IMG/VR virus record: IMGVR_UViG_3300031841_002960
Location: 1 to 30,171 of that record
Length of the DNA stretch: 30,171 nucleotides
DNA from: a virus
Strand: one strand, 5' to 3'
Positions within the stretch are counted from its first letter, which is position 1; every line of letters starts with the position of its first letter. Position numbers and translations under genes: made by a program. Below the pieces are notes generated by a model. It had not been told where the DNA came from, ran no database searches, and was given only the letters and a program-made list of their open reading frames with translations. Below are positions 1 through 30,171 of the stretch, piece after piece.

Positions 1-50
1 ACCTCAAGCAACTTTAGAGCCTTTAACAATTCTGATTTAGTTGGAACCAT
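1..50 (-). CDS. Partial hypothetical protein, N-terminus only
   Basis: An ATG at 50-48 overlaps the stop of the next gene as TAATG and has a GAGG Shine-Dalgarno eight bases upstream. It opens a frame reading MVPTKSELLKALKLLEV that runs off the left edge. Only about 16 residues are visible, so no function can be given. The start and coupling fit the tightly packed minus-strand operon. Confidence 0.5.
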   Translation of the reverse strand, partial: MVPTKSELLKALKLLE

Positions 51-277
51 TATCTGCACCTCATGATTTCTGTTTTTCGGCAATCATGGTGTTGCCCGTC
101 GATGTACTCTCTAGTGTGAGTGGCAACCTTTATGCCGCCATCGAACCTTGAATAGGTTTTTATTTCCTGCTTGAATATGCTGTCGGTGTCCTCTGGAAAG
201 AAACCGTCATCCAACCTACCCCTCAAAGAGCAAAGCCTCTGTGTTGGGAAGTAACAAAGATCTTCATCTTTTTGCAT
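50..277 (-). CDS. Hypothetical protein, 75 aa
   Basis: Unrecognised soluble protein, rich in charged residues, with four cysteines (residues 8, 16, 66 and 74) not arranged as an obvious zinc ribbon. The ATG lies inside the end of the upstream gene and follows GGAG by seven bases, so it is probably translationally coupled. It is the last complete gene of the leftward recombination operon. Confidence 0.6.
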   Translation of the reverse strand: MQKDEDLCYFPTQRLCSLRGRLDDGFFPEDTDSIFKQEIKTYSRFDGGIKVATHTREYIDGQHHDCRKTEIMRCR

Positions 278-506
278 CTTCTATCTCCTCTATATGAATT
301 GCGTCAACGTCACCAAGAACCAATCCCTTTCTAAGGTTATATTTTTGTTTAGCCCTTATCATTTCCTCTAGCCTTTCTGCGGCTTCTTCTTTTGTATTGG
401 CTCTAACCAAAAACTCTCTAGTAAATTCCATATTCATCAGAACTTTGTACTTCTGATAATACTTACCGTACTTCTGGTGATAACTAATCTTCTTTTTCTT
501 CAACAA
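264..506 (-). CDS. Hypothetical protein, 80 aa, TTG start
   Basis: Small protein with a Lys-rich N-terminus, then a segment reading TREFLVRANTKEEAAERLEEMI and an acidic end (DAIHIEEIEDAKR). The central part resembles the short 'V-A-x-S/T-x-E-E-A' module of DpnD/PcfM-like proteins, but I do not rely on this. There is no ATG at the 5' end: the frame starts at a TTG with GGGAG about 11 bases upstream. An internal ATG at 437 lacks a ribosome-binding site. It overlaps the upstream gene by 23 bases. Confidence 0.6.
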   Translation of the reverse strand: MLKKKKISYHQKYGKYYQKYKVLMNMEFTREFLVRANTKEEAAERLEEMIRAKQKYNLRKGLVLGDVDAIHIEEIEDAKR

Positions 507-729
507 TTTTCAATCTCCCTAGAGCAACATCAATCATTGCACACCACATATCAAGCCTGTTGTGATACAGTGGCAATGCATCAAACACCTGCATCATTTC
601 TTCTGATGGTGTGCGTAATGCTAATATAGCCCTCTCCGCCAAGAAGTCATACATCAGCGGCATATCATTGCTTTGCAACTCCTTGTGAGCCTCAGCAAGC
701 TCATAAGTAACTTTATCAATTGCGCTCAT
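484..729 (-). CDS. Hypothetical protein, 81 aa
   Basis: Unrecognised, probably all-helical protein (MSAIDKVTYELAEAHKELQ...), with no membrane segment or metal motif. The ATG at 729 overlaps the end of the HNH gene by 14 bases, so the two are likely co-translated. It lies in the recombination cassette, which is the only hint to a role. Confidence 0.6.
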   Translation of the reverse strand: MSAIDKVTYELAEAHKELQSNDMPLMYDFLAERAILALRTPSEEMMQVFDALPLYHNRLDMWCAMIDVALGRLKIVEEKED

Positions 730-1000
730 TATACTTTTCCCAGTTAAGTTTAGCCCATGTAACAGGGTCTAGCCCCTGCAAGTCCCACCATGTCCTTTCA
801 TCGCCAAAAGCGTGTAGTTTCATATGGCAGGAGTGGCACAGAGGAACACACCAATTGTCTCCAACTTTCATGCTCATGGCGTTAGGCTCCGCAAACATGA
901 TATGGTGCGCCTCTGCGCCGTACCCACAGACCAAGCATGGTGTCCCCCTCAAGGTCTGTAGATATTTTTTCGACCTAATCCGTTTAGAACGGAATGTCAT
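716..1000 (-). CDS. HNH-type nuclease-like protein
   Basis: Has the zinc and His-Cys arrangement of small phage HNH proteins: C-L-V-C, then A-H-H-I, then the second pair C-H-S-C followed by H-M-K-L-H. Such proteins are common beside phage recombination genes, and the basic start (MTFRSKRIRSKKYLQTLRG) is typical. The ATG at 1000 follows a GAGTGG-type Shine-Dalgarno and gives 94 aa. An ATG at 1027 would add nine residues but overlaps the previous gene more. It probably nicks or cleaves DNA; the substrate is unknown. Confidence 0.75.
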   Translation of the reverse strand: MTFRSKRIRSKKYLQTLRGTPCLVCGYGAEAHHIMFAEPNAMSMKVGDNWCVPLCHSCHMKLHAFGDERTWWDLQGLDPVTWAKLNWEKYNERN

Positions 1001-1286
1001 CGCCCACTCTTTGAGGGTAAAAGCCATCAGCGTTCTCTTTTTTCTGATTGCTTTCTTGATGCATGCTTCCGTTTAAGGAAACAAATGTCTTTCCGTTCTT
1101 CTGACTGGTGCGCTTCCATCCAGCCAAGCTAAGTTTTGGCTTCCTAACCCCTCTAGACATCTGCTCAACAAGGTCATTAATAACTTCATCAGACAGCTCA
1201 AGGTTTCCTGTGTAGTCTGGCTGATTTGGCTTCTGCTTTCTTTCGTTTGTAAACAGTACGCCCGATGGTGGATATTGATCACTCAT
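984..1286 (-). CDS. Putative single-stranded DNA-binding protein
   Basis: 100 aa. The N-terminal half has a phage pattern (SGVLFTNERKQKPNQPDYTG ... KLSLAGWKRTSQKNGKTFVSL) like small OB-type or DUF736-like proteins. The C-terminus is QRVGDDIPF. An acidic-hydrophobic tail of this kind (D-D-x-I-P-F) is the partner-recruiting tail of bacterial and phage SSBs. It is encoded directly after the annealing protein and the nuclease, where phages often keep an SSB. The function is inferred from tail and context; the core fold was not proven. Confidence 0.6.
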   Translation of the reverse strand: MSDQYPPSGVLFTNERKQKPNQPDYTGNLELSDEVINDLVEQMSRGVRKPKLSLAGWKRTSQKNGKTFVSLNGSMHQESNQKKENADGFYPQRVGDDIPF

Positions 1287-1933
1287 GCCGCTTCTCCTTT
1301 TGGCTCTATAGTTTCTTTATGTTTTGTAAAGTTAGCCAACACTTTAGAGTAAAGCGTATTATCGGCCTTCTTTAGCTCGTCAATTGCAGTCTTGTTTGTA
1401 CCCCAGAACCCACGCAATTCCTCAACTGTCTTGCACTCTGGAATAAATGTGTTAAAGACTTCCGCAACAAGAGCGGCGCCTTCAACGTCCTTCTTTTCAC
1501 CACTAACACTTTCAATGGAGATCTTCTTCTCAACCCCGTCCGGCAAGTCCTCACCAGCGTATATGTAATGACCAAGACCGTGCATCGCACAGCACTTTGC
1601 AAGACAACGCTGAAGAGCGGTATTAACTTGAAAGCTATCAGGATGTGACACAGCTTTGTTGGCGTGATTTAGGACGGGCAAAACTTCGGTTTGCTCATCT
1701 TCTTCAATCTTCACTGTTACAGATACAAAAGCGTATCCAGCAGGGTCAATCATGTACGGCAACGTACAATCATTATTTGCACTAGAGTACAAATTTTTTA
1801 CAAACGAGGCTTTTGGATAATTCTTTTTTACAATCCCCCAAGCCCAAGCCCAGCTAAGATATGTCAAACCGTTTTTATCTTCGGTATGATCCGACACATC
1901 AATTTTAGACAAAGTCTCCCACACACTGCTCAT
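1283..1933 (-). CDS. DUF1071 (Sak3-like) single-strand annealing protein
   Basis: 216 aa with the DUF1071 signature near the N-terminus (LTYLSWAWAWGIVKKNYP) and the conserved centre (QVNTALQRCLAKCCAMHGLGHYIYAGEDLP). This family contains the Sak3 group of phage recombinases, which anneal complementary single strands. Its stop overlaps the next gene start and its own start overlaps the stop of the PD-(D/E)XK nuclease gene, giving the usual exonuclease-annealase pair plus SSB. Expected to act in phage recombination or replication repair. Confidence 0.85.
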   Translation of the reverse strand: MSSVWETLSKIDVSDHTEDKNGLTYLSWAWAWGIVKKNYPKASFVKNLYSSANNDCTLPYMIDPAGYAFVSVTVKIEEDEQTEVLPVLNHANKAVSHPDSFQVNTALQRCLAKCCAMHGLGHYIYAGEDLPDGVEKKISIESVSGEKKDVEGAALVAEVFNTFIPECKTVEELRGFWGTNKTAIDELKKADNTLYSKVLANFTKHKETIEPKGEAA

Positions 1934-2817
1934 TTATTTTCTCCTTTAAACTGTGAGCAAAATTCAGCAACACCGCAGTAGTTGCCACTACACCGCACCG
2001 CTTCACCAGCGCGATGCTCAACGATAGCTATCTTTCCATCGTTGTTTCTTTCCCAATCATAGGCGTAGACTTCTGCCTCGCCCTGATTGTCAAATACACG
2101 CATAGCCCTTTTCAGACCCTTCTTTTTTACAGCCCAAGACTCACCGCGCTTCCACATCTCCTCATCAAGGCAAGCTGGCAGATACCCAACCAAATCATAA
2201 TTGTATTGGGCGTCCTGATGCTCTTCCATTTTTTCATGTATATATTTAATCCTGTCCATCTCATCCCACATAGGAATGTCAACAATCACTACAGGAGCCT
2301 GAGGGTAATCGGGCTTAAACTGAGCCTCTTTTCTGTTCCAGTCCCTAAGTATGGCGCATATAGACAGCTTGGTTACCCTTTTGCCCTTATTCTTCTGGAC
2401 AAGGTACGCATAAACATTTAACTGCCGCTCCCAATCAATCTTGCCATGAATAACAGACCATACGCTTGTAACTTTGTAGTCTGTGATCTCAATTGTCTGC
2501 CCATTAATTTTCTGATGGTCAACAGCCCCAGAAAGAACCCAGCCATCAACTGTAGTGAAAAGGCGTTCCTCGACAATAACATTATCACTGGGTTTTGTGC
2601 TTTCAAGCACATGATGTACCGCCGTGCCAAACAAAGCCCATATGTTGTCAACCACATCAACAACACGGTCTTCATGGTGCTTTTCACGAAGAATCCTAAC
2701 TCTTGGGCTGTCTATCAGTGTTGTGACTGATATGTCTGCTTTTCCCTTGCTATATTTGTCATTTCTGGCAAAATCCACAAATGCTTGAGGCAGGTTGTAA
2801 TTGTTTGTAAATTCCAT
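1930..2817 (-). CDS. PD-(D/E)XK nuclease, RecB/Cas4-like exonuclease
   Basis: 295 aa. The core motifs are visible: GTAVHHVLE helix, then SGAVD, ITDYKVTS (the E/D-x-K motif as D-Y-K) and DWERQLNVYAYL, in RecB/Cas4 order. The C-terminal cysteines in CSGNYCGVAEFC could bind metal, as in Cas4/AddB relatives, although one cysteine fewer than the classical four is seen there. First gene of the leftward recombination operon, overlapping the annealing protein by four bases (ATGA). Likely a 5'-3' exonuclease making single strands for the annealase. Only 43 bp separate its start from the divergent resolvase, so a bidirectional promoter must lie there. Confidence 0.82.
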   Translation of the reverse strand: MEFTNNYNLPQAFVDFARNDKYSKGKADISVTTLIDSPRVRILREKHHEDRVVDVVDNIWALFGTAVHHVLESTKPSDNVIVEERLFTTVDGWVLSGAVDHQKINGQTIEITDYKVTSVWSVIHGKIDWERQLNVYAYLVQKNKGKRVTKLSICAILRDWNRKEAQFKPDYPQAPVVIVDIPMWDEMDRIKYIHEKMEEHQDAQYNYDLVGYLPACLDEEMWKRGESWAVKKKGLKRAMRVFDNQGEAEVYAYDWERNNDGKIAIVEHRAGEAVRCSGNYCGVAEFCSQFKGENK

Positions 2818-2860
2818 AAGCTGTCTCCTTCCAATTCGCTTGTACCAAAGGGGTAAATTG

Positions 2861-3286
2861 ATGTCAATAGGGAATTTTGAAGAAAAAAAGGATCAAAAAG
2901 TGCATCAATTTAAAATATTGGGAGAGCCAGCATCAAAGGCAAACAGCAGAAAAATTGTAATAATCAGGGGAAGGCCAGCGTCAATCAAGTCGGATAAGGC
3001 AAGAAAGTACGCTAAGTATTTTGAGGAGCAGTGCCAGACACTAGATGAATTATTTTCTGGAGATGTTTCTGTCGAGATGTTAATTTATTACGCATCAAGA
3101 AGGCCTGATTTGGACGAAAGTTTGATACTGGATTTGATGCAGGGGAAAATTTACGAAAATGACCGCCAAGTTAAGCAAAAGAATATTTACTGGGGGCTTG
3201 ATAGGGAAAACCCAAGAACGCTCATCAGAGTGTCATCTTTGGAGAGCGGTAATATCCCAAGCTATTTCCGATGCATACCTGAATGA
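2861..3286 (+). CDS. RusA-like Holliday junction resolvase
   Basis: 141 aa from the ATG at 2861, chosen because AGGGG lies nine bases upstream; the frame is open to 2801 but without a good site. It shows the RusA pattern: PASKANSRK near the N-terminus, then RRPDLDESLILDLMQG and ENDRQVKQK, where the acidic residues (D-x-D...D, E-N-D) match the metal-binding aspartates. RusA dimers cut four-way DNA junctions. Encoded divergently from the nuclease/annealase operon, completing the recombination set. Confidence 0.82.
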   Translation: MSIGNFEEKKDQKVHQFKILGEPASKANSRKIVIIRGRPASIKSDKARKYAKYFEEQCQTLDELFSGDVSVEMLIYYASRRPDLDESLILDLMQGKIYENDRQVKQKNIYWGLDRENPRTLIRVSSLESGNIPSYFRCIPE

Positions 3287-3470
3287 CGAAAAAGAAAAAA
3301 ATGCCGTAAGTGAATGGATAGGCACAGATGATTTCATAACGGTCTGCGATTTAGCTGATATAGACTATGAAAAAATGATGAACAATTTTGTTTACATTCT
3401 TTGCGCCAAAGAACCTATCGCAAGGTTTGAGGGAAGAAAGCTAAAAGATCTAATAGACAAAAACAACTAA
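3159..3470 (+). CDS. Small phage protein of recombination/replication region
   Basis: The conserved-looking part is HLWRAVISQAISDAYLNDEKE...WIGTDDFITVCDLADIDYEKM. It resembles a widespread short phage family (WxAV-xQA-x-D ... WL-x-S-x-DF-x-VC-x-LAG-x-D) of unknown function. The start is uncertain. The only ATG upstream of the conserved segment is at 3159, which makes a 128-base overlap with the resolvase; a TTG at 3198 is an alternative. Confidence 0.6.
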   Translation: MTAKLSKRIFTGGLIGKTQERSSECHLWRAVISQAISDAYLNDEKEKNAVSEWIGTDDFITVCDLADIDYEKMMNNFVYILCAKEPIARFEGRKLKDLIDKNN

Positions 3471-3486
3471 TAGAGTACAATAAATG

Positions 3487-3515
3487 TAATCTATATATAG
3501 TCTATATATAGATTA
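3487..3515. repeat. Perfect 29-bp AT-rich palindrome
   Basis: Two perfect 14-base arms (TAATCTATATATAG and its complement) around one T. It lies in the 147-bp gap before the primase-helicase gene, inside a strongly AT-rich stretch (3480-3540). It could be an operator, a cruciform, a DNA-unwinding element or part of a promoter. Part of it recurs inverted at 16.1 kb. Confidence 0.7.
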
Positions 3516-3532
3516 TATTTATATATATATAT
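3496..3532 (+). repeat. 37-bp AT-rich inverted repeat, left copy
   Basis: Its reverse complement is identical to 16078-16114. Both copies lie just upstream of a rightward transcription unit: the primase-helicase here and the terminase operon there. The low complexity lowers its weight, but the non-repetitive core (TATAATCTATATATAGAC) is shared exactly. Confidence 0.6.
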
Positions 3533-3617
3533 AATAACAACTTAAAACTTTCTCCAAAAACCGCATTGACACCACGCCAATCTTGAGATTATCGTAAGGC
3601 AAGTCGTGGAGAAAAAT

Positions 3618-5384
3618 ATGCAAAATGATACCCTAATTCGCGGAGCGGCACTCCGCATGGGCGAAGGCCAACATAAGGCCGTTTGCCCGATCTGTTCACC
3701 ACAAAGGCGCAAAAAGGGGGAAAGAACCCTCTCGCTAAAAGTGGATAATGATGGAATTTTGTATAACTGCTGGCACTGCCAAGCCTCTGGCGTTATTGCG
3801 CTTGAGGAAAGGTTCATGCCAGTGAGGAAGGAAAACAAGGTGGCTTTAGCTGTTCAGCATGAATGGGAAGAATTATCTGAAAACGCATTGGCTTGGTTAA
3901 AAAAGAGAGGGATATCAGAAACAACAGCTAAAAAAGTAAAACTTAAATCATCGAATCATTACATCGCCTCAATGAAGCAGAACACAGAATGTGTTGTCTT
4001 TCCTTACATGAACAAGGGGCAGATGTACGCCGCCAAGATAAGATCGATATCTGAAAAAGGCTTTTCTTGCCACGGCGCACCAGCTTCTTTTTTTAACGAC
4101 GCATCAATCGTGTCGGGTGACGATCTGTTTATCTGTGAAGGTGAAATGGATTGCCTCTCACTTGTTGAGATTGGCTTTGATAGCGTTGTGTCGGTTCCAA
4201 ACGGCGCGGTCATGAAGGTTGTAGATGGCAAGATTGATCCGCAAGAAGACAACAAGTTTCGTTTTTTGTGGGACGCAAAGGAGAGGCTTGATCGGGCAAG
4301 CAGAATTATTATTGCCACTGACTCAGACGGAGCCGGTCAGGCAATGGCTGAGGAAATAGCTAGGCGTGTCGGCAAGGATAAATGCTGGAAAGTAGAGTGG
4401 CCTGAGGGGTGTAAAGACGCTAACGATGTTCTTGTAAAGCACAGCAAGAAGCGTCTTGAGGATGTATGCACCAGTGCGGTTCCTTGGCCTGTTGCAGGGC
4501 TTTACGATGCTTCTCATTTTTATGACGAGCTGGACGAGATTTATGAAAAGGGAATGGGGCGCGGTGCCTCAACGGGCTATCAATGTGTTGACGAGCTTTA
4601 CAGCATTGTCGAGGGTCAGTTGAGCGTTGTAACCGGTCACCCTTCCTCTGGCAAATCAGAGTTCATTGATCAGATCATGGTTAATTTGGCTGAAGAGCGT
4701 GGCTGGAAGTTTGCCATTTGCTCATTTGAAAACGAGCCTCGACTCCACATTGCAAAATTAATTAGTAAGCATTTTGCAAAACCATTCTTCACTGGCATAA
4801 CCCCGCGTTTGTCGAGAGAGGAATTGGAGCAGGGTAAAAAATTTGTTAAAGATCATTTCAGCTTTTTGTATCAGAATGACGGCTCAATGGCGACAATTGA
4901 CGGCATCATTGAACGGTTAAAAATAGCTGTTATGCGTCATGGTGTAAGGGGCGCCGTTATTGATCCTTACAACTACATCCAGAAGAATGGCGACATTTCT
5001 GAAACAGACTGGATCAGCGACATGCTTACAAAGTTAAGAGTGTTTGCTCAGTCACACGGCATACATCTTTGGTTTGTGGCGCACCCGACGAAAATGATGC
5101 GTGATGCGAATGGCAAAGTCCCTGCCCCAAAGGGGTATGATATATCAGGATCTGCGGCATGGTTTGCAAAGGCCGACATAGGAATGTCAGTTCATAGACC
5201 TGACCCTGTAAAAAGCGACTTGTCAGAGGTTCACATTTGGAAGTGCAGATTTTCTTGGGTTGGCAAGCAAGGCGTTGCTGAGTTGTTTTTTAACCCAGTC
5301 ACCTCAAAGTATTCTGAAATTGTTAAAGATGATTTTATTGATGCGCCAGCTCCGGCGTACAACAAGGAAGACGTTCCGTTTTAG
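3618..5384 (+). CDS. DNA primase-helicase, T7 gp4-like
   Basis: 588 aa from the ATG at 3618, which has GGAG six bases upstream; the in-frame GTG at 3606 overlaps that site. Domains in order: zinc-binding (C23, C26, C51, C54), TOPRIM primase (E174 in CEGEMD, D235-x-D237 in ATDSDGAG), and a RecA-type hexameric helicase with Walker A GHPSSGKS at 340-347, Walker B-like VIDP at 447-450 and H489 in VAHPTK. It synthesises primers and unwinds DNA at the phage fork. No DNA polymerase lies in the window. The C-terminus (NKEDVPF) is acidic-hydrophobic like SSB tails. Confidence 0.93.
   Translation: MQNDTLIRGAALRMGEGQHKAVCPICSPQRRKKGERTLSLKVDNDGILYNCWHCQASGVIALEERFMPVRKENKVALAVQHEWEELSENALAWLKKRGISETTAKKVKLKSSNHYIASMKQNTECVVFPYMNKGQMYAAKIRSISEKGFSCHGAPASFFNDASIVSGDDLFICEGEMDCLSLVEIGFDSVVSVPNGAVMKVVDGKIDPQEDNKFRFLWDAKERLDRASRIIIATDSDGAGQAMAEEIARRVGKDKCWKVEWPEGCKDANDVLVKHSKKRLEDVCTSAVPWPVAGLYDASHFYDELDEIYEKGMGRGASTGYQCVDELYSIVEGQLSVVTGHPSSGKSEFIDQIMVNLAEERGWKFAICSFENEPRLHIAKLISKHFAKPFFTGITPRLSREELEQGKKFVKDHFSFLYQNDGSMATIDGIIERLKIAVMRHGVRGAVIDPYNYIQKNGDISETDWISDMLTKLRVFAQSHGIHLWFVAHPTKMMRDANGKVPAPKGYDISGSAAWFAKADIGMSVHRPDPVKSDLSEVHIWKCRFSWVGKQGVAELFFNPVTSKYSEIVKDDFIDAPAPAYNKEDVPF
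3645..3659 (+). repeat. 15-bp direct repeat, copy 1
   Basis: GCGGCACTCCGCATG inside the first codons of the primase-helicase gene. An identical copy lies at 5395-5409 just after its stop, so the pair brackets nearly the whole gene. Each copy can form a small GC-rich hairpin with its own flank. Confidence 0.6.
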
Positions 5385-5391
5385 CACTCCA

Positions 5392-5409
5392 CATGCGGCA
5401 CTCCGCATG
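5392..5409 (+). repeat. Hairpin with 15-bp direct repeat, copy 2
   Basis: CATGCGG-CACT-CCGCATG forms a perfect seven-pair stem eight bases after the primase-helicase stop. It contains the second copy of the 15-bp repeat at 3645. No T-run follows, so it is more likely an RNA-stabilising or processing hairpin than a terminator. Confidence 0.5.
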
Positions 5410-5432
5410 CGACCCATGATAGTAGGTGTTTT

Positions 5433-5705
5433 ATGAGAAAAGGTAAGTTGTTGTTAGAAGAGGCTGGATCTGTAATTGACGCAAGGGGCGATCATTACGG
5501 GACGCCGATGGAAAATTTTTCCAGAATTGCGCGCCTTTGGTCTGTTGTTTTGGATATTGAAATCCAGCCTTATGAAGTCGGCCTGTGTATGGATTTGGTC
5601 AAAACCGCTAGGCTTGTGGAAACGCCTGACCATTGGGATAGCTATGTGGATAAATGTGGATATGCCGCCGCTACGGTAGAATGCTTGACTAAAGATGTTG
5701 ACTAA
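5433..5705 (+). CDS. DUF6378 family phage protein
   Basis: 90 aa matching the recurrent phage pattern RGDHYGTPMENFSRIARLW ... PYEVGLCMDLVKTARL ... HWDSYVDKCGYAA. This all-helical domain is widespread in phages; its biochemical role is not established. It follows the primase-helicase in the same direction, with a weak TAGG ribosome site. A strong terminator lies about 70 bases after its stop. Confidence 0.75.
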   Translation: MRKGKLLLEEAGSVIDARGDHYGTPMENFSRIARLWSVVLDIEIQPYEVGLCMDLVKTARLVETPDHWDSYVDKCGYAAATVECLTKDVD

Positions 5706-5777
5706 ATTTTTGCTGACGTAGTAGATTAAAAATAACAACGTAAGTTGTTTTCCTCCCACGACTTAAACTAAAAAAAA

Positions 5778-5812
5778 GGGGACTGGTTTTCACCAGCCCC
5801 CTTTCTTTTTTT
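5778..5812. terminator. Bidirectional intrinsic terminator
   Basis: Stem GGGGACTGG / CCAGCCCCC (5778-5786 with 5793-5801) with loop TTTTCA. A T-run follows on the plus strand (5802-5810) and an A-run precedes it (T-run on the minus strand). It sits between the convergent genes ending at 5705 and 5834. The single A/C mismatch on the plus strand becomes a G-U pair on the minus strand. Confidence 0.88.
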
Positions 5813-5826
5813 GTACTAGTGTACAA
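5811..5826. promoter_or_regulatory. GTAC palindrome, site 1
   Basis: TTGTAC-TAGT-GTACAA, perfect arms with a four-base spacer, at the foot of the bidirectional terminator. One of eight such sites in the window; this one is at a gene end, not a start. Confidence 0.55.
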
Positions 5827-5833
5827 TTTATTT

Positions 5834-6571
5834 TTAATCAGGCAGTCCCCAATTTCTTTTTGGGTCATTGCGTCTGTTTTTCCCAAATTGTTTCTCTCGT
5901 TCAATCGCTCTTTTGACGCTATCTGTGCCTATTTCTCTTACCTTCCCTGTCTGATTGTTTGTTACCTCAAAGTAAGGTGTAAATCTGCCCATCCGTGTTT
6001 TGCCAGAATTGCTCATATATGTGCCATCCCACAGGTGCTTTTTGATTGTGAAATGTCTAGATTGAAGTTCGTAGCATCCAGCCCCAAATCTTTTCCAGAA
6101 CACTTTGTCCATAAAATAAGATGACATAATCTCATACTTAGTCATCTCATCTGGGTTGGAGGCAAGGTGATCAATCCTGTCATAATAGGCTTGCTTGTTT
6201 GAGTAAGTCAGCTTTCCGCTTATCTTTACAGGTTCAGCATCTTTTTTTGCTTTACGCTCTGCTTTTTTTCTGTCTTTTTCTGCTTGCTTTTCATAGATAG
6301 CCAAGGCCGTTTTTGCATCCCGAACAGTTCCATCACACCAGCATTTTGAGCATGGCGGGTAGAACACATCATCATATGTGTGAACTATAGTCATTCCTTT
6401 TAGTGTTGGGTGCGGCGATTCCTCACCATTAGGCACCCCATAAAATCCTGTCTTTTTGTAATAGTCATAAAACGTATGACCACATAATTCACAACCCAGA
6501 TGACGCCGTTTTTCATAAATTGGTTTCATCATGTTTTCTTTTAGGGATTTTAATACTTCAAAACCTGCCAT
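5834..6571 (-). CDS. Hypothetical zinc-ribbon-like protein, 245 aa
   Basis: Two cysteine pairs near the N-terminus (CELC and CSKCWC) suggest a structural zinc site. They are followed by a Lys/Ala-rich helix (EKQAEKDRKKAERKAKKD) and a basic C-terminal domain with KTRMGRFTPYFEVTNNQTGKVREIG. I do not recognise the family. The start at 6571 is chosen because GGAG lies eight bases upstream; the frame is open to 6625, but that runs back through a GTAC palindrome and a terminator. Confidence 0.75.
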   Translation of the reverse strand: MAGFEVLKSLKENMMKPIYEKRRHLGCELCGHTFYDYYKKTGFYGVPNGEESPHPTLKGMTIVHTYDDVFYPPCSKCWCDGTVRDAKTALAIYEKQAEKDRKKAERKAKKDAEPVKISGKLTYSNKQAYYDRIDHLASNPDEMTKYEIMSSYFMDKVFWKRFGAGCYELQSRHFTIKKHLWDGTYMSNSGKTRMGRFTPYFEVTNNQTGKVREIGTDSVKRAIEREKQFGKNRRNDPKRNWGLPD

Positions 6572-6587
6572 TTTATGTCTCCTTAAT

Positions 6588-6603
6588 TTGTACGATGATA
6601 CAA
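6588..6603. promoter_or_regulatory. GTAC palindrome, site 2
   Basis: TTGTAC-GATG-ATACAA, one mismatch between arms. It lies 17 bases upstream of the ATG at 6571 and directly after a terminator, the place expected for a promoter/operator of the downstream leftward gene. Confidence 0.6.
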
Positions 6604-6633
6604 AAAAGGGGACGGCACTGTGCAACCGTCCCC
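6602..6633 (-). terminator. Intrinsic terminator, leftward
   Basis: On the minus strand GGGGACGG (6633-6626) pairs with CCGTCCCC (6615-6608), followed by six T. It ends the transcript containing the genes from 7985 to 6744, and the palindrome for the next gene follows at once. Confidence 0.85.
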
Positions 6634-6671
6634 TTTACTTGTGTGCATGATGCCCCCAATGCGAGATGATA

Positions 6672-6738
6672 GGTCACGGCTGAACATCAGGGGCTTTCCC
6701 CAGCGCTCATGCGTCACTGTCAACAGTCAACCGCGACC
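6672..6738 (-). ncRNA. Folded 3' UTR RNA candidate
   Basis: On the minus strand 6738-6727 pairs with 6683-6672 in a continuous 12-pair stem; two pairs are G-U on this strand but mismatches on the plus strand, so a minus transcript fits better. Inside are three small hairpins: CTGT-TG-ACAG, CGC-ATGA-GCG and GGGG-AAAG-CCCC. It lies between the stop at 6744 and the terminator at 6602-6633. No known RNA class was recognised. Confidence 0.4.
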
Positions 6739-6743
6739 GACCA

Positions 6744-6941
6744 TTACCCTTTTGAGGTGTTCCAATGCATCCTGATAACTGTTCCATCAGGGTGCAGATC
6801 TGCAAAGTCACCATCTTTTGAATTGCCGATAGTGTACTGGTCAGAATATTTGTCATATGTAATTGAGGAAACCATTAACGGGACAAGCCCAACCTTTTGG
6901 CACTCGCTGACATATGATGTTTTAGCCTTTTGAATATCCAT
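6744..6941 (-). CDS. Hypothetical protein, 65 aa
   Basis: Small soluble protein (MDIQKAKTSYVSECQKVGLVP...). AGGAG precedes the ATG by about seven bases. Its end (DLHPDGTVIRMHWNTSKG) shares the idea of an 'xMxWxT' segment with the upstream neighbour (VQMNWHTYSDWM), perhaps a distant paralogue. Function unknown. Last gene before the folded RNA and terminator. Confidence 0.6.
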   Translation of the reverse strand: MDIQKAKTSYVSECQKVGLVPLMVSSITYDKYSDQYTIGNSKDGDFADLHPDGTVIRMHWNTSKG

Positions 6942-6950
6942 AGCTTGCTC

Positions 6951-7205
6951 CTAGTCATACATTGAATAACGAACAGGGACTGTTACTCTGGCACCAGACA
7001 TTCTTGGTTCCATCCAGTCAGAATAGGTATGCCAGTTCATTTGCACGGCGTTGCTATCATTCCCCAGATCTTGACGGGGTTCATTAATGACAACGCCATT
7101 TTGTTTTCTCTCAACATGTTTTCTTTTTATGTTGAGGGTATTGATGTTCAGTTTTTTAAGCTCCGCTGAAAATTCAGATGCGCTCATTTTTGAAGCGTTT
7201 TTCAT
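6951..7205 (-). CDS. Hypothetical protein, 84 aa
   Basis: Begins MKNASKMSASEFSAELKKLNI and contains NAVQMNWHTYSDWMEPRMSGARVTVPVRY. The ATG at 7205 overlaps the previous stop as TGATG and has GGAG six bases upstream; a GTG at 7208 is less likely. Not recognised. Confidence 0.65.
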   Translation of the reverse strand: MKNASKMSASEFSAELKKLNINTLNIKRKHVERKQNGVVINEPRQDLGNDSNAVQMNWHTYSDWMEPRMSGARVTVPVRYSMYD

Positions 7206-7369
7206 CACTGTCTCCGTTTAGCCAGTTTAATAGTTGCGAAAAAGGCGATACCTGCACCTGCATATATTATACACGCACCAAGCAGTAAATTGTTGTCAGG
7301 GTTCTCAGAATAATTACAGCCAGCAAAGGCAATCATTATTCCAAGCCAGAATGTAAAGAAATTTAGCAT
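7205..7369 (-). CDS. Small membrane protein, 54 aa
   Basis: Two hydrophobic helices (MLNFFTFWLGIMIAFAGC and LLLGACIIYAGAGIAFFATIKLA) around a short polar loop (NYSENPDNN), ending in KRRQ. The ATG at 7369 has a GGAG-type site five bases upstream. The stop is shared with the next ATG (TGATG). Inner-membrane location is predicted; the role is unknown. Confidence 0.65.
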   Translation of the reverse strand: MLNFFTFWLGIMIAFAGCNYSENPDNNLLLGACIIYAGAGIAFFATIKLAKRRQ

Positions 7370-7371
7370 CA

Positions 7372-7611
7372 CTAATCTCCATAAACATTACCGCGCATCA
7401 TATCGACATGGTATGCAAATTCATCGTATGTCAGCCAGTGATATGGTAGCGCATCGATTACGAAATCAGGAACACTGTGCATTAAGTGTTCCCGTCCCTG
7501 TTTGTATACATTGTGATTAGCCTTTCTAATCCCGTCACAATACTCATCGACGGACGGGTTGTAGACATAGCCACAATATTTATATAGGGGTGCATTGTGC
7601 CAACTAATCAT
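7372..7611 (-). CDS. Hypothetical protein, 79 aa
   Basis: Tyr/His/Asp-rich soluble protein (MISWHNAPLYKYCGYVYNPSVDEYCDGI...). AGGGGGG lies before the ATG at 7611, which overlaps the HNH gene stop as ATGA, so translation is coupled. Not recognised. Confidence 0.65.
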   Translation of the reverse strand: MISWHNAPLYKYCGYVYNPSVDEYCDGIRKANHNVYKQGREHLMHSVPDFVIDALPYHWLTYDEFAYHVDMMRGNVYGD

Positions 7612-7985
7612 CGATGCACCCCCCTAGCGGTCTCAACAGCATGGCAGTTTTTGCAAAGCACAATGCATTTTCTTATTTCCTGCATTAGCTTCTTTAGCGA
7701 TGTGCCACGACCATCAGATATGTTGAACACCTTATCAAAGCCAGTGTGATGAAAATCTAGGGCTACGGCCTCGTCATCGAAACCGCAGTGTTCGCACCCA
7801 GAATTTAGCTTAATCATGTCCAGCCAATGATTGCGCCTTCTCTTTTTCATCCATTGTCTGGCAAATGATTTGGCCTTGCGTTTGCGAAAGCTGGCCTCTG
7901 TGACCCATTCTTCGCCATTCTTGGCAAGTTTGTGGTATCCCCAGAAAACCCTTCCATCTTCCCTTCTTGTGCCATGTTTAATCAT
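7608..7985 (-). CDS. HNH endonuclease
   Basis: 125 aa. A basic N-terminal region (RKRKAKSFARQWMKKRRRNHW) leads into the HNH fold: CEHC, ALDFHHTG, a linker, then CIVLCKNCHAVE. All four zinc cysteines and the catalytic histidines are present. Free-standing phage HNH enzymes cut or nick DNA; whether this one is a homing enzyme or has a packaging or takeover role cannot be told. Its start overlaps the gene ending at 7978. Confidence 0.85.
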   Translation of the reverse strand: MIKHGTRREDGRVFWGYHKLAKNGEEWVTEASFRKRKAKSFARQWMKKRRRNHWLDMIKLNSGCEHCGFDDEAVALDFHHTGFDKVFNISDGRGTSLKKLMQEIRKCIVLCKNCHAVETARGVHR

Positions 7986-8157
7986 TGGCTTTTTCCAGTT
8001 CTTTTTGGGCGTTCAATGTCAAGATCAACTTATCTCTATTGTAGTGTTTGTAAGGCTGAGTAAGTTGTTCAACAAGATTGTCGAGAGCCACCCCAACCGC
8101 GCAAGCCTCACGTTTTGTGAGTGTTAGGGTCACATATGCATTATCGTCTTGTTTCAT
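7978..8157 (-). CDS. Hypothetical protein, 59 aa
   Basis: Reads MKQDDNAYVTLTLTKREACAV... to KELEKAND. The TLTLTKREA segment followed by a helix resembles small phage regulatory or helical proteins, but no family is assigned. The ATG at 8157 overlaps the previous stop, GGGAG is upstream, and its stop overlaps the HNH start by eight bases. Confidence 0.7.
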   Translation of the reverse strand: MKQDDNAYVTLTLTKREACAVGVALDNLVEQLTQPYKHYNRDKLILTLNAQKELEKAND

Positions 8158-8333
8158 TTTATATTTCTCCCAACATTTGCGTTATGTTCAAGCTCAAGCA
8201 TGAACTCAACCAAACTTTCACCATCAGTGATAACATCTTGAAGCCTGTGCAAAACGTAGTGTATCGACACCGTTGGGATATCATCACTTGAATTGCAATA
8301 CGGGCAGTCACACTGCTCAACGTCTTGTTTCAT
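8154..8333 (-). CDS. Hypothetical Cys-rich N-terminal protein, 59 aa
   Basis: Reads MKQDVEQCDCPYCNSSDD... to HNANVGRNIK. CDCPYC near the N-terminus could bind a metal. GAGGAG lies upstream of the ATG at 8333. The first 12 bases of this gene and of the next one are identical (both begin MKQD), suggesting a local duplication of the start region. Confidence 0.7.
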   Translation of the reverse strand: MKQDVEQCDCPYCNSSDDIPTVSIHYVLHRLQDVITDGESLVEFMLELEHNANVGRNIK

Positions 8334-8430
8334 TTTTCATCTCCTCAAAAACAGACATAACGAAACAGCACCAGCCGACCATGCCGACTGACATACTGAG
8401 GATAAAGACAATCCAAAACAAATTATGCAT
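8317..8430 (-). CDS. Small membrane protein, 37 aa
   Basis: Reads MHNLFWIVFILSMSVGMVGW then CCFVMSVFEEMKNETRR: one long hydrophobic helix and a short charged tail. The ATG at 8430 has GGAG seven bases upstream and overlaps the end of the 8764 gene. Function unknown; a single-span peptide of this type could regulate lysis or membrane processes, which is only a guess. Confidence 0.55.
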   Translation of the reverse strand: MHNLFWIVFILSMSVGMVGWCCFVMSVFEEMKNETRR

Positions 8431-8764
8431 TGCCCCGCTCCTCAAAAGTTTTAGGTGTTCTGTCCCACTGAGGCTCATCGTCGAAAAGCATTTCAACAAA
8501 CACCCGTTTTTCTTTTAACTCGTCATAAGTGGATTTGGTCACCTCGTGACATCTGCCAGCCCCATATGCCATGCCATCATTCCAGTACATACCTTCACGA
8601 AGACCCATAGAGTCATGATGATCCAGCCCGTACCAATCTTTGGCAATCTCTTCCATAACGTCATCAGGATCACGGGCGGTTGCGAATAAAATGGATTGTT
8701 CAACCTCAAACTCACCATATTGCTCATCGATATTACCGACATAGTATTTTATTAGTTGTACCAT
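8423..8764 (-). CDS. Hypothetical protein, 113 aa
   Basis: Soluble acidic protein (MVQLIKYYVGNIDEQYGEFEVEQSILFATARDPDDVMEEIAKDWYG...). The family is unknown. The ATG lies inside a GTAC palindrome (8756-8771), with GGAG nine bases upstream, so a protein bound there, or the RNA form of the palindrome, could affect initiation directly. Preceded by an intrinsic terminator. Confidence 0.7.
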   Translation of the reverse strand: MVQLIKYYVGNIDEQYGEFEVEQSILFATARDPDDVMEEIAKDWYGLDHHDSMGLREGMYWNDGMAYGAGRCHEVTKSTYDELKEKRVFVEMLFDDEPQWDRTPKTFEERGNA

Positions 8765-8771
8765 CGTACAA
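8756..8771. promoter_or_regulatory. GTAC palindrome, site 3, over a start codon
   Basis: TTGTAC-CATC-GTACAA, perfect arms. The spacer holds the complement of the ATG (8764-8762) of the leftward gene. Confidence 0.6.
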
Positions 8772-8780
8772 ATCTCCTTT

Positions 8781-8813
8781 TGTAAAAGAAAACTGGACGC
8801 ACTATGCGTCCAG
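8781..8813 (-). terminator. Intrinsic terminator with stop codon in its loop
   Basis: On the minus strand CTGGACGCA-TAG-TGCGTCCAG forms a nine-pair stem, followed by TTTTCTTTTAC. The three-base loop is the stop codon (8804-8802) of the upstream gene. Confidence 0.85.
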
Positions 8814-9608
8814 CATTTTGGTTAGGTGGCGCACTGTGCGCGACTTCATAAGCGAATGCGCTTTTGAAATGCTGGTGCCATATGCATGCGGTATGGATGT
8901 TTTCCTGTTGGCAAGATCCATTAACTGACTGTCGGCATTATGATCGGTTGATTTGTGGGTTATCAGCCAGCCGTCTTCTATAGACCCCTTGCCATGCTTA
9001 AACCCAATTGTCGTCACATGCCATGCGTTCATGTTGTCAGCTTCGACATACTGAACATTAAAAGGACTACACCTCAGAACAAATCTAAATCCGCTTGGTG
9101 CATTGATGATGCAAAAGCCGCGCTCCCAAACAGTCTTTGACCAGCCAACACCAACGCTAACATAGTTTTGCATGGTGTATTTGCTTTCGCCCTCGACCTG
9201 CAAGCCAGCCTTTGCATCTTTATCCATTCTAATGGAAGACCTTGGAAAGGCTTCTTTCAGAAACCTATCCGCCAAGCTGTTGGATAGTTTTTTGTGAAGG
9301 TTTATGGGATTGTATGGGGTAACGGTTTTGCGATCTTTTCTGATGGCCTTAATACTGTCCCCAATGTCATCCAGATAATCGAAAAACCCCCTAGCAGAAA
9401 ACCTGTTACCAGCCGCATCCTGTATTTTCTTTTCAGCCTCATCGTGCATATCACTGGTTGATTGTCTTGAGGTAAAATTATATTTGCCCTGACCAACAAT
9501 GCGTCCGGTCAGTATAGGATTTGAATATTCAGACCAGCGTTCTTGCAGATCTTTTACCTGAGCCTTTAGAAACATCAGGTGTTTGTGTGTGTCTCTCGTA
9601 TATTCCAT
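8802..9608 (-). CDS. Hypothetical protein, 268 aa
   Basis: Soluble protein starting MEYTRDTHKHLMFLKAQVKDLQERWSEY; the middle holds alternating beta-like segments (YTMQNYVSVGVGWSKTVWERG). Not recognised. The start at 9608 is chosen over 9644 because GTGGAG precedes it at a normal distance and the longer frame would run through the previous gene's stop hairpin. It follows the VWA-metallopeptidase gene in the same operon and ends inside a terminator hairpin. Confidence 0.7.
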   Translation of the reverse strand: MEYTRDTHKHLMFLKAQVKDLQERWSEYSNPILTGRIVGQGKYNFTSRQSTSDMHDEAEKKIQDAAGNRFSARGFFDYLDDIGDSIKAIRKDRKTVTPYNPINLHKKLSNSLADRFLKEAFPRSSIRMDKDAKAGLQVEGESKYTMQNYVSVGVGWSKTVWERGFCIINAPSGFRFVLRCSPFNVQYVEADNMNAWHVTTIGFKHGKGSIEDGWLITHKSTDHNADSQLMDLANRKTSIPHAYGTSISKAHSLMKSRTVRHLTKMLDA

Positions 9609-9636
9609 TTTAATCTCCACTGTTGAGTGATTAGAT

Positions 9637-9653
9637 GGCGGCACTATGCCGCC
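9637..9653 (-). other. Hairpin with stop codon in the loop
   Basis: GGCGGCA-TAG-TGCCGCC, seven perfect pairs; the loop is the stop codon of the VWA gene. No T-run follows, so this is not an intrinsic terminator. Same design as the terminator at 8793-8811, perhaps a ribosome-sensed or RNase-blocking hairpin. Confidence 0.6.
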
Positions 9654-10795
9654 ACCGGTATGCGTGTTGTTTCGCCGAATGGTGCATCACCACACCGCTC
9701 GTCAGTTGAAACCCATAACACTGGGTAATCTGGATGATCGTCAGGCCAGTCGTGTATGCCCATGTCAGTCAGGTAAACCATGTTATCGACAGGCAAGCAC
9801 TCGTCTTCGATGTAATCAAAAACAGGCGTGACCCTAGTGCCGCCACGACCCTTGCACTCAATCTCTTCGATAACATCGCCATGTTCGTAGCGTGTCACAG
9901 ATTGGATTTTTGCGTCACAGGTGATGACAGTAATAGACTGCGGCTTGTGATCATCGCTGATGGCATTAAGCTCCCCAAGAAATTGGGAAAGCTCACGACT
10001 GCTGACAGATCCAGATGTATCAACAGCCACCACAATATCACCGACACCGATCTTGCTGACCGATGGCATGTAAAGATTGCGGTTAAACCAAGCGTTTCGC
10101 TGTGGACGACGCCATGTGTAATCATCCGGCTGATCGCCACCGATAAAGCGGTTCAGAACATCGCGCCAATCGACCTCAGAGCGACGCATACGGGCGACAA
10201 GCTCTGCAATGCTACCAGATAGCTTGCCGACTGATTTGGCGCCCTGAGCGGCCAGAAAAACGCGCTGGTCAATAGAAGCTGAATATTGCTCAACTTCACT
10301 GCCAGACATTGGCTTGCCATTATCATTGTTTGGCTGACCAACATTGCCGCCCCATGGCTGGGGTTGTGGGCGTTGTTCGGGTGCCATGTTTTTCAGCAGT
10401 CGGTAAACCTGAACCCATGCCATGCCTGAATACTGTGGTTCATACAGGCCGCCTTTCGGCAACGTCATGCCATCCTCAATAAGATATGCATTAATGACAT
10501 AATCCATTGCCATGTTTTGGATCTCAGGATTTATGTCTTCGCCATCGATGTGTGTGATAGGTACGCAGTGCTTCAGCATAATGTGACCGATCTCATGAGC
10601 GATCACGCCCTGCACCTCTGGCTCACTAATCCGATCAACAAAATCAGCGTTCCAATAAATGCGCTGACCATCAGTCGCCATAGTGTCGTGATCATCGCTT
10701 TGGACAAACGGGGTGCCAAGTGTCAGCGACCCCCAAAATGGCTTATCCAATACCAATCTAGTTTTAGCTCTAGCTAGCTTTGTTTGTGTATCCAT
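9644..10795 (-). CDS. Metallopeptidase-VWA domain protein
   Basis: 383 aa. The N-terminal half has a zinc peptidase motif HEIGH at 67-71 (GVIAHEIGHIMLKH). The C-terminal half is a von Willebrand A domain with MIDAS residues D259-x-S-G-S263, a glycine-threonine at 319-320 and D344 in YLTDMG. This is the architecture of DUF2201-type 'putative metallopeptidase plus VWA' proteins, which usually partner a MoxR AAA ATPase, encoded here two genes upstream. Such pairs are thought to act as chaperone or assembly machines; the phage target is unknown. AGAGG precedes the ATG. Confidence 0.85.
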   Translation of the reverse strand: MDTQTKLARAKTRLVLDKPFWGSLTLGTPFVQSDDHDTMATDGQRIYWNADFVDRISEPEVQGVIAHEIGHIMLKHCVPITHIDGEDINPEIQNMAMDYVINAYLIEDGMTLPKGGLYEPQYSGMAWVQVYRLLKNMAPEQRPQPQPWGGNVGQPNNDNGKPMSGSEVEQYSASIDQRVFLAAQGAKSVGKLSGSIAELVARMRRSEVDWRDVLNRFIGGDQPDDYTWRRPQRNAWFNRNLYMPSVSKIGVGDIVVAVDTSGSVSSRELSQFLGELNAISDDHKPQSITVITCDAKIQSVTRYEHGDVIEEIECKGRGGTRVTPVFDYIEDECLPVDNMVYLTDMGIHDWPDDHPDYPVLWVSTDERCGDAPFGETTRIPVAA

Positions 10796-10803
10796 ATCAT
10801 CCT

Positions 10804-11016
10804 CTAATGTCTGGCATGATCTTGATCGCTGAACTTGGGGTGCGGTGTAAGTGATGCGCCCCTGCCGATCAAAACAATGTCGTTGTCAAAATCGATATCG
10901 CCGTGTGAGCGGAAATCATTCATCTTGTGAATGAAATCGGGATGACCAAAAACGCGACATGCGGCGGCATGCCCGTCACCATCAAACCCGATAAAGTGAA
11001 CCAGTCTTTTGGTCAT
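10804..11016 (-). CDS. Hypothetical protein, 70 aa
   Basis: Small protein MTKRLVHFIGFDGDGHAAACRVFG... with Asp/His-rich turns; no family recognised. AGGAG lies upstream, and a GTAC palindrome and a GC hairpin precede it, so it may begin a new transcript. Its stop is about six bases from the VWA gene start, so both are probably co-transcribed. Confidence 0.65.
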   Translation of the reverse strand: MTKRLVHFIGFDGDGHAAACRVFGHPDFIHKMNDFRSHGDIDFDNDIVLIGRGASLTPHPKFSDQDHARH

Positions 11017-11030
11017 AACCCTCTCCTAAT

Positions 11031-11046
11031 TTGTACGATGGTACGA
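11031..11046. promoter_or_regulatory. GTAC palindrome, site 4
   Basis: TTGTAC-GATG-GTACGA, one mismatch between arms, 15 bases upstream of the ATG at 11016, between it and a GC hairpin. Confidence 0.6.
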
Positions 11047-11048
11047 AT

Positions 11049-11069
11049 GGGGCGACACCATGCCGCCCC
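11049..11069 (-). other. GC-rich intergenic hairpin
   Basis: GGGGCG pairs with CGCCCC (11069-11064 with 11054-11049 on the minus strand) around GCATGGTGT. It lies shortly after the AAA ATPase stop at 11078. Only a short AT stretch follows, so termination is uncertain. Belongs to the recurrent 'GCAC-x-ATGC' hairpin family. Confidence 0.5.
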
Positions 11070-11077
11070 ATTGTGCT

Positions 11078-12118
11078 TTAGTTGAGCATCAGTTCAGCAC
11101 CGCCATTCAGCATAAACTTGCGGAAAGCATCAGTTTGCTTAATGGATGGGGTGCGGTTGTATGCATCTTTGATTGCAAAAACCGAAAACTCTTTGTGCGG
11201 TAAACGCTCAAGATATTTGATGACGTTGCCAATGTTTTTGTCGTTGGCCTTGTATGCCAATGCGGCAGAGACCGCGTAGCACACCGCCGGATCTTCAGCG
11301 ATTGGTGCGCTATCAGGGTTGGCAATGACCGCATCAATATCCGGCACCGCATCATGAACGGCCTTGTATCCGAAAAACTCAGCACATGCACCACGGCCAA
11401 CCTGACCCGACACCGCCTCTTGTTTATTAACATCACTCAGATCCATTTTCATGATGCTATCAACACGTTCCCATGATCGCGGTGATGGGCATGAATTAGC
11501 GTCACGATCAAACTTGTGTAGCAACTCAGGCCGGAACCGTAAGAAGCCGGTCACAAGTGGTGACACATCATTTTCGTTCATGTAGCCGACTGTATCTTCC
11601 AGATCTGCATCGATCTCAAGAAACAGCAACCGATCTTTGACATGGCTTGGCATGTTATTTGTGCCAGCCCGATCAGATGTGCGATTACCAGCCGCAACCA
11701 AAACGACGTTGTCAGGCAGTTTAAATTCACCGCAACGGTGTTCATTAAACATCTGAGCAGACACGTTCATGTTCGACACGGGTGCCTGTGGCAACTCATC
11801 GATAAACAGGATGACGATTTCATTTTCGCCAGCCAGCTTTTCAAGTGCATTTAGCCAGTGTGGCTTCAGGCGGTGTGCAACACCATCGATCAGCGCGATC
11901 ACGCCCATCAGCTCTGCCGCATCATATTGCGCCAGCGACAGGATGTAATGCGCCCAGCCCTCATTGTTGTTGGCGGTATCGATGATGACAGTAGTTTTGC
12001 CAATGCCAGCACCGCCAATCAGGTACGGGATAAGGCGTTGTGCGTCGCGCCCCATCCGGTATTTGATTTGGTTTTTGATTGATTGAAAAACGATCTCTTT
12101 TGCTTGCGATATACGCAT
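11078..12118 (-). CDS. MoxR-like AAA ATPase
   Basis: 346 aa. Walker A GGAGIGKT at 35-42, Walker B ILFIDE at 103-108, sensor-1 asparagine in VAAGNR (N145), an arginine-rich segment (SHVKDRLLFLEI), and a lid-like helical C-terminus. MoxR-family AAA proteins work with VWA proteins, here the gene ending at 9644. The ATG at 12118 is preferred over the in-frame GTG at 12130 because that GTG is part of the GTGGAG ribosome site. Its 5' leader begins inside the hammerhead ribozyme at 12151-12210, so its mRNA is probably produced by self-cleavage. Confidence 0.85.
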   Translation of the reverse strand: MRISQAKEIVFQSIKNQIKYRMGRDAQRLIPYLIGGAGIGKTTVIIDTANNNEGWAHYILSLAQYDAAELMGVIALIDGVAHRLKPHWLNALEKLAGENEIVILFIDELPQAPVSNMNVSAQMFNEHRCGEFKLPDNVVLVAAGNRTSDRAGTNNMPSHVKDRLLFLEIDADLEDTVGYMNENDVSPLVTGFLRFRPELLHKFDRDANSCPSPRSWERVDSIMKMDLSDVNKQEAVSGQVGRGACAEFFGYKAVHDAVPDIDAVIANPDSAPIAEDPAVCYAVSAALAYKANDKNIGNVIKYLERLPHKEFSVFAIKDAYNRTPSIKQTDAFRKFMLNGGAELMLN

Positions 12119-12121
12119 ATC

Positions 12122-12135
12122 AGTCTCCACTGTTA
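12122..12135 (-). promoter_or_regulatory. Shared ribosome-binding leader element
   Basis: Minus-strand TAACAGTGGAGACT before the ATG at 12118. Near-identical AACARTGGRGA elements precede the genes starting at 12883 (12889-12900), 13455 (13462-13475) and 9608 (9614-9626). Confidence 0.6.
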
Positions 12136-12139
12136 AAAA

Positions 12140-12156
12140 GTGACCAAGGCAGTCAC
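12140..12156 (-). other. Alternative 5'-terminal hairpin after ribozyme 1
   Basis: GUGACU (12156-12151), loop GCCUU, GGUCAC (12145-12140). The first strand is also the 3' strand of hammerhead stem I, so the two folds exclude each other. After cleavage it would be the first structure of the AAA ATPase mRNA. Confidence 0.7.
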
Positions 12157-12210
12157 GACACCGCCTGAGCGGTGTTTCGCCAGTGCCTCACGCTGGCTCA
12201 TCAGGTGACT
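12151..12210 (-). ncRNA. Hammerhead ribozyme 1 (type I)
   Basis: Read on the minus strand: stem I 12210-12205 with 12156-12151 (six pairs); core CUGAUGA 12204-12198; stem II 12197-12193 with 12183-12179; GAAA 12178-12175; stem III 12175-12169 with 12164-12158 (seven pairs, loop UCAG); cleavage after C12157 in GUC. All invariant core bases are present. Loop II GAGGC (12189-12185) can pair with GCCUU (12150-12146) just past stem I. The upstream gene's UAG shares two bases with stem I. Cleavage would separate the gene ending at 12209 from the AAA ATPase gene. Confidence 0.94.
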
Positions 12211-12883
12211 AAAACTGATCAGTCATTGCATTGATCTGATCATTCTCTTTTGCGACACGGTCAGCCGTTGCCTTGGCCTCAGCCTCTGCCGCAATCCGCT
12301 CACGCAATTTGTCTTCCAACAAATCTTTGAATGATTGGATTTCATCCAGATCTAGGTTTTTGTCTTCGTCCAAAAAGCCGCCAAGGAACTTGTCCCCCTC
12401 AACTTTTTGTCCGGCCTCAACCTTCGTTGACCGCCGACCGACAATCCTTTCGACCATCTTTTGGACACGGGTCTTGGTATCATCACCGGCAACAGCCTTA
12501 ATCAGCTTCGCCTCGCTAGTGATACCAGCATCGTTAAAGATATCAGAGACCATTGACGGGGTGATGTTGTTACCATTGATGCCGAAAATAAATCTGGCAC
12601 CGGCGGTGTTTTTGACCATCTTGTTTGCCATGCCCTCAGACATGCTCACTTGCGGCATGTTGATGAGCTGGTTCTTGATATCCCGACCGGTCTTTGTTGG
12701 AAAATTATTCTTGTCGGTCAGGTTAATGTTTGCGGTTGCCGCGATCATCACGCAGTAGCTATTCAGCTTGAGCGTGTTGGCTTCGCCGGTGGCATCCTTA
12801 GCGGTGCCGCGCAGGGTTTGGATTTGAGCTTCGTTGTTGCCAATTTTTTCGATGTTGGCGGCATCAATGACGATTGTCTGCAT
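12209..12883 (-). CDS. Hypothetical protein, 224 aa
   Basis: Starts MQTIVIDAANIEKIGNNEAQIQTLRG and has a conserved-looking region (LNSYCVMIAATANINLTDKNNFPTKTGRDIKNQL). The C-terminus is a coiled coil (DKLRERIAAEAEAKATADRVAKENDQIN). The family is not recognised. The ATG at 12883 is chosen because the ATG at 12895 lies in the AATGGAG ribosome site. Bracketed by hammerhead ribozymes 2 (upstream) and 1 (overlapping its stop), so its mRNA could be released as a single gene. Its place directly before the MoxR ATPase suggests an adaptor or substrate role, as inference. Confidence 0.7.
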   Translation of the reverse strand: MQTIVIDAANIEKIGNNEAQIQTLRGTAKDATGEANTLKLNSYCVMIAATANINLTDKNNFPTKTGRDIKNQLINMPQVSMSEGMANKMVKNTAGARFIFGINGNNITPSMVSDIFNDAGITSEAKLIKAVAGDDTKTRVQKMVERIVGRRSTKVEAGQKVEGDKFLGGFLDEDKNLDLDEIQSFKDLLEDKLRERIAAEAEAKATADRVAKENDQINAMTDQF

Positions 12884-12908
12884 ATCTGTCTCCATTGTTA
12901 GCAGATTA

Positions 12909-12923
12909 GTAGCAGGACGCTAC
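12909..12923 (-). other. Alternative 5'-terminal hairpin after ribozyme 2
   Basis: GUAGC-GUCCU-GCUAC, five perfect pairs, starting at the base immediately after the predicted cleavage site. The first strand is also the 3' strand of hammerhead stem I. Confidence 0.7.
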
Positions 12924-12976
12924 GACCCAGCAGTGCTGGGTTTCGCCAGTGTCCTAAGCTGGCATCATCAGGTAGC
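12919..12976 (-). ncRNA. Hammerhead ribozyme 2 (type I)
   Basis: Minus strand: stem I 12976-12972 with 12923-12919; core CUGAUGA 12971-12965; an extra U at 12964; stem II 12963-12959 with 12949-12945; GAAA 12944-12941; stem III 12941-12935 with 12931-12925 (seven pairs, loop ACU); cleavage after C12924. Loop II AGGAC (12955-12951) is complementary to GUCCU (12918-12914). Stem I abuts the UAA stop of the gene ending at 12977. Stem III differs in sequence from ribozyme 1 but keeps pairing. Confidence 0.94.
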
Positions 12977-13210
12977 TTAACCAGTGGCAATAAAGTTGCC
13001 GCCTGATCTAATGTTGAATGGCAGTGTGATATCGAAACGCCGATATTGCTTGGCGCGAAAATCGTAAACGACCGCCAAGTGATCAGGCACGTTTGGATCG
13101 TTTTTGATCACGCCCCAGACGGGACGGGTTGTCCCATCTTTTTTGGTAAATGAACCAGTGAAGATCCTGCCGTACCAATTACGCAGGATTTGTTCTTTTT
13201 TCATATGCAT
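12977..13210 (-). CDS. Hypothetical protein, 77 aa
   Basis: Basic small protein: MHMKKEQILRNWYGRIFTGSFTKKDGTTRPVWGVIKN... KQYRRFDITLPFNIRSGGNFIATG. The second half resembles short phage beta-strand proteins of the 'WY-KDG-x-R-x-WGV' kind; no family is assigned. Several in-frame ATGs exist (13222, 13216, 13210, 13204); 13210 has GGAG at the best distance, while 13222 would overlap the previous stop as TAATG. No ribozyme separates it from the upstream gene. Ribozyme 2 begins one base after its stop. Confidence 0.65.
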   Translation of the reverse strand: MHMKKEQILRNWYGRIFTGSFTKKDGTTRPVWGVIKNDPNVPDHLAVVYDFRAKQYRRFDITLPFNIRSGGNFIATG

Positions 13211-13221
13211 AAGCATCTCCA

Positions 13222-13455
13222 TTATTTGCCAGTGTAAACTGACGGGTTGTTGTGTTTAAAACGTGACCGCTTGCCAGCCTCATCAGTGATGAGGAACTCG
13301 GCAGGGTCTAGTTTGAGGTATCGGCAAACTTGAATGAGGTGGTATTTCACATCATCCAGATTGCCTACGATAACAGCTTCGTCACGCTCAACTTTGTAGC
13401 GGCTGTTCGATAGCTTGGTGATATCTCTGACTGTGTTTGTGATTGTGTAACGCAT
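13222..13455 (-). CDS. Hypothetical protein, 77 aa
   Basis: Small basic protein MRYTITNTVRDITKLSNSRYKVERDEAVIVGNLDDVKYHLIQVCRYLKLDPAEF..., unrecognised. GGGAG lies seven bases upstream of the ATG at 13455. Its leader begins at hammerhead ribozyme 3. Adjacent to the next gene with no spacer, so the two form one cleaved unit between ribozymes 3 and 2. Confidence 0.65.
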   Translation of the reverse strand: MRYTITNTVRDITKLSNSRYKVERDEAVIVGNLDDVKYHLIQVCRYLKLDPAEFLITDEAGKRSRFKHNNPSVYTGK

Positions 13456-13475
13456 TTATCATCTCCCATTGTTGA

Positions 13476-13490
13476 ATAGCAGGACGCTAC
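13476..13490 (-). other. Alternative 5'-terminal hairpin after ribozyme 3
   Basis: GUAGC-GUCCU-GCUAU, five pairs with one G-U, beginning at the first base after the predicted cleavage site; mutually exclusive with stem I. Confidence 0.65.
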
Positions 13491-13544
13491 GACACCGCCG
13501 TAGCGGTGTTTCGCTGGTGTCCTACGCCAGCATCGTCAGGTAGC
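13486..13544 (-). ncRNA. Hammerhead ribozyme 3 (type I), overlapping a gene end
   Basis: Minus strand: stem I 13544-13540 with 13490-13486; core CUGACGA 13539-13533 (C at the variable position 7); an extra U at 13532; stem II 13531-13527 with 13517-13513; GAAA 13512-13509; stem III 13509-13503 with 13498-13492 (seven pairs, loop UACG); cleavage after C13491. Stem II (GCUGG/CCAGC) covaries with GCCAG/CUGGC in ribozymes 1 and 2. Loop II AGGAC (13523-13519) pairs with GUCCU (13485-13481). The last seven codons (SYLTMLA) and the UAG of the upstream gene encode stem I, the core and the stem II 5' strand. Confidence 0.94.
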
Positions 13545-13857
13545 TTTTCATTTCTTTAGAGCGGCGGTCAAAAAACTTGCCGCCTCGCACAATGCTAGGC
13601 TCATCATCCCAATGGCCTTCGCGGTAGTCGATCTGAGCGCGATTGTCGAGGTCATCAACAAACACCCTCATCACATCCAACCTGACCATTGTTGAAGGCT
13701 TGATGTTGTCGCCCAACAATTCTTCCAGAAAGGCGCGGTATGCTCCGCGCAATTCTGCTGGTTCAACATTACCAGCACACTCATGAAAATTTGAAATCTC
13801 ATTGTGGTTGTACTGTGATGACATATTGAATTTGAATTTGAATGGTATGGTTTGCAT
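13522..13857 (-). CDS. Hypothetical protein, 111 aa
   Basis: First gene of the ribozyme-bearing operon. Reads MQTIPFKFKFNMSSQYNHNEISNFHECAGNVEPAEL...YREGHWDDEPSIVRGGKFFDRRSKEMKSYLTMLA; no family recognised. Its Shine-Dalgarno AGGGG (13868-13864), six bases from the ATG, lies in stem III of hammerhead 4. Its C-terminal codons form the core of hammerhead 3. The gene is thus flanked and overlapped by ribozymes on both sides. Confidence 0.7.
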   Translation of the reverse strand: MQTIPFKFKFNMSSQYNHNEISNFHECAGNVEPAELRGAYRAFLEELLGDNIKPSTMVRLDVMRVFVDDLDNRAQIDYREGHWDDEPSIVRGGKFFDRRSKEMKSYLTMLA

Positions 13858-13861
13858 CGCA

Positions 13862-13918
13862 ATCCCCTGTTTCGTTGGTTACTCATCAGACATGGCTACC
13901 AGTGCCATGCGACAGGAT
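13862..13918 (-). ncRNA. Hammerhead ribozyme 4 (type III)
   Basis: Circularly permuted order on the minus strand: stem III 5' strand UCCUGU 13917-13912; cleavage after C13911; stem I 13910-13904 with 13896-13890 (seven pairs, one G-U, loop ACUGGUA); core CUGAUGA 13889-13883; short stem II 13882-13881 with 13875-13874; GAAA 13873-13870; stem III 3' strand 13870-13865. UGGU in loop I (13901-13898) is complementary to ACCA in loop II (13879-13876), the loop-loop contact typical of natural hammerheads. Stem III holds the ribosome-binding site of the gene at 13857. Stem II is only two pairs, so confidence is a little lower. Confidence 0.85.
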
Positions 13919-14042
13919 TTTGCTACAGTGTCGGGTCTCTCTCGACTGCCCGATTACAGCGACACGCATGCCGCCTCAGTCTAACCACCGCAATCGAACA
14001 TCCAAGAATTAGGCCTGTTCAAATTTCGCTTGGGCATATGCG

Positions 14043-14122
14043 CTAGGGACGCAATCAAAGCCGTAGTGCGGTGGGTTCCAGTCTTCGGGGGTGCTATCCC
14101 CTGCCCCGTTGGGCGATCCTAG
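14043..14122. ncRNA. Cloverleaf-like folded element, 80 nt
   Basis: CTAGG (14043-14047) and CCTAG (14118-14122) enclose three hairpins: CCG/CGG (14061-14071), GGGG/CCCC with a seven-base loop (14087-14101) and GCCC/GGGC (14103-14114). Size and plan resemble a tRNA, but there is no TTCRANY loop on either strand. The strand is unclear; it may be part of the leftward leader. Confidence 0.35.
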
Positions 14123-14261
14123 TTGCGAGTGTTTAGCGTTTAGCCTCGTACAAAAATTTGAAAAAAAAACCTTATTCATGTCCGTACACTATTATTCAGC
14201 GTCTGTAAATACACTAAATGCACATAAATGCATTTAATGCACAAAAAGACATCTGCAAGAT

Positions 14262-14277
14262 TTGTACCATCGTACAA
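14262..14277. promoter_or_regulatory. GTAC palindrome, site 5
   Basis: TTGTAC-CATC-GTACAA with perfect arms in the main intergenic region; half sites (CGTACAAA, CCGTACAC) lie nearby at about 14148 and 14182. Confidence 0.6.
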
Positions 14278-14353
14278 ACCCGATCAAGCGAAGCGCATTC
14301 AGCCCCTCTCATATGTATAACGAATGAGGAACCCACTTTATTGTTTCGTCCCC

Positions 14354-14382
14354 AAAAAAAATCATCTGCCACTCTTAGATGA
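14354..14382 (-). terminator. Possible weak terminator or attenuator, leftward
   Basis: On the minus strand TCATCT pairs with AGATGA (14382-14377 with 14367-14362), followed by eight T. The stem is short and AT-rich. No gene lies upstream on this strand, so it could act as an attenuator in the leader of the ribozyme operon if a promoter lies beyond 14400. Confidence 0.35.
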
Positions 14383-14427
14383 CCCATAACTTTTCGACAC
14401 TTATAATTGTATGAGGGTTTTGATTTG

Positions 14428-14473
14428 AATATTTGTGTGTGTACAAACAAAATATTTGTGTGTGTACAAACAA
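14428..14473. repeat. Perfect 23-bp tandem repeat
   Basis: Two identical adjacent 23-base units (14428-14450 and 14451-14473), each containing TTTGTGTGTGTACAAA, a degenerate version of the GTAC palindrome. A further TTTGTGTACAAA occurs near 14680. Likely a regulator or initiator-protein binding cluster. Confidence 0.75.
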
Positions 14474-14555
14474 GTTTGTTCATGGTCTGTTCATGGTGTG
14501 GAACAAAACGTGAAAACGAGCATAGCAGGCCGCTGAGGGGGGTCTGGAGTTTCCC

Positions 14556-14834
14556 GTGTATCATTATGACCAAAAAGACCTAAAACGCCTGTACGGGCTT
14601 CTATGGGCGATTAAACGGCATGAACAAAACAAGAACATCGCCATTTTGGGGGTTTTTAGGCACCTTCAGGAAAACTTGTTTGTGTACAAACAATTTAGGT
14701 CAATCTGGTGGGGTGTGCGGCAGACATGGTATGATCTGGACAGGCAAAAATCCCGACCAAGCGACAGCGCATATTGGCGGCACTCAATAGGGAATAGACA
14801 ATGGATAAAGACAAAGACAAGCCATCACATTTAA
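14556..14834 (+). CDS. Possible small protein, GTG start
   Basis: 92-codon frame with protein-like content (YGLLWAIKRHEQNKNIAILGVFRHLQENLFVYKQF) and GGAG six bases before the GTG. It overlaps the terminase small subunit start by 34 bases, which is unusual here. Family unknown. It could be spurious, so confidence is modest. Confidence 0.42.
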   Translation: MYHYDQKDLKRLYGLLWAIKRHEQNKNIAILGVFRHLQENLFVYKQFRSIWWGVRQTWYDLDRQKSRPSDSAYWRHSIGNRQWIKTKTSHHI

Positions 14835-15274
14835 GGGTGGTGACAGACAATGGTGACAAGCTCACCAGCAAGCAGGAACACTTCGCCCAGCAAGTGGCGA
14901 ACGGAAGCACACTGACAGACGCATACCGACAGGCGTATGACGCAGTGAATATGAAAGAAAGCAGTGTCTGGGTTGAGGCATGCAAGCTGGCAAAGCACCC
15001 AAAGGTATCACAAAGGATCGATGCTATAGTGGCTGATATCACTGCGCGTAAGCAGTCGGACGATGACCGCATGAAAATCTGGGTGACTGAACAGCTCAAG
15101 CACGAGGCCTTGTCGGCACAGTCTGATAGCGCGCGCGTGGCAAGCCTGACACAGCTTGGCAGGGCATGCGGTTTGTTCGAGGCTGACAACATCCAGACGG
15201 CTGGGTCTGACAGATCGGTGGGTGACATCGAAGCGGATCTGCAACGGCGTTTGGCACTGCTCATGGGAGATTGA
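14801..15274 (+). CDS. terS: Terminase small subunit
   Basis: 157 aa with the Terminase_2-type helix-turn-helix region: LTSKQEHFAQQVANGSTLTDAYRQAYDA ... SSVWVEACKLAKHPKVSQRIDAI, followed by a helical part. The small subunit recognises phage DNA and feeds it to the large subunit, encoded 1.2 kb downstream. The spacing by small genes on both strands is unusual. The ATG at 14801 has only a weak AGGGA site. Confidence 0.82.
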   Translation: MDKDKDKPSHLRVVTDNGDKLTSKQEHFAQQVANGSTLTDAYRQAYDAVNMKESSVWVEACKLAKHPKVSQRIDAIVADITARKQSDDDRMKIWVTEQLKHEALSAQSDSARVASLTQLGRACGLFEADNIQTAGSDRSVGDIEADLQRRLALLMGD

Positions 15275-15290
15275 CCCTGCCCATGCGAAT

Positions 15291-15306
15291 TTGTACGATC
15301 GTACAG
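15291..15306. promoter_or_regulatory. GTAC palindrome, site 6
   Basis: TTGTAC-GATC-GTACAG, one mismatch, 17 bases after the small terminase stop and before the small zinc-protein gene. A CCGTG-ATA-CACGG hairpin follows at about 15327. Confidence 0.55.
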
Positions 15307-15388
15307 ACCCCACCCACCCCCGACCCCCGTGATACACGGTGGCACACTGCGCGCGCACGACATGATGTTCTACACAACCAAATACCCC

Positions 15389-15604
15389 ATGATTTCTAAA
15401 CCATGCGACAGTGATTGCCGCTATAAAGGCCCTGTAGAGCCTTCTGACAGCCTTTGCATCGTTTGTGCTATGACACCTGCCGAAAAGGAAGAATGGCCGC
15501 TCCTGAGCGATTCTAGGCGGATTAACAAGTCAAATGAGATAAGTGATAGGGTAGGTTACTTGTGGATGATGTGGGAGCTGATAGAGGAGCCTACGTTGCA
15601 GTAG
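15389..15604 (+). CDS. DUF1289-like zinc protein, short
   Basis: The conserved part is KPCDSDCRYKGP...LCIVCAMTPAEKEEWPLLSDSRR, matching the DUF1289 pattern (C-x3-C ... C-x2-C-x4-T-x-E-E-x-x-W-x-x-x-S). Such small cysteine proteins are found in proteobacteria and phages; the function is unknown. The start is unsure: ATGs at 15362, 15365 and 15389 and a GTG at 15329 are in frame, none with a good ribosome site. 15389 begins just before the conserved region. Confidence 0.6.
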   Translation: MISKPCDSDCRYKGPVEPSDSLCIVCAMTPAEKEEWPLLSDSRRINKSNEISDRVGYLWMMWELIEEPTLQ

Positions 15605-15779
15605 AGTTTAGCGGCTTGCATTCGTAGGTTACACTGTCCCAGTTTCCGTCTTGCGGTATCTGTGTATATGCCTCAAGTGACTGCATACATGCTTTTTTCG
15701 TGTCAAACCACTGAATATCCTGCTCCGCGCAGGTGGTTCCGAGGCATACGGTTAACATTATGTGCCAGATAATTTGCAT
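15591..15779 (-). CDS. Small Cys-containing, possibly exported protein
   Basis: 62 aa: MQIIWHIMLTVCLGTTCAEQDIQWFDTKKACMQSLEAYTQIPQDGNWDSVTYECKPLN. A short hydrophobic start and four cysteines fit a small periplasmic disulfide protein. Similar 'W-F-D-T-x-x-x-C ... IP-x-DG-x-W' proteins occur in marine phages; the function is unknown. The start at 15779 follows a G-rich stretch, with GTAC site 7 at 15799-15814 upstream. Opposite in direction to the flanking late genes. Confidence 0.65.
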   Translation of the reverse strand: MQIIWHIMLTVCLGTTCAEQDIQWFDTKKACMQSLEAYTQIPQDGNWDSVTYECKPLNSTAT

Positions 15780-15798
15780 GCCCCCACCCCTTTGAAAT

Positions 15799-15814
15799 TT
15801 GTACGATGATATAA
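15799..15814. promoter_or_regulatory. GTAC palindrome, site 7
   Basis: TTGTAC-GATG-ATATAA, two mismatches between arms, 20 bases upstream of the leftward ATG at 15779. Confidence 0.5.
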
Positions 15815-15876
15815 ATAAAAAAATTGTTCCCTCTTCTTCAAAAGAAGGCCGTAGGAATCCTAGCCGTGGGGATATT

Positions 15877-16062
15877 TCAAAAATAAAATTTTTCGAACTT
15901 AACACCTTTTAAGTGTTCAAGGCCGTGCTTTGCACACAAAAACATGCCGTAACTCACAATTAATGCCTTTTCATCACATTTCTGGCACATTTTTGTCTTC
16001 TGTGAAGTATCCAATGCCTGTTTGCTCATCACATCTCTCACTTCAATGACTTTGATTTCCAT
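15877..16062 (-). CDS. Hypothetical zinc-finger-like protein, 61 aa
   Basis: MEIKVIEVRDVMSKQALDTSQKTKMCQKCDEKALIVSYGMFLCAKHGLEHLKGVKFEKFYF: a C-x2-C and C-x2-H arrangement like a small zinc finger. The leader GGGGGATTGCAATG is nearly identical to that of the gene at 13857 (GGGGATTGCGATG), hinting at common translational control. The AT-rich inverted repeat at 16078-16114 lies just upstream. Confidence 0.6.
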   Translation of the reverse strand: MEIKVIEVRDVMSKQALDTSQKTKMCQKCDEKALIVSYGMFLCAKHGLEHLKGVKFEKFYF

Positions 16063-16077
16063 TGCAATCCCCCTATA

Positions 16078-16114
16078 ATATATATATATAAATATAATCT
16101 ATATATAGACTATA
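16078..16114 (+). repeat. 37-bp AT-rich inverted repeat, right copy
   Basis: Identical to the reverse complement of 3496-3532. A second unit of its core, AATCTATATATAGACT, follows at about 16120-16135, giving tandem sites. Lies between the leftward gene at 16062 and the rightward terminase operon, so it is probably a divergent promoter or operator. Confidence 0.6.
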
Positions 16115-16173
16115 AAGATAATCTATATATAGACTGTACTGGTGGCAAGGATTTTTTTCTTGTATAGTTGTTG

Positions 16174-16234
16174 GGAGCTGCAATGTCTCCCGGCAGCTCC
16201 GGTGGGGTAGAGCTTCCTCCCTAGCTCCCCCACC
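16174..16234 (+). promoter_or_regulatory. Two back-to-back leader hairpins before the terminase operon
   Basis: Hairpin one: GGAGCTGC (16174-16181) with GCAGCTCC (16193-16200). Hairpin two: GGTGGGG (16201-16207) with CCCCACC (16228-16234), then GAGCT/AGCTC after a TA bulge. Loop one contains TCTCCC, complementary to GGGAGA at 16244-16249, and loop two TCCTCCC could also pair with the G-rich ribosome site, so a structure that masks translation initiation is possible. Confidence 0.5.
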
Positions 16235-16259
16235 GTCATTATTGGGAGAGGGGAGCAAT

Positions 16260-16499
16260 ATGGCAGGCAACATAATCCAATTTCCGGGTTCTAACCCTCT
16301 TGAAGATGCCGAATTAGACCCAAAAGAGATGATGGGTGTGCTTCAGGAAGAGGTTTCGATGACCGAAGCCATGGTTATTGGCTGGACTGAAGAGGGAAAC
16401 CTGTTTATGGCTACCTCACATGGCAAAGCCCCCGAAATGGTGTTCTTGCTTGAGCTGGCTAAGTCAGTTTTGATGAGAAGATGCGTTGAGGAAGATTAG
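16260..16499 (+). CDS. Hypothetical protein, 79 aa
   Basis: MAGNIIQFPGSNPLEDAELDPKEMMGVLQEEVSMTEAMVIGWTEEGNLFMATSHGKAPEMVFLLELAKSVLMRRC. The pattern 'GW-T-x-E-G-x-L-F-x-A-TSHGKAPE-x-x-FLLELAK' is common in phage and prophage small proteins of unknown role. The ATG at 16260 has GGGGAG at the right distance; a TTG at 16242 is less likely. Directly before the large terminase. Confidence 0.75.
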   Translation: MAGNIIQFPGSNPLEDAELDPKEMMGVLQEEVSMTEAMVIGWTEEGNLFMATSHGKAPEMVFLLELAKSVLMRRCVEED

Positions 16500-16510
16500 G
16501 GAATCTAGCA

Positions 16511-18019
16511 TTGAAGGTCTCTCAAGCTGTCCAGCAGAAGATATCTGCGCTACCTGCCGACCAAAAGCGGGAAATTATATCGCTTCTTGAGGAGTTGGAA
16601 GAAGCGAGGGCAAAAGAAGAGTCCCGAAGCAACTTTCTAACCTTTGTCAAAAGAATGTGGCCGTCATTTATTGCGGGCAGGCACCATAGCATCATGTCGG
16701 ATGCGTTTGAGCGCGTGGCAAATGGGGACTTGAAGCGTTTAATCATCAATATGCCGCCTCGACACACTAAGTCTGAGTTCGCATCGTACCTGTTTCCAGC
16801 TTGGTTCTTGGGCAGATACCCAGAAAAGAAGATCATTCAAACAGCCCACACCGCCGAACTGGCTGTGGGATTTGGTCGTAAGGTTAGAAACCTTATTAAC
16901 CAAGAGGACTTTCAAGAGGTCTTCCCCGGAATCAGCCTGTCATCTGACTCAAAGGCCGCCGGACGCTGGAATACAAACAAAAAAGGAGACTACTTTGCTA
17001 TTGGTGTTGGTGGTGCAGTCACTGGTAAGGGCGCTGATGTCCTCATTATCGATGACCCGCATTCGGAGCAGGAAGCGGCATTGGGGGCTTACAACCCAGA
17101 AGTCTACGACAAAGTCTATGAATGGTACACATCAGGACCGCGACAGCGTTTACAACCGGGCGGCGCCATAATCATTGTTATGACCCGTTGGTCAGTGAGA
17201 GATTTGACGGGGCAGATTATCAAATCATCCACACAAAGGCAGGGTGCGGACGAATGGGAGGTCATTGAGCTTCCGGCAATCCTTCCATCAGATGAACCGC
17301 TTTGGCCTGAGTTTTGGCCCCTAGACCAGCTTGAGTCATTGAAGGCCGAACTGCCGATCTCTAAGTGGTCAGCTCAGTATCAGCAAGATCCAACGTCAGA
17401 AGAGGGGGCGTTGATTAAGCGAGAATGGTGGCAAGAATGGGAGCATGATAGCCCGCCACCGTGCGAAGCAATTATACAGAGCTGGGATACTGCGTTTCTT
17501 AAAACGCAGCGAGCTGACTACTCCGCATGCACAACATGGGGTGTGTTTCACCATCCTAATGAAAACGGAGAAACCGTACCTAACCTAATATTGTTAGACG
17601 CATATAAGGAAAAATTAGAGTTTCCAGATCTAAAACGCGCCGCGTATGAGAAATACTGGGAATACGAGCCGGATCAAATGGTTGTGGAAAAAAAGGCGTC
17701 AGGTGCGCCTTTGATTTTCGAATTACGGGCTATGGGCATTCCTGTGACGGAGTTTACACCTTCGCGTGGACAGGATAAGATAGCTAGAGCAAATGCTGTA
17801 AGCGACTTATTCGCCTCTGGAGTTATCTGGGCGCCAGCCACAAGATGGGCTGAAGAGGTTATTGAGGAGTGCGCGGCATTTCCTGCGGGGGAAAATGATG
17901 ACTTGGTTGACTCAACAACTCAAGCTCTATTGAGATTCCGTCAGGGCGGTTGGATTAGGAGTTCAATGGATGAGTGGGATGATGAACCAAAGTACAAAAG
18001 GCCTGTGGAATATTACTAA
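16511..18019 (+). CDS. terL: Terminase large subunit
   Basis: 502 aa. The ATPase domain has the Walker A variant MPPRHTKSE at 81-89 and Walker B DVLIIDD at 176-182 with the acidic pair. The C-terminal RNase H-like nuclease has IIQSWDTAF, MVVEKKASG and ENDDLVDSTTQAL with its aspartates. It packages DNA through the portal and cuts the concatemer. It begins with TTG at 16511 (AGGGA eight bases upstream); no ATG lies near. Confidence 0.93.
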   Translation: MKVSQAVQQKISALPADQKREIISLLEELEEARAKEESRSNFLTFVKRMWPSFIAGRHHSIMSDAFERVANGDLKRLIINMPPRHTKSEFASYLFPAWFLGRYPEKKIIQTAHTAELAVGFGRKVRNLINQEDFQEVFPGISLSSDSKAAGRWNTNKKGDYFAIGVGGAVTGKGADVLIIDDPHSEQEAALGAYNPEVYDKVYEWYTSGPRQRLQPGGAIIIVMTRWSVRDLTGQIIKSSTQRQGADEWEVIELPAILPSDEPLWPEFWPLDQLESLKAELPISKWSAQYQQDPTSEEGALIKREWWQEWEHDSPPPCEAIIQSWDTAFLKTQRADYSACTTWGVFHHPNENGETVPNLILLDAYKEKLEFPDLKRAAYEKYWEYEPDQMVVEKKASGAPLIFELRAMGIPVTEFTPSRGQDKIARANAVSDLFASGVIWAPATRWAEEVIEECAAFPAGENDDLVDSTTQALLRFRQGGWIRSSMDEWDDEPKYKRPVEYY

Positions 18020-18149
18020 AACATACAGATATGTTCCTCACGAGCTTGTGAATCAATATAAAGATAAGGGCTGGATTGTTTCAAGCACAATGGAAGGCTC
18101 CCACCACGCCCAGTATTCTGTTATTATGGAAAAACCGGATAACCAATAG
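17970..18149 (+). CDS. Small conserved phage protein, 59 aa
   Basis: Begins at an ATG inside the terminase gene (AGGAG eight bases upstream) and reads MSGMMNQSTKGLWNITKTYRYVPHELVNQYKDKGWIVSSTMEGSHHAQYSVIMEKPDNQ. The motif 'YRYVP-x-E-x-V-x-x-Y-x-x-x-GW-x-V ... HH-x-x-YSV-x-M' is seen in many phages between terminase and portal. Function unknown. Overlaps the terminase by 50 bases and ends just before the portal gene. Confidence 0.7.
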   Translation: MSGMMNQSTKGLWNITKTYRYVPHELVNQYKDKGWIVSSTMEGSHHAQYSVIMEKPDNQ

Positions 18150-18158
18150 GATTTTAAC

Positions 18159-20600
18159 ATGGCTGTAGAAAAGCAAATGCTGCCTTCTGACTTTGATATT
18201 GAAGACACAACTGAAGTTGAGGTGGAGGTAGTTAATCCAGAAGCTGTCGGCATTTCTGTTGATGGCGAAGAAATGGTTATTGATTTTACCGGTGACATGT
18301 CTGAGGAACTCATGGGTCCGGAGCATGACGCCAATCTGGCTGAATATATTGACGAAGGTGAACTGCAAAACCTTGCCGCAGACCTTGTGGATGATTTTGT
18401 TGCAGACCGACAGTCCCGTAAAGATTGGGCGCGGTCATACGTCAAAGGATTAGACCTTCTTGGCATGAAGATTGAAGAGCGTACCCAGCCGTGGGCGGGT
18501 GCCGCTGGTGTGTTCCACCCGGTGTTGACGGAAGCTGTTGTTCGCTTCCAAGCTCAGGCGATGGGTGAGTTGTTTCCCGCTTCCGGTCCAGTTCGCACAA
18601 AGGTTTTGGGAAAGCGTGACCCTGAAAAAATGGAGCAGGCGCTTCGCGTTGAAAATGAAATGAATTATCTCCTGACTGAGGAGATGACAGAATACCGCGA
18701 TGAAACTGAGCAGATGCTATTCCGCCTGCCACTTGCCGGTTCTGCCTTCAAAAAAGTTTACTATGACCCAATCAATGAGCGCCCTGCGGCGATGTTCGTT
18801 CCCGCTGAGGACTTTGTCGTTTCTTATGGCGCGGCTGATTTAGCCACTTGCCCCCGTTACACCCATGTGATGAAGAAAACGCCAAATGAAATTATTGAAC
18901 TTCAGGTCAATGGCTTTTATCTTGATGTTGACCTACCTGACCCAGAACCAGACTATTCAGATATCCAAGAAAAGTATGATGAGATTGATGGCGAAACCGC
19001 CGTTTTGGAGGAAGATGACAGACATACCATTCTTGAGGTTCACGCTGACCTAGACTTGCCTGAGCCTTTTGAAGATCCGGATGGCATTGCGCGTCCGTAT
19101 GTTGTGACCATCGACAAGTCCAGTTTGACGATTTTGTCTATTCGGAGGAACTGGTATGAAGACGATTCTAAAAAGCGTAAGAGAGCGCACTTTGTTCACT
19201 ATAGATACCTACCGGGACTTGGGTTCTATGGAACGGGGCTTATACATCTTATTGGTGGTCTTGCTAAAAGTGCCACAAGTATTCTTAGACAACTTATTGA
19301 TGCGGGTACGCTATCTAATTTGCCCGCTGGTCTTAAAGCTCGCGGACTTCGTATTAAGGGTGACGATTCGCCTCTCATGCCGGGTGAGTTCCGCGATGTG
19401 GACGTACCGGGTGGTGCAATTCGGGATTCGATTGCATTCCTTCCTTACAAGGAGCCATCATCAGTATTATACCAACTTCTCGGAAATATCGTGGAAGAGG
19501 GGAGACGGATTGGCTCCGTTGCTGATGTACAAGTTGGAAACCTCAACCCGCAAGCTCCGGTCGGAACTACGCTCGCGTTGATGGAGCGCTCAATGAAGGT
19601 GATGTCTGGCGTTCAGGCTCGTCTTCATGCCGCTTTGAAAAAAGAGCTAAGAATCCTAGGCAAGGTCATCAAGGATTATATGGGTCCGCAATACTCATAT
19701 GAGTTAGACGAAGACTTTAACCGTCAGGAGGATTTTGATGATAGGGTTGACATTATTCCAGTTTCAGACCCCAACGCCGCCACCATGGCGCAAAGGGTCG
19801 TGCAGTATCAGGCCGCTATGCAATTGGCTCAACAGGCGCCGAATCTCTACAACATGGGTCAGCTCCATCGCCAAATGCTCGAAGTGCTTGGAATCAAAGA
19901 CGCAGAGCAAATCGTAAAGTTGCCAGAAGACGTAAAGCCAAGTGACCCCGTTACTGAGAACATGGCAATCCTGAAACAGGAGCCTGTAAAGGCGTTTAAG
20001 TATCAGGACCACGAGGCACACATTCAAGTACACCTTGCCGCAGCACAAGACCCAAAGCTCCAAGAGATTATTGGGCAGTCTCCTTTTGCCGGTGCAATCC
20101 AAGCGGCTATGGCGGCGCACGTTACAGAACATGTTGCATTCCAGTATCGTAAGGAAATAGAAAAGAACCTTGGCGTTGGTATGCCTGATGAAGACAAGCC
20201 ACTGCCAGAAGATGTTGAGATTGAAATCTCTCGCTTGGCGGCAGAGGCCGCAGGAAAGCTGTTAGGCAAGAATCAGGCTGAGATTGCACAGCAGCAAGCC
20301 ATGAAGCAACAGCAAGACCCACTTACTCAAATCCAACAGCGCGAGTTGGCGCTCAAGGAAGCTGAATTTGCACATAAGCAACAGCTTGATATTGCCAAAC
20401 TTCAGTCTGATGCACAGGCAAAGATGGGTAATCAGGAACTTCAAAAAGAACGTCTGGAGTCTGAGGAGAGACGCGAGGGCGCCCGCCTTGGCGTAAAGCT
20501 AGCAACTGAAATAGACAATTCTAAACGAGAAGAATTAAAAACCGGTTTAGAAATTGGTAGAGAAATAGCAAGGGACATTTCGGAAGATGGAAGTAATTAA
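18159..20600 (+). CDS. Portal protein
   Basis: 813 aa, the length of large P22-like portals. An acidic N-terminus is followed by the portal core (TQPWAGAAGVFHPVLTEAVVRFQAQAMGELFPASGPVRTKV ... LAGSAFKKVYYDPINERP ... LPGLGFYGTGLIHLIGGLAKSATSILRQLIDAGTLSNLPAGLKARG), then a long Gln/Glu-rich coiled coil (QQAMKQQQDPLTQIQQREL...). It forms the dodecameric vertex ring for DNA entry and exit. Placed directly after the terminase, as usual. Confidence 0.9.
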   Translation: MAVEKQMLPSDFDIEDTTEVEVEVVNPEAVGISVDGEEMVIDFTGDMSEELMGPEHDANLAEYIDEGELQNLAADLVDDFVADRQSRKDWARSYVKGLDLLGMKIEERTQPWAGAAGVFHPVLTEAVVRFQAQAMGELFPASGPVRTKVLGKRDPEKMEQALRVENEMNYLLTEEMTEYRDETEQMLFRLPLAGSAFKKVYYDPINERPAAMFVPAEDFVVSYGAADLATCPRYTHVMKKTPNEIIELQVNGFYLDVDLPDPEPDYSDIQEKYDEIDGETAVLEEDDRHTILEVHADLDLPEPFEDPDGIARPYVVTIDKSSLTILSIRRNWYEDDSKKRKRAHFVHYRYLPGLGFYGTGLIHLIGGLAKSATSILRQLIDAGTLSNLPAGLKARGLRIKGDDSPLMPGEFRDVDVPGGAIRDSIAFLPYKEPSSVLYQLLGNIVEEGRRIGSVADVQVGNLNPQAPVGTTLALMERSMKVMSGVQARLHAALKKELRILGKVIKDYMGPQYSYELDEDFNRQEDFDDRVDIIPVSDPNAATMAQRVVQYQAAMQLAQQAPNLYNMGQLHRQMLEVLGIKDAEQIVKLPEDVKPSDPVTENMAILKQEPVKAFKYQDHEAHIQVHLAAAQDPKLQEIIGQSPFAGAIQAAMAAHVTEHVAFQYRKEIEKNLGVGMPDEDKPLPEDVEIEISRLAAEAAGKLLGKNQAEIAQQQAMKQQQDPLTQIQQRELALKEAEFAHKQQLDIAKLQSDAQAKMGNQELQKERLESEERREGARLGVKLATEIDNSKREELKTGLEIGREIARDISEDGSN

Positions 20601-20760
20601 AGAAAAAATTAGAGCATATTTGAATGACATCGCTGACCACATGGCTGGCGGTGGGTGTCAAAATCACGAAGAATATGTGCGTTTGGTTGGCAAGGTAGAG
20701 GCGCTCGCCTTAGTTGAGCGGGACATTCTTGATTTAGAAAAAAGAATGGAAGATGCCTAA
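20587..20760 (+). CDS. Small conserved protein, 57 aa
   Basis: Reads MEVIKEKIRAYLNDIADHMAGGGCQNHEEYVRLVGKVEALALVERDILDLEKRMEDA. The helix-GGGC-x-N/D-H/Y-EEY-x-x-L-x-G-x-I/V-x-x-L pattern recurs as a short gene beside portals in many phages. The ATG overlaps the portal end by 14 bases. Role unknown. Confidence 0.75.
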   Translation: MEVIKEKIRAYLNDIADHMAGGGCQNHEEYVRLVGKVEALALVERDILDLEKRMEDA

Positions 20761-20863
20761 GGGTTCCGCATAGGACTTTAGTGCGTTATATTGTCAATGT
20801 GGAGACTTTCAGGGACAACCCTGCGAGGTACTGTGAACCTTAATCACTGCAAAAGGAACAGAA

Positions 20864-21232
20864 ATGTATTCTGCTGAAAAAACGGTCGATGAAAATATCG
20901 CCCGCAAAATACCAGAACCTACTGGCTACAAACTCTTAATTAAACCACTTGAGGTAAAAGAAAAGACAGATTCCGGTATCTATATGCCAGATGCGCTGAA
21001 AAACGCGGAGCAAACCGCATCAGTCATCGGTTTTGTAGTAAAGGCTGGGCCTGATGCATATAAGGACACTGATAAGTTTCCTAATGGCCCGTACTGTAAG
21101 GAAGGTGACTTTGTGATTTTTCGCTCTTATTCCGGGACACGGTTTAAGGTTGAAAAACAGGAGTTTCGTCTTATCAATGACGACACCGTTGAGGCCGTTG
21201 TCGATGACCCAAGGGGATACACAAGAGCATGA
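20864..21232 (+). CDS. GroES-like co-chaperonin
   Basis: 122 aa. GroES fold signatures: GYKLLIKPLEVKEKTDSGIYMPDAL (first strand and mobile loop SGIYMP, like the GIVLT-type GroEL-binding loop), then ASVIGFVVKAGPDAY, CKEGDFVIFRSYSGTRFKVEKQEFRLINDDTVEAVV. Phage co-chaperonins cap the host GroEL to fold the capsid protein (T4 gp31 is the known case). Located between portal and scaffold, and its stop overlaps the scaffold start (ATGA), consistent with head assembly. Confidence 0.85.
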   Translation: MYSAEKTVDENIARKIPEPTGYKLLIKPLEVKEKTDSGIYMPDALKNAEQTASVIGFVVKAGPDAYKDTDKFPNGPYCKEGDFVIFRSYSGTRFKVEKQEFRLINDDTVEAVVDDPRGYTRA

Positions 21233-22164
21233 ATAATACCGCTGAAAAAGAAGATTTTACTGAAGTTGAACTTGAGTCCAATAACGAGCTTGAGGTGGAC
21301 ATCGTTGATGACACACCTGAAGAGGACAAGGGTAAGCCCCGCCGTGCGGAAGAAGCCGAAGCGCAGATTCCAGAAGATGATGAGATTGCAAACTACAGCG
21401 AAAATGTGCAGAAGCGCATTAAGCAGTTAAAGTTTGAATATCATGAAGAGCGGCGCCGCAAGGAAGAGGCCGCAAGGCTTCAGGATGAGGCTGTTAATTA
21501 CGCCCGAAAAGTTTATGAGGAGAACCAAAAGCTCCGCAAAACCCTTGAAGAGGGTGAGGGTGTTTTGGTCGAGCAGGCTAAGGACCGTGTTTCTGCACAG
21601 TTAGATCGCGCCAAAGCTGAGTATAAGGAAGCCTACGAAACAGGCGACCCTGACAAGCTCATAGAGGCACAGGAAAAACTTACCGCGCTCCAGAATGAAA
21701 AATTTAGGGTTGAGTCATATAAGCCCAAGCCACAGCCAAAGGTTCAGGAGGTTCCTCAGCCCTTGGCTGAAAAATCAAAAGTTCCAGAGCCAGACGCCAG
21801 AACAAAACAGTGGGCGTCTGAAAATGAATGGTTCGGCAATGACTCAGCCATGACAGGTTACGCCTTTGGGGTTCACGAAGAGCTTGTAAAGCAAGGAATC
21901 AATCCCCAGACACAGGCGGAAGAGTATTACAATCGCATTGATGCAAAAATGCGTCAGCGATTCCCAGACAAGTTTGGTGAACAGATAATTGAGGAAGAAG
22001 CACCTGTTCGTCAAGCTGGCCCCGTGGTTGCCCCCGCACAGCGGAGTGCAAAAAAACCACGCAGAGTGCAATTAACCTCAACACAAGTCGCTCTCGCCAA
22101 GCGCCTTGGCCTTACGGCAGAACAATATGCGGCGCAACTCTTGAAGGAGGCATCTAATGTCTAA
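21229..22164 (+). CDS. Capsid scaffolding protein (probable)
   Basis: 311 aa, very acidic and highly helical: DDTPEEDKGKPRRAEEAEAQIPEDDEI, then a long coiled coil (KRIKQLKFEYHEERRRKEEAARLQDEAVNYARKVYEENQKLRK...) and a basic C-terminus (RSAKKPRRVQLTSTQVALAKRLGLTAEQYAAQLLKE). This charge pattern and the place before the major capsid gene are typical of scaffolds; no protease domain is visible. The basic tail probably binds the capsid protein. Confidence 0.75.
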   Translation: MNNTAEKEDFTEVELESNNELEVDIVDDTPEEDKGKPRRAEEAEAQIPEDDEIANYSENVQKRIKQLKFEYHEERRRKEEAARLQDEAVNYARKVYEENQKLRKTLEEGEGVLVEQAKDRVSAQLDRAKAEYKEAYETGDPDKLIEAQEKLTALQNEKFRVESYKPKPQPKVQEVPQPLAEKSKVPEPDARTKQWASENEWFGNDSAMTGYAFGVHEELVKQGINPQTQAEEYYNRIDAKMRQRFPDKFGEQIIEEEAPVRQAGPVVAPAQRSAKKPRRVQLTSTQVALAKRLGLTAEQYAAQLLKEASNV

Positions 22165-22600
22165 CAGAACCCCACGCTCTAACGAGTCTCGTGAAACTAC
22201 AGCTCGTAAAAAGACTTGGCAAAGACCGACCATGTTACCTACCCCCGAACCCCGCGACGGTGTTGAATACCGCTGGGTCCGCACATCAACTTTGGGTCAG
22301 GCTGACAACACCAATGTGTCTGGTAAATTTCGTGAGGGTTGGACGCCAGTTAAGGCAGAGGACCATCCTGAATTACAAGTGTTGCCTGATATCGACTCTC
22401 GATTTGAAGGTAATGTTGAGGTTGGAGGATTGCTACTTTGCGAGAACTCAACCGAATATGTGGAATCTCGCCGTGAAGCTCACGATGAGATGAACACGCA
22501 ACAGATTGAGTCTGTGGATAATAACTATCTCAGACAATCTGATCCTCGTATGCCTGTTCTAAATCCAGAACGGTCTACGAAAACCTCGTTTGGTAAGTGA
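22157..22600 (+). CDS. Head-region protein of unknown function, 147 aa
   Basis: Reads MSNRTPRSNESRETTARKKTWQRPTMLPTPEPRDGVEYRWVRTSTLGQADNTNVSGKFREGWTPVKAEDHPEL... and includes a segment like 'VGGLLLCENSTEYVESRREAH'. Similar proteins are encoded between scaffold and capsid in marine phages and may be structural. GGAGG precedes the ATG, which overlaps the scaffold stop. Confidence 0.7.
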   Translation: MSNRTPRSNESRETTARKKTWQRPTMLPTPEPRDGVEYRWVRTSTLGQADNTNVSGKFREGWTPVKAEDHPELQVLPDIDSRFEGNVEVGGLLLCENSTEYVESRREAHDEMNTQQIESVDNNYLRQSDPRMPVLNPERSTKTSFGK

Positions 22601-22657
22601 CCTATAATAGGGCGCTTGCCGTATGTTAATGGCTAGATAGAAGAGAGGAAAAAGCTA

Positions 22658-23254
22658 ATGTCTTCAACTGCCGCTCCTTTCGGTCTGCGCCCAATTGGTC
22701 GTACAGGTTCTGGTTCTCAGGAAGTATTCCGCCAGTACCCAATCGCTTCAGGCTACGGCACAAACATCGCAATGGGCGATATTGTGCATCTCGTAGACGG
22801 CGGCACAGCGACCACCATTGAAAAGCAGGCCGGTGTAGGTACTTCTGCGATTGATATCGTAGGTATCTTTATGGGTTGTTCATTTACAGACCCAAACACA
22901 AACCAGTTGACTTTCAGCCAACTGTGGCCCGCAAGCACCGTTGCATCAGATGCAATGGCGTTTGTTGTCGATAACCCTAACGTAGAGTTTGTCATTCAGG
23001 CAGACGGCGCACCAGCTAACACTGGTGACATCTACGGCAAGAACTGCACATTGATTCAGACTGCACCAAACACCACATTTAAGGTAAGCCGTGTAGCACT
23101 GGACATTTCAGAGCTTGATGTAACAGCCACTGACCCAATCAAGGTAATTGATTATCTCGGTGGCGACCAAGGTGACGAGAAGGGTACTGCTTTCCCATTG
23201 CTCGTTTGTAAGTTCAACTACCACCAGCTGACTACAGCGGCTGGCGCGGCATAA
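22658..23254 (+). CDS. Virion structural protein, possibly capsid decoration
   Basis: 198 aa, beginning MSSTAAPFGLRPIGRTGSGSQEVFRQYPIASGYGTNIAMGDIVHL, beta-rich, with repeated Val/Gly turns and little charge. Proteins with this start lie just before the major capsid gene in many aquatic phages and are usually called structural. Decoration is inferred from position only. AGAGGA is upstream; a TATAAT-like box occurs in the 57-bp gap before it. Confidence 0.7.
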   Translation: MSSTAAPFGLRPIGRTGSGSQEVFRQYPIASGYGTNIAMGDIVHLVDGGTATTIEKQAGVGTSAIDIVGIFMGCSFTDPNTNQLTFSQLWPASTVASDAMAFVVDNPNVEFVIQADGAPANTGDIYGKNCTLIQTAPNTTFKVSRVALDISELDVTATDPIKVIDYLGGDQGDEKGTAFPLLVCKFNYHQLTTAAGAA

Positions 23255-23267
23255 GGAGATCTGAGTA

Positions 23268-24173
23268 ATGGCAATTTCTCGCGCACAACTCCTGAAGGAA
23301 CTCCTGCCGGGTCTTAATGCACTGTTCGGAATGGAGTACGAAAAGTACGAAAACGAACACGCAGAAATCTATGAAACTGAAACATCAGAGCGTAGCTTCG
23401 AGGAAGAAGTAAAGCTGTCAGGTTTCGGTGCCGCTCCGGTCAAGCCGGAAGGTTCAGCGATTTCTTACGACAACGCGCAAGAATCCTTCACCGCTCGTTA
23501 CAACCACGAAACGGTTGCAATGGGCTTCTCTGTAACTGAAGAAGCAATGGAAGATAACCTTTATGACGCGCTTTCTGCACGTTATACAAAGGCTCTTGCT
23601 CGCGCTATGGCTTACACCAAGCAGGTTAAAGCCGCCGCGCTTCTGAACAATGGTTTCACCACCTTCAATTCTGGCGATGGTGTAACTCTGTTCAACGCTT
23701 CTCACCCAACCGTGCAAGGCGGTAACAACTCTAACCGTCCTTCCACAAACGCAGACCTGAACGAAACTTCTTTGGAAGATGCGGTCATCAACATTGCGGC
23801 TTACACTGATGAGCGCGGCCTGTTGATTGCGGCGCGTCCACGGAAGTTGATTGTTCCGCCCGCACTGATGTTCGTAGCAACTCGTCTGCTTCAGACAGAT
23901 CTGCGTGTCGGCACAGCCGATAACGACATCAACGCTCTGCGTAGCAACGGTTCGATTCCAGAGGGCTATCGTGTCAATCACTACCTGACTGACAACGATG
24001 CGTTCTTCCTGACAACCGATGTTCCAAACGGCATGAAGCACTTTGTCCGTACACCGATGTCAACATCTATGGATGGCGACTTCGATACAGGCAATGTTCG
24101 CTACAAAGCCCGTGAGCGTTACAGCTTCGGCGTGTCTGACCCATTGGGCGTGTACGGTTCACCCGGCGCCTAA
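23268..24173 (+). CDS. Major capsid protein
   Basis: 301 aa: an acidic helix start (LLPGLNALFGMEYEKYENEHAEIYETETSERSFEEEVKLSGFG), a central spine-like helix (EEAMEDNLYDALSARYTKALARAMAYTKQVKAAALLNNGF), P-loop-like and beta regions (SHPTVQGGNNSN ... RPRKLIVPPALMFVATRLLQTD) and a C-terminal strand (RYKARERYSFGVSDPLGVYGSPGA). This order fits an HK97-fold capsid protein of the Mu gpT type. Strong AAGGAG site; followed by a terminator. Confidence 0.88.
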   Translation: MAISRAQLLKELLPGLNALFGMEYEKYENEHAEIYETETSERSFEEEVKLSGFGAAPVKPEGSAISYDNAQESFTARYNHETVAMGFSVTEEAMEDNLYDALSARYTKALARAMAYTKQVKAAALLNNGFTTFNSGDGVTLFNASHPTVQGGNNSNRPSTNADLNETSLEDAVINIAAYTDERGLLIAARPRKLIVPPALMFVATRLLQTDLRVGTADNDINALRSNGSIPEGYRVNHYLTDNDAFFLTTDVPNGMKHFVRTPMSTSMDGDFDTGNVRYKARERYSFGVSDPLGVYGSPGA

Positions 24174-24189
24174 TTGTACTAGGGTACAA
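24174..24189. promoter_or_regulatory. GTAC palindrome, site 8
   Basis: TTGTAC-TAGG-GTACAA, perfect arms, starting at the base after the capsid stop codon and preceding the terminator. Like site 1 it lies at a gene end with a TAG-containing spacer. Confidence 0.55.
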
Positions 24190-24200
24190 ACTTTTAGTGA

Positions 24201-24229
24201 GGGCGGCTTCCGGGTCGCCCTTTCTTTTT
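24201..24229 (+). terminator. Intrinsic terminator after the major capsid gene
   Basis: GGGCGGC (24201-24207) pairs with GTCGCCC (24214-24220) including one G-U pair, loop TTCCGG, then TTTCTTTTT. Would cap high-level capsid mRNA. A TATACT box at about 24231 and TTGACA at 24248 may restart transcription downstream. Confidence 0.88.
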
Positions 24230-24296
24230 GTATACTGTATAGGAACCTTGACAGTCGCATGGTGTGGCTGACATTAGCCTAGACAAGGAGTTCCTC

Positions 24297-24725
24297 ATGG
24301 CTACTACAACTTTCGCTGGTCCAATTAAGGCTGGCTCAATTCGTGAAGGCGCGTCAGCAAACGTAGGCTTTGTGCGTATGGCGCAAACAGCAGACTGGAC
24401 ACAGTCAACAACCGCCGCTGACACCGGAATCACAATTCCTGCCAATAGTCAGATTACTGAAATCCGCATCTACATCACAACGGCTACAACTGCCGCTAAC
24501 ATCAGCATGGGCTTTAGCTCAACAACTACAGAACTGTTTACTGGCCTAGCCGCTGGCACAGCCGCAAACGTAGTTAAGCTGGGGTCAGCAGGCACAATTG
24601 CCGACATTGATGATTGGGTAGATGTAGGCTCTTCTGATGTTCCTATCTTCATTGACTTCTCCGCTGGTACAGCGGGCGCTGGTTATGTGACTGTAGAATA
24701 CATTCAAAACATCAATAACGCCTAA
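24297..24725 (+). CDS. Virion structural protein, 142 aa
   Basis: MATTTFAGPIKAGSIREGASANVGFVRMAQTADWTQSTTAADTGITIPANSQITEIRIYITTATTAANISMGF...: Thr/Ala/Gly-rich beta protein with almost no Lys. Related proteins follow the capsid gene in many marine phages. The ATG at 24297 has AAGGAG at the right distance. May be a fibre or decoration protein; not proven. Confidence 0.72.
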   Translation: MATTTFAGPIKAGSIREGASANVGFVRMAQTADWTQSTTAADTGITIPANSQITEIRIYITTATTAANISMGFSSTTTELFTGLAAGTAANVVKLGSAGTIADIDDWVDVGSSDVPIFIDFSAGTAGAGYVTVEYIQNINNA

Positions 24726-24737
24726 TAGGAGGTTTTG

Positions 24738-25013
24738 ATGTCTGGTTCTGATGTAAACGTAAGTTATGTAACTGCTACGGGTACAGTTGCCAGTGGTCGC
24801 AGGCGTCTTGTTGCGATTCATTATCACTCGGCAGGCGCGACAGGAAAGATTGTTCTTAAAGATGGGGGCGCCTCAGGCACAACCATCATGACTTTGGACT
24901 TTCATGCCACTTCAACTGGCGATCTTCACATTCCTGATGAGGGCGTCCTGTTCGAAACTGATATCCACGCGACATACACAAGCATAACTAGCGCCACATT
25001 CTTCTATAAATAG
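24738..25013 (+). CDS. Virion structural protein, 91 aa
   Basis: MSGSDVNVSYVTATGTVASGRRRLVAIHYHSAGATGKIVLKDGGASGTTIMTLDFHATSTGDLHIPDEGVLFETDIHATYTSITSATFFYK. A small beta-sandwich-like protein of the kind found repeatedly in capsid/decoration neighbourhoods. AGGAGG precedes the ATG. Confidence 0.68.
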   Translation: MSGSDVNVSYVTATGTVASGRRRLVAIHYHSAGATGKIVLKDGGASGTTIMTLDFHATSTGDLHIPDEGVLFETDIHATYTSITSATFFYK

Positions 25014-25022
25014 GAGGGTGCA

Positions 25023-25313
25023 ATGCCGCGCAAAAAAGAGACGCCTATCAAAACGTCTGTAAAGTCAGGTAATTTCCGTCCCACCAAAAGTGGGGCGGGA
25101 ATGACCAAGAAGGGCGTCGCCGCGTACCGAAAGGCAAACCCCGGCAGTAAGTTGAAAACTGCTGTTACAGGCAAGGTCAAAAAGGGTAGCAAGGACGCAA
25201 AGAGGCGCAAGTCTTTCTGCGCCCGCTCTGCTGGTCAAATGAAAAAGTTTCCAAAGGCCGCTAAGAATCCTAATAGCAGACTTCGCCAAGCTAGAAGAAG
25301 GTGGAAGTGCTAA
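25023..25313 (+). CDS. Basic DUF6321-like protein, 96 aa
   Basis: Very Lys/Arg-rich. The motif GMTKKGVAAYRKANPGSKLKTAVTGKVKKGSKDAKRRKSFCARSAGQMKK ... RQARRRWKC matches the DUF6321 pattern (G-x-T-x-KG-x-x-x-Y ... VKKGSK-x-AKRRKSFCAR ... W-x-C). The conserved cysteines and charge suggest nucleic-acid binding; the true role is unknown. Confidence 0.78.
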   Translation: MPRKKETPIKTSVKSGNFRPTKSGAGMTKKGVAAYRKANPGSKLKTAVTGKVKKGSKDAKRRKSFCARSAGQMKKFPKAAKNPNSRLRQARRRWKC

Positions 25314-25513
25314 TGTCTGAAAAAGTTGAAATAACGGTAGCCAGAATTGAAGAGCGCCTCACACAGCTTCAAGATGAAGTTAGGCACGTTCATAAAGAGG
25401 TTTCTGACCTGAAGGCTCAGGCTAACAGATGGAAGGGCGCTTTTTGGGTTATGCTGGCTATAGGCGGCGTAGTTGGAAGTGTGGCTCATCTGTTCGTTGG
25501 GTGGATGAAATGA
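25313..25513 (+). CDS. XhlA/holin-like small membrane protein
   Basis: 66 aa: an amphipathic coiled coil (EITVARIEERLTQLQDEVRHVHKEVSDLKAQANRWKG) followed by one C-terminal membrane helix (AFWVMLAIGGVVGSVAHLFVGWMK). The architecture matches XhlA-like holin-associated proteins. ATG overlaps the previous stop (TAATG). No endolysin is visible next to it, so the lysis role is inferred. Confidence 0.65.
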   Translation: MSEKVEITVARIEERLTQLQDEVRHVHKEVSDLKAQANRWKGAFWVMLAIGGVVGSVAHLFVGWMK

Positions 25514-25800
25514 CCATTTCAAGAGCTAATATGGAGAAGCAAGTGAAATACGGAAATAAAAAAGCAAAAAAAATGATGGTTGGCGGCGATACAGGCCCTC
25601 TAGGCCGCTTGATTGGTGACAAGCAGCGTGAAAAGGAAAAAGCCATCGCTGGAGCTATTTCTCAGGCCGCGCAACCCGGCTCTCAGTCAATGAAGGCTCA
25701 AGGCATGGCTGGCATGACCCCAATGAAAGCTGGTGGCGCCGTGAAAAAGAAGCGTGACGGTTGTGCAATCAAGGGCAAAACTAAAGGGACTATACGGTGA
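25510..25800 (+). CDS. Basic protein with KTKG tail, 96 aa
   Basis: MTISRANMEKQVKYGNKKAKKMMVGGDTGPLGRLIGDKQREKEKAIAGAISQ... MTPMKAGGAVKKKRDGCAIKGKTKGTIR. The end 'MKAGG ... DGCA-x-KGKTKG' recurs in marine phage small proteins. The ATG overlaps the previous stop (ATGA). Unknown function, probably DNA-associated. Confidence 0.7.
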   Translation: MTISRANMEKQVKYGNKKAKKMMVGGDTGPLGRLIGDKQREKEKAIAGAISQAAQPGSQSMKAQGMAGMTPMKAGGAVKKKRDGCAIKGKTKGTIR

Positions 25801-26156
25801 TGCGTAAGACTTACAAAGGCAAAAAGGCTCCTGCGGGATATCACTTTATGCCCAACGGTAAGTTGATGAGGGACAGCGCACACAAAAAGTCCGGCGGCTC
25901 TGTGAGAAACTATAAGGGCGAGTATTCAAACTACCAGTCCTCTACAGAGCAAAAGAAGCGCCGCGCGAGCAGAAACGCAGCAAGGCGAAAGATGGCGACA
26001 GTGGGTAAAGTAAAGAAGGGTGATGGTAAGGATGTGGCCCATAGGAATGGCAATCCTAAAGATAACCGTAGGTCAAACCTAAAGGTTGTTTCAGCATCTA
26101 AGAACAGGTCGTACAAAAGAACTAGGACAGCGGGGAAAGCAAGTAAGAGGGCGTAG
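25800..26156 (+). CDS. Basic protein with HNH-like remnant, 118 aa
   Basis: MRKTYKGKKAPAGYHFMPNGKLMRDSAHKKSGGSVRNYKGEYSNYQ... DVAHRNGNPKDNRRSNLKVVSASKNRSYKR. The last segment copies the 'H-x-x-G-N-x-x-DNR-x-SNL-x-x-x-S-x-x-N' half of HNH nucleases without the zinc cysteines. It could be a nuclease or just a DNA-binding module. TGATG overlap with the previous gene. Confidence 0.68.
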   Translation: MRKTYKGKKAPAGYHFMPNGKLMRDSAHKKSGGSVRNYKGEYSNYQSSTEQKKRRASRNAARRKMATVGKVKKGDGKDVAHRNGNPKDNRRSNLKVVSASKNRSYKRTRTAGKASKRA

Positions 26157-26157
26157 T

Positions 26158-26349
26158 ATGTATGTTTCCAGTGGCGGCTTTGCGATGCCAGTAAGCAAAA
26201 CAACGGACAAGAAAGCCACAACTAGGATTCATTGCAAAAGATGTCCTCGCTGTGGTGAAAAATTAAAAACGGTATTTGTTCATGGGCATGAACAGTGCCT
26301 AACCTGTGACCAAGTCATTCATGACTGTTGCCAAGGAGAAAAGGCATGA
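26158..26349 (+). CDS. Zinc-ribbon protein, 63 aa
   Basis: MYVSSGGFAMPVSKTTDKKATTRIHCKRCPRCGEKLKTVFVHGHEQCLTCDQVIHDCCQGEKA: paired cysteines C-x2-C (plus CPRC) and C-x2-C form a typical zinc ribbon. GAGGG is upstream. Function unknown. Confidence 0.68.
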   Translation: MYVSSGGFAMPVSKTTDKKATTRIHCKRCPRCGEKLKTVFVHGHEQCLTCDQVIHDCCQGEKA

Positions 26350-26702
26350 GAGCGGCAAAAATGATGTGCGCCCAGCGCAAAAAGCCAATCGCCATGAAGA
26401 AGGGCGGCAATCCTGTGGCTAAGAGCTTGTCCAGCGCGGCTCTAAAGCCAAAGGTGGTAAAACCAAAGAAAGGCAAAGGGTCTTACTCAAGAAAGGGCAA
26501 GGCCCTTTCTATGTCTTCTGGGGGCAAAACAAAGTCAAAGGTAAATGAGGCCGGGAACTACACAAAGCCCGGTATGCGTAAACAGTTATTCAACAGAATC
26601 AAGGCTGGCGGAAAGGGCGGCTCTCCGGGTCAGTGGAGTGCGAGAAAAGCTCAAATGCTGGCGTCTGCTTACAAAAAAGCTGGAGGTGGCTACAAAAACT
26701 AA
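26346..26702 (+). CDS. Basic protein with 'GGxxGQWSARKAQ' domain, 118 aa
   Basis: Lys-rich N-terminus (MKKGG) and a C-terminal domain NEAGNYTKPGMRKQLFNRIKAGGKGGSPGQWSARKAQMLASAYKKAGGGYKN. That domain (YTKP-x-x-R ... KGG-x-PGQWSARKAQ-x-x-x-x-YK-x-x-GGGY) is a common phage and large-virus module, catalogued as a DUF (DUF5872-like, number from memory). Role unknown. ATGA overlap with the previous gene. Confidence 0.75.
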   Translation: MRAAKMMCAQRKKPIAMKKGGNPVAKSLSSAALKPKVVKPKKGKGSYSRKGKALSMSSGGKTKSKVNEAGNYTKPGMRKQLFNRIKAGGKGGSPGQWSARKAQMLASAYKKAGGGYKN

Positions 26703-27157
26703 TGGACCCCGTCACCGCTATTGGTATTGCTTCGACTGCCTACTCCGCCATTGTAAAAGGCTTCCAAATGGGCAAGGAAGTCGAGTCAATGGCGAAGGAC
26801 ATGGGTCGATGGATGAATGCCATCAACGAAGTTAAGAACGGACACGAGAAGGCGAAGTCGCGCCGCAAAATGTTCGGTTCTGTTGAGGAAGAGGCTCTCG
26901 AAACCTTTGCCGCCAAAAAGAAGGCGGAAAGAATGGAGGCAGAGCTTCGGCAGTTTATCCAGTATAACTACGGGGTAAACGCTTGGCAGGAAGTTATACG
27001 AATACAGGCTCAGATAAGAAAAGAAAGGCGAGAACAAGAGCTTGCCAGAAAGCAAAAAATTGAGGAACTGATGATAGGGATTGGCGTCACCTTGGGAATA
27101 TTGGTTCTAGGTGCTATAATGATATCAGTAATATGGGTGGCAACAAATGGCGCTTAA
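26702..27157 (+). CDS. Conserved membrane-anchored phage protein, 151 aa
   Basis: Begins MDPVTAIGIASTAYSAIVKGFQMGKEVESMAKDMGRWMNAINEV, then a charged coiled coil (EEEALETFAAKKKAERMEAELRQFIQYNYGVNAWQEVIRIQAQIRKERREQE) and a C-terminal membrane helix (MIGIGVTLGILVLGAIMISVIWVATNG). Related proteins occur beside tail genes in cyanophages and marine phages; role unknown. TAATG overlap with the previous gene. Confidence 0.72.
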   Translation: MDPVTAIGIASTAYSAIVKGFQMGKEVESMAKDMGRWMNAINEVKNGHEKAKSRRKMFGSVEEEALETFAAKKKAERMEAELRQFIQYNYGVNAWQEVIRIQAQIRKERREQELARKQKIEELMIGIGVTLGILVLGAIMISVIWVATNGA

Positions 27158-27407
27158 AAAATCTCAAAAAAGCCTAAAGGCTTGGACGAAACAAAAATGG
27201 AGGACCAAAAGTGGCAAGCCCTCCACGCAAGGACCGAAAGCGACCGGAGAACGGTATCTTCCGGCATCAGCTATTAAAGCCCTCTCGTCTAAGGAGTATG
27301 CGGCCACCACCCGTGCTAAAAGAAAAGCAACTAAGGCTGGTAAGCAATTTGCCAAACAGCCTAAAAAAATACGAGCTAAAGTAAAGCCGCATAGGAAGGT
27401 CAAATAA
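27147..27407 (+). CDS. Highly basic conserved protein, 86 aa
   Basis: MALKKSQKSLKAWTKQKWRTKSGKPSTQGPKATGERYLPASAIKALSSKEYAATTRAKRKATKAGKQFAKQPKKIRAKVKPHRKVK. The pattern 'W-T-x-QKWRT-x-SGKPS ... ERYLP-x-x-AIK-x-LS ... KR-x-x-x-x-x-GKQF-x-x-QPK' is a recognised family in marine phages and algal viruses, of unknown function. Extreme positive charge suggests binding to packaged DNA. Confidence 0.75.
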   Translation: MALKKSQKSLKAWTKQKWRTKSGKPSTQGPKATGERYLPASAIKALSSKEYAATTRAKRKATKAGKQFAKQPKKIRAKVKPHRKVK

Positions 27408-28084
27408 TGGCTGTAGTGACACCAGATTTACCTGAGCTGTTTGAAGAGGCGTTTGAACGCGCCGGAGTTCAGATGCAGACTGGTTACGACCTAAAAACGG
27501 CTAGGCGTAGCTTAAACATATTGACTTTGGAGTGGCAAAACCGTGGCCTTAATCTCTGGACCATTGACAATGGTACTATATCTCTTACGGCAGGCACAGC
27601 AACTTACAGTATGCCTGCGGACACTATTGACCTCATTGAACACCAAATTAGAACGGGGACGGGTACGAATCAGGTGGATACGAATCTGGAGCGCATCAGC
27701 GTCTCAACGTATGCCCAACAAGCTGCTAAGAATGCTGAGGGACGCCCCTCTCAGATTTACGTTGACCGTCAAGCAACGACTGTCAACTTTACTCTCTGGC
27801 CTGTGCCGGATGTTAGCACATACACTTTCTCGTATCATAGACTTCGTGGAATCTCTGGCGTCTCGGCTGGAATAGGCAGTACGGCGGATGTGCCACCCCG
27901 ATTTGTTCCGTGTTTGGTATCAGGTTTGGCTTACTACATTGCAATGAAGAAGCCAGAGGTGGCGGCGCGTGTGGCACCGCTAAAGCAGGAGTATGAGTTC
28001 CAATTCGAGCTTGCCGCTGGAGAGGACACAGACTCATCATCAATCAAGTTCGTGCCATACGACACGTTTTACTTAGGAGGCTAA
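27407..28084 (+). CDS. Head-tail adaptor, P22 gp4-like tail accessory factor
   Basis: 225 aa: helical start (MAVVTPDLPELFEEAFERAGVQMQTGYDLKTARRSLNILTLEWQNRGLNLWTID), beta-rich centre (TATYSMPADTIDLIEHQIRTG ... QIYVDRQATTVNFTLWPVPDVSTYTFSYHRLRGI) and helical end (AYYIAMKKPEVAARVAPLKQEYEFQFELAAGED). This matches the packaged-DNA stabilisation/tail accessory protein pattern (gp4) which binds the portal. TAATG overlap with the previous gene. Confidence 0.75.
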   Translation: MAVVTPDLPELFEEAFERAGVQMQTGYDLKTARRSLNILTLEWQNRGLNLWTIDNGTISLTAGTATYSMPADTIDLIEHQIRTGTGTNQVDTNLERISVSTYAQQAAKNAEGRPSQIYVDRQATTVNFTLWPVPDVSTYTFSYHRLRGISGVSAGIGSTADVPPRFVPCLVSGLAYYIAMKKPEVAARVAPLKQEYEFQFELAAGEDTDSSSIKFVPYDTFYLGG

Positions 28085-28085
28085 T

Positions 28086-29039
28086 ATGCCAATTGTTATT
28101 GAAAAACTAGACCCAAAGACTGGAAAGCGAAAGAAGAAAATGCCTCTTCCAAAGCGTAAGCCCCGTCACGCTAATCCAAATCATCCAATGAACACAGAGC
28201 GCACTACTGGCGACCCGCGCGGCGTAAACCGCAAGGCTGGCGGCGGCAAGCTCAAGATGGTAGAAAAGGGCGGCAAGAAGGTTCCGTTCTACGCCGCAGA
28301 TGGAGTAGGTAAAATGGCTAAAGGCGGTTACACAAACAAAGATGGTAAGGATATTGATATAAAGAAATTTCCGGGAATGAAAGGAAAGCCAATATCTCCA
28401 GCCACAAGAAAAATTCTAGGTGTTAAGAAAAAGGCCAGTGGTGGTAGCGTGAAAGTCAAGTCAGGAGATACTTTGTCTCAGATTGCCAAGTCAAAAGGCG
28501 TTACCCTCAAATCTTTGATGGCTGCTAACCCCGGAATTAAAAACGCCAATGAAATTCGCGTTGGACAAAGCATTAAGATGCCAACTGGTAAAGCAAAAAC
28601 AAGGTCACAAATAGCATTTCAAGATGTCGATAAAAATTTAAATAGACGCGATAACGTTTATGCCGGAATGACAAAATCGTCCATGAAGGCACTGGCTGAT
28701 GATACCACTGCGAAAAGGGCAAAGAAAGTTGTCGCAAGTAGTGGTGGAAAGAAAAGAATCAGAAGAAGAAAAGGTGCTGATCTTCCTGAGCAGGCAAATA
28801 AAAGAGCTAGGGTCACGACTCGTCTCAATCAGCTTGGTGAAATCAATAAACAGCGTAGAGCCGCAGATGCTGATAAAAAGCCGCAAAAGGCAAAACGCTC
28901 TCGCCCAGCAACCCCATCAAATGACATTGCCGCAAAGAAGGGCGGTGCTATGAAGGCAAAAGGTTATAAGCACGGCGGCAAGATGTGTCGTGGTGGTGGC
29001 GCCGCAACCAAGGGAAAGCGTTACGGTAAGGCTGGCTAA
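28086..29039 (+). CDS. Basic protein with a LysM domain, 317 aa
   Basis: The N-terminal third is Lys/Gly-rich with KGG motifs. Residues about 118-162 are a LysM peptidoglycan-binding module (VKVKSGDTLSQIAKSKGVTLKSLMAANPGIKNANEIRVGQSIKMP). The C-terminus is again basic (AAKKGGAMKAKGYKHGGKMCRGGG). A LysM in a tail-region gene fits a virion protein that touches the cell wall at entry. It may also condense DNA. Confidence 0.75.
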   Translation: MPIVIEKLDPKTGKRKKKMPLPKRKPRHANPNHPMNTERTTGDPRGVNRKAGGGKLKMVEKGGKKVPFYAADGVGKMAKGGYTNKDGKDIDIKKFPGMKGKPISPATRKILGVKKKASGGSVKVKSGDTLSQIAKSKGVTLKSLMAANPGIKNANEIRVGQSIKMPTGKAKTRSQIAFQDVDKNLNRRDNVYAGMTKSSMKALADDTTAKRAKKVVASSGGKKRIRRRKGADLPEQANKRARVTTRLNQLGEINKQRRAADADKKPQKAKRSRPATPSNDIAAKKGGAMKAKGYKHGGKMCRGGGAATKGKRYGKAG

Positions 29040-29554
29040 TGACTATTGCTAGAGGGAAGTATGCCTATGGCATCTGTGACAAGACAGGGTTCCGCTATAA
29101 GCTGAACGAGCTTGTTAACGAGGTCAAGAATGGCGTTAAAACTGGTCTTCGGGTCGGCAAGGATGTTGCTGATCCAGACCACCCTCAAAACTTTCTGGGG
29201 CGCTTGAGAATCAATGACCCTCAGTCTGTAATGAACGCAAGGCCAGATAGGTCAGAGCCTGTGGCTATAGCGATGCTAGGCGACAACCCGTTTGAGACTG
29301 GGGCCTCTGGTTCCAGTGTCATTACGGTAACTGAGACAAACCACGGCAGAGACACTGGAGACACAGTGCGTTTTCGTGGTGTTGATGCATTTGACGGCAT
29401 AACAAAAGCAGTTATTGAATCTGCGTCTGGATACAGCATCACAAAGGTTGATGCTAACACATACACTGTAACCGTCTCAGACACGGCTACGATTGGCAAT
29501 CAAAGCGGTGGCGGGGCATTGGCAAGTGCTGGCCCGGTAACACCGTTGGCGTGA
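29039..29554 (+). CDS. Structural protein with a beta-rich C-terminal domain, 171 aa
   Basis: The N-terminus MTIARGKYAYGICDKTGFRYKLNELVNEVKNG... is followed by PDHPQNFLGRLRINDPQSVMNARPDR. The C-terminal half is a beta domain (SSVITVTETNHGRDTGDTVRFRGVDAFDGITKAVIESASGYSITKVDANTYTVTVSDTATIG) seen in many phage tail and fibre proteins. Placed between adaptor genes. TAATG overlap with the previous gene. Confidence 0.72.
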   Translation: MTIARGKYAYGICDKTGFRYKLNELVNEVKNGVKTGLRVGKDVADPDHPQNFLGRLRINDPQSVMNARPDRSEPVAIAMLGDNPFETGASGSSVITVTETNHGRDTGDTVRFRGVDAFDGITKAVIESASGYSITKVDANTYTVTVSDTATIGNQSGGGALASAGPVTPLA

Positions 29555-29561
29555 GGTATAA

Positions 29562-30171
29562 ATGGCTTACACATACGGCGAATTAAAACAGGCCATACAA
29601 GATTTCACAGAGAATGACGAGACAGGATTCGTCAGCAATCTTCCTGTGTTTATCCGCGCAGCAGAGGATAGAATCCTAGTTAATGTTGATTTAGAGAACT
29701 TCAGAAAGAACGCTACATCAACTCTTACAATTAATGACGAGTACCTTTCAACACCATCAGACTTTTTGGCACCGTTCTCTATGTTTATTCAAACAGCAGG
29801 AAGCGAGGGCTTTCTGATTGAGAAAGATGTAAACTTCATCCGTGAAGCATATCCAGACCGCACAGCCACAGCAAAACCAAAGTATTATGGCTTCTTTGAC
29901 GCCACAGCGACCGCTGGAGCTGGAAACGTTCAGGCAAACTTTATTTTAGGGCCGACACCAGATCAAGCGTATGCGGTCGAGCTACATTACTACTATCGAC
30001 CGGCCAGCCTTACAGCTGGTGCTGATACCGAATATACATGGCTGAGCAGCAATGCCCCAAATGCCCTACTGTACGGTTCGCTAATAGAAGCGTATATTTA
30101 TATGAAGGGCGAGCAGGACGTTATCTCCATGTATGAGGGGCGCTTCCAAGAGAGCCTATCAAGACTGAAAG
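29562..30171 (+). CDS. Phage adaptor protein, C-terminus beyond window
   Basis: The frame opens with MAYTYGELKQAIQDFTENDETGFVSNLPVFIRAAEDRILVNVDLENFRKN and continues without a stop to the window end (about 203 residues). This start and the later YYYRPASLTAGADTEYTWLSSNAPNALLYGSLIEAYIYMKGE match a common phage head-tail adaptor family (DUF6682-like, number from memory). Probably part of the connector below the portal. Confidence 0.75.
   Translation, partial: MAYTYGELKQAIQDFTENDETGFVSNLPVFIRAAEDRILVNVDLENFRKNATSTLTINDEYLSTPSDFLAPFSMFIQTAGSEGFLIEKDVNFIREAYPDRTATAKPKYYGFFDATATAGAGNVQANFILGPTPDQAYAVELHYYYRPASLTAGADTEYTWLSSNAPNALLYGSLIEAYIYMKGEQDVISMYEGRFQESLSRLK

Follow-up and report, generated by a model that had tools for sequence, protein, structure and literature searches.

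Three type I hammerhead ribozymes and one of type III lie along a single leftward operon of a phage, and the predicted cut of each type I copy is followed by a conserved third strand that can pair with the 3′ strand of stem I. This arrangement is best read, on the sequence evidence, as a natural RiboJ-like processing cassette. Active hammerheads would divide a single polycistronic transcript of the phage into individual mRNAs, and the type I cassette would then undergo strand exchange to give a hairpin; we put the probability of this reading at about 0.6.

Gene order and positions of the ribozymes

The window, i.e., the whole stretch of DNA analyzed, is an IMG/VR virus record of 30,171 bases and is perhaps a genome fragment. 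The source phage is of a marine type. The operon is on the minus strand and starts with a type III leader and a 111-aa gene, followed by a type I copy with the 77-aa and 81-aa genes, a second type I copy with the 228-aa gene, and a third type I copy with the gene for a MoxR-type ATPase (Table 1). Downstream of the ATPase gene, the product of a later gene combines a DUF2201 metallopeptidase domain with a VWA-like one; the terminase, portal and capsid genes are on the opposite (plus) strand. Orientation and spacing suggest that the operon genes form one transcription unit, and hence that hammerheads flanking phage genes are clustered (at least two copies) within a single putative unit. The nearest cultured relatives are distant, with 40% identity to the ATPase in Roseobacter phage CRP-7, where the homologue is annotated as a MoxR ATPase, and 58% to the terminase in Pelagibacter phage HTVC027P.

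The initial annotation had proposed four hammerhead cores of two topologies on the minus strand, with cuts after 12157, 12924, 13491 and 13911. All four cores were confirmed by direct reading and by a structural scanner, and direct reading gave the same predicted cuts. The three-stem scanner found exactly three type I copies and one type III copy in the window, compared with 0.006 type I and 0.0024 type III copies per window in 8,265 dinucleotide shuffles. Each copy has the core CUGANGA ... GAAA ... UH at a three-helix junction, and the pattern CTGANGA..GAAAC..GTCG matched the three type I copies against an expectation of 0.03. The hammerhead cores and stems are therefore far beyond chance. 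The annotation had also described the set as covering consecutive gene junctions; the four sites do lie in one operon, but there is none at the overlap of the 77-aa and 81-aa genes (13222) or after the ATPase gene.

Table 1. Coordinates of the ribozymes, post-cut strands and genes, in the order of the predicted transcript
Feature	Coordinates	Strand	Details
Type III hammerhead, leader of first gene	13862..13918	minus	Predicted cut between 13911 and 13910; RF00008, 22.9 bits, E 0.0032
CAGGGGATT, 3′ strand of stem III	13861..13869	minus	Contains the likely Shine-Dalgarno sequence of the 111-aa gene
Gene 1, 111 aa, no family	13522..13857	minus	ATG at 13857; stop TAG (13524-13522) in loop II of hammerhead A
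Type I hammerhead A	13486..13544	minus	Predicted cut between 13491 and 13490; R1 model, 89.1 bits, 13476-13544
Putative post-cut switch A	13476..13490	minus	GTAGC (S′), GTCCT (partner of loop II TAGGAC), GCTAT (third strand)
Gene 2, 77 aa	13222..13455	minus	Overlaps gene 3; no hammerhead between
Gene 3, 81 aa, weakly WYL_2-like	12977..13222	minus	Stop TAA directly before hammerhead B
Type I hammerhead B	12919..12976	minus	Predicted cut between 12924 and 12923; R1 model, 83.3 bits, 12909-12976
Putative post-cut switch B	12909..12923	minus	GTAGC, GTCCT, GCTAC
Gene 4, 228 aa, no family	12209..12895	minus	Stop TAG, whose G is the first base of hammerhead C stem I
Type I hammerhead C	12151..12210	minus	Predicted cut between 12157 and 12156; R1 model, 60.1 bits, 12140-12209
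Putative post-cut switch C	12140..12156	minus	GTGAC, TGCCTTG, GTCAC
Gene 5, MoxR-family AAA ATPase	11078..12118	minus	ATG at 12118, 38 nt after cut C; phrog_1297, E 3e-65

Covariance model searches

Scores above threshold with the Rfam type I and type III models, which the annotation had led us to expect, were not obtained. Scans of the window and 11 relatives at the gathering score detected no hammerhead, and a scan by E-value over 3.6 kb missed the hammerheads, short stretches being needed. With such stretches, RF00163 gave 18.9 bits for 12151-12210 (cut-off of 34) and RF00008 gave 22.9 bits for 13864-13918 (cut-off of 48.5), while no type I match was found for hammerheads A and B. The hammerhead of phage PaP3, published as active, is also below the cut-off (21.3 versus 48.5), indicating that the low scores reflect a limit of the models; the gathering score, which the window copies do not reach, is a criterion of convenience rather than a defining property of hammerheads. 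A model, R1, was therefore built from 32 sequences of relatives, with the window excluded. The E-values obtained with R1, which are rough, were 1.1e-19 for 13476-13544, 2.8e-18 for 12909-12976 and 1.1e-12 for 12140-12209.

Conserved pairing of the ribozyme fold

The proposal that the stems differ in sequence and yet stay paired was borne out. Across 35 sequences, 96.7% of the cells for the 22 pairs of stems I to III and the pseudoknot were paired, with changes on both sides at 18 of the 22 pairs; these counts are slightly lowered by one misaligned row (L033:3812 in alignment A3). Only 26 to 51% of cells were paired when the same 22 pairs were slid along the alignment. Compensatory changes were present in all three helices of the type I copies, each stem being 90 to 99% paired with changes on both sides, and the A15.1-U16.1 closing pair was invariant. 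The type I pseudoknot joins loop II to the 3′ flank of stem I, and all five of its main pairs had changed on both sides. For type III, the stem comparison was made by eye on a handful of sequences. Type III copies in the leaders of the window-phage family have a 4-nt loop complementarity; in the window copy, stem II has 2 bp and its loop, ACCA, is complementary to UGGU in loop I.

A third strand after the predicted type I cut

We refer to the 5′ and 3′ strands of stem I as S and S′, respectively, and to the partner of loop II in the pseudoknot as PK. In all three type I copies of the window, the predicted cut is followed by S′, by 5 to 7 nt complementary to loop II and by a second copy of S. 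Switch C differs from A and B in the sequence of all three strands and of the pseudoknot, and every pairing is kept. In 40 of 44 distinct type I copies, all five positions of S′ pair with the downstream S, the exceptions being L035, one L033 copy and both L081 copies. Seven S′ sequences are matched in this way by the third strand (GTAGC, ATAGC, GCAGC, GTGGC, GTGAC, GCGGT and TGGGA, the last with four pairs). The third strand played no part in the first collection pattern, in which the letters of stem I were fixed, or in the protein searches, in which neither was fixed; in one later pattern, the partner in the pseudoknot and a single base of the third strand were specified.

In 35 sequences, the alternative hairpin was 99.4% paired, with both sides changed at five of five pairs (a level reached in 0 of 500 shuffles), although the independent changes are modest in number, and fewer than these counts suggest, because most relatives are close kin, GTAGC and ATAGC dominate, and an S′ swapped between copies often still pairs. 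Most of the covariation power comes from the divergent GTGAC, GCAGC, GTGGC, TGGGA and GCGGT copies. A shuffle test with a forced 5′ hairpin missed some hairpins seen by plain folding and was not relied on. In 40 of 44 copies, stem I and the alternative hairpin are within 1.5 kcal/mol of each other in energy, as calculated with a nested model that ignores the pseudoknot, co-transcriptional folding and ribosomes. The pseudoknot duplex is estimated at about −9 kcal/mol and, on this estimate, would favor the ribozyme fold while the 5′ strand is present. As the three strands covary, stem I appears to be exchangeable for a 5′-terminal hairpin of near-equal energy on the cut mRNA. Cutting would not need the third strand, since two L081 copies and one copy in Caulobacter phage S2B lack a full one.

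Three other explanations of the repeated strands were considered, as DNA-repeat, terminator and ligation readings, and were ranked low. The two copies of S form short direct repeats on either side of the ribozyme, and a given junction may have or lack a hammerhead, as might be seen if the third strand were a side effect of DNA history, e.g., a target duplication upon insertion of a mobile hammerhead. This is very improbable: S′ is internal to the element and shows covariation with each copy of S, and changes in stems II and III and in the pseudoknot are independent; the reading was already disfavored. A TTTTT run after the hairpin at 12156-12140 would suit a transcription attenuator, which we rate lowest and as exceedingly improbable. 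The stem has only about 5 bp, and lack of conservation of the T-run (≤3 T in the next 8 nt in 35 of 44 copies) speaks against a terminator.

Hammerheads can ligate, which counts in favor of a role for the repeated stem I strands in rejoining cut units into circular or spliced single-gene mRNAs, and the units from A to B do end in compatible strands (GTAGC and GCTAC). The stem of hammerhead C differs, so that units ending there would be mismatched, and the third strand competes with the strand required for ligation. Such products were sought by Perreault et al. and none was found (PMC3088659). We rate rejoining as quite improbable.

Placement relative to stop and start codons

Of 42 type I copies, 34 have the stop codon of the longest open upstream frame between −9 and +1 relative to the core. 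Most commonly a TAG or TAA touches stem I, and in six copies the stop is the UGA of CUGANGA itself; two hammerhead cores of phage S2B provide the UGA stops annotated for gp062c and gp060c. After the type I cut, a Shine-Dalgarno sequence occurs at 23 to 34 nt and the next start codon at 35 to 47 nt. The type I cut would thus spare the upstream gene, whose RNA would end in stems II and III, and provide the next gene with a short leader. The fixed order of hammerhead, downstream hairpin and ribosome-binding site is that of RiboJ. The predicted folds, the three-way covariation and the stop/start spacing can all be read from the sequences. The description of all copies as intergenic or leader elements needs correction for one of them, as the copy at 13544-13486 overlaps the end of the upstream gene and has the stop codon in its loop II. 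The pairing of the post-cut strand with the 3′ side of stem I, the loop II pseudoknot and the placement of stops and ribosome-binding sites were not mentioned in the initial annotation.

The main rival to the processing reading is an off-switch, in which termination at the adjacent stop places a ribosome over the 5′ strand of stem I, so that S′ pairs downstream and the ribozyme is blocked until upstream translation pauses or ends. The stop codons do abut or fall within the ribozyme's 5′ half, at a distance spanned by the normal footprint of a ribosome, and the near-equal energies of the two pairings are as expected for a switch. Whenever the 5′ strand is unoccupied, however, the pseudoknot should tip the balance toward the active fold, given the estimate for its duplex, and similarly placed stops are found in L081 and S2B, which both lack a full third strand; we therefore regard an off-switch as unlikely. 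A natural strand-exchange hammerhead coupled to translation is less likely than not: S′ is common to the catalytic fold and the conserved alternative hairpin, the stop codon might couple the position of the ribosome to the winning fold, and termination might time both the cut and the capping of the new end by the hairpin.

The type III leader

Within the type III ribozyme, the CAGGGGATT strand is paired with UCCUG at 13917-13913. The same element is present at the same place in L009, L024, L048 and L107, with CAGGAG in all four, and in these leaders and that of the window phage the likely Shine-Dalgarno sequence makes up the 3′ strand of stem III. The type III elements of PaP3 and S2B have the Shine-Dalgarno sequence in stem-loop II, and that of S2B has the start codon in stem III. 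A type III cut would give a downstream product that begins with the hairpin of stem I; for type I products, a hairpin start of this kind would come from the third strand.

Distribution among relatives

Protein searches with the ATPase yielded 80 loci, of which 25 had hammerheads in the same operon and 55 had none in the DNA fetched. Type I copies in relatives lie about 0.1 kb and 0.8 to 1.1 kb before the ATPase gene and type III copies about 1.2 to 1.4 kb before it. Two relatives (L104 and L105) carry three type III ribozymes in the operon, including one just before the ATPase gene, a position that is type I elsewhere, and there too the downstream product would begin with a hairpin. In some relatives a given junction consists of a short ribozyme-free spacer, and ribozymes are missing altogether from the most distant ones. 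Because presence is patchy and type III can occupy a type I position, the ribozymes have evidently been gained, lost and exchanged within a constant gene order; the hammerhead-free loci and junctions indicate that the system is dispensable.

On whole contigs of the family, the type I model found only one or two sites. L081 is an unrelated prophage, related to S2B, that carries two type I hammerheads. No match to the type I model was obtained in the cultured terminase relatives HTVC027P, HTVC023P, DSL-LC04 and 023Pt_psg01, in the ATPase relative CRP-7 or in rhizobial phages with an L033-like ATPase. A match to a Gemmatimonadota contig from a genome collection (L058) had a weak score and was probably due to chance.

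Discussion

In the processing reading, the type I cassette would consist of an upstream stop codon, the ribozyme, the cut and a short leader with S′, PK and S in that order. Before the cut, S′ would pair with the upstream S as stem I and PK with loop II, giving the active fold. After departure of the upstream piece, S′ would re-pair with the downstream S, and this exchange would discourage re-ligation, making release of the upstream piece hard to reverse. The new mRNA would carry a 5′-hydroxyl on a small hairpin, then a Shine-Dalgarno sequence and a start codon 35 to 47 nt from the cut. In the type III leader, the downstream product would keep stem I as a 5′-terminal hairpin, and the cut would free the Shine-Dalgarno sequence formerly held in stem III, such that both topologies would generate mRNAs starting with a hairpin. 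In bacteria, 5′-terminal hairpins and 5′-OH ends slow mRNA decay. What we infer from this arrangement is that the RNA is cut in the cell and refolds and that each mRNA is protected or evenly expressed; most probably, the ribozymes serve to process a polycistronic phage mRNA into units whose ends are defined and structured. A similar outcome is seen in T7-type phages, whose polycistronic early mRNAs are cut between genes by RNase III to leave structured ends; that enzyme, however, is a host protein and no self-cleavage is involved.

The annotation's statement that no equivalent had been described does not stand. Perreault et al. reported in 2011 that prophage hammerheads, labeled type I, II or III, occur close together and flank individual genes or small blocks of genes; they assayed three tandem sets in vitro, one of which was also examined in Escherichia coli, found them active and pseudoknotted, and proposed mRNA processing (PMC3088659). 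Mixed-type clusters flanking genes, the stem I-stem II pseudoknot and the processing idea are thus already known. The main text of the 2011 paper contains no mention of Shine, ribosome binding, stop codon or translation, searches of its text found neither stop codons at or in the core nor embedded Shine-Dalgarno sequences, and the passages on pseudoknots and tandem ribozymes compared here describe no strand exchanging with stem I (PMC3088659). The extra conserved strand after the type I cut hence seems undescribed, provisionally, as the comparison covered the main text of that paper and most subscription papers were outside the search.

RiboJ is an engineered insulator comprising a hammerhead and a downstream hairpin (PMC8794103; PMC7536230), and in E. 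coli it doubled transcript levels on average and raised protein 2- to 10-fold (PMC6206723). As in the phage cassette, its hammerhead is directly followed by a hairpin and then a ribosome-binding site, and its cutting standardizes the leader. RiboJ differs in using a type III plant-satellite ribozyme and a separate 23-nt hairpin, whereas the hairpin of the window phage shares a strand with stem I and has the pseudoknot partner as its loop. PaP3 and S2B, phages unrelated to the window phage, resemble it in having a type III copy near the start of the early genes, with a Shine-Dalgarno sequence or start codon inside, and type I copies at junctions; no third strand was seen in PaP3, while in S2B the strand can form 5 bp at 43129 but just 3 bp at 42542. 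Both phages are cultured and their hammerheads are similarly arranged, so the general processing idea is testable in laboratory phages.

The role of prokaryotic hammerheads was described as an open question in a 2017 review (PMC6155905). The present family gives a concrete prediction that can be addressed by mutation: if the third strand alone is changed, cutting should persist and the fate of the cut mRNA should change. The resemblance to RiboJ points to an independent origin of ribozyme insulators in phages.

Hammerhead ribozymes in other phages

Type I hammerheads were also found in IMGVR_UViG_3300006916_000359 (L033/L031), a phage different from that of the window, where they lie at gene junctions around a CobS-like AAA ATPase (phrog_249). 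The three-strand order of the window type I copies (S', the pseudoknot partner and the second stem I 5′ strand) is kept there despite very different stems. A cultured Caulobacter phage, S2B, carries a set of one type III and two type I hammerheads; the type III ribozyme encloses both the Shine-Dalgarno sequence and the start codon, and the annotated stops of gp062c and gp060c are the core UGA of the two type I hammerheads. The hammerhead of the window family was also detected (88.6 bits) in DBBL01000025.1, which is binned as an Akkermansiaceae MAG but is probably a mis-binned phage contig.

In two relatives of the window (L104 and L105), the operon bears three type III hammerheads. The site directly before the ATPase gene is occupied by a type III ribozyme in these two but by a type I ribozyme in other relatives, a swap of hammerhead topology at one and the same gene junction.

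Other elements of the window

The ribozyme-bearing phage operon contains a gene pair (Table) of a kind typical of MoxR systems. Noncoding DNA upstream of the operon holds a 23-nt repeat, AATATTTGTGTGTGTACAAACAA, as two tandem copies and a third copy (87% alike). A match to Mu-gpT-DE RNA, a family originating, judging by its name, in Mu-like phages, was located downstream of the capsid gene. A pattern search permitting up to 2 mismatches detected 9 occurrences of the palindrome TTTGTAC-N4-GTACAAA in the window versus 0.09 expected; many relatives also carry exact matches, and this palindrome appears to be a phage operator or promoter element in dispersed copies.

Table. Positions of features in the window and in other phages
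Feature	Sequence	Position	Strand	Remark
Five type I hammerheads	L033/L031	~17.1-21.2 kb
Hammerheads	Caulobacter phage S2B (L166)	45014, 43129, 42542	-	Unannotated in record
MoxR-type AAA ATPase, then DUF2201 metallopeptidase/VWA-like domain protein	Window	9644-12118	-
23-nt repeat	Window	14428-14473, 14671-14693		Noncoding stretch
Mu-gpT-DE RNA (RF03012)	Window	24246-24299	+	63.3 bits, exceeds gathering score
Palindrome	Window	1776, 5810, 6587, 8755, 11030, 14261, 15290, 15798, 24173

Follow-up and report, generated by a model that had tools for sequence, protein, structure and literature searches.

Intergenic RNase III sites cut the polycistronic transcripts of the early genes of phage T7 and leave stable hairpin ends; there a host protein cuts, whereas the RNAs described here are expected to cut themselves. 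A hammerhead ribozyme is present in the 3' untranslated region of rodent Clec2, in the 3' region of the mRNA near the stop codon, where it is discontinuous and belongs to a eukaryotic, single-gene message. Closest to the present case are the type I, II and III hammerheads that flank single genes or small blocks of genes in prophages, for which message processing was proposed (Perreault et al., 2011, PMC3088659). Cleavage was observed in vitro for clustered (pro)phage hammerheads that flank genes, and in E. coli for one triple array, and prophage hammerheads of all types use pseudoknots in the region of stems I and II; a position beside prophage genes, cleavage and pseudoknots were already known in 2011. 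The same source describes the HHphage ribozyme of haloviruses HF1 and HF2, which lies 13 nt upstream of a start codon, and for which the 5' end of the message was mapped at most 3 nt from the cut.

Here we analyse a window of 30,171 nt (the whole stretch of DNA studied, positions 1 to 30,171 of IMG/VR record IMGVR_UViG_3300031841_002960) from a marine phage, in which three type I hammerheads (R1, R2 and R3) lie at gene ends of one leftward operon and a type III hammerhead (R4) lies in front of a gene. Like the prophage ribozymes, R3 and R4 flank a single gene, and a pseudoknot joins the region of stems I and II. Stop and last codons inside a ribozyme, a bracket of type III and type I copies with a Shine-Dalgarno sequence in stem III, and a hairpin on the downstream product are found here and are not described in the accessible text of Perreault et al. 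(2011, PMC3088659). A literature search, to which subscription journals contributed little, returned no report of a natural hammerhead with a stop codon in its core or loop, and no description of a type III/type I bracket. The reading that best accommodates the observed sequence, structure, covariation, recurrence and position of these ribozymes, and one that we hold to be probable on this sequence evidence, is that they are operon-processing hammerheads that also end reading frames.

A hammerhead in the last codons of a 111-codon gene

The minus strand of the window carries a gene of 111 codons (13522..13857) with an ATG start, whose product has no assigned function; searches of Pfam and PHROG gave no convincing family. 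The gene ends in AAA AGC TAC CTG ACG ATG CTG GCG TAG, which encodes SYLTMLA before the stop, and codons 105-111 together with the stop are covered by R3 (13486..13544, minus strand). The first-pass annotation of this DNA had proposed that these codons double as stem I, the core, an extra U and the 5' strand of stem II, with the UAG in loop II, and the RNA of the minus strand, AGC UAC CUG ACG AUG CUG GCG UAG, agrees with that proposal to the letter.

Stem I (GCUAC/GUAGC) is formed by 13540-13544 and 13486-13490, stem II (GCUGG/CCAGC) by 13527-13531 and 13513-13517, followed by GAAA, and stem III is a hairpin (CACCGC-UACG-GCGGUG, 13493..13508) with a UNCG-type loop. The helices have 5, 5 and 6 bp plus the A15.1-U16.1 pair, and stem I is open. 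The CUGACGA core occupies 13533-13539, and R3 agrees with the hammerhead core at C3 U4 G5 A6 N7 G8 A9, at G12 A13 A14 A15.1 and at U16.1 H17, and cleavage is predicted between C17 at 13491 and the base at 13490. The extra U at 13532 lies between A9 and stem II; most relatives also carry an insertion at this place, and extra bases there are known from viroid-like hammerheads.

The UAG stop codon (13522..13524) is part of loop II, and two of its letters, A and G, are at the same time paired in a pseudoknot between the loop II strand UAGGAC (13519..13524) and the tail strand GUCCUG (13480..13485), which lies 3' of stem I. This pseudoknot provides the tertiary contact expected between stems I and II. 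As the 3' strand of stem I is complementary to the bases directly following the pseudoknot strand, a hairpin (GUAGC-GUCCU-GCUAU, 13476..13490) can form at the 5' end of the downstream product, which is exclusive with stem I; its energy is -3.6 kcal/mol in R3, -6.0 in R2 and -6.8 in R1. When the tail was included, the nested minimum-energy fold had a 7-bp helix of the pseudoknot strands in place of stem I (-27.9 versus -23.2 kcal/mol, in a model that cannot score pseudoknots), and folding of R3 could therefore be slow. The first-pass annotation had left out the pseudoknot, the product hairpin and the type III hammerhead upstream of the gene.

Covariation and detection of the ribozyme family

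Pattern scans of viral contigs and protein searches provided 47 distinct copies for alignment (L-numbers denote related sequences). CUGACGA, GAAA and UC are invariant across these copies, N7 excepted. Among the named helices 97% of cells were paired, compared to 78% in shuffles, both sides had changed at 18 of the 23 pairs, and pairing dropped below 50% when partners were slid by 1-3 columns. Stems I, II and III all covaried. The pseudoknot between loop II and the tail was 96% paired, with double changes in five of its six pairs, and occurs in variants such as UAGGAC:GUCCUG, UGAGAC:GUCUCG and UGAGGCA:UGCCUUG. For the hairpin of the downstream product 92% of cells were paired and five of six pairs were doubly changed, a signal that is partly shared with stem I.

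A covariance model trained on copies from other phages, leaving out the window and L012-L017, gave 86.4 bits for R3 (E 1e-22), 83.3 for R2 (12919..12976, minus strand) and 63.0 for R1 (12150..12211, minus strand). Stem I, the pseudoknot and the product hairpin of R1 all differ in a compensatory manner from those of R2 and R3. A descriptor consisting of the core and three stems matched the window three times, always on the minus strand, and did not match any of 100 dinucleotide shuffles. That R3 is a real hammerhead ribozyme can hardly be doubted. It could be argued that R1-R3 are chance likenesses or inactive relics, since none of the three has a hammerhead match in Rfam across 11.9-14.0 kb even at E<=10; however, the covariation, the score obtained with an independent model and the occurrence of three copies in one operon leave this explanation with next to no likelihood. 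A scan of the window at the Rfam gathering thresholds also returned no hammerhead. The missing score is a matter of model sensitivity and not a structural feature, and Rfam-based annotation misses these ribozymes, as neither scan reports them.

The motif CTGANGA occurs 32 times in the window, against 14.6 expected, and this excess is unexplained, as only four of the sites are hammerhead cores. The CTGACGA at 9699 is a coding motif rather than a hammerhead, since it lacks proper stems and the descriptor is silent there. A search of 398 genomes from a single bacterial phylum, the one to which a Buttiauxella MAG belongs, gave one weak match to the family, and the family thus looks essentially phage-borne.

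In the pseudoknot, the loop II strand nearly always begins with a U (alignment column 22, window position 13524) opposite G, a wobble pair and not C-G. The wobble preserves UAG or UGA in loop II, which hints at possible selection for the stop or at a tertiary role.

Stop codons at and inside the ribozymes

We scored the stop of the best upstream gene with Shine-Dalgarno support, relative to C3 of the core, in 54 copies. In 30 of these the stop fell at the edge of the ribozyme, either at -7 (20/54) or at -8 (10/54). R1 overlaps the stop (TAG, -7) of gene 12209-12895 in this manner, and R2 abuts that (TAA, -8) of gene 12977-13222. Seven copies had the stop at +1, where U4-G5-A6 of the catalytic core is itself the UGA, and the core thus doubles as a stop codon. 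A further eight had it at +15 in loop II, of which seven are trusted and that of L064 is doubtful; the remaining stops lay elsewhere or could not be assigned. The trusted loop II class comprises four gene families, beginning MQTIPF (window, L012, L016 and L017), MKRKRIY (L101), MTNRFL (L116) and MICQNP (L117). Frames reaching +33 in L002, L006 and L062 and the +15 frame of L064 were discarded for their poor starts, and a second candidate for +15, L101_6229, was rejected because the gene preceded by a Shine-Dalgarno sequence stops at -7.

Upstream genes enter the ribozymes in all three frames. The related small proteins of L117 and L100 do so in different frames and end at different ribozyme stops, with the tails PSKSYLTSGA* and PVKKKAT*, respectively, which makes the tail peptide look like a by-product. 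The overlap comes about because the gap is filled by the ribozyme, which itself offers stops that can be used, namely the UGA of the core, UA(G) at the edge and UAG or UGA in loop II. Dual coding of this kind had been called rare in the first-pass annotation, a judgement that does not extend to this family, where genes as a rule stop at the ribozyme or within it (54 copies).

R3 and its relatives lie between co-oriented genes. The upstream edge is tight and the next start usually follows at a distance of 20-48 nt (36 nt from C17 for the 77-aa ORF downstream of R3, 13222..13455, minus strand), and the genes both before and after the ribozyme vary between phages. Within the window the ribozymes are confined to one leftward cluster, and other leftward junctions are without them.

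This spacing could also be read as a translation gate, in which the core is covered by a ribosome whose A site holds the stop codon; heavy upstream translation would then delay cutting, and cutting would report that translation has ended. The leading edge of a ribosome lies about 12 nt ahead of the stop, and the stop is within -10 to +15 of the core in approximately 47 of the 54 copies; most such ribosomes would cover C3-A6 or more, which makes a gate physically plausible, and the tight upstream edge with a more distant start is in keeping with it. However, tight packing in a compact genome predicts the same positions, a cut after the stop would change only the timing with which two messages separate, and the stops fall in three frames and at four main places instead of at a single tuned distance. 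The gate is not needed to explain the layout, and we consider it unlikely as the main role of the overlap. As had been suggested earlier for this gene, a ribosome terminating at the UAG would cover the core of R3, and it might perhaps melt the ribozyme momentarily.

L002, L006 and L062 carry a divergent copy whose stem III is very short, and no good upstream gene ends at the usual place there; a weak frame continues into loop III (+33). The 24.7-kb contig L101 (IMGVR_UViG_3300006916_000359) has five consecutive model matches at gene borders, approximately 0.6-1.3 kb apart.

Homologues of the 111-codon gene

Homologues of the 111-aa protein were found at 88-90% (L012-L017) and at 44-56% (L018-L042). 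In the closer group (three further distinct sequences) the gene stops at the same codon with the same ribozyme, ahead of different downstream genes, and the UAG is therefore the real end of the gene, as the dual reading presupposed, with no true stop upstream. Free synonymous change in the core was not found among the homologues, but a synonymous count within this single gene draws on too few sequences to be decisive: the window and L012 differ at 29 codons in 1-91 and at none in 92-112, and codons 92-104, which are outside the ribozyme, are equally unchanged. L016 carries two compensatory pair swaps in stem II (U-A to C-G and G-C to A-U) that change codons 110-111 and result in Leu110Pro, indicating that RNA structure and not protein sequence sets these codons. 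The protein side of the proposed dual constraint is weak, as the ribozyme determines the letters of the tail, and a second small gene has homologues whose tails differ according to frame.

The stretch of codons 92-104 (window 13546-13584), upstream of the ribozyme, is identical in the window and L012, which points either to an exchange in the recent past or to an RNA constraint that reaches further than the ribozyme.

The distant homologues (44-56%) are without the ribozyme; their proteins finish at the same position, in KLKAHIxK-like tails, and at the gene end they mostly have a hairpin followed by T-runs that resembles an intrinsic terminator. The hammerhead therefore occupies the place of a 3'-end signal, and ribozymes fused to stops in all three frames take the place that terminator-like hairpins mostly hold in related phages. 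In cultured phages, neither BLAST with the 5-kb region nor tblastn with the proteins of 111 and 228 aa gave a match.

The variation in neighbouring genes raises a second alternative, that the ribozymes mark recombination or mobility junctions, whose near-identical repeats at gene borders aid the swapping of small genes; cleavage would then be a by-product or a means of spread, and the gene would have lost its own stop on joining. The same 111-aa gene precedes different genes in the window and in L012, L016 and L017, the same gene of about 220 aa is preceded by many different small genes, and the window equals L012 from codon 92 into the ribozyme. The heavy compensatory change in the stems, however, argues for selection on catalysis and not on the identity of a repeat. 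Such junctions would be compatible with a role in processing; as the explanation for the ribozymes we find them improbable.

A type III hammerhead upstream of the gene

R4 (13865..13917, minus strand) lies directly 5' of the 111-codon gene and has its C17 at 13911. It is a type III hammerhead with stem III open and stems I and II closed; stem I has 7 bp, stem II 2 bp and stem III 5-6 bp (UCCUGU/ACAGGG), and UGGU of loop I can contact ACCA of loop II. A stem II of two base pairs is common in hammerheads (PMC3088659). The position of R4 near a gene start is like that of the HF1/HF2 HHphage ribozyme, but the latter belongs to an archaeal virus and has core insertions that were linked to high-salt environments (PMC3088659), whereas the core of R4 is standard. 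An Rfam match of R4 to the flavivirus cHP element was rejected as a look-alike.

The likely Shine-Dalgarno sequence of the 111-codon gene, AGGGG, overlaps the 3' strand of stem III of R4. Copies like R4 precede genes in L008, L058, L077, L093, L121 and L123, and the Shine-Dalgarno sequence overlaps stem III in most of these relatives and lies directly beside it in L121 and L123. L058 has type III and type I copies on either side of a different gene, of 97 aa, in the very arrangement of the window; the closest homologues of the 111-codon gene showed no type III copy. It is conceivable, if rather speculative, that such cassettes link cutting and translation at both ends of a self-excised message, each hammerhead overlapping a translation signal, with type III hiding the Shine-Dalgarno sequence in stem III until the RNA has cut itself and type I giving the stop in its core or loop.

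The two cuts would also leave the excised message with a 5'-OH and a cyclic phosphate, ends that fit RtcB-type ligation, and a host ligase might close it into a circular mRNA, given that R4 and R3 flank the gene and that L058 is arranged alike. Against this, RtcB was not found in the 12 phage records searched, no circular or spliced products are reported for the prophage arrays by Perreault et al. (PMC3088659), and the type III copies are absent from the closest homologues. We regard circularisation as very improbable.

The ribozyme in a cultured Caulobacter phage

S2B (MN857473.1), an isolated member of the Autographiviridae and a phage of Caulobacter CB15, has the same ribozyme after gp060c (76.8 bits with the covariance model) and a lower-scoring one after gp062c (21.6 bits). 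The stops of gp060c and gp062c are the UGA of the core, and these genes were annotated by the depositors independently of any idea of a ribozyme. A type III-like hammerhead precedes gp065c (L108:645-700); its loop II contains the Shine-Dalgarno sequence AAGGAGG, and its stem III contains the start codon of that gene.

Proposed processing of the operon transcript

According to the operon-processing reading, R3 would cut the leftward transcript immediately behind one gene and ahead of the following one. The 111-codon gene has no stop of its own and runs into the ribozyme, borrowing the UAG of loop II, so that stem I, the core and the 5' half of stem II are also its last seven codons. The overlap would not endanger the reading frame, as cleavage lies 3' of the stop. 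After cleavage the upstream message would carry the stem III hairpin and a 2',3'-cyclic phosphate at its 3' end, and the downstream message would start with a 5'-OH and the small hairpin; the message of the 77-aa ORF would begin in this way at the R3 cut. Each gene would thereby receive message ends of its own while the polymerase is not stopped, and R4 together with R3 would excise the 111-codon gene as one message of approximately 420 nt. We infer that the ribozymes are active in the cell, process messages and affect their stability. The fusion to stops, the position taken by terminator-like hairpins elsewhere and the presence in S2B, a cultured phage of a model bacterium, make this idea directly testable.

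Other features of the phage genome

The ATPase encoded beside the ribozymes has a relative (40%) in Roseobacter phage CRP-7, which carries no such ribozyme. The terminase of the window resembles those of Pelagibacter phages HTVC027P and HTVC023P (52-58%). A Mu-gpT-DE RNA motif (63 bits) lies at 24246-24299 of the window, just after the gene for the major head protein.

Follow-up and report, generated by a model that had tools for sequence, protein, structure and literature searches.

The window analyzed here, the full 30,171 nucleotides of IMG/VR virus record IMGVR_UViG_3300031841_002960, contains a type III hammerhead ribozyme (ribozyme 4) directly before its first early gene (gene 1), followed by three type I hammerheads on the same strand (Table 1). 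The property common to this subfamily is its position: type III ribozymes lie just before start codons and type I ribozymes just after stop codons. We propose, with a probability of about 0.58, that these are natural processing ribozymes that act in the manner of the engineered insulator RiboJ and divide an early transcript into mRNAs, each starting with a 5'-hydroxyl and a hairpin cap. The evidence consists of sequence, covariation, the positional rule, and predicted product hairpins, and from these we infer cleavage in vivo, stabilization of the products, and an effect on translation.

Table 1. Hammerhead ribozymes, gene 1, and its Shine-Dalgarno (SD) sequence in the window
Feature	Position	Strand	Details
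Type III hammerhead ribozyme (ribozyme 4) with complementary loops	13865..13917	-	Predicted cut between 13911 and 13910
Stem III 5' strand UCCUGU	13912..13917	-	Complement of SD
Stem I, 7 bp, GCAUGGC/GCCAUGU, loop ACUGGUA	13910-13904/13896-13890	-	Would form 5'-terminal hairpin of cut mRNA
Core CUGAUGA	13889-13883	-	Ribozyme 4
Stem II, 2 bp, GU/AC, loop AACCA	13882-13881/13875-13874	-	Loop complementary to loop I UGGU
GAAA	13873-13870	-	Ribozyme 4 core
Stem III 3' strand ACAGGG	13870-13865	-	Pairs with UCCUGU; 6-bp stem III
Shine-Dalgarno AGGGG	13864..13868	-	Bases 13868-13865 within stem III
Gene 1, 111 aa	13522..13857	-	First early gene; at least 33 relatives in viral contigs
Type I hammerhead overlapping gene 1 stop	13486..13544	-	Predicted cut 13491/13490; product hairpin GUAGC-GUCCU-GCUAU
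Type I hammerhead after gene 3 stop	12919..12976	-	Predicted cut 12924/12923; product hairpin GUAGC-GUCCU-GCUAC
Type I hammerhead at gene 4 stop	12150..12211	-	Predicted cut 12157/12156; product hairpin GUGAC-UGCCUUG-GUCAC

Read on the minus strand, ribozyme 4 is UCCUGUC/GCAUGGC-ACUGGUA-GCCAUGU-CUGAUGA-GU-AACCA-AC-GAAACAGGG, where the slash marks the predicted cut, and is followed by GAUUGCG and the AUG at 13857. It has the CUGANGA...GAAA core and an NUH cleavage site, here the GUC that ends at C13911, and the stem I pair adjoining the cut is G-U. Stem III is open and stems I and II are closed by loops, which is the type III architecture. The full hammerhead descriptor had no matches in 40 dinucleotide shuffles of the window and none in 1.29 Mb of shuffled loci; a further core-like match in the window (9705-9670, inside a coding gene) fails this descriptor. 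The Rfam hammerhead match to ribozyme 4 was subthreshold (22 bits versus a cutoff of 37, and as type II), and the relatives described below were likewise missed at the cutoff, which argues that the Rfam models do not cover this variant; such a match is a detection aid and not a defining property of a hammerhead. Rfam matches to flavivirus cHP, the L20 leader, and snoRNA were far below their cutoffs and were taken as chance. A Mu-gpT-DE RNA (RF03012) match on the plus strand of the window (24246-24299, ending in CAUG) scored 63 bits, above its cutoff of 49.

Relatives were collected with a pattern that fixed the loops and core and left stem III free, which returned at least 64 viral contigs; loci were sampled by sequence patterns, among the matches listed, and gene calls were mechanical. 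After removal of near duplicates, 38 ribozymes remained for covariation analysis. Of the 266 stem I pairs in this set, 265 were formed, with as many as six pair types at a position; for stem III, five pairs were formed in 168 of 190 instances, with several pair types and far above shuffled sequences. The outer two of the six tested stem III positions were paired in only 22 and 17 of the 38, so stem III is about 5 bp long in the subfamily and 6 bp in the window. Of the three helices around the core, stems I and III thus show covariation, and the 2-bp stem II is too short to do so. The complementarity of loop I UGGU and loop II ACCA, which the sequence-only reading had pointed out, is present in ribozyme 4, and relatives carry alternative pairs such as UAGUA/UUACU and UUCGUA/ACACG; set-wide loop I-loop II pairing was 3.63, compared with a mean of 3.23 and a maximum of 3.69 in shuffles. 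The core, the three stems, the absence of the descriptor from shuffled sequence, and the strong covariation confirm the earlier assignment of a real-looking type III hammerhead, beyond what chance would produce, with cleavage predicted.

It is very improbable that ribozyme 4 is functionless, whether decayed or slow. A decayed copy does occur in one relative (L005), where it has lost its 5' strands and lies before the gene preceding the gene 1 homolog, and the short stem II of the window could be read in the same way. However, the core of ribozyme 4 is intact, all stems and the complementary loops are present, and ribozymes of this type normally have a stem II of 1 to 2 bp; very fast cleavage has been published for a pseudoknotted hammerhead (PMC11300833).

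The positional survey covered 184 type I and 108 type III nonredundant matches, among the matches listed. Type I ribozymes abutted the upstream stop codon (-12 to +5) in 111 of 175 cases, compared with 2 of 104 for type III and 4% at random, and type III ribozymes lay within 30 nt of an ATG in 81 of 108 cases, compared with 20% at random. Type I ribozymes were also within 30 nt of an ATG in 122 of 184 cases; this follows from short intergenic gaps, and the stop codon contrast is the discriminating one. Among same-strand neighbors, type III preceded type I 26 times and the reverse order occurred 5 times (redundant contigs included), and the order in the window is III-gene-I-genes-I-gene-I. This placement and order suggest that the body of a ribozyme generally remains with the gene that it abuts, at the 5' end for type III and at the 3' end for type I. 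In two relatives (L037 and L038), the upstream gene and the ribozyme are shared and the downstream genes differ, with divergence starting right at the SD; this is as expected of a modular leader, in which the ribozyme would mark a mosaic boundary. The cultured Bacteroidota phage Cellulophaga phage phi18:3 (L353) has a type I hammerhead at approximately 5995 to 6050, directly after the gp050 stop, with an ardA gene about 0.9 kb further downstream.

Each of the four predicted downstream products in the window opens with a perfect hairpin, formed from nucleotide 1 onward. The type III 3' product starts with stem I, and in the type I products it is the released stem I strand that forms the terminal hairpin, with a second copy of its partner located downstream. 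This was unexpected: in the window clade, 16 of 30 type I products have a perfect 5'-terminal hairpin versus 2.0 expected, with covarying sequences, and the wider type I set shows a slight excess (33 of 153 versus 22.1 expected). In the window, a second copy of the stem I 5' strand follows each type I hammerhead, so that the cut product can refold into the hairpin (13490-13476, 12923-12909, and 12156-12140, minus strand), and loop II of each type I ribozyme complements the bases just past stem I (GGAC/GUCC, GGAC/GUCC, and GGCA/UGCC). The product hairpin and the uncut stem I are mutually exclusive, and the hairpin could also serve as an anti-ribozyme fold.

A 5'-terminal hairpin with a 5'-hydroxyl is a known stabilizer of bacterial mRNA. 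In the scheme that we propose, the type III hammerhead, presumably constitutive and fast, would trim the early transcript by cutting its leader between 13911 and 13910, and the gene 1 mRNA would then begin with a 5'-hydroxyl and the 7-bp stem I hairpin, with the SD close behind. Cleavage by the type I ribozyme at the end of gene 1 would complete a single-gene mRNA of about 420 nt, and the two further type I ribozymes would separate the genes that follow. The main benefit would be the definition and protection of the 5' end and its insulation from upstream RNA, as with the engineered RiboJ. A leader of about 800 nt occupies positions 13920-14700 of the window (minus strand); it has TTTGTACACACACAAA-like repeats and an open reading frame of 56 amino acids with a protein-like composition (ATG near 14179). 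A sigma-70 promoter was not recognized on the minus strand upstream of gene 1. Circularization of the mRNA through ligation of the 5'-hydroxyl and the cyclic phosphate is conceivable; the 2011 study of phage hammerheads found no circles (PMC3088659).

The sequence-only reading had placed the ribosome-binding site of gene 1 in stem III and had proposed that self-cleavage turns on its translation. The placement stands, since four of the five SD bases are paired in the stem III 3' strand, opposite UCCUGU, with a 6-nt spacer to the ATG at 13857, and this start is backed by homologs that begin at the same methionine. The gene 1 protein had no match among annotated phages, and a plasmid search also returned none. 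In the modeled fold of the uncut window RNA, the SD lies inside a helix: the probability of being unpaired is 0.03 to 0.1 for four of the five SD bases, versus roughly 0.1 to 0.9 in the 3' product, and the modeled cost of opening the SD falls from 5.3 to 2.8 kcal/mol upon cleavage, a relief of 2.5 kcal/mol. As the SD supplies the 3' strand of stem III, translation of uncut gene 1 RNA should also be poor, a local and secondary effect. Unless there is evidence to the contrary, a hammerhead is taken to cleave constitutively, and the proposed switch would then amount to a one-shot license rather than to regulation. The 5' fragment had been described as held by only about six pairs. The six-pair duplex has a predicted energy of -7.0 kcal/mol, and an outer GCAA/UUGC helix could add pairs (-12.8 kcal/mol in total); since 19% of shuffled leaders do as well, that helix is within chance and was rejected as a special lock.

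The position of the SD across the subfamily was examined in 46 relatives with a start codon, found without fixing stem III, among the matches listed. In 14 of these, 3 nt or more of the SD lay within stem III, and in 7, 1 to 2 nt did, so that capture recurs before different genes, clearly in the former and marginally in the latter; the remaining 25 had no overlap. Capture as a general rule therefore fails on homologs with the site outside stem III, a case that the sequence-only reading had itself named as counting against it. Stem III and the start codon were separated by a median of 12.5 nt. GAAA-to-start distances crowd at 11 to 16 nt, close to the shortest spacing that can accommodate an SD, and tail off to 50 nt. 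A second pattern scan, biased toward CCTGTC/ACAGG, returned many type III ribozymes whose stem II is longer and which lie about 18 to 30 nt before starts; most of them have no SD within stem III. The overlap counts, the crowding of distances, and the second scan together argue that what is conserved is proximity to the start, with SD capture as a frequent by-product.

In the cultured Vibrio phage Phriendly (MN062185, L352), an early gene is preceded by a type III-like hammerhead (1495-1548) whose loops are complementary, and the annotated ribosome-binding site overlaps stem III. The core is CUGAAUGA, with one extra base, and activity is therefore uncertain. The hammerhead region (1495-1557) lies behind about 1.4 kb without annotated genes.

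These counts bear on two further explanations. The first is that the primary function is to license translation, with the SD held until self-cleavage and gene 1 translated only from cut RNA. The buried SD of the uncut window fold, its capture in 14 to 21 of the 46 relatives and in Phriendly, and the 5- to 100-fold effects of engineered ribozymes with the SD in a stem (PMC5052635) are all consistent with this, but we consider it doubtful. More than half of the relatives have a free SD, as do the three later genes of the same operon (three of the four window ribozymes), and the closest gene 1 homologs (88 to 90% identity) have a plain SD and no intact ribozyme before gene 1. Median relief of SD opening was just 0.3 kcal/mol over 12 clear overlappers, with an energy model that ignores the pseudoknot, which makes the relief figures weak evidence either way; a thermodynamic lock common to the family was not seen. 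Gated translation is thus plausible at gene 1 but is not a conserved function, and we likewise consider it unlikely that ribozyme 4 represents a natural translation-licensing ribozyme within a widespread phage system in which type III ribozymes build the 5' ends, and type I ribozymes the 3' ends, of single-gene messages. The second explanation is compaction, in which the ribozyme sits as near to the start as the SD allows and the SD doubles as a stem III strand, with no effect on translation. The crowding at 11 to 16 nt fits this, whereas the uncut window fold buries the SD, so that some effect would be expected whenever the RNA is uncut; we regard compaction alone as a possible, tentative account, and compaction can hold together with the processing and insulation that we favor.

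The role of phage hammerheads has been in question since 2011 or earlier. Perreault et al. (2011; PMC3088659) described clustered phage hammerheads and proposed that they process transcripts; those of Agrobacterium tumefaciens cut in Escherichia coli, and loop pseudoknots were described in about 40%. As in the window, the clustered prophage hammerheads of that study flank single genes in phage operons, are of more than one type, and have a short stem II; they also have a pseudoknot between loops I and II, for which ribozyme 4 has a candidate in UGGU/ACCA. The window subfamily differs in falling below Rfam thresholds; a term search of that paper found no mention of the Shine-Dalgarno site, and its available text does not mention the placement of type III at starts and type I at stops. 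HHphage of haloviruses HF1 and HF2 resembles ribozyme 4 in lying upstream of the first early-operon gene, by 13 nt, and its mRNA 5' end was mapped to no more than 3 nt from the cut; it differs in its variant core and archaeal host, and the available text makes no claim of an SD in a stem (PMC3088659). A search of the openly accessible literature turned up no description of SD capture by stem III in nature, nor of the placement rule.

Two engineered systems are also related, namely, RiboJ, in which the ribosome-binding site is outside the ribozyme, and the SD-sequestering ribozyme switches reportedly made by Wieland and Hartig in 2008. RiboJ is a synthetic hammerhead in the 5' untranslated region that normalizes the leader, leaves a hairpin after the cut, and makes the cut mRNA more stable (PMC7536230, PMC6206723), with transcript increased about 2-fold and protein 2- to 10-fold (PMC6206723). 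In twister versions of the SD-sequestering switches, the SD is held in a ribozyme stem and freed by cleavage, as at gene 1; these are engineered and use stems P1 and P3, whereas ribozyme 4 is natural, uses stem III, and has no known ligand (PMC5052635). With the placement rule, products capped by hairpins, and the same layout in a cultured phage of Vibrio natriegens, processing and insulation become directly testable, and the phage system would be a natural counterpart to two devices of synthetic biology, ribozyme insulators and SD-releasing ribozymes.
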